Shown: piece after piece, positions 1-64,000 of the stretch
How the letters are laid out: each line of letters opens with the position of its first letter
Numbering within the stretch: position 1 is the first letter of the stretch
From: an uncultured Candidatus Nitrosopumilus sp.
GTDB lineage: Archaea; Thermoproteota; Nitrososphaeria; Nitrososphaerales; Nitrosopumilaceae
DNA: 64,000 bases
Reading direction: 5' to 3'
NCBI GenBank assembly: GCA_951812645.1
Contig: CATOSM010000002.1
Span: 62,001 to 126,000, forward strand
Notes under the pieces: generated by a model
What the model was told of the DNA's origin: nothing
The model's database searches: none
What the model saw: only the letters and a program-made list of their open reading frames with translations
Made by a program: the position numbers and the translations under genes

Positions 1-45
1 CAACAGTCATCTAACAGAGGAAAGCTAGTAGTAGAACCCACTCTG

Positions 46-825
46 ATGATATCAAAGTTGGAAGAATTACTTGCAAATCTGAATCCGCTGAAAGAAAAGC
101 CTAACGGTACAGGTGAAATGGGCCTACTTGAAATCTCAAAGAAATTAAGAAATCTATTGAAATTGGGTTTTGAGGATGGAGATCAGCGAGTGTTGCAGTT
201 CAACCTAGAAGGCGGTAATTTTTATCGTAACCTGCATGCTTTCTATGATGAAAATAATTCCAGTTATCTGTCTGCTCAAGATCAGAAATACCTTGAGAAT
301 CTTCGATGGCACGAAATTAAGATAAAGGAATTCTTAGATGAGGTTAACCTTTCAAAAGAACTGATAGGCAAGGACTCTGCCAATCATAACAAAGAGACGG
401 TATACACACCTGATGATGAGCATGATTTTTACAAAGATATCTTGAATATGATGAAAAATGCAAAAAATGAGGTCTTTATTGTTGATCCTTGGGTTGACGA
501 ATCCCTGTTCGCTCTCTTCGTAGAACATATCCCAATTGACGCCAATGTGAGAATATTGACCAAACAACCTCAGGGTGCATTCTTGGATGTGGGGAGAAAG
601 CTTTCCAAGAAACGGTCACTTGAGATAGCAACCAGCACTCAAATACATGACAGATACGTCTTCACAGATAACAAATGCTGGACAATAGGCTCATCTCTGA
701 AAGATGCTGCAAAAAATAAACCCACTACAATAATTCAGATTAATACATCTCCAAAAACACTCTATTTCATGCATGATGATTTTTTTAAAAATGGCACCAA
801 ACTACTGAGCAAACGACTCGAATAA
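46..825 (+). CDS. Phospholipase D-like domain protein
   Basis: A 259-residue soluble protein with no signal peptide. The C-terminal half (about residues 135-235) looks like a single PLD-type domain: a beta strand EVFIVDPWVD, a strand RILTK, then IHDRYVF followed by WTIGSSLKDA, which matches the H-x-[KR] plus G-S-x-S/L layout of PLD-like regions in defence and restriction-type proteins. The N-terminal half is helical and unrecognised. The HKD motif is the HDR variant, so catalysis is uncertain and a binding role is possible. It stands alone at the left edge of the accessory island, so any upstream partner lies outside the window. The family assignment is fairly good; the function is unknown. 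Confidence 0.65.
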   Translation: MISKLEELLANLNPLKEKPNGTGEMGLLEISKKLRNLLKLGFEDGDQRVLQFNLEGGNFYRNLHAFYDENNSSYLSAQDQKYLENLRWHEIKIKEFLDEVNLSKELIGKDSANHNKETVYTPDDEHDFYKDILNMMKNAKNEVFIVDPWVDESLFALFVEHIPIDANVRILTKQPQGAFLDVGRKLSKKRSLEIATSTQIHDRYVFTDNKCWTIGSSLKDAAKNKPTTIIQINTSPKTLYFMHDDFFKNGTKLLSKRLE

Positions 826-884
826 ATCTAGATCATTACTGTATGTCAAAACTTACTTGTTAGAAAGCACAAGATCTGTTCATC

Positions 885-1180
885 ATGGCAAAAAGGACCA
901 AATATCCACAATCATGTCATGACACAGCAGTGTCGAGAAGTGCAGCACAATACGTGGCCAACGGCTACAAGATATGTGCAGATATTTCTGGATATTCAAA
1001 ACCACAAACTTTGTGCATAGACGGAGATTGTAGAAGACCAGATATCATTGCAAAAAAAGTCGAGATGTGCAAATCATTGAGTGGGAAACTCCAGAGTCTG
1101 TTGAAAAAGAGTGCCCAACATCATGTTCTAAGGACATGGGCAAGGAGAAATGGTGCTCATTTTCATCTACGAGTATGTAG
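885..1180 (+). pseudogene. PD-(D/E)xK nuclease-like protein, frameshifted
   Basis: The annotated-looking frame from ATG 885 encodes a Cys-containing N-terminus running to CRRPDIIAKK and then turns into basic low-quality sequence. A shift of one base at the A7 run (1052-1058) gives the continuation SRDVQIIEWETPESVEKE, ending at TAG 1178-1180. The restored product (about 99 residues) has the RPDII...(V/I)IEWET arrangement of a small PD-(D/E)xK endonuclease-like domain: Asp followed by E-x-E on the next strand. What is seen is the two complementary frames; the nuclease assignment is inference. It is either a real pseudogene or a sequencing error in the homopolymer. Confidence 0.55.
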
Positions 1181-1301
1181 TGTCTGATCAAAAATAATTT
1201 GATTATGTCTAACTAAAAAATGAGTTTTGGAAAATAGGTTTGAGCAGTAATTTATCTATCTATAGAAAAAAGGAAGCAACTAATCTTCAGAAAGTCACGA
1301 T

Positions 1302-1484
1302 TTATTTTAATTTTCTATTGTTTCTTTTTTGCAAAATATTTTCCTTTATCACTATGCTCAAAGATACCATACTTGCAATAAAACTAACAACTGCAGTCAA
1401 TTGAAAAAACGATGTTTCAAATGGATGTGGTTTCCCACTCAATTCAAATTTACATTCGCCAAGGTCTGGCCTGGCAAAATTCAC
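1302..1484 (-). CDS. Small single-span membrane protein, hypothetical
   Basis: A 60-residue ORF with a polar N-terminus (FARPDLGECKFELSGKPHPF), one hydrophobic segment (about residues 27-47) and a basic C-terminal tail (KRNNRKLK). This topology is typical of small archaeal membrane peptides. No family is recognised and no neighbour supports it. An overlapping plus-strand ORF is less protein-like. Low confidence that it is expressed. Confidence 0.35.
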   Translation of the reverse strand: MNFARPDLGECKFELSGKPHPFETSFFQLTAVVSFIASMVSLSIVIKENILQKRNNRKLK

Positions 1485-1575
1485 AATCTGTCATGCCTTA
1501 ACTGGTTCATCATTAAACAATGCTTTTTCTGCTTCAAAAATTGATTTTTTTACTAGAATTTGGATGAGGTAATAT

Positions 1576-1600
1576 GTAGAAATTGCTGCGCAATTTCTAC
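1576..1600. other. Perfect 10-bp hairpin upstream of the first AbiE-like operon
   Basis: GTAGAAATTG at 1576-1585 and its exact complement CAATTTCTAC at 1591-1600 enclose a 5-nt loop (CTGCG). It lies about 170 nt upstream of the antitoxin-like gene at 1768, in a 283-nt region without a convincing gene. It could be a protein-binding palindrome, a terminator for leftward transcription or a small RNA stem. No T-tract follows in either direction. Confidence 0.5.
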
Positions 1601-1736
1601 TGGATCCTCAAATTTATTGATTCCTAAATTTTACAATCTTATCCAAAACAAGCAGTGCCAATAACCATAATATATCATGCCTGTCCCCTACCACCATTAC
1701 CCAGTATATAAGGGAATAGATAACTTTGTCTATATT

Positions 1737-1747
1737 ATATATATAAG
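1737..1747 (+). promoter_or_regulatory. TATA box of the AbiE-like operon at 1768
   Basis: TATATATAAG lies 21-31 nt before ATG 1768. With the usual archaeal TATA-to-start distance (about 25 nt) transcription would begin at or near the ATG, giving a leaderless mRNA. An imperfect dyad, ATAGA...TCTAT (about 1715-1732), sits immediately upstream and could be an operator. Confidence 0.5.
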
Positions 1748-1767
1748 TCAAGATTAAATAACAATAC

Positions 1768-2445
1768 ATGATGATGGAAGAATCAACAGGGCTTCTAGAA
1801 AAGGCTGCACCTGCATTGTTATTTGCTCAGGAATTACCACCTAGACCTGTCTATACTCTAAAGAATCTCAAATCAATTGACGAATCAACAAAGACTGCTC
1901 ACAGAAGAATCAAATCACTGCTTCCATTAGGTCTTGCAACATACAATCGTGGAAAGTTTTCTATCAAAAAAGAAGTTGTGTCTCAACCACTAAATGTATT
2001 AAAAAAATTAATTCCCTCGTTAATGTCATTAAAACAAGCAAGACGATTTGGACGTTCTTATAATAACGCAGATATCAATTTTGTTTCAAATCACAAACCT
2101 GAATCAGCAATGATTACACTAGATTATCAAGCATGGAGTATGACTAAATTTCAGTTTCCACGTGATCTGTTTGTATATGTAGATGATGTAGAAAAAGTAG
2201 CTACTTTTTTAAAAGAAAACAATTTCAGTGAAGGAAAAAAAGGACGTGTTGTATTATTGCCAAAGATAGGATCATTGAATAACAAAGTAGAACGAGTGTT
2301 TTTAGATTGTCTTGCAAATGGAGGACGAAGTGTATTAGATGCAGTAGCAATTCAATTGTTATACAGCGACACAATAGATGTAAAGGCACGATTTCCAATT
2401 GAAACCATAATTAAAGTTCAAGATGACTTACCTAAGGAAAATTAA
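1768..2445 (+). CDS. AbiEi-like antitoxin / winged-helix regulator
   Basis: A 225-residue protein. Residues about 25-75 look like a winged helix (KNLKSIDESTKTAHRRIKSLL then LGLATYNRGKFSI). The remainder resembles the C-terminal domain of AbiEi-type antitoxins, with hydrophobic strands RDLFVYVDD and RVVLLPK and a helix near VLDAVAIQLL. Its TAA is followed directly by the ATG of a nucleotidyltransferase-fold gene, the gene order of AbiE (type IV) toxin-antitoxin systems, in which AbiEi represses its own operon. The start is supported by a TATA box 21-31 nt upstream. The family call rests on architecture and context, not on a strong motif. Confidence 0.6.
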   Translation: MMMEESTGLLEKAAPALLFAQELPPRPVYTLKNLKSIDESTKTAHRRIKSLLPLGLATYNRGKFSIKKEVVSQPLNVLKKLIPSLMSLKQARRFGRSYNNADINFVSNHKPESAMITLDYQAWSMTKFQFPRDLFVYVDDVEKVATFLKENNFSEGKKGRVVLLPKIGSLNNKVERVFLDCLANGGRSVLDAVAIQLLYSDTIDVKARFPIETIIKVQDDLPKEN

Positions 2446-2964
2446 ATGAAACCTATAATTCGTGAGGCGCTTAATATTACAAACGATTTAGGGCTAGTAA
2501 CATTTGTTGGGGCAGTTGCAGTAATTTTACAAACAAATGAATTTCGTCAATCACAAGATATTGATTTTGTAATTGCAAATGAAGTATCAAATGAGGAGTT
2601 ACTAGAAAAACACTATAGAATAGTACAAGAAAATGGAAAAGAGAAAAAGTATACCCCTAGAGGATATAAAATTGATATGTACAGTTTACGTGATCTAAAT
2701 GATATTCCATTACAGACAATAATTGATAATGCTCAGGCTATACCTATTGACAAAAAAGGAAATACTGTAAATGCTATGAGTCTGGAAACCTTGATTGTAT
2801 CAAAATTTAGGGCAAATCGAGAACAAGATAACGAGGATTTGAATAGAATCGCAAAGACTCGTTATAATGATGTACAAAATGACAAATTGCAAGAATTGAC
2901 CAAAAGCGATACAGAACTAAAAGATATACAAAGTACGCTCAAGTTCTATGCTGAAAATTGGTAA
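2446..2964 (+). CDS. MNT-fold nucleotidyltransferase, AbiEii-like toxin candidate
   Basis: A 172-residue protein. The N-terminus carries the nucleotidyltransferase signature: a helix ending FVGAVAVIL, then SQDIDFVI, corresponding to the G-G/S...S-x-D-x-D motif; one glycine is replaced by alanine (VGAV). Later segments YKIDMYSL and MSLETLIVSKFRANREQDNEDL match the helical portion of AbiEii/DUF1814-like proteins (E-x-L-I-x-x-K-x-x-A then R-x-x-D). It abuts the AbiEi-like gene with zero spacing, so the two are co-translated. AbiEii enzymes transfer nucleotides to tRNA; whether this divergent version is active cannot be told. Confidence 0.7.
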   Translation: MKPIIREALNITNDLGLVTFVGAVAVILQTNEFRQSQDIDFVIANEVSNEELLEKHYRIVQENGKEKKYTPRGYKIDMYSLRDLNDIPLQTIIDNAQAIPIDKKGNTVNAMSLETLIVSKFRANREQDNEDLNRIAKTRYNDVQNDKLQELTKSDTELKDIQSTLKFYAENW

Positions 2965-3141
2965 ATTGTTCATTTAACATGAATTGGAAGAATATTTCAC
3001 ATCGACCGTACTAGGGTAGTAAGTTGTCTTTAGAAGAATTCCAGTTACGCATGGGATTAGGATAGCATGTTCAAACGTTTGTCAAAATGAGAGCATCAAA
3101 CTTTTAGTTCAGACATTTGTATTAGAGTGGGAATCACTATT

Positions 3142-3357
3142 CTAAATTTCTTCTGCCCCTGTAACATCAATATCTGCATCGTTGATAATTTGTTTTGGCT
3201 CTTCTACAATTTTTAACAATTCCTGTGAATCATCATTATTTTCTTTTATGGATCCTTGATGTTGTGGCGATGGTGTGATTGCAATTTCTTTAGAATTACT
3301 TTCACTTTGTCTTTCTTCAATATTTTTTGGAATACGTTTTGAACTTACTCGTGTCAA
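3142..3357 (-). CDS. Hypothetical acidic protein overlapping the AbrB-like gene
   Basis: A 71-residue ORF, low-complexity and acidic (many Glu, Asp, Ser), with a short basic start (TRVSSKRIPK). It overlaps the 3' end of the AbrB-like gene by 41 nt in another frame. It may be a separate translationally coupled gene, or the C-terminal extension of the AbrB-like protein after a frameshift. No homology is recognised. Confidence 0.35.
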   Translation of the reverse strand: MTRVSSKRIPKNIEERQSESNSKEIAITPSPQHQGSIKENNDDSQELLKIVEEPKQIINDADIDVTGAEEI

Positions 3358-3529
3358 TTGGTTTGTAGATTATCATTCCGTCAATTAGTTGAGTTACAAA
3401 ACTTGTGTTAGAATGAATTTCTAATTTTCTTGCAATCTCAATTGGAATTGAAATCATGCAGGTATTTCCTTTTTGATATGTTCTTCTGATGAATGTTTTT
3501 TTATGGTGTGTCTTTTTTTCATTATACAA
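3317..3529 (-). CDS. AbrB/SpoVT-type swapped-hairpin DNA-binding protein
   Basis: A 70-residue protein. The core RTYQKGNTCMISIPIEIARKLEIHSNT is interrupted by the usual hairpin turn, and its pieces KGNTCMISIPIEIARKLEI and MIIYKP match the AbrB fold: G-x-x-x-v-t-I-P-x-x-i-a-x-x-L-g-i then a basic strand. Such proteins are small transcription regulators or antitoxins that dimerise on DNA. Its start codon lies 3 nt from the left end of an IS5-family insertion (IS-A), so its native promoter has probably been displaced. Confidence 0.7.
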   Translation of the reverse strand: MYNEKKTHHKKTFIRRTYQKGNTCMISIPIEIARKLEIHSNTSFVTQLIDGMIIYKPIDTSKFKTYSKKY

Positions 3530-3531
3530 TC

Positions 3532-4398
3532 AACTTATCTTAAAACTAACCGTTTGGACAATATTTGATGATCATTTGGATCCATGAACCATTAGTTTCC
3601 AAACTGTACATGAAATTCACCGAAATAACAGACAGACAATGGGATATGATAGAGCCGTTGCTACCAAAACCTGCCGCCACAGGACGTCCAAGAAGCAATG
3701 ACCGGATGGTTTTAAATGGAATCATCTACGTGCCGGTTTCCGGATGCAGGTGGAGTGAGATGCCAAAGACATACGGTGATGACTCGACTGCCAACCTAAG
3801 GCTAAGAAAATAGCAGGAGTTTGGCATATGGAAAAAGATTTTGGGGCGTGCAATCAAATCCGCACACAGACAGGGAAAAACCAGCCTGGAAAAAATATCG
3901 ATTGATTCATCGTCAATTCCCTCCAAAAAAGGGGCGACGTGATCGGATTTGACGGGTTCAAGAGTCACAGGCACGAAATTACACGTTGCAGTGGACGGTA
4001 CCGGCCTGCCAGTATCGATTGTAATGAGCCCTGCAAACATTCACGACAGTACGAAATTCGCAGATGTGATGGAATCAATTTTGGATTTTGCAGATGATTC
4101 CATGATGGAACAGATAGTTTCAGTCTATGCAGACAGGGGATACGGTTCAAAACCAATCCGCAGTTATGCAAGATCAAGAAACATCATTCCGTGCATTCCC
4201 TTTAGAAAAAACAGCAGGACGGCAGATGATGATGCAGGCAAGGACAGTTACGACAGGACAAGATTCGTAGTGGAGAGGTTCTTTGCCTGGCTGAAAAACG
4301 GGTTTCACAGAACAAGACATGAAAGAAACGCAGGAAACTATCCCTGGCTGGTCAACATTGCGTCATTTTTGACGTATTGCAGGGTTTTAAGATGAGTT
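3532..4398 (+). mobile_element. IS-A: IS5-family insertion sequence, type 1
   Basis: An 867-bp element bounded by imperfect inverted ends, AACTTATCTTAAAAC on the left and the complement of AACTCATCTTAAAAC on the right. It encodes a DDE transposase on the plus strand, now broken. Left flank is the AbrB-like gene; right flank is the truncated 3' end of a surface-protein pseudogene, whose apparent C-terminus (THLKTLQYVKNDA) is antisense IS sequence. No target-site duplication is evident. Confidence 0.9.
3610..4395 (+). pseudogene. IS5-family transposase, type 1, broken
   Basis: Reads from MKFTEITDRQW through GRPRSNDR and SGCRWSEMP, then hits TAG at 3811-3813 in place of the Trp codon found in the other type 1 copies. 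After the A6G4 frameshift site (3925-3934) the -1 frame continues through the DDE catalytic segments HVAVDGTGLP, YADRGYG and FVVERFFAWLK to the end. The nonsense codon makes this copy inactive even if the shift occurs. Confidence 0.88.
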
Positions 4399-6287
4399 GA
4401 GTACACCATCTCACTTTTTACAAGCTCGCCATTTTTGTACACATCAACATACACACTCAGTGGGTCTCTTGGTGGTGGAGGAGGGGGATTGGGTGTAAAG
4501 TGCAGTGATACGTCTTGCGAGAATGCAGAGTTTCCTGAGACACTCAATGTCACCATTGCATACATTTGTCCCTGATCAGTTGCCACTGCAAAGGCTGCAC
4601 TTCCTGCATCAGCAGCTATGCTTGCAAGACTTCCATCGGCATTAAAGTCAGAATTGTCTGCAGTCACTGGTGGTATTGGCTTTCCTCCTGTAACATCAGG
4701 AAGATCCTGCAGTCGTATGGTTGCACTGATTCCATTTACACTCATTGTGATTTTGTCAGTGTTTGGAAGTATTGGGATAAAAATAGCATCACCTGCTTGG
4801 TAATTTCCATCAAGGTATGGAATTGCAGTATTTCCTACTGATACTTTGTCAATTTGGGCATCAACTGAAAATGGCAGCCTGACATATGCAAATGCAGTGT
4901 ATGCCCTATCATGCCCATCATCGATGTGAAGAGTTTTGTCATTTATTGTATCAAAGATTATAGTGCTAAAGCTTCCGCGATACGACATAGAGTCTGGATA
5001 TATCTTCAAGATGCTACCTGGAGATATGTCATTTAGCAAATCCACAGAGTTTGCAGTCAGGCTTATCTACCCAGACGGAGATGTCATTCCTCTTGTTCCA
5101 ACAAGATTATTCTTTACAACCTCGTAGGGCATGTTTGGCTCTAGTCCGGACACCTCAAACATCACATCAACATTTGGATCAAAGGTCTCACCCTTGATTG
5201 TTATGATTCCTCCATTCAGTTGGGCAGTTATGTATGTGATTCTGGAGTCATGAACAGTGTGGAATTTTTCAAAGTTCGCTGTAACACCCATTACGACTGG
5301 CCCACCGTTTTTATCGTATACCCAGTGTTGAAAGTCAGATACTGTGTTATAGTTTACACGAAACAATTTTCCCCCAGATGGCAAACTAATTTTTGCAGAT
5401 TGAGCGTCGGTATTATCTCCGATAACTCTAAAGTCGCCTTGGCTGTCTTTTGTAGTTACAAGATCAGAGGTAACTGTCTGGGTGCTCTGGCTGCTTATCC
5501 CTTTTCTTCCCTTGCAGCATTTGCCGTGATAGTACTCTGCGCTCCAGCTCTGTTTGTACTCAAAGATTCCTGTGACATCAGAACTGGATGCATCGGCGCT
5601 TACCAGCACATCAAGGCTTGATGGTGTTGGGTTACACCTGCAGTGATGAAGCAGGAATCCTCTTGAATTATCATATTGTACCTTGGTTAAATCAATCTCT
5701 GTCTCCAAGACCTTTAATTGATTTCCAGATGTTACAGTACCAGAAAGCCTTACCTGTTGGTTTTGTAAATCATTTATCTTTAGTAGAATTTTTCCAGTCC
5801 CAGAGATGACGATTCCGTTATTGGTCATAGACACAGATGGTTTGCCGCTAAGAACTTTTGATGCAGAATATCCCAATATGTTTGAAGTTTGAGAAGTTAC
5901 ATCAATCAGAGAATCTGATTTGTACTTGTATTTTTTGCTAAATTCCGGTATTGTTACTGCAACAGATTTATCATCATCTAACACTACTGCTACAAAATCA
6001 GAGGGAGGATCAACTTCAGTGTAACTTTTGAGGGAATCTGCCGTTCCAGTTATTCCCTGTCCTTGGATTACCTGGCCTGCAAGATCAAGCGTACGAAATG
6101 TTCCACTACTCCCAAACACGCCACCGCTTCCCTGTCCGTTGTTGTTGGACTCTTCAGATGTTTGTTCTGCTACAAAGACATTACCAAGGTCTGTGACAAT
6201 CTGAATCTGCTGTGCATCAGCTGATGGCATCCATGATCCTGTAAAGACAATCATCCATGCAATTGCAATGTATAGTTTTTTTCTCAT
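4399..6287 (-). pseudogene. Secreted surface protein, amber stop and IS-truncated
   Basis: One long frame starting MRKKLYIAIAWMIVFTG (a clear signal peptide ending SADAQ) is interrupted by TAG at 5067-5069 and then continues in the same frame (ISLTANSVDLLNDI...) until IS-A removes its 3' end after KSEMVY. Without the stop the product would exceed 625 residues: beta-rich, extracellular, with a proline run near the end (PNPPPPPPRDP) typical of archaeal surface proteins and a CRC/CCKGRKG cysteine cluster near residue 240. The preceding gene encodes a pilin-like protein, so this may have been part of a surface appendage. Two independent lesions support pseudogene status. Confidence 0.75.
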
Positions 6288-6325
6288 TGCAATACAAGAA
6301 AAAAATTGGTTTAAGGAGTAAAGTT

Positions 6326-6682
6326 CTAGGACAAGGAGTTTACTTTTTGGGAGAGTGCCGATGCAATTGAGTCATCAAGACTTGAGGTTCTAAATGAGCT
6401 AATCTCTGCATCTAGGACCTCACGCAAGACAATGTTTCCGCCATCATCAACAACTCTGATCTCTTTTATTCTCGTAGTCTTGCCCCAGTCATTTTTGATG
6501 TTTAGTTGACCGTCTGGGTTCAGCGTGACCTTGATGTTTTCTTTGACCTTGTCGTTTTGGATTGCAATAGAATCTGCTGCAGTCACTGAAAATTGCATTT
6601 GATTAGCAGAAGCACTCAGGATTGCACCCATTACCACTATTCCTAACAATGCTATGCCAGCTGCAACAAAAGGGCTTGCCAT
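6326..6682 (-). CDS. Pilin/archaellin-like secreted protein
   Basis: A 118-residue protein starting with a 25-residue hydrophobic helix (MASPFVAAGIALLGIVVMGA) and continuing with a beta-rich extracellular part. The N-terminal helix followed directly by a soluble domain resembles archaeal type IV pilin-like subunits, but no obvious class III cleavage motif precedes it. It lies between a T4SS-accessory-like gene and the large surface-protein pseudogene on the same strand, with 38-44 nt gaps, so the three probably form one operon. Function is inferred from topology only. Confidence 0.5.
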   Translation of the reverse strand: MASPFVAAGIALLGIVVMGAILSASANQMQFSVTAADSIAIQNDKVKENIKVTLNPDGQLNIKNDWGKTTRIKEIRVVDDGGNIVLREVLDAEISSFRTSSLDDSIASALSQKVNSLS

Positions 6683-6726
6683 ATCAATAAAAAAGAAATT
6701 CCACTTAAGGAGACAAATCTAAAAAA

Positions 6727-7560
6727 CTAGATGTCAGCATCGTCAATTGGTTGCTGCGGTCCTTGGGAATATGGAACGTATGATCCTAATGAAATTCGCA
6801 GTCTTGTGACATCCTCAGGTAGAGAAACAATACTTAGTAGTTCGATTCCACTCAGTATTGGAAATGTTTTTGATGATACAATTGGTTTTTTGGGATGAAA
6901 TGTTGTAAATGGAAATTTGTTTTTGACATTACAACACTTTCTTAATGAAAATTTCTTCTGCGAAATAATCTTTGTTCTGCTGATTCCTTCTGGAACTGTC
7001 ATCTTCAAAAGATCAAAAGTCTTTTTGTCCTGTACTGCAAAAAATATCTCGCACTGGTAAAACTCTGCATCTTTTGCTTTTTGTTTTGCAATTTGGATAA
7101 AGTTTTGCAGCTGAGGACCAATCTTTCCTTGGTCTGACTTTGATTCCTTGCTTGAAATCCAGCTCCACATAGATGCAGCTCCGTATGGATCCTTTTTTGC
7201 ATAACATGCTACAAGACATTCTTCTTTGTGGATCTGTTCTAGTACATTGTAGAGTTGGCTTCGTTGCTCCTGCAGTACTATTGGAATTGCATAGTGTCTT
7301 TTCAGTTTCAGTCTTTTTACATGTGGAAAAACAAATTCCGGTTCTGGGATTTCAACTGCTTCTATCTGATTAATCTTTGCAAAGAGGCTTTTTTCAGAGT
7401 CGTTGGTTCTAATGATGATTTTTGTTCTGTCTTCTTTTCTGTAAAAGAAAAATGCAACATCGCTTACTTTTGCAAGAATTTTCCTTAGATGCCAATCATC
7501 TTGGAAGCTTTGATATGGTCTTAGCTCAAGCCAACTTGTTTTAATCGATTTAGAACCCAA
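6727..7560 (-). CDS. Hypothetical protein, possible VirB4/HerA-associated N-terminal-like domain
   Basis: A 277-residue soluble protein starting at TTG 7558-7560. The segment FPILSGIELLSIVSLPEDV near residue 235 resembles the LS-x-E-L-A-x-L-x-H-L-P motif found before the ATPase core of VirB4/TraG-like and some HerA-like proteins, but no Walker motifs follow, so it would be only the accessory part. It is divergent from the gene at 7609 and heads the surface-protein operon. The resemblance is weak; call it hypothetical. Confidence 0.5.
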   Translation of the reverse strand: MGSKSIKTSWLELRPYQSFQDDWHLRKILAKVSDVAFFFYRKEDRTKIIIRTNDSEKSLFAKINQIEAVEIPEPEFVFPHVKRLKLKRHYAIPIVLQEQRSQLYNVLEQIHKEECLVACYAKKDPYGAASMWSWISSKESKSDQGKIGPQLQNFIQIAKQKAKDAEFYQCEIFFAVQDKKTFDLLKMTVPEGISRTKIISQKKFSLRKCCNVKNKFPFTTFHPKKPIVSSKTFPILSGIELLSIVSLPEDVTRLRISLGSYVPYSQGPQQPIDDADI

Positions 7561-8007
7561 AACCAGTACGAAAGGATTTGTCGCTTAAAAGGAATCATTT
7601 CATATTTTTTGTTGGAATACAAGAACAATGCATTCAGAGTAGGAACAATTTTGCTAGTTCTTTTTGGAATGACTACATCCTTTATTGAATTTCAGACGGC
7701 ATCATCACAGTTAGATCAGTTTGGTGATACAAAACAAAGCGATATTCAGTTAGTTGACCTGATTGACAGAAAGGGAAAATCTGCAACATGGCATCTCGGA
7801 AAAGGACTAACCCCTGGTGATCAGTTCACCTACAAAATTTGTGACATGATTCTCATTATTCCTGAATCTCCTGATCATTGCTATCAAATTAGTCTAGAGT
7901 TTGTTGACATCTTGAAGAGCCCACATGGAGATGTGTGGATAATCCAAGCTGTAATGGATCATCAAGACAAGAAAACGTACTCTATCTTTCAGATATCTGC
8001 AACTACC

Positions 8008-8881
8008 AACTCATCCTAAAACCGATCATTTTGTAAATAATTCATGACAATCGGGATCCAAGAATGACCCTGCCGATGTATCCTTCATGATTCACAAGGA
8101 AATGTCAGACATTCAATGGAACACGGTTGCATCACATCTGCCAAAGCCTGCAAAAACTGGCAGGCCAGGATGCAATGACAGAAACACAGTCAACGGAATA
8201 TTGTTTGTCCTAACAACCGGCTGCAGGTGGGCAGACATGCCGGACAGATACGGTTCAAAATCCACCGCGCATCTGAGATTCTCAGAGCTGCAGCAAAAGG
8301 GAATATGGAAAAGGATTCTGTCAGGACTGATCAAATCCGCACACAGGCAGGGAAAAATCAGCCTGCAAAAAATATCGATTGATTCATCGTCAGTTGCCGC
8401 CAAAAAAGGGGGGACAAAACAGGATATGACGGGTCCAGGAAGATCCTGGGCACAAAGATTCACGTTGCAGTAGACAGGACAGGACTGCCAATCCCAATCA
8501 GGGCCAGCCCTGCAAATGTCCATGACAGTACGAAATTCATTGATGTGCTAGAGAACATCTCAGAACTTGTAGGTGATGGTTTGATACGGGAGATCATCTG
8601 TGTATGCCGACAGGGGATACGATGCGGCATACATCAGAGACTATCTGAGATCCCATGGGATTGACTGTTGCATTCCATACAAAAGGAACTCAAGGAACGT
8701 TGCACAAAACAGGAATCAAAAAAATTATGGCAAGACAGGGTTTGTCGTAGAGCGGTTCCTTGCCTGGCTCAAGTGCGGACTTTACGGGACGGCAGTCAGA
8801 TACGAAGGGAACTGTGACAACTATCTTGGATTTGTGTATATGGCATGCGTCATGATGCATTGGAGGGTTTTAGGATAAGTT
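8008..8881 (+). mobile_element. IS-B: IS5-family insertion sequence, type 2
   Basis: An 874-bp element with ends AACTCATCCTAAAACCG on the left and the complement of AACTTATCCTAAAACCC on the right. Both flanks belong to the same interrupted gene, so it is an unrecombined insertion and defines the element ends well. Type 2 differs from type 1 in the N-terminal half of the transposase and in the sequence inside the left end. Confidence 0.92.
8087..8878 (+). pseudogene. IS5-family transposase, type 2, broken
   Basis: ORFA (MIHKEMSDIQW...) ends at GRSWAQRFTLQ in frame 0. The -1 frame entered at A6G6 (8402-8413) continues as ILGTKIHVAVDRTGLP but is lost near 8600, where two bases present in sister copies are missing (ATCATCTGTGTATGCC against ATCATCTCAGTGTATGCC). 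The final segment YADRGYD...FVVERFLAWLK is intact in another frame. Probably inactive. Confidence 0.88.
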
Positions 8882-9652
8882 CTACATTTGACATTACAAC
8901 TGATGGAACAAGCATTCCATATGCAGACTCTGTTTCAAGAACCATATTCTGGATTGGTAAATTTGCAAATGAACTTGATCAAAAACCACTTGCAGTAGGC
9001 AAGTCATGGGGAAAGGTTGCAACATATACAGCGCCAGCTACTGAACTTGTTGTTAAAAATACACAAGTCATAGAGTTTAACAATGAAGGACCATTTCATA
9101 CCTTTGTTCTTGGATACAACCTAATTGAACAAAGCACCATTAACATAAATGAGGATTTTCCTTTTCCCATCAAGTCAGTAATCTACAAGCCTACCATATC
9201 ACACCAGAACATTCCGCTGCAATTTACAATTGATCTAGTCAATCATACCAATACAAGTAATTTTCTTGATGATTTTTCGCAGCAAACATTTCCCAATCAA
9301 AATGAATTCGCTGAATCACTAAATGATTTTGAAGAGGATTTGTTAAATGAAAACTTTGAGAATATTGATGCGAGTTACATAGACAATAATGAACTAAACA
9401 TGACATCAAGTCATGAAGATAATTTAAACTCTATAGATGCCAATTATTTAGATGCGATAGATCTGGAAGAATTGTTTGAAATGTTTCTAAGCGAGCACTT
9501 TGGAGATGATAATCCTGATGAGCAAATTATCGACTTTGCAGTTTTTCTTGATTTTCTTAATGAGACAGATTCATTAATTGATGAGCAAAACTTTACTGGT
9601 CCTTGAGACATGCATTATTTCTGATATTGGATCGATGATCTAGGTAGCAACA

Positions 9653-9728
9653 TATATCACAAAGTACCACTTTTAGGTATATTATGATATATATAACAAA
9701 ATACCACTTTATGGTAGGTTGTGATATA
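9653..9728. promoter_or_regulatory. Operator-like repeats of the second AbiE operon
   Basis: Two 26-nt direct repeats (9654-9679 and 9691-9716, 22 of 26 identical, 37-nt period) share the core ACCACTTTNNGGTA. The pair is bracketed by a perfect 10-bp inverted repeat, TATATCACAA (9653-9662) and TTGTGATATA (9719-9728). The block ends 2 nt before the antitoxin start codon and contains TATA-like sequence, so a bound repressor would occlude the promoter. AbiEi antitoxins are known to repress their own operon by binding promoter repeats. Confidence 0.7.
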
Positions 9729-9730
9729 AG

Positions 9731-10372
9731 ATGAAAACAAGCATAATAGTAGACAAACTGAGACTGGAAAAAAAAGAGTTTGTCACATCAGAGGAACTAA
9801 AGGAGTACTGCAAAGTATTCAAAATTGATCACAAATCAGCCATACATTATCTCACAAAAATGAAGTATCTAGTAAGGATATTCAGAGGCATATTCTATGT
9901 AAAGACTCTTGAAGAGTTTAAGCTTGGCACCACAAGTAAGTATAATCACCTAGAACTAGTCGCCAAGGGACTTGAGTCAAAGGGAGTAAAAAACTGGTAC
10001 TTTGGTTTGCATACTGCATTGAAGCTAAACAACATGACACATGAGTACTTTACTATTGATGAGGTGATTAGCGACACCATATTCCGGTCAAAACCAATCA
10101 ACATTGCAGGAAACAAGTTCAGGTTTGTGAAACTTTCTCCAGTGTTACTCAATTTTGGCATAAAGAAAGAAAAGATGTATCGTTACTCTGATCCTGAAAA
10201 AACTATTTTGGATTTTATCTATCTTTCAACATATGATGGTATGCCTGCGGAGAAGATCGTTATGGATGTAGCAGATTGGGCTGAAAATATTTCTAAAAAC
10301 AAAATAAGAGAATATTCTGCTAATTATCCAAAAACGGTTGCAAAGATTGCATCGGAGGTTGTTACCAAATGA
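9731..10372 (+). CDS. abiEi: AbiEi-family antitoxin
   Basis: A 213-residue protein: an N-terminal winged helix (about residues 5-60; VTSEELKEYCKVF, SAIHYLTKMKYLVRIFRGIFYV) followed by the AbiEi C-terminal antitoxin domain with the usual segments NWYFGLHTALKLNN, RFVKLSP and YSDPEKTILDFIYLSTYDG. It overlaps the downstream toxin by 4 nt (ATGA), the typical coupling. Paired operator-like repeats directly upstream suggest autoregulation. The architecture is canonical for AbiE toxin-antitoxin and abortive-infection systems. Confidence 0.85.
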   Translation: MKTSIIVDKLRLEKKEFVTSEELKEYCKVFKIDHKSAIHYLTKMKYLVRIFRGIFYVKTLEEFKLGTTSKYNHLELVAKGLESKGVKNWYFGLHTALKLNNMTHEYFTIDEVISDTIFRSKPINIAGNKFRFVKLSPVLLNFGIKKEKMYRYSDPEKTILDFIYLSTYDGMPAEKIVMDVADWAENISKNKIREYSANYPKTVAKIASEVVTK

Positions 10373-11301
10373 TCAATTTAGATTTTGTAACTCAGTTATC
10401 CTCAACACTCAGAATTGAAAGAACGCATATGGTAGAGAGGGATGTGATCCTCCACCAGATTCTAACTGACCTGTCAGATGACAAATTCTTTTCAAACAAC
10501 TTTCTCTTCAAGGGCGGAACATGTCTGATAAAACATCATCTAGGCTACTTTAGATTCTCCGAAGATGCAGATTTTACGTGGAAGGATCCATCAAGGTTCA
10601 AGGACAAAACTGCAAAGGAGATAAGAAAAGAATTATCATCAACCATAAACATGATAGGAAAAATTTTAGAACAGATTTCATCAACAAGAGGACTAGACTT
10701 CAAATGCTCAAAGGATAACACGGATTACGTAGAGCTTGGTGGAAGCAACAAAATGTGTACATTCAAAATGTGGTATTATTCGGTAGTTTTGAAGAAAAGG
10801 TTTTTCATAAAAATACAGATAAATTTTGTAGAAGAAATGTGCACAAAACCCAAGATGGGTCAACTAAAAAGTCTCGCTACTGGCAATAACGAAGAGCAAG
10901 CTCTATTCCCAGAATATTTGGAATATTCAAAAACTATTCCTTTTGATGTTTATGATATCAGAGAGATACTGAGTGAAAAGATTAGAGCATTGATTACAAG
11001 AAAGGGGGTCAAAGCAAGAGATTTTCTTGATGTTTTTTTCATTCAAAAAGATCTGGGCATCAAACCAACAGATGTTGAGAAATGTGTAATAAAAAAGACA
11101 AACCACGTCCTCAACCTCTATTCCAAATACAGAGAGAATCTGAAGGCAAAAGAGAAACTGGTAGAAAAAGGCACCATATTCGAATGGGGTGCAGAAAGAG
11201 AACTGTTACTAACAGAAATCAATGAGAAAGAATTTCAAAAATTTGTAAAGGAATTAACTGAATATCTTAAAGCATTAATCAAGAAATTTGTCTTATCTTA
11301 A
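10369..11301 (+). CDS. abiEii: AbiEii-family nucleotidyltransferase toxin
   Basis: A 310-residue protein with the AbiEii/DUF1814 signature: LFKGGTCLIKHHLG, then RFSEDADFTW (S-E-D-x-D metal-binding aspartates), and the later motif EKIRALITRKGVKARDFLDVFF, which matches E-K-l-x-A-l-x-x-R-x-x-x-R-D-l-x-D. AbiEii-type toxins add nucleotides to tRNA acceptor ends and block growth until neutralised by AbiEi. The length fits the family and all key residues are present, so this pair looks intact, unlike most of its neighbours. Confidence 0.88.
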   Translation: MINLDFVTQLSSTLRIERTHMVERDVILHQILTDLSDDKFFSNNFLFKGGTCLIKHHLGYFRFSEDADFTWKDPSRFKDKTAKEIRKELSSTINMIGKILEQISSTRGLDFKCSKDNTDYVELGGSNKMCTFKMWYYSVVLKKRFFIKIQINFVEEMCTKPKMGQLKSLATGNNEEQALFPEYLEYSKTIPFDVYDIREILSEKIRALITRKGVKARDFLDVFFIQKDLGIKPTDVEKCVIKKTNHVLNLYSKYRENLKAKEKLVEKGTIFEWGAERELLLTEINEKEFQKFVKELTEYLKALIKKFVLS

Positions 11302-11328
11302 AAAATGCAAGAATATACTTTGTGTCAT

Positions 11329-11353
11329 GATAATTCCCCGATAAGGAATTATC
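11329..11353. terminator. Hairpin between convergent genes
   Basis: GATAATTCC (11329-11337) and GGAATTATC (11345-11353) form a perfect 9-bp stem with a 7-nt loop, between the end of abiEii (plus) and the end of a surface-protein gene (minus). It may serve as a bidirectional terminator or 3' processing signal; it lacks a long T-tract. Confidence 0.4.
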
Positions 11354-11389
11354 GTTACATAAAATATACAGAATCATAACGCTGTGGCT

Positions 11390-12886
11390 CTAGTCAACAG
11401 TAGAAAGTCCCAGCCACCTGAGAATTCTGTTTGATTCCCTCCAGAGAATTATTCCTGCAATGAGCCCCAGTATGGCATACCAGATTATGTCAGATTCATC
11501 AAACTTGATGTTTTCTTCTTTTGATTCCATAGGATCCAAGGATATAGATGATCTTCCTCCCCAGATATTGTAGGCCTCCAATGTAACTGATTCATTGTTT
11601 GGAAGAACAATGCTGCAGCCAGTTTTGCATCTTCTTTCATACTCTTTTCCATCAACTAGTATCTGCTCGATTGGACCAAAGTTTTCGTCATGATTAATGA
11701 TTACTAGATTCTTGTTGTTCTCATCTCTTGTTACATTTAGAATGTTGTCCTGATCAAGATTTACAACAAACAGATGATTAGAGTAAAACTGGAATGTCTG
11801 GGCATCAAAGATATGAGACTTGGCAATCATCTGTAATTTCAATGTCATAAGGTGAGAGTGCTCCAAACCCAAAGTTTAGTGGTATGTCAAGCTCATCCTC
11901 GTATGGACTTTCAAAAGCAGAATTGTTTCCAAATGTATGGTTTGAATTTGAAAAAAATGTTTCTGTATAGTTTGGAAACCATGTTGATGTGAGACTTGAC
12001 TTCAAGTTAACATACCCTGTTCCATTCTTTTGGTTTACATCTTTTTCATACATGTCATCAAGTGTAATGTCAGAAAATCCTACATCTTGTGTATCATGAA
12101 ATATCTTTTTGCAGACATAGTCTTGAGTATATTCAGATCCTTTTTCAAATTGAGGACTCATCACAATTGATACAGGTATCTGGTTTCTCTGTCCTTCTGA
12201 ATCAGTTACAATTACTTTAACTGATGTGTGAAATTTTACTCTTGGATAGACATAGTCATATTCAGTTACGTTTGAAATCTCTTTTCCTCCAAAGTGTACT
12301 GATTGCAATGAATTGTCTATTGTTACATCATGGGATCTTTCCTTTAGCATAGTTCTTAGAATTGGATAGCTGAATATTATTTTGCCATAACCAGATTTTA
12401 CAAACATTGCAGAATCTTTTTTGTTGCTTGCAGTATTTTCTTGTTCAGCTTGAAAAGAACTTGAATCAAAAGTTACTTCTTTGTTGCATCTGTCCTCAAG
12501 TCTTTGCAATATTATGGATTCGGCAGAGTTCCAGGTCATGGTTTCATTGAGAAATATTTTGTTGACAGGATCAAATGCATACCCTGAATAATCAAATCCG
12601 TTTAGCTTGCTTCGTCTAAGTTCATGAATGCCTGAAGGATCATCAGGTCCACCACCTTGTGAGCCAAAATAATGAAGTGCTACTGCAGGCCTGTTTCCAT
12701 ATGCCCACCAGTGATTGTCCTCTAGCATGTTGTAGGGATAATTCTGGCATACAGGGTCATATCGTACCAGCAAGGCATCCGTAGAGCCTGATGTGGTATT
12801 GAGGTATCTTTCAATATTGAATAGGTCAATTCTATATTGGAAGGAGTGAGCTCCAAGGTCCTTTTCTGATGTGCCGTTGTATATCC
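11390..12886 (-). pseudogene. C-terminally anchored surface protein, frameshifted and 5'-truncated
   Basis: Two overlapping minus-strand frames make one protein. The first runs from the IS-C boundary (WIYNGTSEKDLGAHSFQYR) to DIEITDDCQVSYL, ending at 11805. The second continues from about 11820 as FDAQTFQFYSNHLFV to 11390 and ends in a membrane anchor (IIWYAILGLIAGIILW) and a short basic tail. The extracellular part has several N-glycosylation-type sequons. IS-C removed the 5' end, so no native start remains; the apparent ATG is in the IS end. Confidence 0.7.
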
Positions 12887-13757
12887 AACTCATCTTAAGA
12901 CTAGCCCTTTGGACAGTATTTGATGATCATTTGGATCCATGAACTGTTAGTTTCCAAACCGTACATGAAATTCACCTAGATGACAGACAAACAACGGGGC
13001 ATGATGGAACCGTTGTTGCCAAAACCTGCCGCGACAGGACGTCCAAGAAGCAATGACAGAATGGTTTTAAATGGAATCATCTACGTGCCGGTTTCCGGAT
13101 GCAGGTGGAGTGAGATGCCAAAGACATACGGCGATGACTCAACTGCCAACCTAAGGCTAAGAAAATGGCAGGAGTTTGGCATATGGGAAAAGATTTTGGG
13201 ACGTGCAATCAAATCCGCACACAGACAGGGAAAAATCAACCTGCAAAAAATATCGATTGATTCATCGTCAATTCCCTCTAAAAAAGGGGCGACGTGATCG
13301 GATTTGACGGATTCAAGAGAGTTACAGGCACGAAATTACATGTTGCAGTAGACGGTACCGGCCTGCCAGTATCAACTGTGATGAGTCCTGCAGACATTCA
13401 CGACAGTACGAAATTTGTAGATGTGATGGAATCAATTTCAGATTTTGCAGATGATTCCATGATGGAATAGTTTCAGTCTATGCAGACAAGGGATACGATT
13501 CAAAGTCAATCCGCAGTTATGCAAGATCAAGAAACATCATTCCGTGTATTCCCTTTAGAAAAAACAGCAGGACGGCAGATGATGATACGTACAAGGACAG
13601 TTACGACAGGACAAGGTTTGTAGTGGAACGGTTCTTTGCCTGGCTGAAAAATGGGTTTCACAGAACAGGAATCAGATGTGAAAGAAACGCGGCAAACTAT
13701 CTCGGGCTGGTTAACATTGCGTCATTTTTGATGTATTGCAGGGTTTTAAGATGAGTT
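12887..13757 (+). mobile_element. IS-C: IS5-family insertion sequence, type 1
   Basis: An 871-bp element with ends AACTCATCTTAAGAC (left) and the complement of AACTCATCTTAAAAC (right). Its flanks are two unrelated truncated genes: a surface protein missing its 5' end (left) and a J-domain protein missing its 3' end (right). That is not a simple insertion; deletion or recombination with another copy has probably occurred here. Confidence 0.9.
12965..13754 (+). pseudogene. IS5-family transposase, type 1, broken
   Basis: ATG AAA TTC ACC is followed by TAG (12977-12979) at codon 5. Downstream coding resumes (MTDKQRGMMEPLLPKP) to the A6G4 shift site (13280-13289) and in the -1 frame through HVAVDGTGLP. 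A deletion near 13469 (ATGGAATAG, where IS-A has ATGGAACAGATAG) breaks the frame again before YADKGYD. Inactive. Confidence 0.87.
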
Positions 13758-14125
13758 GATAGTAATCCTGTTGAGTTTTCAGTATCTGAGGCATTTTTCC
13801 AGATTGAAATAGCCTCATCATATGATGTAGCGTCATCATACTGCAAATAATCAAATGCATTCTCATCTACAGTATCAGAAATGTTAAACCAGAAAAAATA
13901 TTCATTTAGATTGTTCTTAATATTTTGGAGTCTTTTTAATGCGTCATTTACAGATTCTTCAGTTCTAAATTTATCCGGCAAATGAATATCCAAATCATAT
14001 TCTGGATAATCATCAATTTTTAGCCTGTTGATTATCTCTTTGGATCTTTTTAAGATATCTTTTTGACTAGCACTGCTATCTAATCCAAGAATACGATATG
14101 CATTATTTGCTATTAAATTTGACAT
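13758..14125 (-). pseudogene. J-domain-like protein, 3'-truncated by IS-C
   Basis: The ORF starts MSNLIANNAYRILGLDSSAS; residues about 8-75 look like a divergent J domain (AYRILGLDSSASQKDILKRS, then a long helix). The usual HPD tripeptide is not seen. Native sequence ends at STGLLS where IS-C begins; the rest of the ORF (THLKTLQYIKNDA) is antisense IS. Its ATG is 6 nt downstream of the Hsp70-like gene stop on the same strand, so the two were an operon. It would supply the co-chaperone partner. Confidence 0.6.
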
Positions 14126-14131
14126 CTAATT

Positions 14132-16640
14132 TCACTTGGTAAGACCTGAATGAGTATCCTGGTGATCTTTAGAAGGCAATAGGTTATTCAATTCTACTGC
14201 CCATCGTTTTAATTCATCAATATCTTCTGCTTCAATAGCTGCAATTCCTTTTGCAATACAATATTATGCCTCTTGTTCATTGGTAAAGTTTCCATTTTCT
14301 CCAACACTTACAATATATCTAAAATAGTCAACACAGTAACCTAAATTTGAAAATAGAATTTTACTTTCCAAGTTATCCAGTTGTTCATTTATCCGAATCA
14401 TCATGACTTTATTTTCAGATTTAATTGCCATTTCACTATCTGATTGTATGCTCTCAAATTGTTTTGTTATGTCATCTAACTCTTCAGGGTTTGCATATTC
14501 TTGAATTATTTTTTGAAGACTTTCAACTCGTGAATTATATTCTTTAATTAATTTAGAGATGGCTTTTTCTTCATCATTTTTATCTAATAAAATTTTGAGA
14601 TCTTTTAATTGCTTCTCAGCTTTACGTTGCTCATCTTCATCAGTACTTACAGCGCATTTTTCCACTGAAGCAATAATATCATCAATTTTTTTACTTTCCT
14701 CAACAGTGCAATTATCAATAGTTTCTTTTGCTCTACATCTTTGAGATTCTAATTCAGATGATATTGCTTCTGGATCTATCACTTCATCTTTTTCTGTTTT
14801 ACGTGCATTGAGTGTCATATCTATTAAAGGGATATATGCAGTAACAAAGACTTCTCTGGACTCATTATACTCTATAGTTAATTCAACTGGCGTTCCTTCA
14901 GGTAGATCATAAGGTAAATCTTTTCCTTTGATTCCCAATTTACATAGGAATGTATTTCTGTCTGGAATTTCAGATTCTCCTTCAACAATATCAATATCAA
15001 TATCCAGTGAAGAATCTTCTCCTTTTTTGAGTATTCGTGATGTTTTGTAAATATCTAGTGTCTTTTTCAAGGGAAGAATGGATCCTTTTTCAAGAATATT
15101 TTCACAAACATCTTTAATAATATTAGATGAAATATCTCTTTTAGAAATGACTACATTAATTGAGTGAGGTATTGGGGCTCTAGAAACTGAAAGTCCATGA
15201 ATAATTGAGAATGAATCTGTAGAAATTTTAACAGGGTTTCCTTTCTGATCAAACACATAAACCCAGAATAAGTTTTGTTTGTTTGGTTCTATATTGATTG
15301 TATAATAGAATTTTCCTTGTTTGATTTTTGTTTTAGCTCCTGTAAACGTACCGCTATCTGATTGAATTTGAATGTAGTATTGATCTGATTCATTAAGACC
15401 TTCGATAATTCCAGTTACTGATTCTTCAGTATCAGAGGTTAATGAAGAATAATTTAGTGATATTATTTACTCCTTTGAGATCTTTTGTCTTATTTGATAA
15501 AAATTCTTTTGGAATTTCTTTACTCATCGCAAATATGCAAGCACCGTGTGCTACAACTGTTAATGGATCTACTGTTGAATCAACTTGTATCTTTAGATCA
15601 TTTTCAAGTCTTTCTTTTAGCTATGACATTTGTGTAGGTCCACCAACCAGAATTAGTTTTTTTACTGACTCTGTTTTCATTCCAGATTCTTTCAATGTGT
15701 CTTTTGTTAATTCAATAGTTCGATCTATTGTAGGTTTGATTAATTTTTCAAGTTCTGAACGCGATATATCGATTGAGAATGATATTTCTTCTCCAGAGTC
15801 ATCTTTACCAATATCCTCAATTTCGATTGTTGTTTTATCATATTGAGATAATTCAATTTTTGCTAATTCAGCACTGTATTTTAGATGTGAGAAAATATTT
15901 TGATATTTTGTATTCTTTCTTGTGAAATTTGTGAGTTGGTGTTTTTCTAAAATTTTGGGTACAATTATGGTATCCACTATATCCCAATCAATGTTTTTTC
16001 CACCTAGAAAATTATCTCCATTATGACCAAGTACAGAAAGTATTCCATCTTTGGAAGATATGAGAGCAATATCAAATGTGCCGCCTCCAAAATCATATAT
16101 CAACCAATTTTCATTTTTAGCATTCTGAAAACCATATGATACTGCAGCCGCAATAGGCTCTTGCAACAAGACTACATGTTTGAATCCTGCTAGATTTCCT
16201 GCCTTCTTAGTTGCCTCTGATTGTAAGACAGAAAATGCAGCAGGTATTGTAATTACAGCTGCAGTAGTATCAAAATCAGGATACTTTCTAAGAATATCTT
16301 CTTTAAGTTCCTTGAGAATTTCAGACGAAATTTCTTCGGGAGTCATTTTTGTTTTAGCTCTTTCAAAAAACACAGTTTCAGGTGTACCCATCAATCTTTT
16401 TATTTCGGCTTTGAAATTTTTATCTTCATTTTTTGAACCATACTTGTACAGGTATTCATATGCCTTTTGCCCAACTATTTTATTTCCTGTTTTATTAAAA
16501 CCAAAAACTGAAGAAGTGTATCCTACTCCACCAGGTTTTTTTATGATTTCTATCTTCCCGTTAACATTTACAGCAACAGATGAATTTGTAGTTCCTAAAT
16601 CTATACCAATTGTAATAGTAGATCTATCCATTTTACTCAT
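14132..16640 (-). pseudogene. Hsp70 (DnaK-like) chaperone, broken
   Basis: The N-terminal ATPase domain is clear: GIDLGTTNSSVAV, YDFGGGTFDIALIS and LILVGGPTQMS. TAG at 15621-15623 interrupts it, after which the same frame continues LKERLENDLKIQVDSTVDP and VVAHGACIFAMSKE until about 15460. The frame then shifts to ISLNYSSLTSDTEESV and the substrate-binding-like part (14264-15256). A TAA at 14264-14266 is followed in frame by 43 more sensible codons to TGA 14132-14134. Repaired, the protein would be about 835 residues, longer than housekeeping DnaK and with a divergent C-terminal half, so it is likely a specialised Hsp70. Three lesions make this a pseudogene. Confidence 0.8.
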
Positions 16641-16849
16641 GTATAAGATCCCTGCTATTCTTTTCTAAAATTATTACTTTACCCTTGTGAACCACTTGGT
16701 TTTTGTGTAGGATTGTTGGCTCTTTTGTTTCTTTAATTATAGATTCTAAAATATCTGAAGATTTCTCTACAGCAAGAATATCTAGATTTATTCCTTCATT
16801 AAATTTTTGATTAGTATGATCAACTATCTCAATATCATTTTTGTCCAAG
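16633..16849 (-). pseudogene. Fragment upstream of Hsp70, possibly GrpE-like C-terminus
   Basis: About 71 residues, cut at its 5' end by IS-D; the apparent TTG start is 2 nt from the element. It overlaps the Hsp70-like start by 8 nt, so it was translationally coupled. The order (acidic stretch, SSDILESIIKETKEP, then VVHKGKVIILEKN) loosely resembles the C-terminal beta domain of GrpE nucleotide-exchange factors, which would complete a chaperone trio with the Hsp70 and J-domain genes. That identification is weak inference. Confidence 0.35.
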
Positions 16850-16852
16850 AAC

Positions 16853-17331
16853 TTATCCTAAAACCCTCCAATGCATCATGACGCATGCCAGATACACAAA
16901 TCCAAGACAGTTGTCACAGTTCCCTTCGTATCTGACTGCCGTCCCGTAAAGTCCGCACTTGAGCCAGGCAAAGAACCGCTCTACGACAAACCCTGTCTTG
17001 CCATGATGTCTTTGATTCCTGTTTTGTGCAACGTTCCTTGAGTTCTTTTTGTATGGAATGCAACAGTCAATCCCATGGCATTCCAGATAGTTTCTGACGT
17101 ATGCCGCATCGTATCCCCTGTCGGCATACGCTGAGATGATCTGCCGCATCAAACCGTCATCTACAAGTTCTGAGATGTCTTCTGACACATCGATGAATTT
17201 TGTACTGTCATGGACATTTGCAGGGCTGGCCCTGATTGGGATTGGCAGTCCTGCCCCGTCTACTGCAACGTGTATTTTTGTGCCCAGGATCTTCCTGAAC
17301 CCGTCATATCCTGTTTTGTCCCCCCTTTTTT
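16853..17331 (-). CDS. IS-D transposase ORFB (catalytic half, reached by -1 frameshift)
   Basis: From the A6 run (T6 at 17326-17331 on the plus strand) the -1 frame is open without interruption: RGDKTGYDGFRKILGTKIHV, then AVDGAGLPIP (first Asp), YADRGYDAAY (second Asp), FVVERFFAWLK (Glu) and the end VMMHWRVLG. A conventional start inside (ATG of MSEDISEL at 17186-17188) would lose the first catalytic Asp, so expression presumably needs the frameshift. The fused ORFA-ORFB product would be about 270-280 residues, normal for IS5-family DDE transposases. Confidence 0.8.
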
Positions 17332-17646
17332 GGCGGCAATTGACGATGAATCAATCGATATTTTTTGCAGGTTGATTTTTCCCTGTCTGTGTGCGGATTT
17401 GATTGCACGCCCCAAAATCTTTTTCCATATGCCAAACTCCTGCCATTTTCTTAGCCTTAGGTTGGCAGTCGAGTCATCACCGTATGTCTTTGGCATCTCA
17501 CTCCACCTGCATCCGGAAACCGGCACGCAGATGATTCCATTTAAAACCATCCGGTCATTGCTTCTTGGACGTCCTGTGGCGGCAGGTTTTGGTAGCAACG
17601 GCTCTATCATGTCCCATTGTCTGTCCGTTATTTCGGTGAATTTCAT
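17260..17646 (-). CDS. IS-D transposase ORFA
   Basis: An intact N-terminal half (128 residues from MKFTEITDRQWDMIEPLLPK) with the DUF4096-type helix-turn-helix region found in IS5 transposases (GRPRSNDR, SGCRWSEMPKTYG). In frame 0 it runs past the A6G6 site and stops after GRSWAQKYTLQ. Alone it would be a DNA-binding fragment that could act as a transposition inhibitor, as in other two-ORF IS elements. Confidence 0.8.
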   Translation of the reverse strand: MKFTEITDRQWDMIEPLLPKPAATGRPRSNDRMVLNGIICVPVSGCRWSEMPKTYGDDSTANLRLRKWQEFGIWKKILGRAIKSAHRQGKINLQKISIDSSSIAAKKGGTKQDMTGSGRSWAQKYTLQ

Positions 17647-17733
17647 GTATAGTTTGGAAACTAATGGTTCATGGATCCAAATGATCATCAAATATTGTCC
17701 AAATGGTTAGTTTTAAGACGAGTTGATGATATA

Positions 17734-18261
17734 ATGATCTTAGACCAAGAACTGATTCTAAAATCATACGAGACTGAAGAAGATAAAGGTCATTCCAGTA
17801 CACATCTTTCTGAAACAGAGTCTCAAGTTTTAGCATTGTTGGGAGACTCTTCTTCTACTGCTCAAAACATTACGAGTCAGATGCCTGTATCAACAAATAC
17901 AATACTGCAGACAATGAATAGTCTGCAACAAAAGCATCTAGTTGTTTCTGGCTATTCTGAAACAAAAACAAAAAAGACTGATCTAAAACACAATGCAATA
18001 ATCAAAAGAGCAAATAAAAAGAAATACTATGAACTTACCACACAGGCAAAAGAAATTCTGCAAGATGATGATGAAAAACCAGAATCACAAAACGAAAACA
18101 AGTATGATTATCTTCCTGAGCAAAGCGATGATGTTCTTTTAGAGCATCTGAGAGATCCCAGCTACGAAGAAAAACAAAATGTTATTCTGATACTTGAGAA
18201 CCGAGGATATCGAGTTTCAATCAAAAACAACAAAGTAAAACTGTACAAAAAAAGATCTTAA
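17734..18261 (+). CDS. Winged-helix (MarR-like) regulator, hypothetical
   Basis: About 175 residues from ATG 17734. This start is chosen because the ORF upstream of it is IS-D sequence. Residues about 25-70 form a winged helix (ESQVLALLGDSSSTAQNITS, TNTILQTMNSLQQKHLVV), followed by a charged linker and a C-terminal segment (DVLLEHLRDPSYEEKQNVI, then GYRVSIKNNKVKLYKK). It starts only 10 nt from the IS-D end, so its promoter may lie within or beyond the element. Target unknown. Confidence 0.55.
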   Translation: MILDQELILKSYETEEDKGHSSTHLSETESQVLALLGDSSSTAQNITSQMPVSTNTILQTMNSLQQKHLVVSGYSETKTKKTDLKHNAIIKRANKKKYYELTTQAKEILQDDDEKPESQNENKYDYLPEQSDDVLLEHLRDPSYEEKQNVILILENRGYRVSIKNNKVKLYKKRS

Positions 18262-18312
18262 CACAACAAAAAGTACATTCATTGTGTTTGTATCAAAGAA
18301 TGATGACAATAA

Positions 18313-18380
18313 CAGTCAAGGGATTTGGAATTAAGACGAGGACAATAGCGGGGAGCTTGTCCTTGTGTCACCCTTGACTG
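18313..18380. ncRNA. Candidate structured RNA, nested stems
   Basis: CAGTCAAGGG (18313-18322) pairs perfectly with CCCTTGACTG (18371-18380). Inside it AGGACAA (18339-18345) pairs with TTGTCCT (18357-18363). The 10-bp outer and 7-bp inner stems are separated by an asymmetric internal loop (16 and 7 nt), an H/ACA-like or riboswitch-like shape, but no ACA box is at the expected place. It sits in the 177 nt between the regulator at 17734 and a tiny ORF, near the integrase. No gene is seen in 18262-18438. Confidence 0.45.
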
Positions 18381-18438
18381 ATCCGATCGATCTAACTATG
18401 ATATTTAGCCTTTATTCTAAACTGAAATCTTTTCTTGT

Positions 18439-18552
18439 ATGGGACATGAAGAACTTGTTTCCATACCAAAGAAAGAGCAAACACAATCCATAGAGGATTA
18501 CATAAAACTGTTAAAACGATTGTTTGAAAAACTTGGAAAAAAACAAAATTGA
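18439..18552 (+). CDS. 37-residue hypothetical protein
   Basis: ATG 18439 to TGA 18550-18552; acidic start (GHEELVSIPKKE) and an amphipathic basic helix (YIKLLKRLFEKLGKK). No family is recognised. It is plausible as a small island-encoded protein but short enough to be chance. Confidence 0.35.
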   Translation: MGHEELVSIPKKEQTQSIEDYIKLLKRLFEKLGKKQN

Positions 18553-18651
18553 TAAGAACTCTACTTTTCTATCAGAATCTACATAATTTCTTTTAAATTT
18601 TAAAAAACTCCGACTTGTTTTGCTTTTTATTTTTTGTCACTATGTAATGGT

Positions 18652-18762
18652 ATGAATAGATCATCTGATTTGCTAGAACAAATCCAGAAAAACAACAAGG
18701 AGATACAAAAGGAGCTTGACAGCATAAAAAAGATCATAAAAAAACCAAGTAAACAAAACTGA
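18652..18762 (+). CDS. 36-residue coiled-coil peptide
   Basis: ATG 18652 to TGA 18760-18762, almost entirely one charged helix (LLEQIQKNNKEIQKELDSIK) with a heptad pattern, ending in a basic tail. Its stop abuts the integrase stop (convergent). No family is recognised. Confidence 0.35.
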   Translation: MNRSSDLLEQIQKNNKEIQKELDSIKKIIKKPSKQN

Positions 18763-20040
18763 TTATTTTTTCTCCTTCATCAGTGAGTTGATGATTTGCT
18801 GCTGTTGAGCTATCAACTCTTGCTGTTTTGCAAACAGTGATTCCAAATTATCTACTTTCTTAGTTACTTTTCTTTGAAGCCCTTTTGTCTTTGCATTCTC
18901 TTTTACTACTATCTTCTGGGCAATCTCGTTATCCAAAATAAATCCACATTTTGCACATCGTTTTTTGTCTGAGCTATTGTCTTTCATACATCTAGGACAA
19001 GCCACTGGATTTAGAAACCCAGAATCGATATCGTCTTTCTCAGTTAGAAGACCATATCGTTTTCTGATTGCCTTGTCCTGATCTGAGTTTGCCAAGTGAA
19101 CGTATCTTGAACGCATGTTGGAGCTATGTACCCAGTTTCCATGTATGTCAGTTATTTTAGAACCAAACGCCTTTTCTACATTTGTAAGAGATGTATGTCT
19201 TAGCAAATATGGCCAGACATGTTTTTTCACTCCGCCTGCTTTTGCAGATTATCTTACTATGCGCAGTAGTTGAGAGTAACTTATTCTTCCAGTCTTGTTG
19301 TTCTCAAACCAAAGATATGCCGTAGGGTTGTCGTTTTCTGGATGTTCACTTAGCCATTCCAAAAGCGGTCTGAAACTTGGAACTACTGTTAATTGCTTTG
19401 GACCTGTCTTGCCGTAAGTGCTTATCACACACCACTTGTCTTTGATGACTACATCTCCTACTGTCATGTTCATAAGTTCTGCTGGTCTATGTGATGCTTC
19501 ATACAAGACGTATAGTAGAGCACTGTCTCTTTTGATGTGGTGACTTGTTTTTCTAACACCGTTTAGCATTGCCATAAACTCATCATTTGTAACAAGGTCG
19601 TTGGATCTTATTTTTTCAAATCTGTCTCTGAACTGCCCAGGTGTAATCCATGTAACTTCATCACAATATTCAGCATTGTTTCTCCCCTTTACGATGAGGT
19701 CTCCTGTCTTTGCAAAATGAACTAATCTCTTTAAACCTCTTAATTGATCACGTTTTGTTGTGTTAGAAAGATCTTCTTGAACTATTTGTGACACAATTTG
19801 TTTGATTTCTTCTTTTGTCCAAGTTTCAATCAGAGTGTCATCTTTCCGACTCAAAAGCCGCATACTGGTATATCCATAATCTCTCATCCTGATGTAGCTG
19901 GCATTTTGTAGTGCTAACGCGTCTAGAAACTTTACAGCTATTTGTCCATTTTTGTATTTCAGCAAACTTTTTCTGTAACGATCCACCTTCTTTTTAGAGA
20001 GGTAAATGTCATCAGAGTTTTTCTCATTCATGTATTGCAA
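18763..20040 (-). pseudogene. Tyrosine recombinase (integrase) with zinc ribbon, in-frame ochre stop
   Basis: One frame of about 425 codons is interrupted by TAA at 19249-19251 between LLRIVR and SAKAGGVKKH. Before it lie the SAM-like N-terminal domain and the Arg I box (YEASHRPAELMNM); after it the LLRHTSL box (H-x-x-R-type), HGNWVH and Tyr in RYVHLA. It ends with a CPRC...CAKC zinc ribbon and a coiled coil. This layout fits thaumarchaeal XerC/D-like integrases of genomic islands. With the stop, the catalytic Tyr half is separated, so the island is probably no longer self-mobile. Confidence 0.85.
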
Positions 20041-20133
20041 TCCTCATATGCAATAAAACGAGCTTTTTTCCTTCATTGAGCGCAGCCAATTCTAACACAT
20101 GATTTAAAAAGAGCTCTTCGTGCCTGAGAATCT

Positions 20134-20292
20134 ATGGCTGCACGTAAGTCCTCTCCAAGGAAAATCCGTCTACTCAAAAAGACTAGACAGACATCGCCAG
20201 TTCCTGCATGGATTATTCTAAAAACTAAGAGAAGTGTTAGAACAAATCCAAAACGTAGGGCTTGGAGATCAACTGATGTGGAGGTAGGATAG
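20134..20292 (+). CDS. rpl39e: 50S ribosomal protein L39e
   Basis: A 52-residue highly basic protein (AARKSSPRKIRLLKKTRQTS, PVPAWIILKT, NPKRRAWRSTDVEVG) matching archaeal/eukaryotic L39e in length and in the P-x-W and N-P-K-R-x-W-R motifs. It lines the ribosomal exit-tunnel region. Its TAG is directly followed by the ATG of rpl31e (zero spacing). A TATA-like TTTAAAAAG lies about 24-32 nt upstream of the ATG. Confidence 0.95.
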   Translation: MAARKSSPRKIRLLKKTRQTSPVPAWIILKTKRSVRTNPKRRAWRSTDVEVG

Positions 20293-20703
20293 ATGTCTCA
20301 AGAATTAGAGCGAGTTTATACAATTAATCTTGGTAAAGTAAAGCTTTCTCAATCTCAACACAGAGCTGTTAGAGCAATTAACATGATTAGAGAATTTGCT
20401 CAACATCACATGAAAGTTGAGACCATCAAAATCGAGGAAGATCTATCTCATGAAATTTGGGCAAAAGGTGTTAGAAATCCTCCGAGAAAAGTTAGAGTTA
20501 GAATGAGTAAAACCGATGAAGGATACATTCTTGTTTCTAGATATGATGATGAAGTAGAATCTAAAGTAACTCCTGAAAAAGAAACCAAAAAAGTTTCTGG
20601 TAAGGTAGAAGAACCTGCTAAAGAGGCACCAAAGAAAGAAGAACCTGCTAAAGAGGCACCAAAGAAAGAAGAACCTGCTAAAGAGGCACCAAAGAAAGAT
20701 TAA
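20293..20703 (+). CDS. rpl31e: 50S ribosomal protein L31e with repetitive C-terminal tail
   Basis: A 136-residue protein. Residues 1-90 are L31e (RVYTINLGKVKLSQSQHRAV, KAIN-like RAINMIREFA, then KVRVRMSK). The family usually ends near residue 90-100; here a tail with three exact EEPAKEAPKK repeats (30-bp tandem repeats at 20611-20700) is added. Co-transcribed with rpl39e. Confidence 0.95.
   Translation: MSQELERVYTINLGKVKLSQSQHRAVRAINMIREFAQHHMKVETIKIEEDLSHEIWAKGVRNPPRKVRVRMSKTDEGYILVSRYDDEVESKVTPEKETKKVSGKVEEPAKEAPKKEEPAKEAPKKEEPAKEAPKKD
20611..20700 (+). repeat. Three 30-bp tandem repeats in rpl31e
   Basis: Three near-identical copies of a unit encoding EPAKEAPKKE, giving a charged Pro/Ala/Lys/Glu tail. 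The last copy differs only in its final codon. Confidence 0.9.
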
Positions 20704-20738
20704 TTCTTTTCAAAAAATTATAATTTTAAAAAATAATT

Positions 20739-21686
20739 TTATTCTAATTGATAGAAATCTAATTCAGAATCAATACTGCATTCTGGAGTTGACCAATCTA
20801 GAGTATCTTCTTGCGGAATCATTCCTAATGGATCGTAATTGTCAAACTTTGTCATTCCTTGAATTGATGACAACATTACAACCTTGGATTCTTCTGATGA
20901 GCTCATATCGATTTGTGAATTACTTTGACTAACGATTCCTGATGTGATGTTTGTAATTGAATTAATCACTCCTACTGGGATATCACTTCCTCCAACAACA
21001 TACAACATTGAGCGCTTAACTGAATTTGGTGGGGCGTTATCATATAGCATTTTGAGCGAATCCCTTAGTGAGTCCTCCATATTTTCACTGTTTTTGCTTG
21101 TAGATAGAACATGTGTTTCATTAGATATCTCTGACGAGCCTAATGATTTTACAACGTGCATCATTGCAGAATTTGCAATTTCATAGCATGCTTTAGGACT
21201 AAGATCTGGGTTGCTCTCTAGTAACGCATCATTATCAAGCACAACGGTACATTCAGAGTTTTCTCTTACTCTTTTTAGCGATATTCCCGAATTGAAAATT
21301 CTGTCCTTTTCATATTTGAAAGGCATAACTGCAAATGAAACCAATCCTGTTTCTGCTTCTTTACACATTTCTGATATTACAGGTGCCATGGCTGAGCCTG
21401 CTTTACCTGCCAAATTACTCATTAAGATTACCGTGGAATGGCCTGAGATTTTTGATTTTATTTCATCTGCGACTTTGTATGTTGAGCCTCTGATTAACGG
21501 AATTGATGGGTTTATCACCGAACCTGTTGAAATATGGATGGATGAATTATCCGATGAAAAATCTTTCTTGTCATTGCTAATTGTTAGACAATCTGCATCT
21601 AGCACATTCTTTGCTTCTTTTGCCAATTTTGAGCCTACGCCACCAAGGCCTATGACCAAAATTGGCTCTTTAACTTGGAAACTCAT
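20739..21686 (-). CDS. Divergent FtsZ/tubulin-family protein
   Basis: A 315-residue protein. The N-terminal Rossmann-like GTPase fold begins ILVIGLGGVGSKLAKEA, as in FtsZ (G-G-x-G-x-N). The tubulin signature loop GGGTGSG is replaced by NLAGKAGSAMAPVISEMC at about residue 105, and VSFAVMPFKYE matches the following strand. Thaumarchaea that divide with Cdv proteins also carry such divergent FtsZ-like proteins of unclear function. It is convergent with rpl31e. Confidence 0.75.
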   Translation of the reverse strand: MSFQVKEPILVIGLGGVGSKLAKEAKNVLDADCLTISNDKKDFSSDNSSIHISTGSVINPSIPLIRGSTYKVADEIKSKISGHSTVILMSNLAGKAGSAMAPVISEMCKEAETGLVSFAVMPFKYEKDRIFNSGISLKRVRENSECTVVLDNDALLESNPDLSPKACYEIANSAMMHVVKSLGSSEISNETHVLSTSKNSENMEDSLRDSLKMLYDNAPPNSVKRSMLYVVGGSDIPVGVINSITNITSGIVSQSNSQIDMSSSEESKVVMLSSIQGMTKFDNYDPLGMIPQEDTLDWSTPECSIDSELDFYQLE

Positions 21687-21759
21687 TTCTGATCTTATTT
21701 CCTGATTTAGATAAAAAACCTTCTTACGTTTTTTTAATCAAATTTTAGATCGAAAAAAA

Positions 21760-23028
21760 TTAGCTTGCGATCTTACCAACCAGCCTTTTTACGGTTGCAT
21801 CCGTGATTTCAACTATGTGTGACTGACCTATTTCGACCTCATCCTCAACTGCAATAGGTTTGTACGCGAAATTTCTGCCCTTTATCCCCTCATCTGTCTT
21901 CTCATCAAAGAGCACTTTGCCTTTCCAACCGATCCATTTTTGATTGCCCTCCATTGATAATTTGCTGATCTGTTCAAAAATTATCTTACTTCTTCGTTTA
22001 ACTTCGGCCGCATCAATTTGTTCTAGTCCTGCAGCATCTGTTCCTGGTCTGACACTATACTTTGATAGATTGACTGAATCCGGCTTTGTATCCTTTAACA
22101 ATGCTATTGTTTTTTGAAATTCTTCCTCTGTCTCCGAGGGAAAGCCTACTATGATGTCTGTAGAAATAGTAAAGTCCTCAAATCTGTCTTTTACTTTTTT
22201 CACAATCCCTCTATATGTTCCAGCAGTATGTCCACGCTTCATATCGTGCAATACTTTGTCACTTCCACTTTGCACTGGAATGTGTAAAAATTTGAAAACT
22301 TTGTCATTGTCAAATGATTCGACCAAATTTTCTCTGATTCTTGGCATGTACATCGGATTCATCATGCCTACTCTTATCATAAAGTCCTCTGGAATTTCTG
22401 AAACTGCATTTACCAGTGATGGTAAATCAGTACCAATATCAAATCCGTAACATCCGTTATCTGTAGATGTTAACCACACTTCTTTACACCCCTCTTTGAT
22501 TTCTGCCCGAACCTGTCTTACGATATCCCCTAATCTGTAACTTGCTAGATCTCCTTTTGATAATTTAGTCTGGCAAAACGTGCATTCACTTAAACATCCG
22601 CTTGCAATCTCTACGATTCCTACTGTTGGGTTTAGTCTGACTTTGGGCAGCCCTACTTTTGACAAGTCTGAATCTTCTAGGGCAATTTGTTTTGTACCTG
22701 CTAACGTTGAATCAATCACTTGCAGTGTTTTTCCTAATGAGTTAGGTCCAAGCAGGCTTGCATTTTCTGAGAATTTTTCAACTGTCTCTTTTTCTGCCTT
22801 AGGCAGACACCCTGCTACTATGAGCGGTTTTGATTTTAATGAATTAATTCTATACATCATCTTGTTTGCAGTAGGGTCTTTTACTGAGCATGTTACTACG
22901 ATATTTAGATCAGAGTCTGAGGGACTGTCTGCTAAAACATGTCCTCCATTTTGAATTAGTCCTGAAATCATCTCCGAGTCTGCAAAACTAGCAGAGCATC
23001 CGTAGGCTTCTACAAAAATCCTTGCCAT
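21760..23028 (-). CDS. tRNA N6-threonylcarbamoyladenosine (t6A) methylthiotransferase, e-MtaB type
   Basis: A 422-residue protein with the MiaB-family order: an N-terminal UPF0004 domain with cysteines (EAYGCSASFADSEM, VTCSVKD, VAGCLPKAE), a radical SAM core with C-x3-C-x2-C (GCLSECTFCQTKL), and a C-terminal TRAM domain (KVLFDEKTDEGIKGRNF...). It would convert t6A37 to ms2t6A in ANN-decoding tRNAs, using two Fe-S clusters. The stop of the downstream-strand lyase gene is 4 nt upstream of its start, so the two are probably one operon. Confidence 0.9.
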   Translation of the reverse strand: MARIFVEAYGCSASFADSEMISGLIQNGGHVLADSPSDSDLNIVVTCSVKDPTANKMMYRINSLKSKPLIVAGCLPKAEKETVEKFSENASLLGPNSLGKTLQVIDSTLAGTKQIALEDSDLSKVGLPKVRLNPTVGIVEIASGCLSECTFCQTKLSKGDLASYRLGDIVRQVRAEIKEGCKEVWLTSTDNGCYGFDIGTDLPSLVNAVSEIPEDFMIRVGMMNPMYMPRIRENLVESFDNDKVFKFLHIPVQSGSDKVLHDMKRGHTAGTYRGIVKKVKDRFEDFTISTDIIVGFPSETEEEFQKTIALLKDTKPDSVNLSKYSVRPGTDAAGLEQIDAAEVKRRSKIIFEQISKLSMEGNQKWIGWKGKVLFDEKTDEGIKGRNFAYKPIAVEDEVEIGQSHIVEITDATVKRLVGKIAS

Positions 23029-23031
23029 AGT

Positions 23032-24393
23032 TTATCCAAATAGAGAATCTATCTCTTTGCTACTCATCAGTCTCTTTGAAACAACAAGTTCTCTGATTGT
23101 CTTTCCGGTTTTTAGTGACTCTTTGAATAATTCTGCGGATTTTAGGTATCCTATCTTTGGAGTTAGCAACGTGACAATTACAGGGCTATTTTCAATATCT
23201 GCGCGTAACTTGTCTCTGTTTGCTGTTAATCCATCAATTAGATTTGCAGAGAATATTGGGAAGAAATTCTTTATCATGTCAGTAGACTCTAGCATGCACT
23301 TTAGCATTCCAGGTAACATGACATTTAGTTCAAACTGCCCGCCTTGTGCTGCATATGATACTGTTGTATCATTTCCAATTATGTTAAAGCAAACCATGTT
23401 CATGCATTCAGCCAATGACGGGTTTACTTTACCGGGCATAATTGATGAACCTGCATGTACTGCCGGTATTCCAAGCTCTGCCAATCCTGCAATTGGACCT
23501 GATGCCATCAGTCTAACGTCATTTGCAATCTTTCCAACTTCTAATGCCAAGTTTCGTAATGCACTTGATAAATTTACAACTGCAAATTTACTTTGCAAAC
23601 CATGCTGCATATCTTTTTCTGGCTTTAATGGTAATTTTGCAATCTTTCCCAATTCCGCTATTGCAATCTTTCTATATCCCTTTGGCGTATTGGCGCCAGT
23701 ACCTACGGCTGTTCCTCCTAATGCAATGTATTGCAATTCTTTTCGTGCACCGGTGATTTCCTTTCTTGCTTTGGCAACCGACGTGGCATATGCGTCAAAT
23801 TCACTACCTAATGTAACTGGTAGTGCATCCATAAGATGCGTTCTTCCTATTTTCTTAAACGCTGAGAATTGTTCTGCTTTTTTGGATAGAGATTTTATCA
23901 AAATGTCTATAGCTGGAATTGCATCGTTGAGATTCATCAAAATTGCAACATGCATTGCAGTTGGATATGTGTCGTTACTTGACTGTGACATGTTGACATG
24001 ATCATTTGGATGTAGGAATTCGTACTGGCCTTTTTTCTTGTCCAATACTTCTAATGCTACATTAGAAATAACTTCATTAGAATTCATGTTAAATGCAGTG
24101 CCTGCTCCAGAATTTATCATATCTACAACAAACTGATCTACATATTTTCCTGCCAGAACTTTATCACAAGCTGAAACAATCGCCTTTCCACGTCTTGCAT
24201 CGATTGCTTTGGTCTTCATATTTGCAACTGCTGCAGAGCGTTTTATCATGACAAACGACTTTGTCAAATTTTCATGGCTTTTGTTACCCGTTACATTATA
24301 CTGTCTGATCGCTCTTCCTGTAAATGCTCCATAATACGCGTCGGCTGGGATTTTGACTTTTCCAAGCGAATCTTGATCTAGTCTGAATTTCAT
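23032..24393 (-). CDS. fumC: Class II fumarase / aspartase-family lyase
   Basis: ATG 24391-24393 is preferred over an upstream GTG (24414) because it begins MKFRLDQDSLG, the usual family start; about 453 residues. Family motifs: HPNDHVNMSQSSNDTYPTAM (split in reading), GRTHLMDALPVTLG and the signature GSSIMPGKVNP. GRTH-x-x-D-A-x-P with SSND...PTAMH favours fumarase over aspartase (GRTQ). It would interconvert fumarate and malate in the TCA and 3-hydroxypropionate/4-hydroxybutyrate pathways. Specificity is inferred from motifs. Confidence 0.85.
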   Translation of the reverse strand: MKFRLDQDSLGKVKIPADAYYGAFTGRAIRQYNVTGNKSHENLTKSFVMIKRSAAVANMKTKAIDARRGKAIVSACDKVLAGKYVDQFVVDMINSGAGTAFNMNSNEVISNVALEVLDKKKGQYEFLHPNDHVNMSQSSNDTYPTAMHVAILMNLNDAIPAIDILIKSLSKKAEQFSAFKKIGRTHLMDALPVTLGSEFDAYATSVAKARKEITGARKELQYIALGGTAVGTGANTPKGYRKIAIAELGKIAKLPLKPEKDMQHGLQSKFAVVNLSSALRNLALEVGKIANDVRLMASGPIAGLAELGIPAVHAGSSIMPGKVNPSLAECMNMVCFNIIGNDTTVSYAAQGGQFELNVMLPGMLKCMLESTDMIKNFFPIFSANLIDGLTANRDKLRADIENSPVIVTLLTPKIGYLKSAELFKESLKTGKTIRELVVSKRLMSSKEIDSLFG

Positions 24394-24470
24394 GCTGGCT
24401 TTACTGATTTTCACCCGTTATTCATTCTTTTTCAGATCTTTTGAAAAAATGAGGTGCCAATAATGGGAAT

Positions 24471-24480
24471 TATTATATAG
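24471..24480 (+). promoter_or_regulatory. TATA box of nirK
   Basis: TATTATATAG is centred about 26 nt before ATG 24502, the archaeal TATA-to-start distance, implying a nearly leaderless transcript and supporting that ATG rather than the upstream TTG at 24484. Confidence 0.6.
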
Positions 24481-24501
24481 GAATTGCAAGGTCGTTGGGT
24501 T

Positions 24502-25914
24502 ATGAATAAGCGTGTTAGTATGCTCTTTACAGTTGCAGCAGTAGCTGTAATGGGAGCAACCTTATTCGGAAGCACATACACACAAACCCAGATTGCTGGA
24601 CAATCACTTGATATCAACAAAATGGATGTCGATGTAATTGAAAAAATCCATCAAATGGGCGGTTTAAGGCTTGTAATGCCTGAAGCATTCGCAGAAACTG
24701 ATTGTGGTGTTTTGGAATCATCCGGTAGAACCGTACATGATTTCCAACTAACTGGTGAAAGTGTTACTCTTCCAATTATGGGGGGAAAAGAATACAATGC
24801 CATGACCTTTAGTGGTACAGTCCCAGGACCGACACTAAGAGTCACTCAGGGCGATGTAGTCAAAATGACACTTACAATTCCAGACGATGAAGTTACTGGA
24901 CACGGTAACGACATGCACTCATCACAAATGTCATCAGGAAACTTTGAATCAGTCAATCCCGGTGAAACAAGTCAGTACTGTTACATTGCTGAATCAGCTG
25001 GTATTTTCAAATACCATTGTTCTGGTGTCAAACTAATTGGCATGGACCAACACGTACTTTCCGGCATGTACGGAATTGCAATCGTTGATCCAGCTAATGG
25101 ATACAAGAAACTGATGGTAGAGAAGACTAGTGGAAGCGGCGAATTAGACAGAAAATTCTATGATGCGGATGCGTTAGAGTTCACGCTCCAGTACAATCAA
25201 TTGTACCTGACACCTGAAGGCAACTATGATGCCGGCGCAATGTTTGGCCATCAAAATACTGCAACAGTTGTTAACGGAATGCAATTTGGTTACGTACCAA
25301 ACATGGCTCATAACTTACTCGTCAAGGGCGATGTAAACAAGAACATCTTTGTTGTACAACCATGGAACGGACTTGAACACAAGCAATACCAATCACAACT
25401 CTTGTTTGTTGAAACTGATCAACACGTGAGACTCTTTGTTGAAAACCAAGGCAACGAACCAGTTTTCTTCCACATTGTAGGAGAAATCTTGGATAGGGTT
25501 GTTCAGGGCAACAGAGTACAATCCGCAGCAACTGAAACATGGTTACTCGGCGGCTCACAAGGAATGATTGTTGACTTGGTCTTTGACGAACCTGGTGCAT
25601 ACGCAGCAGTAAACCATGATTATGCAGCACTTTACACTGGCGCAGCTACAGTCTTTGTAGCAGGTGACCCGTTCGGCTTGAACCCAGTTCTAGTTGAGAA
25701 AGGAGTTATCCCCGCACCAGTAGCATCTTATGCATATGCATTGGGCAATCCCAGTGATGCAGTCCCACCAATGGGGATGAACAGCATTGCACATCCTGCA
25801 ATCAACATTCACGGATTATACACTGATGAAGTAGCTTCTGAAATGCAAGCAAGTGGCGATTATGTCGCATTATGGGAAGTAATTCCTGTAGTGGCAGAAA
25901 TCCTTACTTCTTGA
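24502..25914 (+). CDS. nirK: NirK-type multicopper oxidase (copper nitrite reductase family)
   Basis: About 470 residues from ATG 24502. It has a signal peptide (NKRVSMLFTVAAVAVMGATL) and two cupredoxin domains. Copper ligands visible: GHGNDMHSS (type 2 His), YHCSGVKLIGMDQHVLSGM (type 1 Cys, His, Met and type 2 His) and FFHIVGEILD in domain 2. This matches the NirK of ammonia-oxidising thaumarchaea, a periplasm-facing enzyme linked to NO chemistry during ammonia oxidation; its exact reaction there is debated. A T-rich terminator follows. Confidence 0.92.
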   Translation: MNKRVSMLFTVAAVAVMGATLFGSTYTQTQIAGQSLDINKMDVDVIEKIHQMGGLRLVMPEAFAETDCGVLESSGRTVHDFQLTGESVTLPIMGGKEYNAMTFSGTVPGPTLRVTQGDVVKMTLTIPDDEVTGHGNDMHSSQMSSGNFESVNPGETSQYCYIAESAGIFKYHCSGVKLIGMDQHVLSGMYGIAIVDPANGYKKLMVEKTSGSGELDRKFYDADALEFTLQYNQLYLTPEGNYDAGAMFGHQNTATVVNGMQFGYVPNMAHNLLVKGDVNKNIFVVQPWNGLEHKQYQSQLLFVETDQHVRLFVENQGNEPVFFHIVGEILDRVVQGNRVQSAATETWLLGGSQGMIVDLVFDEPGAYAAVNHDYAALYTGAATVFVAGDPFGLNPVLVEKGVIPAPVASYAYALGNPSDAVPPMGMNSIAHPAINIHGLYTDEVASEMQASGDYVALWEVIPVVAEILTS

Positions 25915-25926
25915 TCTTTTAACATC

Positions 25927-25945
25927 TTTTTTCTTTTTATTTTCT
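25927..25945 (+). terminator. T-rich terminator after nirK
   Basis: Successive T runs (TTTTTTCTTTTTATTTTC) begin about 12 nt after the nirK stop codon. Archaeal intrinsic termination relies on such T tracts. Confidence 0.55.
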
Positions 25946-25981
25946 TAATGAGTTATATTCCGTTGGTCATTTTCCTGTGAT

Positions 25982-26914
25982 ATGGGATTTGAAGATTCTG
26001 TATTGATTTGTGATGAAGCAGATCCTATTTTGAACAAGATTTTGGTAGACAACGGCCTAAAAGTTTCATACGAACCTGAGATCACTAAAGAACAAATTTT
26101 AGAAAAAATCTCAACTTTCAATATTGTGATTGTTAGAAGTAGAACTACTATTACAAAAGAGATGATCGAAAAAGCTGATAAATGTAAAATTATTGCACGT
26201 GTTGGTGTAGGTTTAGACAACGTCGATCAAGAAGCGGCCAAAGCAAAAGATATCCGCGTAATCAATGCAGCTGAGGGAGCTATGAATGCCGTTGCAGAAT
26301 TGGTTTTAGGTTTGATGCTGTCTCTTGCAAGACAAACCGCAAGAGGCGATCGAGCAATAAAAAATGGACAATGGCTCAAAAAAGAACTAAAGGGTACAGA
26401 ACTCCGAGGAAAATACTTGGGTATTATTGGTTTAGGAAATATTGGTAAAAGATTAGGCCGATTGGCACGAGCATTAAACATGAATATCATCGGTTATGAT
26501 GTGATGCCAATTGATGAGGAGTTTTCAAAGGAAATCGGTTTGATGAAAGCTGATTTGGATACTCTTTTACAAAGTTCTGATTACGTTTCAATACATGTTC
26601 CACTCTTAGATTCAACTCATCATCTTTTGAATGCAGAAAAAATGTCTACCATGAAAAAGACTGCAAAAATTATCAATACCTCTAGAGGTGGAGTGGTTGA
26701 TGAAGATGCTCTTTACGATGCACTCAAAAATGGAAGCTTGGGTGGTGCTGCATTGGATGTATTTGAAAAAGAACCTGCAATTGGAACTAAACTGGCAGAA
26801 CTTGATAATGTTATCTTGACTCCTCACATTGGTGCTCAAACAAAAGAGGCTCAATCCTTGGCTGCCAATGTTATTGCTGAGAAGATTATCCAAATCCTTC
26901 GTGGTGTAATTTAG
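25982..26914 (+). CDS. serA: D-3-phosphoglycerate dehydrogenase-like 2-hydroxyacid dehydrogenase
   Basis: A 310-residue protein: an N-terminal substrate domain, the NAD-binding motif GIIGLGNIGKRLG, and catalytic residues Arg (NTSRGGVVDEDAL), Glu (FEKEP) and His (LTPHIGAQT). RVGVGLDNVD and NAAEGAMNAVAE are typical of SerA. It is the short form without a C-terminal ACT domain, so serine feedback is unlikely to act on it directly. First step of phosphorylated serine synthesis; a related 2-hydroxyacid substrate cannot be excluded. Confidence 0.85.
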   Translation: MGFEDSVLICDEADPILNKILVDNGLKVSYEPEITKEQILEKISTFNIVIVRSRTTITKEMIEKADKCKIIARVGVGLDNVDQEAAKAKDIRVINAAEGAMNAVAELVLGLMLSLARQTARGDRAIKNGQWLKKELKGTELRGKYLGIIGLGNIGKRLGRLARALNMNIIGYDVMPIDEEFSKEIGLMKADLDTLLQSSDYVSIHVPLLDSTHHLLNAEKMSTMKKTAKIINTSRGGVVDEDALYDALKNGSLGGAALDVFEKEPAIGTKLAELDNVILTPHIGAQTKEAQSLAANVIAEKIIQILRGVI

Positions 26915-27303
26915 TATCATTTTTGTCCGAACTTTAAAAATAAGTCACTATGTTTTGAATGAAAAAATAATCATAGCGGTTATTTTGATTATTTTTAAGA
27001 TCATCATATAGTAAGAATTTACTTAGAACTGATCCCAAAACCGGCCATTCGGGCAGTCTCCGATGACCGTCTGGGATCTGTCCATCGCCAAACACAGTAC
27101 ATTCTCGTGAAACTTCAAGAACCGGCAGATTCACAATGAGTGCAGCGTGGAATCCTGCACCGTCTGACAGTGTCGGGCATTGTACGGTACATCCTGATAT
27201 GAGACGATTTCATACCGGGGACAAAACATGCATCCCGGACAGATCATGGTATGGAATGTATTGGAGTTGGATCAAAAACAAACGGCCTCTGCGGAACCAA
27301 CAG
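26915..27303. other. Gene-free stretch with a decayed IS end
   Basis: There is no convincing gene between serA and the promoter of the surface protein at 27334. AACTGATCCCAAAACCG at 27027-27043 matches the type 2 IS left end (AACTCATCCTAAAACCG) at 15 of 17 positions, and GACCGTCTGGGATC nearby resembles the element's GACAATCGGGATC. The rest has higher GC than its surroundings and only a non-descript ORF that is an upstream extension of the surface-protein frame. Confidence 0.4.
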
Positions 27304-27327
27304 TTTATTAACCCCTCTGATCACAGG
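27304..27327 (+). promoter_or_regulatory. TATA box plus palindromic operator CCTCTGATCACAGG
   Basis: TTTATTAA (27304-27311), a 2-nt gap, then CCTcTGATCAcAGG (27314-27327), then 6 nt to ATG 27334. The same TATA box, gap, palindrome and 6-nt spacer precede the paralogous gene at 53202. The palindrome covers the predicted transcription start, so a bound dimer would block initiation. Confidence 0.65.
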
Positions 27328-27333
27328 TATACC

Positions 27334-29004
27334 ATGAGAAAATTGAACACCTTACAATATACGATGTTTATGGTTGCGGCACTGGCCGTGCTGGTTGCGG
27401 TTCCTTCCGCATATGCTGTCACAGTCAATGTAAATCCGGGATGTCCTGATGGTGATCCTAACACACCAGCTTGTGATGATGGTGATACATACCCTACCAT
27501 CCAGTCTGCAATTGGAAATGCAGATCCAACTGATACCATATCCATCTCAGCTGGAAGTTATGATGAAGGTACAATAACTGTTAACAAAGCACTGACAATA
27601 GAGCCTGCCGCAAATCAAAAAGTGATATTAAGTGGAACATCCAAGATTGATGTAAACTCTGATGATGTCACCATACAGGGTATCACGTTTAAGAATACTA
27701 CGTCAGTCTATGCAATAACCATTGGCAAAACTGCATCTGATGTAACAATACACAACAATACGTTTACAGACACTAGAGGCCATGGAATATTGACGGCCGA
27801 TAGAAATGACATTCTGATACGAAACCTGAATGTGACAGACAACGTGTTTAAGAACATTGGAACGTTTTATGCTGATGGATTAACTCTTGATCAAAAGGCC
27901 AGTAAACTGTATACTGCAATGGTTTTTAGTAATCATAGATCAAACCTAGGCGGCCTGCAGGATTCCAGAATTACCGGCAACACCATTGATACTGCGACAT
28001 TTGCCGGAATAAACTTGGCCGGTACTCGAGATATTCTGGTGCAAAACAACACAATCTCAAATGTTCCTGCGTTTGCAATTCAGCTTGCATTGGGTGCCAG
28101 CCGTATACAGATTCTTGACAATGACATACGTAATGCAAACAATGCATTAGAGTACCTTAATGGGGTTCCAGAAGACGTCACTGAGGGAGCCGTTCTGTTA
28201 TGGGCCAAGGATTCCTCCCATGTTACCGTTAGCAACAACACCATCACTGGAGGCAATAACGGAATTGTCTACTGTACGGGGGCATGTGGGGTAACTACAA
28301 ATCAACTGGGAAATGCCCAAGATCCTATCCTTATAGTTGATACCACAACAAAGACTGACAGCACAAACACGTTTACCCGCAACACCTTTGACAGTGTAGG
28401 GGGCAGATATATCATCAACCAGGCATTCGGTCCGATGGTTGCAACCCACAACTATTACGGGACAGCAGCGCCTGACTTTACGGCAATATTGTCCGGAGAC
28501 GTACATTACAATCCATACTATAATGATCCGGAACTCCAGGTACTCGTAGATAAAACAGGGACGGTACAAAAGTCAATTGCAGACCTTGACGTGTCAGACG
28601 TGTGCTCCATATCCCTTGGAACCTACATCATGGACTTTGATGACGCAAAATATGGCGCCACGTCCAGTATTGTACCAAACCAAATCAAAAATGCCGGCAA
28701 CCAGGACCTTGGGGGAATAAAGTTTACCTCTACCGGATGGCAAAAGCCTGACGGCTCTGCCCTTTCTGGTGCCGTATCCAAGGTCGGCACTGATGTCACC
28801 AGTTCGGCATCCTATAGCACTATCCCAACTGATTCGGCCGGCATCAACTTTCCTGCTGCCAACTTTACCGGATCAAACGCGCTTCCAGGCTCAGGATCCC
28901 CTGATCCTGCACTGGTCGGCTTTGTGCTTGACCTTAGTCGCGTTGCAACGGGCGCCGATGTCACCATCACAGAATCCGTAACCTATTCTGCAACCTGCAG
29001 CTAG
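27334..29004 (+). CDS. Secreted parallel beta-helix surface protein
   Basis: About 556 residues from ATG 27334, chosen for the signal peptide (MRKLNTLQYTMFMVAALAVL...SAYA) and promoter position. The body is a right-handed beta-helix with repeated N-N-T-(I/F) rungs (VTIHNNTFTD, RITGNTIDTA, ILVQNNTISN, VTVSNNTITG), as in NosD/pectate-lyase-like folds. The C-terminal 150 residues are a beta domain ending TITESVTYSATCS, closely like the end of the paralogue at 53202. No membrane anchor is seen, so attachment is unknown. GC content is higher than in neighbours, especially at the 3' end. Confidence 0.8.
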   Translation: MRKLNTLQYTMFMVAALAVLVAVPSAYAVTVNVNPGCPDGDPNTPACDDGDTYPTIQSAIGNADPTDTISISAGSYDEGTITVNKALTIEPAANQKVILSGTSKIDVNSDDVTIQGITFKNTTSVYAITIGKTASDVTIHNNTFTDTRGHGILTADRNDILIRNLNVTDNVFKNIGTFYADGLTLDQKASKLYTAMVFSNHRSNLGGLQDSRITGNTIDTATFAGINLAGTRDILVQNNTISNVPAFAIQLALGASRIQILDNDIRNANNALEYLNGVPEDVTEGAVLLWAKDSSHVTVSNNTITGGNNGIVYCTGACGVTTNQLGNAQDPILIVDTTTKTDSTNTFTRNTFDSVGGRYIINQAFGPMVATHNYYGTAAPDFTAILSGDVHYNPYYNDPELQVLVDKTGTVQKSIADLDVSDVCSISLGTYIMDFDDAKYGATSSIVPNQIKNAGNQDLGGIKFTSTGWQKPDGSALSGAVSKVGTDVTSSASYSTIPTDSAGINFPAANFTGSNALPGSGSPDPALVGFVLDLSRVATGADVTITESVTYSATCS

Positions 29005-29105
29005 GAATCCGACCGCATGGCCCCAAGGTACGGCAGTATGTTTTCCCTCTTTGCCATGATGCCGCAATATGATACATTACGGACTCGCTTGGGAAAAACA
29101 TAACC

Positions 29106-29901
29106 GACCCATCCCAATACTCTCCAATACATCATGATGCATGCCAGGCAGGACTAATCCCGGCTGATTCCAACATTTCTTTTCATGCCTTGCCACAGTT
29201 CTTCTCAACCCGTACCTGAGCCATACAAGGAATCTCTCAACGGCAAATCCTGCCTTGCCATGATGTTTTTGATTCCTGTTTTGTGCAACGTTCCTTGAGT
29301 TCCTTTTGTATGGAATGCAACAGTCAATCCCATGGGATCTCAGATAGTTTCTGACGTATGCCGCATCGTATCCCCTGTCGGCATACGCTGAGATGATCTG
29401 CCGTATCAAACCGTCATCTACAAGTTCTGAGATGTCTTCTGACACATCGATGAATTTTGTACTGTCATGGACATTTGCAGGGCTGGCCCTGATTGGGATT
29501 GGCAGTCCTGCCCCGTCTACTGCAGCGTGTATTTTTGTGCCCATGATCTTCCTGAACCCGTCATATCCTGTTTTGTCCCCCCTTTTTTGGTGGCAATTGA
29601 CGATGAATCAACCGATATTTTTTGCAGGTTGATTTTTCCCGGCCTGTGTGCGGATTTGATCAGTTCTGATAGAATCCTTTTCCATGTTCCCTTTTGCTGC
29701 AGCTCTGAGAATCTCAGATGTGCGGTGGATTTTGAACCGTATCTGTCCGGCATGTCTGCCCACCTGCAGCCGGTTGTTAGGACAAACGATATTCAGTTGG
29801 TTGTGTTTCTGCCATTGCATCATGGCCTTCCAGTTTTTGCAGGCTTTGGCAGATGTGATAGAACCGTTCCATTGAACATCTGACATTTCTTTGTGAACCA
29901 T
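29106..29901 (-). pseudogene. IS5-family transposase, type 2, broken
   Basis: The N-terminus MVHKEMSDVQWNGSI shifts frame early, resuming at MPDRYGSKSTAHLRF. The A6G6 site (T6 at 29583-29588) and -1 frame through HAAVDGAGLPIP, YADRGYDAAY and a VERFLVWL segment are preserved. The C-terminus is diverged (LPGMHHDVLESIGMG). Inactive. Confidence 0.85.
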
Positions 29902-29980
29902 GAAGGATGCATCAGCAGAGCCATTCTTGGATCCCGATTGTCATGAATTATTTACAAAATGATCGGTTTTAGGATGAGTT
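29106..29980 (-). mobile_element. IS-E: IS5-family insertion sequence, type 2
   Basis: About 875 bp, minus orientation. The outer end at 29961-29980 is canonical (GATCGGTTTTAGGATGAGTT); the opposite end near 29106 is diverged (GACCCATCCCAATACTCTCC against AACTCATCCTAAAACCCTCC), so this is an older copy. It lies between the beta-helix gene and a remnant ORF. Confidence 0.85.
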
Positions 29981-30000
29981 GTATATGATAAAGGTGATTC

Positions 30001-30171
30001 TTGGTTTTACATAAGGGCGTTCCTGTAGACTTGAATGACTTGCCTCCAATTTCTTCTGAAAATCCTATTGCTAGATTAATTGTATTTGGACCTAGAAACA
30101 ATATTAAAAGGAAAAAATTAACTAAAGCAATTTCTGATTATCTGAAAATTCCTGTAAAAGATATTATTTGA
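30001..30171 (+). pseudogene. 56-codon remnant next to IS-E
   Basis: From TTG 30001 the frame reads VLHKGVPVDLNDLPPISSEN and ends LTKAISDYLKIPVKDII at TGA 30169-30171. The last part resembles the end of a small alpha/beta domain (helix then a V-K-D-I strand, loosely DUF167-like). It begins 20 nt from the IS-E end, so it is probably the 3' remnant of a gene. No function is assigned. Confidence 0.35.
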
Positions 30172-30290
30172 TTTTTTTATTTGGTGAAGATTTATGCGTA
30201 AAATCTAAAAATAAGCAAAAAAGCTTGACTTTTACGTGATTAATTATCGTCTCTTCATTTTTAACGCCCATTTTGAGGTCAAATATTATA

Positions 30291-31160
30291 ATGAATAATA
30301 TGGCTGCAAAGGAATTGCATTCTGAAAAACATACCTATTTGCCTAATCTTAATTCTCTGTTGAAAATCCCACTTGGATTAGTCCTGTTCACTATGATTTC
30401 ATCTGTTTTGGTCTATGCTGAGACAATGTCTGTAGATGTTGATGGTACTTTTTTTGATGTTGAATATGATGTTGCTGGAATGACCGTATCTGATATTGAA
30501 CCTGATGTTGAATCTGTTTCATTGATCTTGACTGTTGATGTCACTGAATCTCCTGGTACATTGGACATTACTTTAGATCGTTCTTTCTTTGATTCTACTA
30601 TTGAAGGATTAGATGACGACTTTATTATTTTAGCCGATGGTGACGAATCAAATTTTTCAGAAACTATTACTGATGATCAAAGTAGAACTTTGAGTGTTGA
30701 ATTACCTGCAGGTACTGAAGAAGTAGAAATTATTGGTTCTGCTTTTGGCACTGTAACTCCAGTTCAAGTATCTGATGTTGATGATGATGCAGCAGAACAA
30801 GCCGCAGCAGCAGAACAAGCCGCAGCAGCAGAACAAGCCGCAGCAGCAGAACAAGCCGCAGCAGCAGAACAAGCCGCAGCAGCAGAACAAGCCGCAGCAG
30901 CTAATACCAGCACTACTCCAACTCAATGTGGTCCTGGTACTATTCTAAAAGATGGAGCCTGTGTTCTAGATGAAATATGTGGTCCTGGTACTATTCTAAA
31001 AGATGGAGCCTGTGTTCTTGATTCAACTCCAAAACAAACTGATACCTCTGTTAAAGGATTGGGTAAGGATATGGTGATGGGTCTTATGATTGCCTTTGTT
31101 GGAGCAGGAACTGTTGGAATTGTTCTAGCATTAATCTCTAAAGCAAGCAAAAGTAACTAG
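30291..31160 (+). CDS. Surface protein with AAAEQA repeats and C-terminal anchor
   Basis: About 289 residues from ATG 30291; a TTG at 30273 is possible. A hydrophobic segment at residues about 30-46 (IPLGLVLFTMISSVLVYA) is followed by an acidic beta domain, six AAAEQA repeats, two copies of CGPGTILKDGACVLD (paired cysteines) and a C-terminal membrane helix (MVMGLMIAFVGAGTVGIV) with a basic tail. The layout suggests an envelope protein with a rod-like Ala/Glu/Gln spacer. It is convergent with the gene at 31157, overlapping by 4 nt. Confidence 0.75.
   Translation: MNNMAAKELHSEKHTYLPNLNSLLKIPLGLVLFTMISSVLVYAETMSVDVDGTFFDVEYDVAGMTVSDIEPDVESVSLILTVDVTESPGTLDITLDRSFFDSTIEGLDDDFIILADGDESNFSETITDDQSRTLSVELPAGTEEVEIIGSAFGTVTPVQVSDVDDDAAEQAAAAEQAAAAEQAAAAEQAAAAEQAAAAEQAAAANTSTTPTQCGPGTILKDGACVLDEICGPGTILKDGACVLDSTPKQTDTSVKGLGKDMVMGLMIAFVGAGTVGIVLALISKASKSN
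30790..30900 (+). repeat. 18-bp tandem repeats encoding AAAEQA
   Basis: About six copies of GCAGCAGCAGAACAAGCC in frame within the surface protein at 30291. The near-perfect identity suggests recent expansion. Confidence 0.9.
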
Positions 31161-31672
31161 TCACAAGTCAAGTCTTCAGAATTCATTTTCTGATCAAAGT
31201 CAAATCCTGAAATTTGTGTACTAGTTGCATATGGAATTATTCCTAAAATAGGCGTGTTCGTACTAGTTATTACGACAAGCTGATTAGGATCAAGTCTGAT
31301 ATCCCCCCCATCGAATTCAAAATCTAATGTCATGAAAACATGCTGAGATGCTGACAATTCATCAGATGAAAATACTCCTTCTTGTACTGCTGATGTCAAT
31401 GGATTTATTGTAACTGGATTTGTTGAAAATGTTCCTAGGTTGTTGCCCTCAAAAAATACCGTAACATCTAATTTCTCCAGACTCATCCAAAACGGCACTG
31501 TGTTACAAAATTCAATTTTCCCATGATTTGACATCGCAAAAAATGTAAATTCACCTGGACTATCCCATCTGTATTCTAACTGTGGAATTCCAATAACGGT
31601 TAATGCCCAATTGGCAAATGGGGCTATGATTGCAACTATTGCAATTATTGTGACGATTGAATATCTGTTCAA
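31157..31672 (-). CDS. Membrane-anchored hypothetical protein
   Basis: A 171-residue protein with an N-terminal membrane helix (YSIVTIIAIVAIIAPFANWAL) and a beta-rich extracellular domain (for example LDVTVFFEGNNLG and QHVFMTLDFEFDGGDI), resembling an Ig-like or LEA-14-like fold. It overlaps the upstream gene by 4 nt, so the pair is co-translated. Function unknown. Confidence 0.65.
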   Translation of the reverse strand: MNRYSIVTIIAIVAIIAPFANWALTVIGIPQLEYRWDSPGEFTFFAMSNHGKIEFCNTVPFWMSLEKLDVTVFFEGNNLGTFSTNPVTINPLTSAVQEGVFSSDELSASQHVFMTLDFEFDGGDIRLDPNQLVVITSTNTPILGIIPYATSTQISGFDFDQKMNSEDLTCD

Positions 31673-32328
31673 ATTTCACCTTCTCCCCCAACTGATATTT
31701 TTATGATATTTCTTTCCAACAAATTGTTCACTGCATTAGAAAAATCATCATCTGATATTGCACCTTGAATCCACCAATAGCCTATGTTCTTTATCCATGT
31801 TGGAATGCTGACTTTGTATACGTTATCCTCGTTTATATCAAATGGCATTCTGATTATCCTGGTATCTACATATTTTTGAATTGCATCTAAAAGAAATCCG
31901 TCTGAAATATTTCCTGATAGCCAATTGGACACTATTGGTTTCATCAGTCCTGGAATGCAAATGGAATCTGACTCAATTAATTCAAATTCTGCAAATGTGG
32001 CAGCTCCGGAATATTGTACATCTATAGCGTATTTCCCAAGCGGGAATATTTCTGGTTCAAACGGAATTAGAGATGGCATTGGATTTTGTAACTCTGTAAT
32101 TGCTATTGGAATCGCACTGCTGCCCTTTCCTGCTTCATGACTTATGTGGATAATTGCCGAGTCCCCTGTTATTTCTGACACTTCAATTATGTAAAATAAT
32201 TTTTCACAATAACTGTATGTTGTTTTTTCCATGATGATTGATACTGTTGGTTCTGCTTGGGCTTGAGGCAGAAATGCTGAAATCCCAACTAAAAAAATCA
32301 CTGATAAAATTAACCCCTTAACTTTCAT
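31669..32328 (-). CDS. Secreted protein with thaumarchaeal WIKN repeat-like C-terminus
   Basis: A 219-residue protein: signal peptide (LILSVIFLVGISAFLPQAQA), a beta-sandwich-like domain, then a helical tail IPTWIKNIGYWWIQGAISDD...ERNIIKI. This W-I-K-x-x-x-x-W-W-x-x-G-x-I-x-D-x-x-F segment recurs in many thaumarchaeal surface proteins. First gene of a two-gene operon. Confidence 0.7.
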   Translation of the reverse strand: MKVKGLILSVIFLVGISAFLPQAQAEPTVSIIMEKTTYSYCEKLFYIIEVSEITGDSAIIHISHEAGKGSSAIPIAITELQNPMPSLIPFEPEIFPLGKYAIDVQYSGAATFAEFELIESDSICIPGLMKPIVSNWLSGNISDGFLLDAIQKYVDTRIIRMPFDINEDNVYKVSIPTWIKNIGYWWIQGAISDDDFSNAVNNLLERNIIKISVGGEGEI

Positions 32329-32412
32329 CTCTTCTTAAACTCCTTCATGTTCAATAAAAATCCCAAATACTGGGGAATCTTTTTTAATGACTTGAAGGAT
32401 ATTTTACTTGTC

Positions 32413-32517
32413 GAGTTTTCTGCGGAGACAAACTCTACGAGTGCGAGGCTTGCCAAGCCCCACTGGAGAATTTTAATTGATTGGCGCTGCTTAGGCTTTT
32501 TTGTGACAAGTAGCCTA
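32413..32517. other. Cluster of three hairpins in an intergenic region
   Basis: GAGTTT/AAACTC (32413-32418 with 32430-32435), GGCTT/AAGCC (32447-32451 with 32455-32459, 3-nt loop) and TAGGCT/AGCCTA (32492-32497 with 32512-32517) lie between divergent genes (31669 minus, 32605 plus). The stretch is more GC-rich than ordinary intergenic DNA here and could be a small structured RNA. No tRNA T-arm or C/D box is present. Confidence 0.4.
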
Positions 32518-32604
32518 TCTTTGTTTAATTACTTAAGGATATGATTATTGACAGTATGTCATGTGTATGACAACATTAAAATATAATTTTTTGACACATA
32601 GATT

Positions 32605-32820
32605 ATGGCACGACAATCTATGATGTCTTTTGATGATTATCAATCTAAGCCTAGGGCTGAAAGACAGGTCACATACTTTTGCAGATTGTGCAGATGCTAT
32701 GGGATTAAACTAAGAAAAGCCCACCTGCAAAACTACCATAATGCTAACCGTGATACAGTTACTAAGCGTAGTAATGAAGACCTTGTAAAAACCATCTTTA
32801 TTGCATCTAAAACTCTCTGA
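32605..32820 (+). CDS. Small zinc-finger protein
   Basis: A 71-residue basic protein with a C2H2-like finger (FCRLCRCYGIKLRKAHLQNYH). Such single-finger proteins are abundant in thaumarchaea and are probably nucleic-acid-binding. It precedes rpl15e by 38 nt on the same strand, so co-transcription is possible. Confidence 0.7.
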   Translation: MARQSMMSFDDYQSKPRAERQVTYFCRLCRCYGIKLRKAHLQNYHNANRDTVTKRSNEDLVKTIFIASKTL

Positions 32821-32858
32821 ACATTTCAGTTATTAAAGGGGATTCTTCTAATCCCGAT

Positions 32859-33314
32859 ATGCCTAGTTATCAAGACCGAACGTGGATCAGACTGTGGAAA
32901 GAAAATTCTCCTGAAATACGTGAGCGTGTAGTTGGATGGCGTAAACAAAGTGCAGTTACTCGTATTGGCAAGCCAAGTAGATTGCAAAGGGCTAGGAGAT
33001 TAGGCTACAAGGCAAAACAGGGTATCGTTGTTGTTAGAATGAGAGTTGGTACTGGTGGCATGAGAAAGCAAAGACCAACTGGTGGTAGAAGACCAAAACA
33101 TCTTGGCGTTACCAGAATTAAAGCTGATGATGATATGAAGACTGTTGCCGATAGAAGAGTCGCTCAAAGATATCCGAATATGAAAGTTTTAGGTTCCTAC
33201 TTTGTCTATAAAGACGGCAAGCATTATTGGTTTGAAGTTATCCTGGCAGACCCAGATCATCCCAGAATTGCTCAGGACAAAGAACTAACCAAGAGAATTC
33301 CTAGAACTGCATAA
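32859..33314 (+). CDS. rpl15e: 50S ribosomal protein L15e
   Basis: A 151-residue basic protein with L15e features: RVVGWRKQSAVTRIGKPSRL, ARRLGYKAKQGIVVVRMRV, RRPKHLGVTR and NMKVLGSYFVYKDGKHYWFE in separate segments. The length is slightly shorter than eukaryotic L15e and normal for archaea. The following gene starts immediately after its stop. Confidence 0.96.
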   Translation: MPSYQDRTWIRLWKENSPEIRERVVGWRKQSAVTRIGKPSRLQRARRLGYKAKQGIVVVRMRVGTGGMRKQRPTGGRRPKHLGVTRIKADDDMKTVADRRVAQRYPNMKVLGSYFVYKDGKHYWFEVILADPDHPRIAQDKELTKRIPRTA

Positions 33315-33315
33315 A

Positions 33316-33873
33316 TTGAAAACAATGTTTCTGCTATCTCTTACATTGCTTTTTGTTCTCACTACTGCTTATGGTCAGCCCTTATCGGATGCAACTGGAC
33401 TGGTTCACAGAATGGAGGTTGAAACTGGCGGCCATTCTTTTGGGATAAAGGCCGTTTCCAATTTTGCTATATCTGATTTTGAGTTTAGCAAAGATGAGAA
33501 AAAATTGACTCTCTATGCTACCGGTGGCCTTGAAAATAATCTAAGTGAAATTATAATCCCCCGCAATCTCGTAGGTGGGAATCTGACGTTTTACCTAAAC
33601 GATCAAAAACATCCTGCACAGATTAACTCCAACGATGAAATTTCATTCATCCTTTTGAATTTCACAGGTTCTGGTGAAAATAAACTAGATATTGTGGGGA
33701 CTACTTATCTTTCGGGTTTGACTGTTCAAGACAAAGTCGATATGGGCGTACAAAAGGCCATCAAAAAGACAGACACATCTGATGATTCCTTTAATTGGGT
33801 TATTCTGGCAGGTTCTTTGGCAGTCATTGCAGCATTTGTTGCAGTGAAAATTAAAAAAAGAAACTCCTCTTAA
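33316..33873 (+). CDS. Secreted protein with C-terminal membrane anchor
   Basis: A 185-residue protein starting at TTG 33316 (MKTMFLLSLTLLFVLTTAYG signal peptide; ATG 33325 also possible). It has a beta-rich domain of about 120 residues, then a C-terminal helix (WVILAGSLAVIAAFVAV) with the positive stop KIKKRNSS. It starts 1 nt after rpl15e. Likely a cell-surface protein of unknown role. Confidence 0.75.
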   Translation: MKTMFLLSLTLLFVLTTAYGQPLSDATGLVHRMEVETGGHSFGIKAVSNFAISDFEFSKDEKKLTLYATGGLENNLSEIIIPRNLVGGNLTFYLNDQKHPAQINSNDEISFILLNFTGSGENKLDIVGTTYLSGLTVQDKVDMGVQKAIKKTDTSDDSFNWVILAGSLAVIAAFVAVKIKKRNSS

Positions 33874-33886
33874 ACTACTAGATGAC

Positions 33887-33967
33887 ATGGATAATGCAAA
33901 GATCGCCCTAGTCAGTGGATTTGTAATAGTTGTCGCATTGTCTGCAGCCCTTGTAATAATCAGGTAA
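33887..33967 (+). CDS. 26-residue single-span membrane peptide
   Basis: ATG 33887 to TAA 33965-33967: a short polar start (MDNAKIALV) and one membrane helix (SGFVIVVALSAALVIIR). It sits 13 nt after the preceding stop, so it may be the last gene of the L15e operon. Its coding status rests on composition and position only. Confidence 0.4.
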   Translation: MDNAKIALVSGFVIVVALSAALVIIR

Positions 33968-33968
33968 C

Positions 33969-34634
33969 CTAATCCTCGCCAAGTAATTTCTGAATCATCC
34001 CCTCTGCATGGCTTGATTGTCCAAATGATACGTCTCTTAGTATTCCCTTTCTATCAACTAGTATCATGGACGGCGTACCCTGCAAGGCAAATCTTTCAAA
34101 CGTTTCTGCAGAGTATTCTTTTGATTTCATGTAGCTTTTGACTCTCTCTATGATTTGGTTTTTGTATCCTTCAGGCTGTGTGTCAAATTCTGGAACCTGA
34201 GGATAGATAAACTCCATAATTTTTTCTTGGCTTGTTTCCCCTGATGTTTTTGTGAGATTGTCCATCGCTAATGGAAACGGAATTTTAAATGAAAGTTTGT
34301 TTCCTTCTTGTAGTTGGCCCTGTGATGATAGGACATCCTTGGTCTCCCCAACCACTTCTCCTGTTTCTGCAAGCATTTTCAAATTATCTAACGTATTTTT
34401 ATCAAAATCCTCAAAGGCTGTTGCTAAACCTAACACCCGAACCCCCTCATCTCTGTATTTGTTGTAAATGTTGATTGCCTCTGGAATTGCATGCATAAAA
34501 CATCCTGGACAATTTACTTGGAAAACTTCTAACAGCACAATGTGATCTTTTTCCTGATCAAAGTTTGTCGGAGCCCCTTGTACCCATTCTGACACCACGA
34601 AGTTTGGTGCCTTTTCGCCTATTTTTACACCCAT
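33969..34634 (-). CDS. Thioredoxin-fold (TlpA/AhpC-like) protein
   Basis: A 221-residue protein beginning IGEKAPNFVVSEWVQG, the peroxiredoxin/TlpA start, with the active-site dithiol NCPGC near residue 42 and the cis-proline motif ALQGTPSMILVDRKG. An insertion of about 80 residues separates the two halves. No signal peptide, so it is cytosolic, probably a disulfide reductase or peroxidase. Confidence 0.8.
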   Translation of the reverse strand: MGVKIGEKAPNFVVSEWVQGAPTNFDQEKDHIVLLEVFQVNCPGCFMHAIPEAINIYNKYRDEGVRVLGLATAFEDFDKNTLDNLKMLAETGEVVGETKDVLSSQGQLQEGNKLSFKIPFPLAMDNLTKTSGETSQEKIMEFIYPQVPEFDTQPEGYKNQIIERVKSYMKSKEYSAETFERFALQGTPSMILVDRKGILRDVSFGQSSHAEGMIQKLLGED

Positions 34635-34733
34635 TGAAAATTATCTACTTTTTTCCATTAAATACATATCTCAACTGGTTCTTGATTTTTTCTCAAGTAA
34701 CCTAATATAGGACACAAAAAATCTCAAAACAAA

Positions 34734-35222
34734 ATGCATGTAATCACTGAAGACAGAATGGCACTTTTTGCAGAAATGGAATCAAAATATGAACAAAAGG
34801 ATGTCGAATATTTTGTTTCTCTTTTAGATCATCCCGATTACGTAGTCAGAACAAGAGTCGCTTGCATCCTGGTTGACTTTGGAGGGGAAGACAAAGTTGC
34901 CCATATTGCCAAAGTTTTGAAAAATGATGAAAATGAACTGGTACGTCACGAAGCTGCATTTGCATTAGGACAAATGTCATACCCTAGTGCCATTCCGCCT
35001 TTGACTGATGCCACACTTAATGATTCTAGCATGTTTGTACGCCACGAAGCTGCAATTGCTTTGGGCGTAGTCGGTTCTAAAGAAGCAAAAGAATCCCTTG
35101 AAAAAGCACTAAAAGATCCTGAGGTTCCAGTCGTCGAATCTGCAGTTGTTGCCTTGTCCAATATTGAATTTATGGAAAAGTTAAGTAAGAACGAAAAGTT
35201 TGCAAAGTTAACTGGTGGATGA
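34734..35222 (+). CDS. HEAT-repeat protein
   Basis: A 162-residue alpha-helical protein with about four HEAT/PBS-lyase-type repeats ([60 protein letters not shown]). These make a protein-binding scaffold. The next gene overlaps or touches its stop, so it is co-transcribed with a Kazal-cupredoxin protein; the partner is unknown. Confidence 0.85.
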
Positions 35223-35223
35223 G

Positions 35224-35892
35224 ATGAATTTTTCTTATGGAATTATAGGCATAGTTGGAATTCTTGCCGCAATCTCTATCGGTTTTATTTCTATGGATCC
35301 TACTGATGTCATTGAACCCCGTGTTGTAATGGTTGAAGAAAAAGATGTTGCATGTACTATGCAATGGGAACCCATGTGTGGTATTGATGGTGAAACATAT
35401 GGGAATTCGTGTATGTTGAATGCAGCTGACGTTGAACTTGATTACATGGGCAAATGTGTGATGGTAGAACCTGAACCAACACCAGAACCTGAACCAACAC
35501 CAGAACCTGAACCAACACCAGAACCTGAACCAACACCAGAACCTGAACCAACACCAGAACCTGAACCAACACCAGAACCTGAATCGCTACCAATGTCTGC
35601 TATTGTTTCACTTCCTCCGGGATCTGCTGTCCCAGGATGTGAGGAAACTGATGAATGCTATCTACCTTATCAAATTGATGTTGCTATTGGCGCAACTGTT
35701 TCTTGGAGCAATGATGATTCTGCTGCTCACACTGTAACAAGTGGTACTGCTGCAGAAGGTGCTGACGGAGTCTTTGATTCTAGTTTATTCATGGCAGCCG
35801 GTGTCTTTGAATATACTTTTGATGATGCAGGAACTTTTGATTATTACTGCATGGTTCATCCTTGGATGACTGGTATTGTTACTGTTAACTAG
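35224..35892 (+). CDS. Membrane-anchored Kazal domain plus cupredoxin protein
   Basis: About 222 residues from ATG 35224. An N-terminal membrane helix is followed by a Kazal-like domain ([20 protein letters not shown]...GKC), then about six PEPEPT repeats as spacer, then a plastocyanin-like domain with a type 1 copper site: His in DSAAHTV and Cys, His, Met in YYCMVHPWM. Blue-copper proteins are proposed electron carriers in the copper-based respiration of ammonia-oxidising archaea. Fusion with a Kazal (protease-inhibitor-type) domain on a Pro/Glu stalk is distinctive. Confidence 0.88.
35467..35583 (+). repeat. 18-bp tandem repeats encoding PEPEPT
   Basis: Six to seven near-perfect copies of GAACCTGAACCAACACCA form the stalk between the Kazal and cupredoxin domains. 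Confidence 0.9.
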
Positions 35893-37958
35893 AGTGCAAT
35901 AACTTTGCTTCCTTCTTCAGATGATTCAAATTTGTAAATCTGTTCTACTGTTGAATCTTCAAAAATTTCTGCATCATGTGTAATTATCAAAAACTGCATC
36001 CTTGTATCTGAATTAGAAATATCTGACAATTGAGATAAAACACCTACTAGAGATTTCTTTCTTTCTGCATCTAGATGTGTTGTAGGCTCATCTAGAATCA
36101 TCAAATTGAGGTTTGATGCACCTAGTAGACTGGCCATTCCTAGTCGTAATGCTAATGCTACGCTGACTTTTTCTCCTCCGCTTAGCGATTCTAATTCTAA
36201 AACCTCTTTTTTTGAATAACATGTTATTGAAATGTCTCTTGCCTTTTCTGATAGTAAAATTCTTTGAATTTTTGTATTAAGTAGTGTGAGATATTCTGAA
36301 GCTTTTGCAGATATCGTGTTTAATGCCCATGATCTAAGACTAGTTGCTACCGGACCATTTCTACTGAAAATATTTGTTTGAATTTCATTAAGATTAATTA
36401 CATAATCTTTCACAATTTTTAGTTCATCAATTGTTTTTGCAATTACATCTATTTGTTCTTCAGATTTAGTAATTTTTTCTAAAATTGCTCCCATCTCTTG
36501 ATCTATTTGAGATAAGCCGAGTTGTTTTTCATTAACTTCTTTTTTAAGATTGGCAAATTCTTCTTCATCAAATCCTTTTGTTTCTATTTCTAACTTTGAA
36601 ATACCATCAAAAATTATTTTTGCGTGTGAATCTATTGTTGCTATTTCTTCTAAATTTCCATTTACTGTTGATGGCAATTTTTCTTTTTTAATTTCTGTGT
36701 TTTTTTGAATTTCAGTTAATTCTTCCTTACTCTTAATTGAATAAGCTCTCAATGTTGTTTCTGCATCTCGTGATCTCTGTAATTTTTCAGAAAACTCTTT
36801 TCTTTTTTGTTCATACGTTTCTCTTTCTTTTTCTTTTGATGTAATTTGATTTTGTAATTCTAAAATCTCTTGTCGTATGTGTTCTTCTTGAAATAATGGA
36901 TTTAGTTTATCCACATTTGAATCACAAACTGGACATTTGTTGTCTTTTAATTGTAATTTGGATGCAAGTGATAATTTCTCTTTTAATGATGTTGTCTGAT
37001 TTGTATTTTCTTGGATTTTCGTTACTGTGTCATTAATTGCCTCTTCTACTTTTTTCATTTTTGATTCTAAATCCTCTCTTAATGATGCATCTTCAAAACA
37101 TCCTTCACAGTCACGAATTTTACGCTCATTTTCTTTTATCTCCTCTTGAATTTCTGAGATTGCTTCTCTTGCGTATGTTTGTAGTTCTTTTTTTCTTGAT
37201 TCTAATTGATTAATTTTATCAATTTTTGGTGTTTCTATTTCTATTTTTTTCCTTAATTCTTCAACTTCTTTTTGTAATGACGTTTGTATGGTTTGCAATT
37301 CATCTCTTCGCGGTTTTGATTCTGTAATTTCATTTTGATATTTTTCTAAATCTCTGGATAAAATTTCAATATGTGTGTCATCATATCCTAGATCATCTCT
37401 AATTTTTTCACGGAATTCCTTGTTTACCGTTTTCATTGCTTCTGATGCTATGTCTAACTTGTCAATTCCAATTATCGCATTAAGTAATTCTTTGAATTCC
37501 TTAGGTTTTGCATCAATTATTGCATTTAATTGTCCTTGTTGTACAATAGATGCGATTTTCAATTTTTCAAAATCTAATCCGATTACTTTTTCAACTTCAT
37601 GACTCATTGATTCTCCAAATTGCTTTCTTTCTCCTGCAGCAATTTCTATCCGATCATTTTCAACTACTTCGGCAAATTTTGCCGCAAGCGTTCCTTTACT
37701 GTCTATTTTTCTTACTGCTTCAAACTGTTTGCCATTAATTGCAAAATTTATTTTTGAAAATCCTTGATTTGATCCTCGTTTAATCAACCCTCTGTTTGAT
37801 TTTCTTGTATGTTGACCAAATAATGCAAATGTTATTGCATCAATAATACTTGATTTTCCTGCACCGTTTTCCCCTACAAATACTGTGACCCCATCTTCAA
37901 ATTCTAATTTTGTATTTGTATGAGCTAAAAAGTCTCCTAATTCAATAGATGTGATCAT
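35889..37958 (-). CDS. rad50: DNA double-strand break repair ATPase Rad50
   Basis: A 689-residue SMC-like protein: Walker [16 protein letters not shown] at the N-terminus, two long coiled coils around a zinc hook ([10 protein letters not shown], about residue 345), the ABC signature [19 protein letters not shown] and Walker [13 protein letters not shown]. It is somewhat shorter than bacterial/eukaryotic Rad50 because the coiled coil is short. It overlaps mre11 by 4 nt, last gene of the nurA-herA-mre11-rad50 operon, which resects DNA ends for homologous recombination. Confidence 0.96.
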
Positions 37959-39097
37959 GTATTTTTCTCCTTTTTGAATTTTTCAAAGTTTTCAAAAATT
38001 ATCTGAGTTGCTTCTTTAATTTCTCCTGATGCTAAAACCGGAAGTAACTCTTTAATTGCAAATTTTGCTGATTGCTCTGAACCTAGGGCATCAATTGACA
38101 GTTTGTACATTTCATCATCTATCACATTTGGTCTGTCTAGGAATACTGATGAATTTGAAACCTGTTTTGTACTGATTCTCCAAAAACATCTCAAAACCAG
38201 TGAATTCAGTCTTGCAATTTGGGCCTGTATGTGGTCTGGTTCTATATTCTCACCTTGAATTTTTATTTCTACTATGGGCTGTTTTTTGTAGTCTGTTATT
38301 TTTCCAGCAATCTCATCAATTGTTTTTGACAATTCTTGATATTCTGTTTTAAATGAAATTTGAGGCCTAGCATCCAACTCAATCCAATTTGGTATTGCTT
38401 CTTTTCCTGAAATGTCTACCTCGAAAAATCCTTTTTGTGTTTCTTTAATTCCTTCACTGTTTGTTAGCTCTATTGATCCTGGATATGCAATTGGACCACC
38501 AAGATGATTAAATCGTTTCACATCTTTATCATGAAGATGTCCCATTGCATAATATGTGAAATTCTTTGGCAAGTCAGTTGATTGTATCTCTCCTGCAAAT
38601 TTGTTAAACTCTGTAATTCCCTGATGTAAAATTAAAATTTTATGTCCTGAATGATTTTGAACATCTTTATCTGTTGCTGCAAATTTTTCCTCATATTGCG
38701 GAATTTCTGCTTTTCTAATTTTATCGAATCCTGCTAACATCACTCCCTTGTACTCTATTGGATTTCCTTGACCTATATACTTTGAAAATCCTAAATTATG
38801 ATATACATATGGTATTGGCGTTGTCCTAATTCTACTAATATCATGTTCTCCTAAAATAAAAAACGAATCAATATTATTTTGTTTTAATCTCTTTAACCCA
38901 TTGGCCATCTGAATAATTGCAGTTCCATTTGGATTTGGAACATGAAAAATATCTCCTGCAAAAATTACGAAATCTACATGATCTTTTATCGATGTATCAA
39001 TTGATTGATTAAACACATCATAGACATCTTGTGCTCTTTCTTCTGAACCGTATTGAACTAGCCCCAAATGCGTGTCTGAAATATGTGAAAATAACAT
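37955..39097 (-). CDS. mre11: DNA repair nuclease Mre11
   Basis: A 380-residue metallophosphoesterase with SHISDTHLG (D, H), FAGDIFH, GEHDISR (Glu instead of the usual Asn in GNHD), ILHQG and MGHLHD metal-binding motifs, followed by a C-terminal capping domain. It partners Rad50. Its start overlaps the herA stop by 1 nt. The N-to-E change in motif III is unusual, since this Asn is normally a metal ligand. Confidence 0.94.
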   Translation of the reverse strand: MLFSHISDTHLGLVQYGSEERAQDVYDVFNQSIDTSIKDHVDFVIFAGDIFHVPNPNGTAIIQMANGLKRLKQNNIDSFFILGEHDISRIRTTPIPYVYHNLGFSKYIGQGNPIEYKGVMLAGFDKIRKAEIPQYEEKFAATDKDVQNHSGHKILILHQGITEFNKFAGEIQSTDLPKNFTYYAMGHLHDKDVKRFNHLGGPIAYPGSIELTNSEGIKETQKGFFEVDISGKEAIPNWIELDARPQISFKTEYQELSKTIDEIAGKITDYKKQPIVEIKIQGENIEPDHIQAQIARLNSLVLRCFWRISTKQVSNSSVFLDRPNVIDDEMYKLSIDALGSEQSAKFAIKELLPVLASGEIKEATQIIFENFEKFKKEKNT

Positions 39098-40629
39098 TAG
39101 TCTAATAACAAATCTTTCTGTACTAATCCTTGTGTTGACTCTACTGCAATTTCTTTCATTTTATCGGCTTTTGCCCATGCATTAACTGCACTTTGATCCC
39201 CTCCCATGATTTTTTCTTTGACTTCCTCAACATGTACCAATGAAGGAAGATTTGTCCACTGTCCTACTAGAACTGCATCTCCCACGTTCAGTGATGTCAG
39301 TTGAGCAATTAATTCACGACTGGTAGACTCTGTAGCTGAGGCCATTTGTCTTTGATCGTCTTCTTGTATTATCTTCATAATTGCAAATGAACCCATCTGG
39401 CTGAGTACGTTGAGGTCTACACTGCGTGGTCTTTGTGATACTATTCCTAACCCTAATCCAAATTTACGACCTTCTCTTGCAATTTTTGCGGCCCAATATT
39501 TTGCACTAGTGTCATGATTTTTTGGAATAAACACATGGGCTTCTTCAATGATTACAAATATTGGGGAATTAAATCTGAAATTTCTCTCTTTCTTTGTTTT
39601 TCCATGTCGTGCAATACTTGCATCTTTTCTATCTTTGAGTAGTTGTTGTAAATAAAATGCAACTGCAACATTTGCTTGTTTTTCTGATAATTCTGATATG
39701 TTTAAGATGTTTGTTCTACCTTCTTTAATGAAACTAATTGGATCTCCCATATCTGGATCTAAAATATCCTCAAATCTTCTTTGTGCTTCCTCTACTATGT
39801 CTTGGATTCTGTATGCCGATGTTCTAATCTCTTTTAGTCTTTTATCTTCTGAATTTACAATAAAATCTATTTCACTTTCTAATTTGCTCCAAAATTCTTT
39901 TGATTCTTTTACGTGTTTTGTAAACGCCATCCTTAAAACACGTTGTTGTACATTTGCACCATCTCTAATTTCCAATACTTCTGAGAGTTGATCTGCATCT
40001 AACAATCTGGGATTTATTTTTGCATCAATTACATTAATTCGTGGAATGTTCAAACTTGTGTAGTCATTGTGATAATCAAAAATTATCACAGTGCCTTTTA
40101 ATTTTGAGATTTGTTTTGTAACCAATGATACTAAGTTACTTTTACCCATTCCCGTCATTGCTAAAATTCCTAAATGTCTTGAAACTATTTTGTCTAAATT
40201 CACTTTGGCATCAATGGATTTGTTTCGTAACAGGTTTCCTATGTTCACCCATCCTTCTTTTTTTGGACTGAAAATTTCTTCCAAATCCTCCTTACTTGGT
40301 AATGTGATTTCTGTTCCTGGAATTGGTGGAATTGCAGGTATGATTGATTGACCTTTTCTTAAATTTGCTAAAAATCCTAAAATCCCAACATTTACTGTGA
40401 ATGTTTTGTCTCTCTTGTTTAATTCTGCAATTTCTGTGCTTTCTGATGCCTCATCAAAATTTTTAACATCTGTAAATGCAGCACTTGATACTGAGGATCT
40501 TTCTACCAGTCCTAGTATTTCTCCTTCATCTGAACCAATTTTGATATATTCTCCTACTGATAATGCTCTTGATGTTATTGCTGTCACAAATGTTGGTTTT
40601 GATTCGCCTATCACAAAACCTAAACTCAA
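39097..40629 (-). CDS. herA: HerA hexameric DNA translocase
   Basis: A 510-residue protein. The N-terminal HAS-barrel domain (about residues 1-120) is followed by the FtsK-like ATPase with Walker A LAMTGMGKSNLVSL, Walker B FVIIEEAHVFIP and an arginine-rich region (KIAREGRKFGLGLGIVSQRP). It pumps DNA into the NurA nuclease during end resection. Overlaps nurA by 4 nt. Confidence 0.95.
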   Translation of the reverse strand: MSLGFVIGESKPTFVTAITSRALSVGEYIKIGSDEGEILGLVERSSVSSAAFTDVKNFDEASESTEIAELNKRDKTFTVNVGILGFLANLRKGQSIIPAIPPIPGTEITLPSKEDLEEIFSPKKEGWVNIGNLLRNKSIDAKVNLDKIVSRHLGILAMTGMGKSNLVSLVTKQISKLKGTVIIFDYHNDYTSLNIPRINVIDAKINPRLLDADQLSEVLEIRDGANVQQRVLRMAFTKHVKESKEFWSKLESEIDFIVNSEDKRLKEIRTSAYRIQDIVEEAQRRFEDILDPDMGDPISFIKEGRTNILNISELSEKQANVAVAFYLQQLLKDRKDASIARHGKTKKERNFRFNSPIFVIIEEAHVFIPKNHDTSAKYWAAKIAREGRKFGLGLGIVSQRPRSVDLNVLSQMGSFAIMKIIQEDDQRQMASATESTSRELIAQLTSLNVGDAVLVGQWTNLPSLVHVEEVKEKIMGGDQSAVNAWAKADKMKEIAVESTQGLVQKDLLLD

Positions 40630-41462
40630 CCTAATACCTCCCGTGATCCAATTTCATTGCTTAATCCTAACAAACTAACCATCTTTGTAAGTTCTTTATC
40701 AGATATTTTACAGTTATTATGTGCAAGCTTTAGTGCATATGGATATCCGCCTACACTGGTTTTGTATAATTTATTCATAGTTGATTTGATCTTTGATTCA
40801 TCGTGATCTCCCCCCAAAAATTCTAATTTAATTATTGGAGTTGAACTACTCAGTCTTACAAATGACGATGAGATTATTTTATCTGAACCATATTTTTTTT
40901 CTACAAAAATTCTACTAAATCCTGGATCGGTTGTAACATGATTATAATAAAAAATATCTCCTGCAAGTGATCCTAAATTTTCAAATTGTTTTTTTGTATT
41001 TGATGTCTTTGCAATGAATACAACATTGTTCTTCTTTTTCATTATTCTAACAATTGTTGATCCTAAACCTGCTTGTCTTGTCATCAGTTGAGAATGTAAA
41101 GAACCATCCATCAATACCATGTCTACTTCATCCACTGTTTTTTCACAAGCTTCTATCTCCATTTTACTTGCAGCACTTGAAATATCATCAGCAGCACCAA
41201 GTCCTGATTTATGCAAATCTACTAGAATTTCTCCATCTGATTTTATTGATACTGCTGTAGTTGCCCATAACTCAATTCCTTGAAATTTGGTGTTGTTGAA
41301 ACTACTGTCTATTCCTGCTATGACTACTTCCTCTTTTGAAGGCGTAAATTCAATCCAATTATCACGTGCCTTTTGTAAAATCTGCTCAAATTTTGGCCCT
41401 TTTAGGATTGAGAGCATTTTGTCTCTGTTGATGATTGCATCTTTGTAAACTGTATTGAGCAC
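40626..41462 (-). CDS. nurA: NurA 5'-3' nuclease
   Basis: A 278-residue protein with the NurA catalytic Asp motifs VIAGIDSSFNN and VLMDGSLHSQLM and the later HNNCKISD. It forms a dimer on the HerA hexamer. First gene of the four-gene operon; its start lies about 70 nt after a minus-strand gene-free gap. Confidence 0.92.
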   Translation of the reverse strand: MLNTVYKDAIINRDKMLSILKGPKFEQILQKARDNWIEFTPSKEEVVIAGIDSSFNNTKFQGIELWATTAVSIKSDGEILVDLHKSGLGAADDISSAASKMEIEACEKTVDEVDMVLMDGSLHSQLMTRQAGLGSTIVRIMKKKNNVVFIAKTSNTKKQFENLGSLAGDIFYYNHVTTDPGFSRIFVEKKYGSDKIISSSFVRLSSSTPIIKLEFLGGDHDESKIKSTMNKLYKTSVGGYPYALKLAHNNCKISDKELTKMVSLLGLSNEIGSREVLG

Positions 41463-41532
41463 ACTAATACTTTGTAGGTTTGAATAAAATCTTTAGGTTA
41501 TGCTGAATCTTGACAAAACTGATCCACTATCT

Positions 41533-42513
41533 CTATCCTATTCTTCCTTTTAGGATTATTTTCTCATTTGTATTTGATGGGGTAGATTTATCCACATATC
41601 TTATTTCATACTCATCACCAATATGGATTGTCTTTCCGTCTAGTTGCCGTGGAATTTTAATTTGAACTTCAAAGGTGTTTGAATTTGGTCCTGTTTCTAT
41701 AAGGTATGCCGAATTTGCACCAAACTTTGGATTTGCCAATGTTGTCCTAATTCCACCATCCCCTCTGTATTCTAATTCGCCTAGTGGAATTTTATCTTCA
41801 TCTTTTGAGTCTCTGTTTGCGTCTGGTTCATAAATTCTGACAGTGAATTCATGACCTATCCTTGAGCCCCCTCCCAACGTTTGTACTTGTGCAAATGTTT
41901 TAGTTAACGGCACTGATTTTACCATGACTCTTTCTTCTCCTGAATGATCCGACCCGTCTAAATATTTTATTAAAACAATATCTTCCTGACTTGGTGGTTT
42001 TCCGTTAATTGTTTCTGGCAGTTCTAGTTTGATGTAAAACTTTCCTGTGTTGGGTCCTGTTTCTATCATGTTTTCTGGACCTGCAATTGGAACTCCGTTT
42101 ATCGTAAATTCAAATAATCCTGCTGTCGGAATCACCTCTACTCCGCCATGTGCAGTGTTCAAATCATGATCTGTTATGTAAAAATTTACAATTGACATAC
42201 TTGATGCTGGAACTGTTTCAATTTCTTCTGTTGATGCTGGAACTGTCTTATCGATTTTATTTGCATCTGTAAATTTTATTGGTATTGTCAGCAGTCCTAG
42301 CTTTTGCATCTTTTCTGCTGTCTGTGGCTTTACGCAGGCAGGAAATCCATTATTCCGAATAACCAATTCCAGCCCTTCATTACAAAGAATATTTTCAATT
42401 GGTACTCCCTGCTTCATCTGCTGTCTTGGAGATATCGCATATGCCTCAGATGGAATAATCGTTGAGACGGATAACAGAAATACCGTGCCTATGATCATCT
42501 TATCAAAATCCAA
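41533..42513 (-). CDS. Secreted beta-rich surface protein
   Basis: A 326-residue protein with a signal peptide (MIIGTVFLLSVSTIIPSEAYA), a short Cys-containing region (CNEGLELVIRNNGFPACVKP, common in thaumarchaeal surface proteins) and two similar beta-sandwich-like repeats with the shared phrase (E/I)ETGPN(T/S). No membrane anchor. Function unknown. Confidence 0.75.
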   Translation of the reverse strand: MDFDKMIIGTVFLLSVSTIIPSEAYAISPRQQMKQGVPIENILCNEGLELVIRNNGFPACVKPQTAEKMQKLGLLTIPIKFTDANKIDKTVPASTEEIETVPASSMSIVNFYITDHDLNTAHGGVEVIPTAGLFEFTINGVPIAGPENMIETGPNTGKFYIKLELPETINGKPPSQEDIVLIKYLDGSDHSGEERVMVKSVPLTKTFAQVQTLGGGSRIGHEFTVRIYEPDANRDSKDEDKIPLGELEYRGDGGIRTTLANPKFGANSAYLIETGPNSNTFEVQIKIPRQLDGKTIHIGDEYEIRYVDKSTPSNTNEKIILKGRIG

Positions 42514-42606
42514 TATTGCACTAAATCGTGTTCTTTATCTTAAATAGATTTAGCACAAATCATCTGCAATGCTGTCCCGTTCTTACTCTATAGACTAGAA
42601 TTAATT

Positions 42607-42621
42607 AAGAGATGATCTCTT
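42607..42621. promoter_or_regulatory. 15-nt palindrome in the nadX promoter
   Basis: AAGAGAT-G-ATCTCTT is a perfect palindrome lying between a TATA-like TTAATTAA (42601-42608, partly overlapping) and the TTG start at 42631. The position fits an operator for control of NAD synthesis. Confidence 0.5.
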
Positions 42622-42630
42622 GCTTAATCA

Positions 42631-43449
42631 TTGAAGAAAATCGGTTTGCTAGGTTGTGGCGCTATAGGCACCCAGATAGCACTTGCAATTGATTCTGGAA
42701 AAATACCCTGTTCTTTGACTCATGTTTTTGATAGTTCTAGAGAAAATGCCCTCAAACTAGTTTCACAATTAAACAACAAGCCTGAAATTGTTGAAAATTC
42801 CCATTTGCTATCTTCTCATCCTGTTAACATTGTTGTAGAGGCTGCCTCACAAAATGCCGTACAAGATGTTGGATTGAGTGTTTTACAAAATAAACGTGAT
42901 TTGATGATTATGAGTGCCGGGGCATTATTGGATGAATCCATCTATGATATTTTATCTGATGCATGCGAACATTTCAAAAAAACCATTCTTCTTCCCTCTG
43001 GCGCAATTGCTGGCTTGGATGGTTTGAAATCTGTAAAAGATGAATTGGAATCACTATCTATCACTACCACCAAACATCCAAATTCATTAAAGGGCGCAAA
43101 GTTTTTTGAAACTTTTGACATTGATCTAGGTTCAATCAATTCCCCCGCTATGATTTTTGAAGGTACTGCAAAAGAAGCTGTATCTTTATTCCCTGCCAAC
43201 ATCAACGTTGCAGCACTGCTATCTTTGTCTGGAATTGGCAGTGAAAAAACAGGCGTAAAAATTATTGCAGATTCTAACACCGATAAAAACACTCATCACA
43301 TTGTCGCTGAGGGAAAATTTGGAAAGATGACTTTTACAATTGAAAACTATCCTGATGTCAGAAATCCAAAAACAAGTAGACTGGCAATCTTGTCTGCAAT
43401 TGAAACTTTGAGGGGGTATTGTTCAGATGATGTTAAGATTGGCACGTAA
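42631..43449 (+). CDS. nadX: L-aspartate dehydrogenase
   Basis: A 272-residue protein starting at TTG. NAD-binding motif IGLLGCGAIGTQIA; family motifs VVEAASQNAVQ, LMIMSAGALLDE, LLPSGAIAGLDG, and a conserved His near KNTHHIVAEGKFG. NadX oxidises aspartate to iminoaspartate, substituting for NadB. It precedes nadA and nadC, so the cluster makes quinolinate and then nicotinate mononucleotide. Confidence 0.93.
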   Translation: MKKIGLLGCGAIGTQIALAIDSGKIPCSLTHVFDSSRENALKLVSQLNNKPEIVENSHLLSSHPVNIVVEAASQNAVQDVGLSVLQNKRDLMIMSAGALLDESIYDILSDACEHFKKTILLPSGAIAGLDGLKSVKDELESLSITTTKHPNSLKGAKFFETFDIDLGSINSPAMIFEGTAKEAVSLFPANINVAALLSLSGIGSEKTGVKIIADSNTDKNTHHIVAEGKFGKMTFTIENYPDVRNPKTSRLAILSAIETLRGYCSDDVKIGT

Positions 43450-43470
43450 TGTGGCAATAATTGCCACATT
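43448..43470. terminator. 23-nt perfect palindrome after nadX
   Basis: AATGTGGCAAT-A-ATTGCCACATT begins inside the nadX stop codon. In RNA it would give a hairpin of up to 11 bp with a tight loop. It may terminate or attenuate between nadX and nadA, or serve as an operator for nadA, which starts 73 nt downstream. Confidence 0.55.
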
Positions 43471-43542
43471 TGCTAGCTTTTCAGAGAATTATAGACCGTT
43501 TCCCTCTCTTTAAATGGACATCTGCAGAAATTTTAATCGTTT

Positions 43543-44499
43543 ATGCTCGTACAACAAGCCTCAGAACTCAAAGAAGAAATTTTGAGACTCAAAAAAGAAA
43601 AGGATGTGGTGATTTTAGCACATAATTATGAAATTCCTGATGTACAGGATGTTGCTGATTTCACTGGTGATTCTTTAGGCTTGTCCAGACAAGCAGCTAC
43701 GGTTCCTCAAAAAACAATTCTCTTCTGTGGCGTAAATTTTATGGCTGAAACTGCTGCAATTATTAGTCCTCAAAAGAGGGTTCTACTTCCCGATCTAGAG
43801 GCTGGATGCTCCTTATCTGACTCAATAACTGTGTCTGAACTGAGAAACTGGAAAAAACAACATCCTGATGCTATTGCAGTTGGTTATGTCAATACCACTG
43901 CAGAAATTAAAGCAGAATTGGATTACTGTTGCACTTCATCTAATGCTGTAAATGTTGTAAAAGCAATCCCTGACGATAAAGGAATTTTATTTTTACCTGA
44001 TATGTTTTTGGGTTCTTATGTTGCAAAAATGACTGGTAGAAAAAACATGCATATTTGGGCAGGAGAGTGCCACGTACATGCAGGAATTACTCCTGAAGAT
44101 GTAACAAAAAAATTGGAATCAATGCATGATGCTGAATTTGTAATCCATCCTGAATGCAGTTGTACTACTCCGATGATGTATGATGTTGCAGATGGAAGTT
44201 ATGGTGACAAAAAAGTGTCCATACTTTCCACTGAAGGGATGCTGAACCACGTCAACAAATCAAAAGCAAAAAACTTTGTTGTTGCCACTGAAACTGGGAT
44301 ACTGTATCGTATGCGAAAACAAAATCCTGAAAAAACATTCATTCCTGCATCAGAAAAAGCAGAATGTCAATACATGAAAATGATAACTCTTGAAAAAGTG
44401 TATGAAGCATTAGTAGACGAAAAAAATGTCGTCACTGTTCCTAAAGAAATTGCAGATAAAGCTCGTTTAGCAATTGATAGGATGCTTGCAATTAGCTAA
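43543..44499 (+). CDS. nadA: Quinolinate synthase NadA
   Basis: A 318-residue protein with the NadA pattern: VILAHNYEIPDVQDVADFTG near the N-terminus and cluster cysteines in LFCGVNFMAETA, GECHVHAGI and HPECSCTTPM. The [4Fe-4S] enzyme condenses iminoaspartate (from NadX) with dihydroxyacetone phosphate to quinolinate. Length is normal. Confidence 0.96.
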   Translation: MLVQQASELKEEILRLKKEKDVVILAHNYEIPDVQDVADFTGDSLGLSRQAATVPQKTILFCGVNFMAETAAIISPQKRVLLPDLEAGCSLSDSITVSELRNWKKQHPDAIAVGYVNTTAEIKAELDYCCTSSNAVNVVKAIPDDKGILFLPDMFLGSYVAKMTGRKNMHIWAGECHVHAGITPEDVTKKLESMHDAEFVIHPECSCTTPMMYDVADGSYGDKKVSILSTEGMLNHVNKSKAKNFVVATETGILYRMRKQNPEKTFIPASEKAECQYMKMITLEKVYEALVDEKNVVTVPKEIADKARLAIDRMLAIS

Positions 44500-44510
44500 A
44501 CTGTTTAATT

Positions 44511-44903
44511 ATGACTGGATTATTTTCAAGAGAGCCTAAAGATCCTCGGCGAAAAAAGAACGTTCAAAAATTAAAAGAAGTAAAAAAACTTGTAAAGGAA
44601 AAAAAATATGCAGAGGCCTTAAAATCAGGCACAGAATACCTGCAAAAAGTCCCTGGTCATCATGATGTCTTGTTTACTGTGGGCGGAATTTACTATCTTC
44701 AAAATAAATACAAAACTGCCATTTCTTATTTTGACAAGGCTCTTGACATTGGGACTTATGATGTTGACGTATTGTTACTAAAAGCGTATTCTCATCAAAA
44801 ACTTGGTGAGCCAAAACTTGTTGTCCAATGCTGTGACAAAATCAAAGAGATAGATCCAAAAAACAGGTCTGTTGCAAAATTATTGGATGAATTGGATTTC
44901 TAG
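44511..44903 (+). CDS. TPR-repeat protein
   Basis: A 130-residue basic protein with three tetratricopeptide-like helical pairs (KKYAEALKSGTEYLQKVPGH, YYLQNKYKTAISYFDKALD, LLLKAYSHQKLGE). A protein-interaction scaffold. It lies between nadA and the convergent nadC, overlapping the latter's end by 4 nt. Confidence 0.85.
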   Translation: MTGLFSREPKDPRRKKNVQKLKEVKKLVKEKKYAEALKSGTEYLQKVPGHHDVLFTVGGIYYLQNKYKTAISYFDKALDIGTYDVDVLLLKAYSHQKLGEPKLVVQCCDKIKEIDPKNRSVAKLLDELDF

Positions 44904-45715
44904 ATTTCCAAACTCATGTCAATCCCATTGGCTGAATTTGTAATGCTTCCTACTGAGATAACATCCACTCCCGTTTGCCCATACTTTGCAATATTTTTGG
45001 AATTGATTCCACCGGATGCTTCTAGCATTACATTCTTTCGCAGTTTTTGACGTTTTAACACTTGAACTGTTTTTTTAATCTGTCCTGGTGTAAAGTTGTC
45101 TAACATAATAGTGGTTGCTCCTTCTTTTGCTGCTAGCATTGCATCGGAGGTGTTTTCAACCTCAACCTCAAATTTTTTGTATTTTTTCTTTGCTTTTTTG
45201 ATTAGCGACAACAATGAATCGTCTACTGCTATGTGATTATCCTTAATCATGACCATTTCGTCTAATCTGAGCCTGTGCTTCTTTCCTCCCCCTATCTCCA
45301 CTGCCTCCTTGTCGAAATATCTTAGTCCCGGCGCTGTTTTTCTGGTTGCATGCAATTTCACTCTCTTTGGAATTTTTTTTACCAGTGCATTTGTTTGAGT
45401 TGCAATGCCGCTCATCCTTGTCAATATGTTCAATGCAGTTCTCTCACATGCCAAAATATCCCCTGCATCCCCTGTTACTGCCATTATACTCTGATTTGGT
45501 TTGATTTTGGAGCCGTCTTTTTTCAAAATTCTGACATTACATCCTTTCAGTTTGAAAATCTCTTTGGCATACGTCACTCCTGCAAGTACGGCTGTTTCTC
45601 TAGAAATAACTCTAGCTGAGATTTTTTTCTTTGGTAACAGTTTACTGGTAATATCGCCCTTTCCAACATCTTCTGCAAGAAATTGCGCTAACTGCCTTTT
45701 AGAATTGGGTGTCAA
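44900..45715 (-). CDS. nadC: Nicotinate-nucleotide pyrophosphorylase (quinolinate phosphoribosyltransferase)
   Basis: A 271-residue protein from a TTG start. Family motifs: LAEDVGKGDITSKLL, ERTALNILTRMSGIAT, HATRKTAPGLRYFDKEAVE (substrate-binding Arg/Lys), VMIKDNHIA and EASGGINSKNI. Converts quinolinate and PRPP to nicotinate mononucleotide. Encoded opposite nadXA but clearly the same pathway. Confidence 0.95.
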   Translation of the reverse strand: MTPNSKRQLAQFLAEDVGKGDITSKLLPKKKISARVISRETAVLAGVTYAKEIFKLKGCNVRILKKDGSKIKPNQSIMAVTGDAGDILACERTALNILTRMSGIATQTNALVKKIPKRVKLHATRKTAPGLRYFDKEAVEIGGGKKHRLRLDEMVMIKDNHIAVDDSLLSLIKKAKKKYKKFEVEVENTSDAMLAAKEGATTIMLDNFTPGQIKKTVQVLKRQKLRKNVMLEASGGINSKNIAKYGQTGVDVISVGSITNSANGIDMSLEI

Positions 45716-45750
45716 TATATTGATGAAATGTTAAAGTGATTTTAAAGATT

Positions 45751-45939
45751 TTATGTTACTTTGATTGCGTATTTGCCTTTTGTAGTAATGCCTAATGTTT
45801 TTGAGATTTCGGAATTCGTTGGGTCTACTACTAGCACAACCCCTGTCCAATCCGGTGTCAAGTCTGATGATTTGCAATTTGGACATACTTTTAGAGTTGT
45901 TACATGTTTACATTTGCGGCATGCCATTTCTCGTGCCAT
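45751..45939 (-). CDS. spt4: Transcription elongation factor Spt4 (RpoE'')
   Basis: A 62-residue protein from ATG 45937-45939: a zinc ribbon (ACRKCKHVTTLKVCPNCKS) followed by DWTGVVLVVDPTNSEISKTL, the Spt4 core. The longer ORF starting at 46029 is rejected because it overlaps rpo7 and adds a non-conserved basic stretch. It starts 1 nt after the rpo7 stop. Spt4 partners Spt5 on the RNA polymerase clamp. Confidence 0.93.
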   Translation of the reverse strand: MAREMACRKCKHVTTLKVCPNCKSSDLTPDWTGVVLVVDPTNSEISKTLGITTKGKYAIKVT

Positions 45940-45940
45940 T

Positions 45941-46546
45941 CTAACTTGCCTCTGCTTTTTCTTCCTTTGCTGGCTCTTCTTTGCCACCGCCGGCTTTCTT
46001 GATTTCTTCTGCAATCCAATCACCCGCACCTAGGAATGGCTGTCTACATGTGATTCCAATCTTGCCCATTGCAGCAGCCTTGCCTAATGATACTGCAGTA
46101 ATTCTTGCACGAAGTGCAGAGCCGACTTTGAGTGTTCTGCCACTTTGGTTCGCTAAGATCATTCCTGATTTGACATCGCTCTTTAGGTAATCGTCCATAA
46201 CTTGTGATAAGTGAAGCAATGCATCTGTTGGACCAATTCTTACAAATGCACCAAAGTCTGTAATGTCTACAATTTCTCCTTGTACAATTTCTTGTAATTT
46301 TGGATAGAATGTTAAAGCCTCAAACTCGACTTTGTGGAATGTTCCACCGTCTCCCGCAATCATCTTTCCCATCTCATCTACTTTGGCATCTAAAATCATG
46401 ATGATGTATCCTAAATCAGCATTAATCATACTCTCGTACTTTTCTTTGAGAATGTTTACTGCTGCCTTTTTGAGTGTGGTACCAAACAAGCTTGGAGGAA
46501 TTCTAACAACATCAACTAGAGTAGATATAGAAAACAAATGTACCAT
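45941..46546 (-). CDS. rpo7: DNA-directed RNA polymerase subunit Rpo7 (RpoE')
   Basis: A 201-residue protein: an N-terminal RNP-like domain (VVRIPPSLFGTTLKKAAVN, DLGYIIMILDAK) and a C-terminal S1/OB domain (GEIVDITDFGAFVRIGPTD, ALLHLSQVMDDYL), then a Lys/Glu-rich tail. With Rpo4 it forms the polymerase stalk. Operon with spt4. Confidence 0.95.
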   Translation of the reverse strand: MVHLFSISTLVDVVRIPPSLFGTTLKKAAVNILKEKYESMINADLGYIIMILDAKVDEMGKMIAGDGGTFHKVEFEALTFYPKLQEIVQGEIVDITDFGAFVRIGPTDALLHLSQVMDDYLKSDVKSGMILANQSGRTLKVGSALRARITAVSLGKAAAMGKIGITCRQPFLGAGDWIAEEIKKAGGGKEEPAKEEKAEAS

Positions 46547-46687
46547 TTTTCTCGAATTTCAATTTATGAATGTTTAGGTGATTTTAGGCATAAATTTCCA
46601 AAGTTTTTGCACATTTTTCAAATAAATGAAAATTTCTTTTCAGACTCTAACTTATGTTTAAATAATGCAGACTGACTTTTTGACGCA

Positions 46688-47806
46688 ATGGTTGGAATCG
46701 ATCAAGTTCTTGAAAAACTCAGTACCGTAATTGATCCAGATTTGAAAAAAGATATCGTATCCATGGGTATGATCAAAGATTTAGAACTCAGTGATGGCAA
46801 TCTCAAATTTACTTTAGAACTAACAACTCCTGCATGTCCATTCAATGTCGAAATAGAAGATGATGTTAGAAAAGCAATTGCTGAGCTTTCTGACTTGAAA
46901 AATTTCGATTTGAACGTAACTGCCAAAGTAATGGAAGGGCGTTCTCTTGATGATGATGTTGGAATGGCAACTGTCAAAAACATTATTGGTGTCGCAAGTG
47001 GCAAGGGCGGAGTTGGAAAGTCTACCGTTTCACTAAACTTGGCCCTTGCATTGTCTCAATCTGGTGCAAAAGTTGGTCTGTTAGACGCTGACATTTACGG
47101 TCCAAGTATCCCATTAATGCTTGGAATGAAAGATGGTTTTATGGAAGTTGAGGGTAATAAATTACAGCCTGCTGATTCAAACGGATTAAAAGTAGTCTCA
47201 TTTGGTTTCTTTGCTGATCAATCTAACCAGGCAGCAATCTATCGCGGACCAATCATTTCTGGAATTTTAAAACAATTCCTAGTTGATACAAACTGGTCTG
47301 AACTGGATTACCTGATTGTAGATCTCCCGCCCGGTACTGGTGATATTCCATTAACTCTTGCACAAACTATTCCCATTACTGGAATTCTTGTCGTAACAAC
47401 TCCTCAAGACGTTGCAAGTGACGTAGCTGTTAAAGCTGTTTCAATGTTTGAAAAACTCAACGTTCCAATTATAGGCGTAGTTGAAAACATGAGTCATTTT
47501 ATCTGTCCAAACTGTGATGACAAACATTACATCTTTGGTGAAGGCGGTGCCAAGAAGATCAGTGAGAGATTTAACATGCCATTCTTAGGTGAAATTCCTC
47601 TCAACTCCGGAATTATGTCTGGCTCTGATTCAGGCAAACCCATTATGATTACAAATCCAGATTCTCCAAGTGCAGAAGCATTTAGAATCAGTGCAAAAAA
47701 TATTGCCGCACAATGTAGTATTATTGCAGCCAAACTTCAAGATGAAATTGCATCTGAAAGTTCTAGCGAAGAATCTGCTCCAGAACCAAATACCATCCAA
47801 TCCTGA
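46688..47806 (+). CDS. Mrp/ApbC-type iron-sulfur cluster carrier ATPase
   Basis: A 372-residue protein. An N-terminal MIP18/DUF59 domain (residues 1-90, TTPACPFN) is fused to a ParA-like P-loop ATPase: deviant Walker A GVASGKGGVGKST, DADIYGPSIP, DLPPGTGD, and the cluster-binding C-x2-C (FICPNCDDK). A cytosolic carrier that delivers Fe-S clusters to apoproteins. Ends in a short acidic tail. Confidence 0.94.
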   Translation: MVGIDQVLEKLSTVIDPDLKKDIVSMGMIKDLELSDGNLKFTLELTTPACPFNVEIEDDVRKAIAELSDLKNFDLNVTAKVMEGRSLDDDVGMATVKNIIGVASGKGGVGKSTVSLNLALALSQSGAKVGLLDADIYGPSIPLMLGMKDGFMEVEGNKLQPADSNGLKVVSFGFFADQSNQAAIYRGPIISGILKQFLVDTNWSELDYLIVDLPPGTGDIPLTLAQTIPITGILVVTTPQDVASDVAVKAVSMFEKLNVPIIGVVENMSHFICPNCDDKHYIFGEGGAKKISERFNMPFLGEIPLNSGIMSGSDSGKPIMITNPDSPSAEAFRISAKNIAAQCSIIAAKLQDEIASESSSEESAPEPNTIQS

Positions 47807-47811
47807 TTCCT

Positions 47812-48306
47812 GTGAAGTTACCTGATTCTCTAAGAGACCAGCTGAAAATCCCCCTTGGAATTTTATTGCCTGATAGTCAAGCTGATAAAAATGGCATCCA
47901 AAAGTATCTCTCTGATGGCTCGTATGTAATTACAGTTGGTGATAGAACCACAGAAAAAATGACTGACTTTGGTTTAATTCCCTCATTACAAATTGTTGAC
48001 GGTCAAGAAAAAAGAGAAAAACGCATTGCCCCAAAATTAGAAAATGCCACTGAACTAACTGTAGATAATCCTGCAGCAGAAATCACACCTGCAAGTATCT
48101 CTATTATCAAAAAAGCTTTCACCCTGGAATCCCCTGTGAGACTTTTTGTTAATGGTGAGGAGGATCTTTTGGTTCTTCCAGCATGTGTTCATGCTCCTGA
48201 AAATACCGTTGTATTGTACGGCCAACCAAATGAGGGACTAGTCATAGTCGATGTTACTGCAGAAATTAGAAATAAAGTACAAACGCTACTTGATTTAATG
48301 GAATAA
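47812..48306 (+). CDS. GTP-dependent dephospho-CoA kinase (DUF359)
   Basis: A 164-residue protein starting at GTG 47812, 5 nt after the Mrp gene. DUF359 motifs: LGILLPD, YVITVGDRTTEKM, LQIVDGQEKR and FVNGEEDLLVLPA, in the order of the archaeal GTP-dependent dephospho-CoA kinases. It would catalyse the last step of coenzyme A synthesis. Confidence 0.9.
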   Translation: MKLPDSLRDQLKIPLGILLPDSQADKNGIQKYLSDGSYVITVGDRTTEKMTDFGLIPSLQIVDGQEKREKRIAPKLENATELTVDNPAAEITPASISIIKKAFTLESPVRLFVNGEEDLLVLPACVHAPENTVVLYGQPNEGLVIVDVTAEIRNKVQTLLDLME

Positions 48307-48307
48307 T

Positions 48308-48368
48308 CGGGGCGTGATGAGACGGTGGCTGTATGATTGATGATTACCACACTAAAACCTCTGACCCT
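48308..48368 (+). ncRNA. Predicted C/D box sRNA
   Basis: Immediately after the preceding stop: a GGGG strand, box C GTGATGA (48314-48320), a 12-nt guide (48321-48332), D'-like ATGA (48333-48336), C' TGATGAT (48338-48344), a 16-nt second guide region (48345-48360), box D CTGA (48361-48364), then a CCC strand that can close a terminal stem with the GGGG. Order, spacing and length (about 60 nt) fit archaeal guides for rRNA/tRNA 2'-O-methylation. D' is a variant of CTGA. The target is not assigned. Confidence 0.65.
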
Positions 48369-48458
48369 GTTAATTCATAATTTACCAAATCAAAATACAC
48401 TAAACTTTGCACAACAATTGACATTTCAAGATAAACACAGATTCTATCAGGCATAATT

Positions 48459-48836
48459 GTGAAATTAGATCCTGATCTTACACTGCAAATTTTAGAAAAA
48501 GTCGGCATTTACTCTAGTCATTTTTCAGTTTCTGAACCTCAGATTCTATTAACTACTAAGGAAGTTTTAGATGCTCCAAAAGAAAAGACTGAAGGCAGAC
48601 GTACTTCAGCCTACAAATATTATGGGGTATCTTATCTGCAACACAATCTTGTTTTCATTAACGTGAGAAAAATACCTGATGAAAAAACCTTGGAGAATAC
48701 TATAGTTCACGAATTAATCCATATGAGATTTCCCTATCTTGCCCATGGTAAAAGATTCAACAAATTAGTAAGACAAGGACTTGGGGGAAAAACTTTTCCG
48801 CCATATCGAAAGAGAAGTAAGATCGCCTCTATTTGA
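48459..48836 (+). CDS. SprT-like zinc metallopeptidase
   Basis: A 125-residue protein from GTG 48459. Catalytic zinc motif TIVHELIHMRFPYLAHGKRF (H-E-x-x-H plus a downstream His). A compact SprT/YgjP-like fold. The substrate is unknown; related enzymes act on DNA-protein crosslinks or as general peptidases. Confidence 0.82.
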   Translation: MKLDPDLTLQILEKVGIYSSHFSVSEPQILLTTKEVLDAPKEKTEGRRTSAYKYYGVSYLQHNLVFINVRKIPDEKTLENTIVHELIHMRFPYLAHGKRFNKLVRQGLGGKTFPPYRKRSKIASI

Positions 48837-48871
48837 TTTATATTTACTAGGCTTTGGCAATCGGGTATAGC

Positions 48872-50905
48872 ATGGAAATAGCTGAAATTCTGCCTTTTAT
48901 CGCAGGTATTGCATCATTTTTGGTTGCAGGTGGCTTGGCTGCATGGATTACCAAACAACCATCCGGAACAAAAGAGATGATGGATATTTCCAATGCCGTC
49001 AAGGAAGGCGCATCTGCATTCTTGAAAAGGGAGATGAAGATTATTGTTCCGGTAGCTATAGCATTGACTTTGATTATCGGTATTTTCCTAACTCCTTCAA
49101 ACGGAATTGCATTTGCAGTCGGTGCAGCATTGTCTGCAGTGGCTGGAATTATTTCATTGAAAATCACAGTAAAGGCAGCAGTTAGAGCTGCAAATCTAAG
49201 TGGTACTGGTCTAGGGCAGACATTTGCTATGGCCTTTAGAGGTGGTGCAACAGTAGGTCTTGCAGTTCCTGCAATGGCATTGTTGGCAATTACCGGACTT
49301 TATTTGATTTATCCAGATCCAATTACAATTGCCGGTGTCGGCATTGGTGCAAGCCTGATCGCATTATTCATCAGAATCGGTGGTGGCATATTTACAAAAG
49401 CAGCAGATATGGGCGCTGACTTGGTAGGTAAAGTTGAAGCAAATATCCCTGAAGATGATCCTAGAAATCCTGCAACTATTGCAGACAACGTAGGGGATAA
49501 CGTTGGAGATGCAGCAGGAATGGGCTCTGACGTTTACGAATCATACATTGTTACTATTTTAGCAGCATTACTAATTGCAGCATTAATTGGCGCGCCAAAC
49601 TTTTTCCTTTATCCGATCTTAATTGGTTCATCTGGAATGATTGCATCAATCATCGGTGTGGTCATTGTTGGCTCAAAGAATGTCACAGATGTTATGAAGC
49701 CTCTGAATCGTTCATTTTATGTTTCAGCTGCTATTGCAATTGGGTTAAACTATGTGCTCATTACACAATTCATTGGCGATTCTCCTACATCATATGCCTT
49801 GTTTGGTTCCACTGTGATTGGCGTGATATTGGTTCCAATCATTCAAAAAATCACTGACAATTATACAAGTTACAAGAAAGGCCCTGTTAAAGAAATTGCA
49901 GACTCTGCAAAATGGGGTTATGCATCATTAACATTGATGGGAATCATCAAAGGAATGCAATCTACAGGACCATTTATGATCGCACTAGTTGTAGCAATCA
50001 TTCTCTCTTATGCTATTGCTTCTGGCGCTGCTCCTGAAGGTGCAGACCCAGTCCTATACGGTATCTTTGGAACCGCTTTGACTGCAATGGCAATGCTGAG
50101 CCTTGCAGGAATTGTTCTAAGCATTGATGCATTTGGTCCAATCGCAGATAATGCCGGTGGCATTGTTGAGATGACTGGGATGGGCGAAGAAAATCGTAAA
50201 GTCACTGACGAAATTGATGCTGTGGGAAATACGACAAAGGCCGTTACCAAAGGCTTTGCTATTGCCAGTGCCGCATTGGCTGCTTTGGCCATGATTCAAG
50301 CATTCCAATTTGAGGCATCTCACGTCTTTGAAGGCACTTTAGATTATAGTTTGACAAACCCTGCAATCATTGTTGGATTGCTTATTGGCGGTTTGATTCC
50401 ATTTATTATTACAGGACAATTAATCAATGGCGTATCTCGCGCTGCAGGGAAAATGGTTGACGAAGTAAGACGTCAGTTCAAAGCAGACGCTGGAATCCTT
50501 ACGGGAAAATCAAAACCAGATTATGCAAAATGTGTAGACATTGCTACTGCTGCATCAATTAAAGAATTATGGAAACCAGCTTTGGTTTCAATCATCGCTC
50601 CAATCATTTTAGGTATATTACTGGGTCCAACTGCAGTGGCAGGATTACTTATGGGCTCATTGGTCACCGGCATTCTCTTGGCATATCACTTGGCAAACAC
50701 TGGCGGTGCATGGGACAATGCAAAGAAACTTGTTGAAATGGAAGGTGAAAAAGGCTCTGAAGTTCACAAAGTCGCAGTAGTAGGCGACATCATTGGTGAT
50801 CCTTACAAAGACACTGCAGGTCCTGCACTTAACACTGTGATTAAACTACTGAACACAATTGCAATCGTCTTTGTATCTGCATTTGTAGCAATTATTGCCC
50901 TTTAA
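48872..50905 (+). CDS. hppA: Membrane-bound proton-translocating pyrophosphatase
   Basis: About 677 residues with around 16 membrane helices. ATG 48872 is chosen over TTG 48854. Active-site motifs: GGGIFTKAADMGADLVGKVE, DNVGDNVGDAAGMGSD and VGDIIGDPYKDTAGPALN. The sequence GNTTKAVTKGFAI has Lys where K+-dependent enzymes have Ala, so by the established rule this is a K+-independent H+-PPase. It couples pyrophosphate hydrolysis to proton export, saving energy in an autotroph. Confidence 0.95.
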   Translation: MEIAEILPFIAGIASFLVAGGLAAWITKQPSGTKEMMDISNAVKEGASAFLKREMKIIVPVAIALTLIIGIFLTPSNGIAFAVGAALSAVAGIISLKITVKAAVRAANLSGTGLGQTFAMAFRGGATVGLAVPAMALLAITGLYLIYPDPITIAGVGIGASLIALFIRIGGGIFTKAADMGADLVGKVEANIPEDDPRNPATIADNVGDNVGDAAGMGSDVYESYIVTILAALLIAALIGAPNFFLYPILIGSSGMIASIIGVVIVGSKNVTDVMKPLNRSFYVSAAIAIGLNYVLITQFIGDSPTSYALFGSTVIGVILVPIIQKITDNYTSYKKGPVKEIADSAKWGYASLTLMGIIKGMQSTGPFMIALVVAIILSYAIASGAAPEGADPVLYGIFGTALTAMAMLSLAGIVLSIDAFGPIADNAGGIVEMTGMGEENRKVTDEIDAVGNTTKAVTKGFAIASAALAALAMIQAFQFEASHVFEGTLDYSLTNPAIIVGLLIGGLIPFIITGQLINGVSRAAGKMVDEVRRQFKADAGILTGKSKPDYAKCVDIATAASIKELWKPALVSIIAPIILGILLGPTAVAGLLMGSLVTGILLAYHLANTGGAWDNAKKLVEMEGEKGSEVHKVAVVGDIIGDPYKDTAGPALNTVIKLLNTIAIVFVSAFVAIIAL

Positions 50906-51084
50906 TCCTCCACAATCAACGTCATATCCAACTCATCAATCTGAGACTGAATTGCTTTTTGTAAAGTTGGATCATGTTTTTCACAGAACTTGAAATAATT
51001 ATCGGCTGTTTGAAAACATCCGCAAATCCACTTGGTCTTCTTTTCTCCTTCCACTGTCCATTTTGAATATTTGGTATCTGCCAT
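50902..51084 (-). CDS. Small Cys/His-containing hypothetical protein
   Basis: A 60-residue acidic protein with W-I-C-G-C-F...F-C-E-K-H (three Cys and a His), a possible metal site. It is convergent with hppA, overlapping by 4 nt. It looks like a conserved short thaumarchaeal protein; role unknown. Confidence 0.65.
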   Translation of the reverse strand: MADTKYSKWTVEGEKKTKWICGCFQTADNYFKFCEKHDPTLQKAIQSQIDELDMTLIVED

Positions 51085-51140
51085 GCTGTTTTGATTTTGG
51101 TTAATCTAAAAATATGTTTTTGAATAAAAAGGAAAAATGA

Positions 51141-51398
51141 TTAAGGACAGCCTTCCATCTTTTGGATAAAGTAGCCTTTCTCCTTAATTGCCTGTTCTAC
51201 AGGCTCTGGTGCTCCTTGTGAATGGCAGAATTGACATTCGTTTGTTGTCATCTCTGCTTCTCCCTCACCGACGGATGCTAGCCATTCTTTACCATACGTG
51301 ATGGCTTTGTCATGATCTTTTTCACCCGTAATTACATCAAAGTGCATGGTGTGGCCATCTGCCGCTTTGACATAAGTGTCGTATACGTGAATTTCCAT
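51141..51398 (-). CDS. DUF2024-family protein
   Basis: An 85-residue protein beginning MEIHVYDTYVKAADGHTMHF, the DUF2024 N-terminal pattern, with a C-x2-C-H-S motif (NECQFCHSQ) in its middle. Cytosolic. Function of the family is not known. Confidence 0.8.
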   Translation of the reverse strand: MEIHVYDTYVKAADGHTMHFDVITGEKDHDKAITYGKEWLASVGEGEAEMTTNECQFCHSQGAPEPVEQAIKEKGYFIQKMEGCP

Positions 51399-51569
51399 AA
51401 ATGTAATTAAAAAAAGGGATATTTAATTCAAAACAGATTTTCAAGCGTGGCATGTCCATTATATGCTATTTGATGACTAAGAATTGAATAAAAGATACTG
51501 AATCGCAAGTAATTTTTGATCTAGGCATACATATCAACTATGATGTATATTCCTAATAGTTGAGATTAA

Positions 51570-52680
51570 ATGAAATATGATAAAGTTGATTTTAAAAATA
51601 TAGGCCCTATAGAAAAAGGTGAAATTCAACGTAACAAGATTAATGTTTTTTTGGACCTAATAATTCTGGTAAATCTATAGCTTCTAGATTACTTCATGGT
51701 GTTGGTCAACTGAATACTGGACCTACAGGAATTAATAGACTGATTAGTAGTAAAATGAATTCCCCATCAGAATTAAATGATCTTTACGGTTATTCTATTT
51801 TAAACAGTGCCGGCATGGGCAGAGGAGATCTTTTAACACATCAAAAGAAATCCTGCAGCCTAGTAGTTCATTCTAGCAGAAAAACACCCCTAATTAATTT
51901 TGGATTTAAAAAATCTCCGCGTTCTTCACATGTCGATTCTAATTATTTAATGATGAGACGTTATGCTAGATCTACTCAACTATCCCGAGACAGTGTGTAT
52001 ATTCCAGCTGGTAGAACTGGATCTATTCAACTTTTCACAAGTATTACTCAGGTGAGAAATAGGTTTCTTCGAGATCTTTTAGGTTCTTTTAGAAGCAAAG
52101 ATTCTTTTAATGTGAAAAAACATCTCCAAAAGAAATCAAGAGTTTTACACGTTCATTAAGCAAAATGCCTGAACATTTAGAACAATTCCATGATTTAATC
52201 CTTGATGCACATGCTGAAGGAACGAACAAAAGCGTTCAGGATTTATTTTCAAACTTGTTCCCTGGGGCAATTGAATCCATGGGTGCTGGACTTCCTGAAA
52301 TAGTATACAGAGATCCTACTGGATTCATAACTGAAATTGAATCTGCAGGTTCTGGAACTGTTTCTTCTTTTCCAATTGTTGCAGGCGTTCATTACGTTAA
52401 AACTGGCGGTACTCTAATCATTGAAGAACCTGAAGCACATTTAGAGCCTGCAAGACAACTCAAACTAATTGAAGAGCTCGTTGCCATTGCCAAAGTTAAG
52501 AAAATAGATTTAATTTTTACCACTCATAGTGATTATGTCATCAAAAAATTATTGGCATTGGTGAGTCGAAAAAAGATTAAACATACTGATTTAGGCTTGT
52601 ATAGTTTTAATAGATCTGATTCATTAACTCAAATAGAAAAAATTGCTGTTGATAAAACAGGAGAAGCAGAACAGACTTTG
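51570..52680 (+). pseudogene. AAA (OLD/RecF-like) ATPase, frameshifted and IS-truncated
   Basis: ATG 51570 gives MKYDKVDFKNIGPIEKGEIQ; the frame is lost at a T7 run (51648-51654), and with one added T it reads VFFGPNNSGKSIASRLL, a Walker A. It stays open in that frame through SVYIPAGRTGSIQLFTS to 52159. A second shift is needed to reach KEIKSFTRSLSKMPEHLEQF. Walker B (GGTLIIEEPEAHLEPARQL) and IFTTHSDYVIKKLL follow. The 3' end is cut by IS-F after TLNL. These features match P-loop ATPases of OLD-like and related anti-phage systems; no partner nuclease remains. Confidence 0.8.
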
Positions 52681-53122
52681 AACTTATCCTAAAACCCTCC
52701 AATACATCATGACGCATGCCAGATACACAAATCCAAGATAGTTGTCACAGTTCCTTTCGTATCTGACTGCCGTCCTGTGAAGCCCGCACTTGAGCCAGGC
52801 AAAGAACCGCTCTACGACAAACCTTGTCTTGCCATAATTTTTTTGGTTCCTGTTTTGTGCAACGTTCCTTGAGTTCCTTTTGTATGGAATGCAACAGTCA
52901 ATCCCATGGGATCTCAGATAGTCTCTGATGTATGCCGCATCGTATCCCTTGTCGGCATACACTGAGATGATCTCCCGTATCAAATCATCATCTACAAGTT
53001 CTGAGATGTTTTCTAACACATCAATGAATTTCGTACTGTCATGCTCATTTGCAGGGCTGGCCATGATTGAGATTGGCAGTCCTGTCTTGTCTACTGCAAC
53101 GTGTATTTTTGTGCCCAGGATC
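52681..53122 (-). mobile_element. IS-F: 5'-truncated fragment of a type 2 IS5-family element
   Basis: Only the 3' 442 bp remain. The canonical end AACTTATCCTAAAACCC is at 52681, and homology stops at 53122 (GTGCCCAGGATC). It carries the catalytic half (HVAVDKTGLP, YADKGYD, FVVERFFAWLK) without ORFA or the outer end, so it cannot move alone. The breakpoint lies only about 50 bp from the promoter of the beta-helix gene at 53202. Confidence 0.88.
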
Positions 53123-53171
53123 ACCTCTCTTTTATTCTGGACTTTTACATACACAATTTCTCTTATGTTAG

Positions 53172-53195
53172 TTTATTAATGCCTATGATCACAGG
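53172..53195 (+). promoter_or_regulatory. TATA box plus palindromic operator CCTATGATCACAGG
   Basis: TTTATTAA (53172-53179), a 2-nt gap, CCTaTGATCAcAGG (53182-53195; extended to GCCTATGATCACAGGC), then 6 nt to ATG 53202. Spacing is identical to the paralogous promoter at 27304-27327. Confidence 0.65.
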
Positions 53196-53201
53196 CATTC
53201 A

Positions 53202-55004
53202 ATGGCAAAATTTATGACGACACAATACGCAATATTTATGATTGCGACACTAACTATGCTGATTGCAGTACCTAGTGCATTTGCTGCCACGCTTCAAGTG
53301 GATAGTAACTGTGGTGATACTGATAGTGATGGTACATGTAATGATGGTACCACATACAAGACTATACAGGCTGCACTTAGAAATACAACTACAGTTGATG
53401 GTGATATCATATCTATCGCAGACGGAGAGTATACTTCTGATAATGCTTGGTTGACTGTTTGGAAGAGTGTTACCATAACTTCTACAAACGGTGATCATAA
53501 ATTGGATGATGTATTGTTTAAAAACGCCTATTTTAATCTAAGAGCAAACAATACAACAATTAAGGGAATAACATTTGAAGATTCACCATCACATGGAGTA
53601 CACTTCACGAGCGACGTGACAGGGATAGTTATCGAGAAAAACCATTTTAGCCATATTAGTAAAATGGGAATAAATATTTCTCCTGATGGTGATAGAGTTT
53701 CATCTGTAAAAATATTGGATAATCTATTTGAGAACATTGGATATAATTCAACTGATACAGCTGAATTGTCTCTGTATAAATCTGATAAAACTATCAAACC
53801 AGATAACTATTCTGCAATGTATGTTTTTAATTTGGTTGACTCTGTAATATCTGGAAATACTATTGATAAAACAACATCTAATGGTATGACTTTGAGACAT
53901 GTTGCTGATTTAATTGTAACTAATAATACAATTAAGAATGTTCCATACGGCGCAATAAACTTGTTAATGTCTGAAAACTCTTACCATTTGGTGCAGGATA
54001 ATACCATAACTAATGCAACATATCTAGATACTTGGTACCTTGATACAAAATATGCTAATGGTACAACATATGCAGAAAAAATACTTGAAGGTAAAGCTAT
54101 TGTTAAAGATGGCATTATTGATGAAAATCCAGCATTTTCTACTGCAATGTCTATCCGTGCTACTGATACATCAAGTGTTGCCATACTTGATAATGTGATT
54201 AGTAACTCCAAACATGGTTTAACATTCTGTCCTGGTGACTGTGACCCTGAGACATTGTTGCCTAAAGATTTACAGCATTTACAAACGTTGCTGTTCCAAT
54301 GTGGTGATGCGGATTCATGTAGTTTGCCTGATCTACAAGCTAAAATTGACAAAATGCAACGGGATTGGGGTAGACCATCTAGTGCTATCATAAGTGGTAA
54401 TGCTTTTGATAATGTGAGTGGGTTTGAGATTATCAATTCAATACCTGACTATGTGCTTTCAGCCCCTCTGAACTATTACGGCTCTGAGAAATCACCCTTG
54501 ATTACAAACCAAACTGAGAATACCATTTTTGGTAATGTTGTATTTGGTCCATGGTATGCAGATGCTGCACTTACACAAGTAGCAGAACAGTCTGGATCCC
54601 AGCAAACAAGCCTTACAGCATACAATACGTGCTCTGTTGCCTTGGAAAAATCAAAGCTTGACCTTCCAAATTCAGAGTATGGCAAGACATCTGGCATTGC
54701 AACACAAAAAGTAACCAATGCTGGCTCTGTTGCACTTAGTACAATAGAGGTAAGGGTAACTGACTGGACTGATGAGACCAACACTGCAGTACCAAACATA
54801 CACAGTGAGATAAAACAGCAAGGAACAAACAGCTGGAATATTGTAAAGCCTGGCAGTTCACTTGATATCACAGAGAATCTTCCTGTACCACGTGATGGCA
54901 ACAGCAAGATGTCCCTTGATTATCGTGTAGATATGACAGGAAATAGTAATGGTCCAAGCGGTTCTATCAAGCAGACAGTCACATACATTGCAGACTGTAG
55001 TTAG
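53202..55004 (+). CDS. Secreted parallel beta-helix surface protein (paralogue of 27334)
   Basis: A 600-residue protein: signal peptide (TTQYAIFMIATLTMLIAVPSAFA), the Cys-paired start CGDTDSDGTCNDGTTYKTIQ, beta-helix rungs with N-N-T-I (LIVTNNTIKN, YHLVQDNTIT, VISGNTID) and a C-terminal beta domain ending KQTVTYIADCS. Against the 27334 protein it has an extra Cys-containing insertion (CPGDCDPE, CGDADSC). The next gene begins 8 nt downstream, suggesting an operon. Probably an extracellular matrix or S-layer-associated protein. Confidence 0.82.
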   Translation: MAKFMTTQYAIFMIATLTMLIAVPSAFAATLQVDSNCGDTDSDGTCNDGTTYKTIQAALRNTTTVDGDIISIADGEYTSDNAWLTVWKSVTITSTNGDHKLDDVLFKNAYFNLRANNTTIKGITFEDSPSHGVHFTSDVTGIVIEKNHFSHISKMGINISPDGDRVSSVKILDNLFENIGYNSTDTAELSLYKSDKTIKPDNYSAMYVFNLVDSVISGNTIDKTTSNGMTLRHVADLIVTNNTIKNVPYGAINLLMSENSYHLVQDNTITNATYLDTWYLDTKYANGTTYAEKILEGKAIVKDGIIDENPAFSTAMSIRATDTSSVAILDNVISNSKHGLTFCPGDCDPETLLPKDLQHLQTLLFQCGDADSCSLPDLQAKIDKMQRDWGRPSSAIISGNAFDNVSGFEIINSIPDYVLSAPLNYYGSEKSPLITNQTENTIFGNVVFGPWYADAALTQVAEQSGSQQTSLTAYNTCSVALEKSKLDLPNSEYGKTSGIATQKVTNAGSVALSTIEVRVTDWTDETNTAVPNIHSEIKQQGTNSWNIVKPGSSLDITENLPVPRDGNSKMSLDYRVDMTGNSNGPSGSIKQTVTYIADCS

Positions 55005-55011
55005 TGAAAAA

Positions 55012-56811
55012 ATGACATCTCCCCCATTTTTTATTTTATTATTAATTTTTTTATCCATATCCGTTTTAGTATATTCCCCTGATGCATATGCGTCAGTTGC
55101 AGGTATTGGCAATATTGAAAAGAATATCCGTCTTAATACGGGTGACTTTACCACTGCAAGCTGGAGTGTGGCTAATACTAATCCATCAAATCCCATCACT
55201 GTTGTTTTTTCAGCAAAAGGTGATGGCGCACAATTCGTCACAGCACCGCAAAGCGTAACTATTCCTGGCGGTGATATCAAGGATGTAACCTTTAAGATAT
55301 CAATCCCAAATGACGCATCTGCTGGGACATTTGTCGTAAATGTATATGCAGTGCCTGACGGTTCAGGCCAAAACACTGGTGTGCGAAGCACGTTTAATGT
55401 TGTAATATCTGATGGAACATCTGACTCTAACTCCCAGTCATCTCAAACCACAACAACGCCCGAGTCCCAGTCTAATCCAACCAGCCAGACTAGTGCAACT
55501 CCAAAAGACAGGGATGCATCCCAGCAGAGTACGACCACTCCAAGGGACTCTGATGATAACACACAACAGACAACTACTACGCCTGGCGGAACATCTCAAA
55601 GCCAGACTACTAGCACCACTCCAAAAACCACACCAAAGGAGACTCCTGCATCATCATCTCCAACTACATCTGGTTCTAGCTCCGGTACCAGCTCCAGCTC
55701 AGGCAACCGCGGTGGTGGTGGCGGTTCAGCAAGTAACAGCCCTGCTAGTACAGCTGATGCTGTGTATCTCAAGGAGGTATCATGGGACTGCAAGGCAGGG
55801 CTGGTAACTATCATTGCAGGACCAGAAGTTGATGCACTATCAGTAACAGTTAGAACATCTCAAAGCGGCGTGCAACAGGCAACTTTGTCTGATGAAAAAA
55901 TACCTGGCTTTAAGAAATTTACCACATCCATGGATAAAAATGAGGACTATATCGGAATAAAACTAATCTCGATGTCTGGCAGAGACTCTGCAATTGTAAA
56001 TGATTCCATAAACATTGATTCCTGTACAGGTTCCAAACAGTACAAGCTACCACAAAAGGATGCAGAGACTATGGGTACTACAACTAAAGTACCGCCAAAG
56101 GATATGACCCCAAGTGAGAATACCAATACAGTAAAGCCAGTAATACCTGCACCATTTGTTGATGTTACAAAGGATCCGCAATTCTACATAGACCGATACA
56201 ACAATGAGGACTCGTACAAAAAGTGGTTCCATGAGAATTACCCCGAATATGATGATATCTACCATGCACTTGGAATGATAAATCCATCTGATATTCCACA
56301 AGACAAAGAGACTATTTCAGACCCTAAACCAACTCCAGAGCCTGTAGAGCCAACATGTGGCAGGGGAACAGTTATGATAAACGGCATGTGTCAGGTAGTG
56401 TCTGAACCAAAAGACGAGAATGCAGATGGCGGCGGATGTCTCATAGCTACTGCCGCATTTGGAGACGAGCTAGCACCACAAGTGCAACAGTTACGTGAAA
56501 TAAGAGACTCACAGTTAATGCAGACATCTTCTGGTGAATCCTTTATGGTTACATTTAATGAAATTTACCATTCCTTCTCACCTTACATTGCAGACTATCA
56601 AAGACAAAACCCTGCATTTAACGAGCTTGTAAAAATTGGCATCACCCCGATGCTATCGACATTGTCTATTATGGAGCATGCAGACGATGATGCATCAGTG
56701 ATATCCCTAGGTGTTTTGGTCCTTGCATTAAATGGTGTAATGTATGCAGGCCTGCCAGTCCTTGGCATGTGGTGTGTTAGATCCTGCAAAAAAAGCAAGT
56801 CTGTTTCTTAA
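55012..56811 (+). CDS. Surface protein with Ser/Thr-rich stalk and CFI-box C-terminal domain
   Basis: About 599 residues from ATG 55012, chosen because the signal peptide (PPFFILLLIFLSISVLVYSP) follows. An N-terminal Ig-like domain (residues about 30-135) is followed by a long Thr/Ser/Gln/Pro stalk, a glycine-rich break (NRGGGGGS), a second beta domain and the C-terminal region GGCLIATAAFGDELAPQVQQ...with a membrane helix, which matches the CFI-box-type C-terminal domain (C-(F/L)-I-A-T-A-A-(Y/F)-G) near 470-590. A membrane-anchored, probably glycosylated cell-surface protein, likely co-expressed with the beta-helix protein. Confidence 0.8.
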   Translation: MTSPPFFILLLIFLSISVLVYSPDAYASVAGIGNIEKNIRLNTGDFTTASWSVANTNPSNPITVVFSAKGDGAQFVTAPQSVTIPGGDIKDVTFKISIPNDASAGTFVVNVYAVPDGSGQNTGVRSTFNVVISDGTSDSNSQSSQTTTTPESQSNPTSQTSATPKDRDASQQSTTTPRDSDDNTQQTTTTPGGTSQSQTTSTTPKTTPKETPASSSPTTSGSSSGTSSSSGNRGGGGGSASNSPASTADAVYLKEVSWDCKAGLVTIIAGPEVDALSVTVRTSQSGVQQATLSDEKIPGFKKFTTSMDKNEDYIGIKLISMSGRDSAIVNDSINIDSCTGSKQYKLPQKDAETMGTTTKVPPKDMTPSENTNTVKPVIPAPFVDVTKDPQFYIDRYNNEDSYKKWFHENYPEYDDIYHALGMINPSDIPQDKETISDPKPTPEPVEPTCGRGTVMINGMCQVVSEPKDENADGGGCLIATAAFGDELAPQVQQLREIRDSQLMQTSSGESFMVTFNEIYHSFSPYIADYQRQNPAFNELVKIGITPMLSTLSIMEHADDDASVISLGVLVLALNGVMYAGLPVLGMWCVRSCKKSKSVS

Positions 56812-56861
56812 ATTATAACTGTAAACTGATGGTCAGATTTAATAGCATGTGATCTCCGCCA

Positions 56862-57015
56862 ATGATGAGCAAGAAATCCATACAAAGCATGGCCATGATG
56901 GGCCACCATTACTATATTGCAGCTAGTAAAACTAGAACAGAGGCTCTCAAAAAATTTACAAATCCTGAGAGTATATTTTTTTTCCTTGATGAAAAGTTAT
57001 ATCCATATTATTACG
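56862..57015 (+). pseudogene. 5' fragment of a gene cut by IS-G
   Basis: About 51 native codons (MMSKKSIQSMAMMGHHYYIA through EKLYPYYY) before IS-G; the remaining residues of the ORF are IS end sequence. HHYYIAASKTRTEALKKF suggests a small helical domain. It does not match the fragment on the other side of IS-G. Confidence 0.5.
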
Positions 57016-57888
57016 AACTCATCCTAAAACCCTCCAATGCATCATGATGCATGCCAAGTAGACAAATCCAAGACAGTTGTCACAGTTCCTTTCGTATCTG
57101 ACTGCTGTTCTGTGAAAACCGCATTTGAGCCATGCAAAGAATCTCTCAACAACAAATCTTGTTTTGCAATGATGTCTTTGGTTCCTGTTTTGTGCAACGT
57201 TCCTTGAGTTCCTTTTGTATGGAATGCAACAGTCAATCCCATGGGATCTCAGATAGTTTCTAATGTATGCCGCATCGTATCCCCTGTCGGCATACACTGA
57301 GATGATCTGCCGTATCAAATCATCATCTACAAGTTTTGAGATGTTCTCTAACACATCAATGAATTTCGTACTGTCATGGACATTTGCAGGACTGTTCTAA
57401 TTGAGATTGGCAGTCCGTTTGATTCCACTGCAGCGTGAATCTTTGTGCCTAGGATCTTCTTGAACCCGTCATATCCTATTTTGTCCCCCCTTTTTTGGCG
57501 GCAATTGATGATGAATCAATTGATATTTTTTGCAGGCCAGTCCTTCATTGCTTGTGTGCAGATTTGATTGCACATCCCAAAATCTTTTTCCATATGCCAA
57601 ACTCCTGCCATTTTCTTAGCCTTGGATTGGCAGTTGAACCATCACCGCATGTTTTTGGCATCTCACCCCATCTGCATCCGGAAACCAGCACGCAGATGAT
57701 TCCATTTAAAACCGTTCGGTCATTGCTTCTTGGGCGTCCTGTGGCGGCAGGTTTTGGCAATAATATCTCTATCATGTCCCATTGTCTGTCTGTTATCTCG
57801 GTGAATTCCATGCACAGTTTGGAAACTAATGGTTCATGGATCCAAATGATCATCAAATATTGTCTAAGGGTTAGTTTTAAGACGAGTT
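57016..57888 (-). mobile_element. IS-G: IS5-family insertion sequence, type1/type2 chimera
   Basis: An 873-bp element with AACTCATCCTAAAACCC (type 2 end) at 57016 and a type 1 end (complement of AACTCGTCTTAAAACTAAC) at 57888. It shares the junction of IS-D, so the chimera is a lineage and not a one-off. Its two flanks are unrelated gene fragments. Confidence 0.9.
57019..57813 (-). pseudogene. IS5-family transposase, chimeric, broken
   Basis: ORFA (type 1 N-terminus MEFTEITDRQW) ends early at IKSAHKQ because AGGCAGGGA has become AAGCAATGA. The A6G6 site survives (T6 at 57491-57496). A one-base deletion around 57399 shifts the frame between LPISI and the NVHDSTKF segment; the end (YADRGYDAAY, FVVERFFAWLK) is intact. 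Inactive. Confidence 0.86.
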
Positions 57889-58059
57889 GATTGTACTCCT
57901 GCAAATGGCAATCATCCCAATACCCCATATGTGATGATCATAGATGGCATGGAACATGGATTAGAAAGGAGTGTAAATTCACGTGGACAAGTTGCAGTAA
58001 ACATTCCTCTCGACGAAAATTCAGATATTGTGGATATCGTTCGAACGTGTCACAGCTAG
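57889..58059 (+). pseudogene. 3' fragment of a surface-protein gene after IS-G
   Basis: In one frame from the IS-G end: DCTPANGNHPNTPYVMIID, HGLERSVNSRGQVAVNIPLD and a C-terminal DIVDIVRTCHS before TAG 58057-58059. It looks like the final beta domain of a secreted protein with a terminal Cys, but lacks any start. Confidence 0.5.
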
Positions 58060-58444
58060 TTTGTTGAGCAGGATACTTTATGGCAGTCATATTTGGAGAA
58101 AAAGAAAATGAGAACTGGGTACAAGGTTTTACCTGTAATCGCTACCAGCGTATACTCTATTTGGCAACGCATTCGATCTATCTGTTTAATGTCTGTGAAT
58201 TTATCATAAACAGTTCTGATAGCGGATGTATGTTTTTTTGGAATATGGATACTGGCATTCACATTACATCTGATGTGTGGAAGGAAGGACGTGGAATTGG
58301 CTCTTGGACTGGACGGCAGGCGGCATCAAGAGAGGCTCAATTCTCACGGATTCATTATTCCAAAATTATAGTAAATTTAGTTGAGTAATTCTAGAAAATG
58401 TCTGACGAGTGGTGTATTTACCCTCCTAAGATTGGCTGTCTTTT
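58060..58444. other. 385-nt stretch without a convincing gene
   Basis: It contains a 102-codon plus-strand ORF (58080-58388) and an overlapping minus-strand ORF, neither with recognisable features. The plus-strand ORF has many Cys/His/Trp residues and uneven composition. It is most likely degraded sequence next to IS-G and the promoter region of the basic protein at 58445. Confidence 0.4.
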
Positions 58445-58705
58445 ATGGCAACAAAAAAACGTGCTGTCAGACCAACTGCTAAAAAAACTACAGCTAAAGC
58501 AAAAAAGACTGTAAAAAGATCAAAACCAGTCAGTAAGGCAAAGCGTAGAGCAACCCTCGTAGCAAACAAAAGAAGAAGAGAGGTACTAAAGGCAAATGAC
58601 AAAATTAAGAGTTTGAAGAAAGCACTAAGGACTGCTGAAAAAGCTGCCAAAAAGAAACAAACAGCCCATCAGCAAGCCGCTAAACGAGCATCTCAAACTC
58701 AGTAA
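58445..58705 (+). CDS. Lys/Ala-rich histone H1-like basic protein
   Basis: An 86-residue protein, about a third Lys/Arg. A disordered Lys/Ala/Thr N-terminus (TAKKTTAKAKKTVKRSKP) precedes a long helix (RRREVLKANDKIKSLKKALR...). It resembles the histone H1-like or ribosome-associated basic proteins of thaumarchaea; probably nucleic-acid-binding. No precise family. Confidence 0.7.
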   Translation: MATKKRAVRPTAKKTTAKAKKTVKRSKPVSKAKRRATLVANKRRREVLKANDKIKSLKKALRTAEKAAKKKQTAHQQAAKRASQTQ

Positions 58706-58739
58706 ATCGAGTTTTACCCCCTTTTTTTTCTATTTTTAT

Positions 58740-58775
58740 TTCCGTAACTGATTCAAGCTTTTACGGAATTGAATC
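58740..58775. terminator. Interleaved inverted repeats between convergent genes
   Basis: TTCCGTAA (58740-58747) pairs with TTACGGAA (58761-58768), while GATTCAA (58750-58756) pairs with TTGAATC (58769-58775). The two stems interlock, so only one can form at a time. They lie in the 3' region of both the basic-protein gene (plus) and the SPFH gene (minus), after a T-rich tract at about 58720-58740 that may terminate the plus-strand transcript. Confidence 0.5.
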
Positions 58776-58819
58776 TAAAAATCTAGCAAAATGTGTTTAT
58801 TCTGTTTTAATCGTTCATC

Positions 58820-59725
58820 TTAAGGCACTACAGGAATTTGAATAAATGGAGTTCCGCCTTCTCCTACCACCAGAGGCAATTTACCATCCCACGCTTGTGT
58901 TTTAAGCCATTCTAGATAATTTGGATTTTGAGACAATGCCTGATTGATAATCGCGATTGCCTCTGCTTCACCTTTAGCCTCTGCAATGTTTGCATTTGCA
59001 AGGCCTATGGCATTGGCCTCTCGTTGCCTTGCTTCAACCTCGATTCTTCTCAAATCGTTTTCTGCCTTTAGTGCCTTTTGTTCTGCTTCAACCTTGGATT
59101 CTATTGCTCGTGAGAATAACGGTGAAAATTCAAAATCCGTAATTGATATTACTTCTGTTACGACATTAAACTGATTCAATCTCTCCCTAATTGATGATTC
59201 AATGTCTTGTTTTACAAGTGGTCTTTTAGTGATTAATTCTTCAGCGTTATAATTTGCTGTAACTTGTTTTACAGTCTCTTCAATAGCTGGTTGAATCACT
59301 CTATTTTCATAATCAAGACCCAAATTTTTGTATAATCTGTGAATTTGTTCTTTGTCTGGATGATAGTTTACAGTCACTGTTGTTTCTACTGTTTGCAAGT
59401 CTTTTGATGCACTTCTAGCGTCATTTGCATATTTCAAAGTACGAACTTCAATGTTTACCACCTCATCTTGGAAAGGAACTACAAAATGCAACCCTTCCTC
59501 AAGTGGAGGCTGTGTGAGGTCAACAGCATTCCAATGCAGTAGGACTCCTCTATTTCCAGAATCTACTATTTTTATTGAAGCTGTTGCTACTACGCCGACA
59601 ACGATCAGAACAACAATTGCAATTACTACCCCCTTTGCTGCACCATTGCTTACACTAACTTTAGGCGATTGATACTTTGACAAGGATAACTGGTGTTTGT
59701 TCACTCTATTATACCCACACATCAA
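58820..59725 (-). CDS. SPFH/prohibitin-family membrane protein
   Basis: A 301-residue protein: a cytosolic start, one membrane helix (GVVIAIVVLIVVGVVATASI, about residues 32-51), the SPFH/PHB domain (VDSGNRGVLLHWNAV, LEEGLHFVVPFQDEVVNIEV), an Ala/Glu-rich coiled coil (RRIEVEARQREANAIGLANA) and a hydrophobic C-terminus (GGTPFIQIPVVP). Prohibitin-like proteins form ring scaffolds in membrane microdomains and modulate proteases. Confidence 0.92.
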   Translation of the reverse strand: MMCGYNRVNKHQLSLSKYQSPKVSVSNGAAKGVVIAIVVLIVVGVVATASIKIVDSGNRGVLLHWNAVDLTQPPLEEGLHFVVPFQDEVVNIEVRTLKYANDARSASKDLQTVETTVTVNYHPDKEQIHRLYKNLGLDYENRVIQPAIEETVKQVTANYNAEELITKRPLVKQDIESSIRERLNQFNVVTEVISITDFEFSPLFSRAIESKVEAEQKALKAENDLRRIEVEARQREANAIGLANANIAEAKGEAEAIAIINQALSQNPNYLEWLKTQAWDGKLPLVVGEGGTPFIQIPVVP

Positions 59726-59741
59726 CCGCTAGTTTATAGGG

Positions 59742-59814
59742 ATGAACAGATCATACATTACGGAATGATTTTTTGTAATTTGGTTCAATTCAGAACAAAG
59801 CATTATCTGTTCAT
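59742..59814. repeat. Spaced 10-bp inverted repeat upstream of the SPFH gene
   Basis: ATGAACAGAT (59742-59751) and its exact complement ATCTGTTCAT (59805-59814) are separated by 53 nt, in the gap between the divergent SPFH gene and the zinc protein at 59911. Possibly paired regulator sites. Confidence 0.4.
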
Positions 59815-59910
59815 ATCGTTGTAAACAGTGTACTCTTGGAATGCAGGTAAAGATGATTTTCAAAAATTACTTTTTCATGAAAATACTCATCAAAAGCAGG
59901 ATTCAATCTG

Positions 59911-60129
59911 ATGTTAAATTGTGATAAATGCAACAATCGCAGATTGCCAAAATGGACGAAAACAGAAAACATGACGTTTTGGCTTTGTGAAACTTGTAAA
60001 AATCATGTTGATCCTGACAATAATGTAATTAAGAAAATTCAAACTCAATACACAATTCAATTTCCTTCTAGATTAAAAGGGGATATGCTAGACAAGACTT
60101 GGAGAACTGTCAAATCAACTGTATTGTGA
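59911..60129 (+). CDS. Small zinc-ribbon protein
   Basis: A 72-residue protein with two C-x2-C knuckles (NCDKCNNRRLPKW and WLCETCKNHVD), a treble-clef or ribbon-like zinc site, and a basic C-terminal part. Probably nucleic-acid-binding or regulatory. No specific family. Confidence 0.65.
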   Translation: MLNCDKCNNRRLPKWTKTENMTFWLCETCKNHVDPDNNVIKKIQTQYTIQFPSRLKGDMLDKTWRTVKSTVL

Positions 60130-60176
60130 AATATGCCATAAACTAAAATTCCCTAGATTCCATAAACAAACTAAAT

Positions 60177-60371
60177 GTGAGTGCAAAAGCAAACAATACC
60201 ATGACAGGATGCCTTGGGGATGGGAAAACAATGATTGTTCATCATCTGGACAATATGCAAAAGAAGTGCGATATCTATCATGTGGAAAAATCCCAAAAAC
60301 AGTATTTCACTCCTGATTTGCTGAAAACCGCACTTGATTTGGGATTTAGTCAGTGCACTTGGCGTAATTAA
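60177..60371 (+). CDS. 64-residue hypothetical protein (frame uncertain)
   Basis: A GTG-started ORF ending DLLKTALDLGFSQCTWRN. A competing frame over the same DNA (about 60090-60329) encodes a Cys-rich segment, YCEICHKLKFPRFHKQTKC then ECKSKQYH, that looks more like a zinc ribbon but has no ATG, GTG or TTG start. One of these may be real, or the two may be parts of one gene joined by a frameshift. Confidence 0.35.
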   Translation: MSAKANNTMTGCLGDGKTMIVHHLDNMQKKCDIYHVEKSQKQYFTPDLLKTALDLGFSQCTWRN

Positions 60372-60527
60372 AAAAACAGGATTGCCTTTTTTTTCTATAA
60401 TAAAAATCAGATTAATGTTGCCTTCAACAAAACAATTTCTACAATTCTTCTAATTTGCCTCCTTTTTTCTGATATGTGACTAGATGGCGTATATCCTGTT
60501 TAAATGAGGCGTTAATCCTTGGTTTGT

Positions 60528-60809
60528 ATGTTTGAAAACCAACATGATACAATCTTCATCGGCAAAAAGCCGTTAATGTCATACGTTACTTCTGCAATAA
60601 TTCAATTGTCTTCGTTAAACTCGATAACAATTAAAGCTAGAGGGATGAGTATTGGACTTGCAGTTGACGTCACTCAAGTTCTTTTAAAAAAAACAGATGC
60701 GTTTGAAGTAGGGTGTGTTAAAATTAATTCTGAGTCACTAGAGTCTCAGGATGGAAGAAAAAGAGATGTTTCTACTATTGAAATTCCAATATCAAAGAGA
60801 GGAAAATAG
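60528..60809 (+). CDS. albA: Alba-family chromatin protein
   Basis: 93 residues from ATG 60528 (TTG 60519 also possible). Alba signature: DTIFIGKKPLMSYVTSAIIQ, then ITIKARGMSIGLAVDVTQVL, with Lys in the IGKKP loop that in some archaea is acetylated and contacts DNA. Dimeric DNA/RNA-binding chromatin protein. The next tiny zinc gene starts directly after its stop. Confidence 0.92.
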   Translation: MFENQHDTIFIGKKPLMSYVTSAIIQLSSLNSITIKARGMSIGLAVDVTQVLLKKTDAFEVGCVKINSESLESQDGRKRDVSTIEIPISKRGK

Positions 60810-60926
60810 ATGAAGTATCATTGCAGACACTGTAGATTTACTTGGGATGGGTTTATTGATACATTTGACAAAGTCCTGCTACATGAAAAAACCCACGACA
60901 GAGGTAAAGCAAATGATAATCTGTAA
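60810..60926 (+). CDS. 38-residue C2H2-type zinc finger peptide
   Basis: ATG 60810 directly follows the Alba TAG. The sequence YHCRHCRFTWDGFIDTFDKV, continuing to H-E-K-T-H, has the C-x2-C...H-x3-H spacing of a single finger. Coupled with alba, so probably a DNA-associated protein. Confidence 0.6.
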   Translation: MKYHCRHCRFTWDGFIDTFDKVLLHEKTHDRGKANDNL

Positions 60927-61008
60927 CAAGTGCTATAACAGACACCATGATCAGTGTATGGGAAAAGCTGGAATGTTTTCTTGTGGCTGTGACTGTTTAA
61001 AGAAATGA
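60913..61008 (+). CDS. 31-residue Cys-rich peptide
   Basis: ATG 60913 overlaps the previous gene by 14 nt. It contains C-x2-C, HH-D-Q-C and CGCDC: six Cys and two His in 31 residues, a likely metal-binding knuckle. It has TGA at 61006-61008. Third gene of the apparent alba operon; its coding status rests on composition. Confidence 0.5.
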   Translation: MIICNKCYNRHHDQCMGKAGMFSCGCDCLKK

Positions 61009-61019
61009 CTCTTTGAGTA

Positions 61020-61401
61020 TCAAATTGATTCTTGGAGTTTGCATGTATCTGTAAATTGTGCGAACTTGATGATTTTTCCTTCTCTAATTTCGTAAACGTG
61101 TGAAAAAGGAACACCAAAACCTTTCTTTTTCTTTGATGTGCCTAACATATTTTCCAATAACTGCGGTGTGATCTTTTGCATCCAAATACGTCTCTGGAAT
61201 TGCATGGAACCCTTCAAAATTTGATAACACGTTGGCAAAATAATTTCCAAATATTTCATCTAATCCTGCATATGTTCCGCCATAAGGCATTCCTTTCAAA
61301 GCAGTCCGTTATATTTTCTCATCACATAATTGGTGGATTGTCTTCATGTCTTTACTTTTAAAAGCCAAATAGAATTTCTTGATTAATTCCTCACTGGACA
61401 T
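61020..61401 (-). pseudogene. SnoaL/NTF2-like protein, nonsense and frameshift
   Basis: The frame from ATG 61399-61401 reads MSSEELIKKFYLAFKSKDMK, hits TAA at 61309-61311, continues in frame through GMPYGGTYAGLDEIFGNYF and AIPETYLDAKDHTAVIGKY, then near 61145 must shift to GFGVPFSHVYEIREGKIIKF to finish at 61020. The repaired 125-residue product has the SnoaL-like cone fold pattern (FY-x-A-x-x-x-x-D, PYGG, H-V-(Y/W)-x-(I/V)-R-(E/D)-G-K-I). Two lesions. Confidence 0.75.
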
Positions 61402-61505
61402 GATGGAACCGCTTTTTTGCATGATTAATTGATTTGACGCCCATTTTGATCTATTTCTGGCATGATCCGTAGCCGAATCCCTAGTCCTTTTAGCATGATC
61501 AAAAA

Positions 61506-62958
61506 TTGAACTCTTCTACTGACTACCTGGACAAGTGGATTCCATTGCACAATAGGCTGTCAATTATGGGATTTATTGCATCTCCCATTTTGTTTACAAT
61601 AATTCTTTCTTATCCTATTGATGGATTAGCATCTGAAGCCAAGCTTGTTTTAGGATTATCTGTATGGATGGCAGTGTGGTGGGCCACTGAAGCCGTTCCG
61701 TTTTATGTTACTGCGTCTGTTACCTTGTTTGTACTTCCATTACTTGGTGTGGCAGATCTTGACAAAGTAATTCCTGCATATGGTGACAAGTTGGCGTCCC
61801 TACTTATGGGTGGACTCTTACTTGCAAAGACTAGAAAAAGTGAATCTTCACAAAAGATTTGCGTTAAACACTTTGAAAACTGTTGAAACAAAACCAAAAA
61901 ATATTGTTTTAGGATTCATCATTGTTACAGGCTGCATGAGTGCTTGGATCACAAACACTGCCGCCGCCCTTCTAATTCTCCCGATGGCATTTGCAGTAAT
62001 CCCTCAAGTCGATGCTGCACAGAAAAAAAGATTTGCAACCTGCTTGATATTATGTGCTGCATATGCTGCAAGTCTGGGTGGAATGTCTACCTTATTGGAA
62101 CTGCACCTGATGCACTTTTTGCTTCTCTTGGTGATTCTCTTGCAGGAGTTGAGATAATTTCCTTTGATTGGATGCTGGTTGGAATTCCACCCTGTGCTGT
62201 TTCCCTTTTAGCATTATGGGTTTACATGACTGCATCTACAAAATTAGATAACAGTAAACCAATACTGAAAAGCAAAAACATCATTGCTGATGAATTAAGA
62301 AATCTTGGGAATCGGAGCAGGAATGAAAAAATTGTTCTAACGATCTTTGCAGCTACTGCTGTTGCTTGGATTGCTGGAGGTTTGTTTTGGAAAGACTTGG
62401 CCCTCTTTGTGGGAGATCACGTGATGGCTTTAATTTCTATTACTGCATTGCTTTTGCTACCCTCAGGCCAAAAGGGGCAACGATTGCTGTACTTGAGAAC
62501 TGCAGGCACAATTACGTGGGCGTTTTACTCCTAATAGGGGGCGGCCTGGCTCCAGCCCGTGGGTTTACTGCTACCTGACTAGATATGTGGATAGCCGACA
62601 AGATGTTGCTTTTAGGAGAACTAGACTACATCTTGACTGCTCTAGTAATTGTTACAATTACAATGCTTACAAGTGGGTTGATGAGCAATACTGCAGTTGC
62701 AGCATCGCTGTTACCGATAATGGCAGTTTTAGGCGCTGCAACAGAATTAGATCCTATTCTCTTAACGGCTCCTGTGGCTTTTGCTACAAGATATGGCTTT
62801 ATGATGCCAGTTGGAACCCTCCAAACGCAATTGCTATTGGAAGTGGGCATGTGTCAATCAAACAGATGGTCAGATGTGGATTTCCATTTGATCCTGTTTG
62901 CATTCCAATGGTCACCGGAATGATTGTATTTTTGATACCACTGGTTTGGGAAATCTGA
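61506..62958 (+). pseudogene. DASS/SLC13-family anion transporter, multiply broken
   Basis: Begins MNSSTDYLDKWIPLHNRLSI with membrane helices and the family phrase VWWATEAVPFYVTAS. The frame then shifts near 61835 (to KPKNIVLGFIIVTG, ITNTAAALLILPM), near 62090 (to IGTAPDALFASLGD) and near 62475 (to GVLLLIGGGLA). It meets TGA at 62577-62579 before LDMWIADKMLL, and shifts again near 62815 (to PPNAIAIGSGHVSIKQM). Repaired, it would be about 480 residues with the two SNT-type motifs (ITNTAA, MSNTAVA) of sodium/dicarboxylate or sulfate symporters. Five or more lesions leave no doubt it is non-functional as sequenced. Confidence 0.85.
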
Positions 62959-62986
62959 TAAGTTTTTTAAAAATTAAAATAAAAAA

Positions 62987-63298
62987 TTAACTGGTTGGAT
63001 TCATTGCGGCTGCTCTCTCTTTGAGTTTTCCATCAATTACTGCATTGACATATTCTCCTTGTTGTACAATACATTCCACTATGTTGACTGCATACCCATC
63101 AAACGTTTCAGCAATACATCCTGCCTCATTATTTGCTATCGCATCCACTCTTTCCACATATTCTTCTGGAGATACATGCCACATTAGATATGCAAACAAT
63201 AATGCTGCAACTATTAGAATAATCCCTCCTATAGTTAACAAGGATTTTCTGCTTGATGTATCGTTTGCATCATTTGGCTGTCTTTTAATTGCCGACAT
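62987..63298 (-). CDS. Small membrane-anchored hypothetical protein
   Basis: A 103-residue protein: a polar cytosolic start, one membrane helix (LLTIGGIILIVAALLFAYLM, about residues 20-40) and an extracellular helical domain with two Cys (GCIAETFD, VECIVQQGEY). Family unknown. Confidence 0.65.
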   Translation of the reverse strand: MSAIKRQPNDANDTSSRKSLLTIGGIILIVAALLFAYLMWHVSPEEYVERVDAIANNEAGCIAETFDGYAVNIVECIVQQGEYVNAVIDGKLKERAAAMNPTS

Positions 63299-63406
63299 TA
63301 TATTATTGCTGCAAAATTAAATAAAAAGAGAATACGTGGTTCTCACCCATGATTACCGTGTCGACAAAATTTTTGTGGTAACTTTTTGATTAATTGCATG
63401 ATTTTT

Positions 63407-64000
63407 CTATTCTACATAGTGATTGTGCGTTAAATTATCATAGAATCTGACTGATTTTAAATTCACAAATTCCAGCATTCCATACCTTGATAATTCCCTT
63501 CCAAATCCACTATTCTTTATTCCCCCAAACGGAATCCTTGGATCTGAAATTACTACGTTATTGACGCTTACTATGCCTGATTCTATCCGTCTGGACATCT
63601 TGTCTGCTTTGGCCAAATCTTTTGTCCAGATGCTTGCACCTAGTCCGAATTCACTTTGGTTTGCTAGTTTCACTGCCTCACTTTCATTCTCAACAATTGT
63701 GATTGGGGCTACTGGTCCAAATGTCTCTTCCTGTGCAATTCTCATCTCTGGCTTGATATTTTTGAGGATTGTAGGTTCGTAGAAAAATCCCCTGCTTTGA
63801 ATTTCAGAGCCGCCTAATAGAATCTCTGCACCTTTTTGCTTTGCATCCTCTACAATTCCGGAAATTGTTTCCAGTCCGCCTTTACTTGATAACGGTCCAA
63901 TGTCTGTCTCCATCGACGTGGGATCTCCGACTTTAAGCTCTGATGTTTTTTTAACAAACAATTCAATAAATTCATCCGCAATATTTTTTCCGACAAAAAA
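63407..64000 (-). CDS. Aldehyde dehydrogenase, C-terminal part (runs off the window)
   Basis: The last 197 residues of an NAD(P)-dependent aldehyde dehydrogenase; the 5' part, including the catalytic Cys, lies beyond 64000. Recognisable pieces: VGDPTSMETDIGPL, the conserved EETFGPVAPI and the C-terminal PFGGIKNSGFGRELSRYGML and FVNLKSV. The ending is closest to succinate-semialdehyde dehydrogenases of the YneI/Sad type, which would fit C4 metabolism here, but specificity is not determinable from this part. Confidence 0.9.
   Translation of the reverse strand, partial: FFVGKNIADEFIELFVKKTSELKVGDPTSMETDIGPLSSKGGLETISGIVEDAKQKGAEILLGGSEIQSRGFFYEPTILKNIKPEMRIAQEETFGPVAPITIVENESEAVKLANQSEFGLGASIWTKDLAKADKMSRRIESGIVSVNNVVISDPRIPFGGIKNSGFGRELSRYGMLEFVNLKSVRFYDNLTHNHYVE

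Follow-up and report, generated by a model that had tools for sequence, protein, structure and literature searches.

Dead remains of a mobile Hsp70 cassette in a wrecked thaumarchaeal conjugative element, with bacterial relatives among defence genes

A minus-strand gene trio at 13.76-16.85 kb of the window (the whole 64,000-nucleotide stretch of Candidatus Nitrosopumilus sp. DNA analysed) comprises the 3' fragment of a GrpE-like gene, a broken Hsp70 gene and the N-terminal fragment of a J-like gene. Judging by sequence comparison with its relatives, this locus is a dead relic of a chaperone cassette that is exchanged horizontally and was once cargo of a thaumarchaeal integrative-conjugative element (ICE). 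The likeliest function of the intact cassette is that of a chaperone-based anti-MGE or antiviral system, a proposal on which we are evenly balanced. The sequence-only reading had described a three-gene operon with a divergent Hsp70 of ~835 residues, a J-like gene 6 nt downstream and an overlapping upstream fragment, damaged by a TAG, a TAA and a frameshift and by insertion sequences (IS) at both ends; all of this is confirmed. The genes lie as follows:

16633-16848, minus strand: last 71 codons of the GrpE-like gene (head/beta-wing region); 72% amino-acid identity to the GrpE-like protein (213 aa) of Centralia_MAG_119
16640 to ~14132, minus strand: Hsp70 gene, ~835 aa, with three lesions (TAG, 2-nt deletion, TAA)
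15621-16640, minus strand: Hsp70 nucleotide-binding domain, open up to the in-frame TAG (15621-15623); PF00012 E=3e-65; 80% amino-acid identity to the intact Centralia_MAG_119 Hsp70
15257-15620, minus strand: Hsp70 continuation with the 2-nt deletion and the start of the inserted beta-domain, from the Centralia_MAG_119 alignment
14264-15256, minus strand: Hsp70 C-half (inserted domain, substrate-binding beta-domain, helical lid), ending at the in-frame TAA (14264-14266); 65% amino-acid identity to Centralia_MAG_119
14132-14263, minus strand: final Hsp70 codons, from the TAA to the natural stop, from translation and alignment
13760-14125, minus strand: J-like protein, N-terminal ~122 codons, cut by an IS; 64% identity to the Centralia_MAG_119 J-like protein (584 aa)

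The central gene encodes a predicted member of the Hsp70 superfamily that is not a second housekeeping DnaK. Its match to the Pfam HSP70 model is far from chance, and the motifs GIDLGTT, KR.MG, QEP.AA and D.GGGT.D are invariant in four Hsp70 relatives, so that the phosphate motifs and catalytic residues are kept. The C-half of the family aligns with the substrate-binding beta-domain (SBD-beta) of DnaK (hhalign 93.5%, E 2.2e-7), and an extra beta-domain lies between the ATPase and substrate-binding domains. Alignment with the intact Centralia_MAG_119 Hsp70 places the frameshifting 2-nt deletion at ~15456, all remaining indels being multiples of 3. A dN/dS of 0.09 in the ATPase domain and 0.16 in the C-half indicates that this was a constrained gene before breakage. 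Sequencing errors as the sole explanation of the lesions were ruled out: both ends of the cassette are cut by IS, and the surrounding ICE genes are also broken.

The upstream fragment shares 8 nt with the Hsp70 gene, which starts at 16640, and the 5' part of its gene has been lost to an IS. The GrpE-like family aligns with housekeeping GrpE over the head region (hhalign 76%, E=2.3e-5, against 0.1-0.4% for control pairs), which strengthens the earlier suggestion that the fragment is GrpE-like, and PF01025 matches the intact Centralia_MAG_119 protein at E=0.0075. Structure prediction, proposed by the sequence-only reading as a check, returned a helix-then-beta topology at low confidence (AlphaFold pLDDT 54), with no Foldseek match to this model under E=2; a PDB sequence search gave no meaningful match. 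The family is predicted to have the coiled-coil or helix followed by a beta-wing head that marks GrpE.

The J-like ORF starts at 14125, 6 nt past the Hsp70 stop. Its final ~20 codons (13697-13759) are IS sequence, with the boundary placed from repeat D4, and the genuine J fragment is ~122 aa. The gene itself stands as a J-like partner, whereas the J-domain assignment of the sequence-only reading is amended: the HPD motif is absent (window residues INRLKIDDYPEYD) and the match to J domains is weak (hhalign 25% over 31 residues only), so the protein seems not to carry a J domain with its HPD motif. A PDB sequence search gave no meaningful match, a plasmid search with the archaeal protein only weak Streptomyces matches, and the AlphaFold model was unusable (pLDDT 39).

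With Hsp70, GrpE-like and J-like genes all present, the locus might be a decayed duplicate of an ordinary dnaK-dnaJ-grpE set, with which it shares three matching roles and detectable SBD-beta and GrpE homology. However, the host's sole intact DnaK is only 36% identical to the window Hsp70, and the cassette Hsp70s form one side of the tree with 100/100 support, apart from housekeeping DnaK; on these two grounds a plain duplicate was rejected as strongly disfavoured, and we regard it as highly implausible. The extra beta-domain, the missing HPD, an added AAA+ ATPase and a mobile distribution also separate the cassette from the housekeeping system, and against the DnaK equivalog model the window Hsp70, a fragment as query, scores 234 bits, under the cut-off of 648.

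The cassette lies within a larger wreck. The region from ~4.4 to 20.0 kb is identified as the remnants of a decayed thaumarchaeal ICE cut up by IS, because its pieces match the integrase, coupling ATPase and secreted-protein genes of an element in Centralia_MAG_119 (L008 in the coordinates below):

4392-7560, minus strand: further ICE backbone remnants (an IS-cut secreted protein, a pilin-like ORF and an ORF like L008:3159-4274); tblastn 28-31%
7609-9606, plus strand: second ICE secreted protein, with an IS inside at 8087-8878; 34-39% to L008:2058-3098, in two pieces
9731-11301, plus strand: AbiEi/AbiEii pair inside the element remnant; PADLOC AbiEi E=3e-54, AbiEii E=4e-68
11393-12893, minus strand: ICE backbone gene for a large secreted protein, broken; 39% to L008:4508-6682, in two pieces
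12960 (approximate) to 13759, plus strand: IS5-like element truncating the J-like gene; contains transposase pieces, and a copy at ~3520-4400 shares ~90% identity with the element
16849 to 17660 (approximate), minus strand: IS5-like element truncating the GrpE-like gene; transposase ORFs and sequence
17791-18252, plus strand: coupling ATPase (VirD4/TrwB-like), C-terminal remnant; 27% to the 862-aa protein of Centralia_MAG_119, residues 683-859
18763-20040, minus strand: the element's integrase, a tyrosine recombinase now in two ORFs; 43% to the Centralia_MAG_119 integrase over 371 aa, with PF00589 on the relative

The AbiE pair accounts for the toxin-antitoxin genes noted earlier beside the cassette, and the mobile island of the sequence-only reading, correct in being horizontally carried, is amended to a wrecked ICE. 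Of VirD4 only the C-terminal remnant is left, and VirB4 has no match anywhere in the genome of the window; the element thus appears to lack functional conjugation genes. The window copy of the cassette is dead, and the interest lies in the family.

Intact homologues, which the sequence-only reading had proposed seeking, do exist. An ICE of Centralia_MAG_119 holds GrpE-like, Hsp70, J-like and AAA+ ATPase genes; the three-gene set described earlier is therefore a full Hsp70/GrpE/J-like set, which in intact versions is joined by a fourth gene, that for the AAA+ ATPase. The carrier element encodes VirB4-like, VirD4-like and FlaI/T2SSE ATPases, a TadC-like protein, TFB with ParB, ArdC and an integrase, and so combines the VirB4 and VirD4 ATPases, TFB/ParB and integrase of thaumarchaeal ICEs. 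Krupovic et al. (2019; PMC6563490) described the set of these ICEs as VirB4, VirD4, a VirB6-like protein, a FlaI-type ATPase, TadC, prepilin peptidase, TFB with ParB and a tyrosine integrase. The Centralia_MAG_119 element has this same backbone, while the window copy differs in being a wreck; the main text of that paper mentions no Hsp70, DnaK, DnaJ or chaperone, whereas here one ICE carries two Hsp70 loci. Between the window and Centralia_MAG_119, amino-acid identity is 64-80% for the cassette and 27-46% for ICE backbone genes, which indicates that the cassette moves between elements. The cassette was found in 2 of 398 genomes of the phylum and in 2 of 250 in a further survey, which rules out a widespread thaumarchaeal gene set. 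Likewise, the cassette is missing from 20 sampled loci that share this VirD4 gene, where the slot is filled by other genes; a conserved part of the ICE backbone is thereby ruled out. A search of IMG/VR with the archaeal Hsp70 C-half found no relative.

In Centralia_MAG_119 the genes run GrpE-Hsp70-J-AAA-VirD4 on one strand, either overlapping or at most 22 nt apart. This arrangement with the coupling ATPase would fit a helper of conjugation that unfolds or protects transferred proteins or assembles the secretion machine. We consider such a role quite improbable, given the cassette-free VirD4 loci, the very different divergence of cassette and backbone, and bacterial homologues in Tn7 elements and phages with no conjugation genes adjacent. 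The main rival to a defence function is stress-adaptation cargo, an accessory chaperone set aiding the host under heat, metal or oxidative stress. Sister ICEs mostly fill this slot with genes of metabolism or stress (Hsp20, universal-stress-protein, Dps-like, PHA-synthase-like, thioredoxin-like and transporter genes), and the cassette forms a complete K/J/E-like set under constraint. The extra domain, the J-like protein without HPD, the long divergence from DnaK and the repeated occurrence of bacterial relatives in prophages, in Tn7 cargo and next to Zorya, BREX or Septu make this explanation unlikely in our judgement.

Homologous bacterial cassettes contain GrpE-like, Hsp70, usually AAA+, and J-like genes. 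The GrpE-like gene is directly upstream of Hsp70 in every sampled lineage showing both genes, save Haliscomenobacter, and the GrpE-like proteins of the sampled lineages can be linked by sequence to their archaeal counterpart. The AAA gene is common to the archaeal, Haliscomenobacter, Shewanella, Vibrio and Polaromonas cassettes; none is listed directly adjacent in Sinorhizobium and Aminobacter. The archaeal/Haliscomenobacter and proteobacterial J-like families share no detectable homology (hhalign 0.2%). The Polaromonas cassette sits between Zorya and BREX, that of Haliscomenobacter adjoins BREX, one on an IMG/VR contig adjoins Septu PtuAB and HmaAB, and those of Sinorhizobium adjoin helicase+endonuclease and VapC or REase+Fic genes; Gabija-like genes are also among the neighbours. 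Further cassettes occur as Tn7-like cargo, one such element being that of Shewanella/Aeromonas, in prophages (L109, L110) and in integrative islands, and five-gene versions lie on IMG/VR contigs L108 and L111. By hand count, ~25 of 97 flanking genes are defence genes, against 18 of 235 in control stretches, the genes not being independent; the enrichment is only suggestive, because the controls, taken from the same plasmids, are themselves rich in defence genes (Hachiman, AbiE, BREX, type I RM). The defence or conflict module envisaged by the sequence-only reading thus gains independent support from the bacterial relatives, and the mostly metabolic and stress cargo of the sister-ICE slot speaks against it, as do the rarity of the cassette in the phylum, the two J-like families without detectable homology and the cassettes of Sinorhizobium and Aminobacter with no AAA gene listed next to them. 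Carriage on mobile elements, together with an ArdC-like antirestriction gene in the Centralia_MAG_119 ICE, could instead point to an anti-defence or superinfection-exclusion module helping its own element overcome the host; this we hold to be very unlikely, as relatives in multi-system defence islands with Zorya, BREX or Septu favour protection of the host or element.

Under the defence reading, an Hsp70 with its ATPase residues kept and an extra beta-domain would be run by its own nucleotide-exchange factor and J-like partner. It would recognise one specific client: probably a protein or assembly made by a virus or MGE, or alternatively one within the cassette's own J-like/membrane partner. 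The client would then be handed to the AAA+ ATPase, which would remodel or extract it, and the invader might be blocked or a membrane-linked response fired. No obvious killing effector was recognised, a further point against this reading. That the complete dedicated machine (Hsp70, GrpE-like, J-like, AAA+ ATPase) constitutes in its own right a defence system against viruses or MGEs, common to bacterial prophages, Tn7-like transposons, defence plasmids and archaeal conjugative elements, is a tentative proposal, rather more doubtful than an even call.

PADLOC v2 gave no match for the Hsp70, GrpE-like or J-like proteins, and only domain-level AAA/kinase matches. The cassette AAA protein scores against its IetA models (E=8e-32), a match to the general AAA domain; the IetS protease of IetAS was not found in the cassette. 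The GAP1-N2 and DO-GTPase systems, which contain HSP70 and GrpE, were predicted to act in conflict by Kaur et al. (2020; PMC7159879). They likewise combine an Hsp70 of their own with GrpE and a J-related protein, whereas in the cassette no GAP1-N2/DO GTPase or tubulin was seen, the AAA+ ATPase and an HPD-less J-like protein are present instead, and the occurrence in prophages, Tn7 cargo and ICEs differs. CnuD of the predicted CoCoNuT defence system (PMC11090510) is also an Hsp70-like NBD/SBD protein, but its ATPase residues are described as degenerate where those of the cassette are conserved, and the cassette has no identified McrB/McrC homologue. The cassette may overlap with the Hypnos defence system, named in PMC12447246.

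The unexplained 'second Hsp70 operon' of the window thus becomes cargo of a dead conjugative element, and its family may be an unrecorded antiviral system, not ordinary protein-folding machinery. Phages use host chaperones, and some immune proteins sense host chaperones. If the proposal is true, the self-contained Hsp70/GrpE/J-like/AAA+ cassette, carried by prophages and transposons as well as by an archaeal ICE, would represent a type of defence missing from current defence libraries, and it raises the question of whether an Hsp70 cycle could act as an infection sensor.

The minus-strand genes at 13.7-16.85 kb of the window represent the broken remains of a mobile chaperone cassette. The three-gene set described in the sequence-only reading is borne out by the sequence, as are its TAG, frameshift and TAA. 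Intact, the cassette encodes a GrpE-like protein, a long Hsp70, a J-like protein and an AAA+ ATPase.

Features of the broken cassette and insertion sequences in the window
16848-16633, minus: GrpE-like 3' fragment, overlapping the Hsp70 start at 16640
15621-15623, minus: in-frame TAG in Hsp70
near 15456, minus: frameshift in Hsp70, a 2-nt deletion in the alignment with the intact relative
14264-14266, minus: second stop in Hsp70, TAA
14125, minus: J-like ORF start, 6 nt past the natural Hsp70 stop
~3520-4400, 8087-8883, 12960-13759 and 16849-17660: IS5-like copies

All other Hsp70 indels are multiples of three in the alignment with the intact relative, encoded on contig G334:C18 of Centralia_MAG_119. 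Against this relative, dN/dS is 0.09 in the ATPase domain and 0.16 in the C-half (the part beyond that domain), with synonymous change near saturation, indicating that the gene was under constraint before it broke. IS5-like copies abut both cassette ends, as had been noted, but the J ORF runs into IS sequence for its final ~20 codons, leaving 13760-14125 as the true J fragment. At least two types are represented among the four IS5-like copies, which all fall in a 14-kb stretch and each interrupt or adjoin a gene of an integrative-conjugative element (ICE); the copies at ~3520-4400 and 12960-13759 share about 90% identity.

The cassette Hsp70 retains catalytic motifs that do not vary among the archaeal and bacterial members, and the ATPase part of the window copy matches Pfam HSP70 (3e-65). 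Its C-half includes a DnaK-type SBD-beta (hhalign 93.5%, E 2e-7), but an insert of about 120 residues separates this from the ATPase domain, and the customary VLLLDV-type linker could not be recognized on inspecting the alignment. The suggestion that the upstream fragment is GrpE-like is supported: the family matches the phylum GrpE profile (hhalign 76%, E 2e-5; unrelated controls 0.1-0.4%), and the intact relative matches PF01025 (E=0.0075). The label 'J-domain-like' holds only in part, as the protein has a J-domain-type start (N.YRILGL) but no HPD and a weak profile match (25%). The cassette AAA protein matches Pfam AAA (E=9e-34).

The window Hsp70 is distinct from the housekeeping gene: its genome (2.2 Mb, 7 contigs) has a single intact DnaK, 36% identical to it. 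The proposed C-half search for intact homologues, run on 398 phylum genomes, returned a single relative beyond the window, the intact 839-aa protein of G334:C18, with the same outcome for an eight-sequence profile and for 250 genomes of the family; bacterial cassettes were also found. Nor are the intact relatives plain housekeeping DnaK: a branch with 100/100 support separates cassette Hsp70s from DnaK and a second ICE Hsp70, in a tree whose long branches and few outgroup sequences call for caution.

The G334:C18 cassette includes a 213-aa GrpE-like protein whose N-terminus is zinc-ribbon-like, a 584-aa J-like protein and the AAA+ ATPase, and shares its contig with a Tyr integrase and a VirD4/TrwB-like ATPase. 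The contig also encodes large secreted proteins, VirB4-like and FlaI/T2SSE ATPases, TadC-like, prepilin-peptidase-like, VirB6-like, ArdC-like and ParB-like proteins, and TFB (names partly assigned by eye from translations). The same set of genes is described for thaumarchaeal ICEs (PMC6563490), in a paper whose main text does not mention Hsp70, DnaK, DnaJ or chaperones. The second ICE Hsp70 (L007:11830-13869, a stretch of the same contig) carries a ~170-aa C-terminal extension with a HELLH zinc-protease-like motif and no Pfam match, and adjoins another J-like protein, which lacks HPD and is predicted to have membrane segments. In the window, tblastn of this element places broken homologs of its integrase, of the C-terminus of VirD4 and of several proteins that are secreted or pilin-like at 4.4-20.0 kb, and VirB4 was not found in the window's genome; by this gene content, the region is a wrecked ICE. 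Just outside the mapped remnants, 1768-2964 holds a second AbiE-like pair (nucleotidyltransferase DUF2204/AbiEii match, E about 5e-6). An ORF at 46-825 has a weak PLD-like domain match (E=0.0017).

Cassette identity between the two ICEs is 64-80% (J-like 64%, GrpE-like 70-72%, Hsp70 80% and 65%) versus 27-46% for backbone genes, so cassette exchange between ICE lineages is more recent than the split of the backbones. Of the 250 family genomes, 21 carry the VirD4 relative. The cassette is absent from twenty loci around it (L080-L099, several of them short contigs), where the corresponding stretch holds metabolic, stress, storage or secreted-protein genes, as judged by eye; the cassette is therefore optional cargo, not ICE machinery. 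These loci outline a thaumarchaeal ICE family in which the cargo next to the integrase and VirD4 gene varies: a stress set in L091, PHA-synthase-like genes in L087 and L089, thioredoxin/membrane genes in L080 and L083, and isochorismatase/MFS in L081. Because sister ICEs hold stress genes in the same slot, the main rival to a role in conflict is that the cassette is itself stress cargo.

Bearing on the conflict reading, tblastn and pattern scans detected homologs of the cassette in proteobacteria, in Haliscomenobacter and on four IMG/VR contigs (L108-L111). The suggested check for co-occurring defense genes, once run, placed Zorya, BREX, PtuA/PtuB and HmaA/HmaB beside bacterial cassettes.

Genomic context of bacterial and IMG/VR cassettes
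Shewanella, Aeromonas: cargo of Tn7-like TnsABCDE
Vibrio: near a Tyr integrase
Polaromonas: flanked by Zorya and BREX, one per side
Haliscomenobacter: adjoins BREX
Sinorhizobium CCBAU 05631: adjoins restriction endonuclease and Fic/RelE genes
S. medicae, S. meliloti: adjoins a helicase and ATP-dependent endonuclease pair, and VapC
Aminobacter: adjoins AAA/helicase genes
L108: adjoins PtuA/PtuB, HmaA/HmaB and WYL
L109: adjoins phage tail genes and a GajB-like helicase
L110: adjoins a phage portal
L111: in an integrase/DUF932/WYL island

PADLOC has no specific model for the cassette Hsp70, GrpE-like or J-like proteins. Defense genes make up about 25 of 97 flank genes versus 18 of 235 in the controls (p about 2e-5), a hand count that assumes independence of clustered genes and does no more than suggest enrichment; defense systems are present in control stretches of these plasmids too.

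A GrpE-like gene lies immediately upstream of Hsp70 in Shewanella, Aeromonas, Vibrio, Polaromonas, Sinorhizobium, Aminobacter, L108, L109 and L111. No GrpE-like match was found for Haliscomenobacter, where Hsp70 is accompanied by a kinase-AAA fusion, TerB and a J-like protein akin to that of the archaeal cassette (32-33%). A membrane segment is predicted in the J-like proteins of Sinorhizobium and Aminobacter, and their C-terminal part resembles the product of a separate PG-binding gene in gammaproteobacterial forms. Identical TnsA and TnsB accessions place one Tn7-like element with the cassette on both the Shewanella (L044) and Aeromonas (L049) plasmids; the Aeromonas Hsp70 is annotated as two ORFs. 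In S. medicae T10 (L052:7002-11404), an ISNCY element interrupts the cassette Hsp70, another decayed copy.

The cassette is a mobile Hsp70 set, self-sufficient and in most cases accompanied by an AAA+ partner, that recurs among defense genes and in prophages. Its own exchange factor and non-canonical J-like partner would drive the Hsp70 cycle; the cycling Hsp70 might select an invader-made client and hand it over to the AAA+ ATPase, and in some lineages membrane-linked partners may act as the output. Predicted conflict systems with HSP70 and GrpE (PMC7159879) and the Hsp70-like proteins of CoCoNuT (PMC11090510) are the nearest in idea but differ in gene content, and Hsp70, DnaK and chaperones go unmentioned in a 2026 survey of archaeal immunity (PMC12988326). 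It is plausible that the family constitutes an unrecorded chaperone-based conflict system spanning two domains. The bacterial cassette may overlap the named system Hypnos. On its own, the dead window copy is of modest interest; its value lies in the family that it revealed.

Follow-up and report, generated by a model that had tools for sequence, protein, structure and literature searches.

The window examined here, a stretch of 64,000 nucleotides (G000:C2:62001-126000) of a 2.2-Mb archaeal genome, contains a complete C/D box sRNA gene at positions 48308 to 48369, found by sequence inspection two bases 3′ of the stop codon of a DUF359 gene. The identity of the element as a C/D box guide RNA, as put forward in the initial annotation, is near certain. 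Strong support comes from conservation across the order, the anatomy of the boxes, covariation in the terminal stem, the presence of the machinery genes, and sub-threshold matches to C/D families of Rfam. The RNA is of an ordinary kind, but it is unusually constant. Judging from the sequence comparisons below, we consider it probable that the sRNA is transcribed with the DUF359 gene and that its D′ guide directs fibrillarin to methylate C456 of the organism's own 16S rRNA (presumably C522 in E. coli).

All four boxes lie in the right order and are enclosed by a short terminal stem, as claimed before; what went unstated earlier is that the D′ box (AUGA) and the C′ box (AUGAUUA) are each one base away from the textbook CUGA and RUGAUGA. 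On the forward strand, the 5′ strand of the stem, CGGGG (48308 to 48312), pairs with CCCUG at 48365 to 48369, forming 5 bp in the window copy. The upstream stop codon ends at 48306 and the stem begins at 48308, in agreement with the start two nucleotides after the stop given in the initial annotation. The C box GUGAUGA (48314 to 48320) has the form RUGAUGA in 88 of 95 aligned copies. It is followed by the 12-nt spacer forming the D′ guide, GACGGUGGCUGU (48321 to 48332), the D′ box (48333 to 48336), a 3-nt D′-C′ loop (48337 to 48339), the C′ box (48340 to 48346; RUGAUUA in 65 of 84 distinct copies), a variable 14-nt D guide region (48347 to 48360), and the D box CUGA (48361 to 48364). Across the 95 copies the D′ box is AUGA in 74, UUGA in 10, CUGA in 5, and another sequence in 6, and these variants fix D′ at 48333 to 48336 with a spacer of exactly 12 nt. 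A D′ box read as CUGU at 48329 to 48332 was rejected, since the spacer would be 8 nt and relatives have CUGA or UUGA at 48333 to 48336.

We infer that family f1, to which the organism belongs, is Nitrosopumilaceae, f2 the Nitrosocaldus group, and f8 Nitrososphaeraceae. Among the 84 distinct copies, most of those from f1 have a D′-C′ loop of 3 nt, and in f8 the loop can reach 21 nt; the spacer before the D box, 14 nt in the window copy, ranges from 9 to 18 nt in relatives with variable sequence. In some Nitrososphaeraceae-like genomes (loci L129, L130, L133, L140, and L144) the loop expands to a possible hairpin (UUUUC...GAAAA), which perhaps turns the k-loop into a k-turn.

On the two strands of the 64 kb the four-box pattern is present a single time, and none of 300 dinucleotide shuffles contains it. 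C and D boxes with a 3-bp stem alone also occur once in the window, against 0.15 times per shuffle. Because the pattern was defined after the element had been seen, conservation is stronger evidence than the shuffle test. Within the window, every Rfam family stays below its gathering score; in a permissive search of 101 bases, all eight sub-threshold matches were C/D box families, the best of them sR20 (RF01140, E=8e-5). In sR20 the C, D′ (AUGA), C′ (AUGAUU), and D boxes follow one another in the same order and at the same distances as here, but the guide sequences differ; our RNA scores 28.7 bits, below the gathering score of 44, and is not a member. Given such short C and D boxes in an AT-rich region, an intergenic stretch might resemble the C/D consensus by chance. 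That explanation is vanishingly improbable, being refuted by the search with a 22-nt core, the class-wide model matches, and the column invariance within the genus, with the covarying stem arguing against it as well.

For the genus, 30 loci including our own were fetched by the DUF359 protein, and 29 are usable, as one (L011) stops at a contig edge. The RNA stands directly after the DUF359 stop codon in 29 of 29, and all of these loci keep the boxes, the conservation among sister species on which the initial annotation had made its reading depend. The D′ guide, rightly defined there as the 12 nt before D′, is invariant in 12 of 12 columns, and the D′ box and the D box (four of four columns) are likewise invariant; the C and C′ boxes each keep 6 of 7. 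In the 3′ flank, by contrast, 6 of 31 columns are invariant at 48370 to 48400 and 0 of 50 at 48401 to 48450.

Beyond the genus, the 22-nt core was found with at most three mismatches in 114 of 250 order genomes, all of them f1, f2, or f8, and a reversed control pattern in 2 of 250. A covariance model built from 48 sequences has matches at E≤0.1 in 298 of 400 genomes of the class, so that conservation extends to hundreds of genomes, and it has a single match in the window at E≤1. Family counts, tallied by hand and partly via subtraction, give matches in 210 of 222 f1 genomes, 206 of them at E≤2e-6; at the same threshold there are 60 in f8, 6 in f2, 1 in f3, and 1 in f19. Members score high by construction in a model built from them, and the independent part of this evidence is the new genomes together with the core search. 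One f2 genome (G091) has no model match, and among the f1 genomes without a match G031 is a contig-edge case. Weak matches in f6, f10, f12, f14, and f16 (E 0.03-0.08) were excluded from the members; L230 (f6), the only locus fetched from these families, looks spurious on inspection. The f15 match (G050, E=2e-4) is a doubtful member whose C, D′, and D boxes deviate. A pattern scan of a public genome collection gave at least 80 loci, with some thermophilic archaea and bacteria among the matches listed, and none of the 10 loci inspected had a convincing full C/D architecture. One such bacterial locus still scores 33.8 bits with the covariance model; therefore scores near 30 to 38 bits alone are no proof of kinship.

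The terminal stem covaries. Four of its pairs are modeled, and all four change on both sides across the 95 aligned copies, with 92.4% of cells pairing; cells with a double change number 37 against a shuffled mean of 3.7, in an alignment that was fitted to the model and so leans towards the model structure. In addition, the genome encodes predicted protein partners, the fibrillarin and Nop5 genes adjoining each other at G000:C1:1798076. As to the assembly itself, its reported contamination is 8.79%, and identical tRNA regions repeat on small contigs (C1, C5, C6, and C7; L065/L066/L067, L081/L082, L083/L084, and L101/L102); it may be partly redundant.

The upstream gene (47812 to 48306, forward strand) belongs to Pfam PF04019 (DUF359, E=3e-36) and resembles GTP-dependent dephospho-CoA kinase. 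Its best NCBIfam model, NF041125 for the Thermococcales GTP-dependent dephospho-CoA kinase, scores below its own cutoff. The name dephospho-CoA kinase, used from the start, is therefore likely but stands by homology only. Neighboring genes encode an Fe-S P-loop NTPase and an H+-pyrophosphatase. The next gene (48459 to 48836) encodes 125 aa with a HELIH motif, presumably a SprT-like protein, and similar sequence lies 3′ of the RNA in most of the genus loci listed; the product has no Pfam or NCBIfam match at E≤0.001.

To follow the gene order, 89 of the 114 pattern matches were paired with the listed DUF359 matches (25 were not paired), and with G098 lacking a row n is 88. The RNA core lies 6 to 41 nt downstream of the DUF359 protein match on the same strand in 84 of these 88 genomes. 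Furthermore, in genomes that lack a strict pattern match, 12 of 20 sequences flanking DUF359 on its 3′ side contain the RNA, and DUF359 is just upstream in 27 of 30 diverged or distant loci, the other three all being f19. According to the available part of PMC7994747, the majority of archaeal C/D genes have no promoter of their own, and 25% overlap the 3′ end of a gene. Given the shared strand and adjacency in 84 of 88 genomes, co-transcription with DUF359 is plausible, and read-through would be the usual source of the transcript. It is not obligatory, because in G237 the RNA is encoded on the opposite strand, and it lies 2.7 kb away in G266 and about 0.7 kb away in G228 and G270. The same adjacency would suit an element that acts in cis in the 3′ UTR of the DUF359 mRNA, such as an L7Ae-bound k-turn that stabilizes or regulates the message, in place of a free guide. 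We regard this as very improbable: besides the opposite-strand copy and the three copies 0.66 to 2.7 kb off, three f19 loci have no DUF359 beside the RNA, and a k-turn alone needs no invariant 12-nt guide with exact D′ spacing.

Targets of the D′ guide were sought in the organism's own 16S, 23S, 44 distinct tRNA sequences, and SRP RNA. The only run in guide register of at least 9 bp with at most one GU pair is 16S 453 to 461, CAGCCGCCG, which pairs with guide positions 2 to 10 through eight Watson-Crick pairs and one GU; the 44 tRNA sequences and SRP RNA gave no such match. We take this site to be the 530 loop in helix 18. Guide duplexes generally extend over no more than about ten bases. According to the available part of PMC7994747, the methylated base is the one opposite the fifth nucleotide upstream of D′. 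The base predicted to be methylated, opposite guide position 5, is C456 of the organism's own 16S. Of the two guide complements that the initial annotation proposed to search against 16S, 23S, and tRNAs, that of the D′ guide has this 16S site as its best match.

The complementarity alone is only suggestive, with a chance level of 2-28%. An equally good match was obtained with 114 of 400 guides after shuffling and with 89 of 400 12-mers from the window, and permuted guide columns reached the score in 209 of 2000 cases against all RNAs, 109 of 2000 against rRNA, and 50 of 2000 against 16S. An earlier, looser complementarity score was dropped, as 61% of shuffles reached it.

The variation of the guide among relatives supports the 530 loop as target. 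At guide positions 3-6, 8, and 9 all 95 copies agree. Position 7 has U in 93 copies and C in the other two (G083 and the doubtful G050), each of these bases pairing with G. At position 10, 92 of 95 copies have C or U, which likewise pair with G; the weaker U, present in 24 copies, is accompanied in 24 of 24 by a G at position 11 that pairs with the following base of 16S. Both patterns fit a 530-loop target, while A at position 2 in 6 of 95 copies breaks a predicted pair. The substitutions are few and shared by descent, and no probability is attached to them. The 16S was read from the organism's own genome only; the 530 loop is generally the same in other genomes. We regard this loop as the likely target of the D′ guide.

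The RNA might instead be a genuine C/D box sRNA whose D′ guide has another target, either a stable RNA or a conserved mRNA, or which acts as an rRNA chaperone without methylation. The modest chance level of the match leaves room for this, and so does the wobble at position 7, kept in 93 of 95 copies although C would pair better. Perfect complements of CAGCCACCG occur at six places in the genome, one of which is the sRNA gene itself; the other five would speak for another target, but they lie in loci without an Rfam RNA and were rejected. Moreover, no better site than the 530 loop is present in 16S, 23S, the 44 distinct tRNA sequences, or SRP RNA, and the change of position 7 to C in two genomes fits a target G, not A. 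We therefore consider a different target or a chaperone role unlikely.

Of the two guides to which the initial annotation assigned target sites, only the D′ guide is conserved. The D guide of the window copy drifts, 3 of 14 columns being invariant in the 29 genus loci, and D guides within the order, screened against our own rRNA (the window's own guide more widely), have no consistent target site. Probably the D guide has no fixed target within the order.

Methylation of the 530 loop could then proceed as follows. The sRNA would be transcribed together with the DUF359 gene and the transcript trimmed to the k-turn-protected body, to which L7Ae, Nop5, and fibrillarin would bind at C/D and C′/D′. 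Guide positions 2 to 10, extended to 11 in some lineages, would pair with CAGCCGCCG of the 530 loop in 16S helix 18, and fibrillarin would methylate the 2′-OH of the base opposite position 5. The D half may keep its boxes for assembly, leaving the D guide free to drift within the order.

The f19 lineage, a separate one within the class, may use both halves. In five f19 genomes (G279, G282, G289, G287, and G273) there is a C/D RNA whose D′ guide has the core seen here and whose D guide, UGAAGCGACU, is common to the five; the loci are L212, L214, and L215 (each 1501-1566, L215 on the minus strand), L223, and L229. Their membership is based on the shared guides in five genomes, not on the covariance-model score. 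With our own 16S as a stand-in for that of f19, UGAAGCGACU pairs over 9 to 12 bases with 16S from 1346, which we take to be the h44 decoding site, so that the D guide would point to E. coli position 1408. None of the three f19 loci checked has a DUF359 match beside the RNA, and the likeness to the RNA of the order may stem from common descent or from convergence. The f19 genomes (L216-L220, L222, L224-L228, and L231) also contain several further C/D-box-like RNAs with other guides (e.g. GAUGAUGAGACGACGGU...), common to several genomes.

Our RNA resembles the archaeal C/D box sRNAs described in the available part of PMC7994747 in box order, terminal k-turn stem, and 12-nt D′ guide, as well as in its location at a 3′ gene end, where it would need no promoter of its own, and in the same machinery genes. 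It differs in that D′ and C′ are one base off consensus and the D guide is variable, and above all in that one guide is almost frozen across the order; archaeal C/D guides are described there as fast-evolving, with rapid turnover, and most numerous in thermophiles. The closest parallels in the available part of PMC4644070 are Tte sR114, Iho sR21, Pca sR28, and Sac sR115, C/D sRNAs of thermophiles whose D′ guides are also predicted to target 16S helix 18, but at the equivalents of E. coli A535 and G515, not C522. For helix 18 the same source predicts methylation at 13 positions, spread over five of its seven archaea; the mesophile M. maripaludis has none. In a study of selected archaea including Nitrosopumilus sediminis AR2, C/D RNAs appear only in Pyrococcus furiosus in that study's data (available part of PMC11431127). 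Our search of open-access literature turned up no account of C/D RNAs from Nitrosopumilus or from ammonia-oxidizing archaea.

We tentatively propose, as a possibility that is somewhat short of probable, that ammonia-oxidizing archaea share a near-frozen guide directed at the 530 loop (16S C522) that goes back at least to the ancestor of their families and perhaps to that of the class, that strong purifying selection acts on it as on few other C/D guides of mesophilic archaea, and that the f19 RNA also guides 16S h44 near 1408. If so, in f19 one RNA would serve two sides of the A site. The guide barely changes across ammonia-oxidizing archaea, marine and soil, and its likely target is the decoding center of the small ribosomal subunit. 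It yields a precise prediction, a single 2′-O-methyl group in some of the ocean's most abundant archaea.
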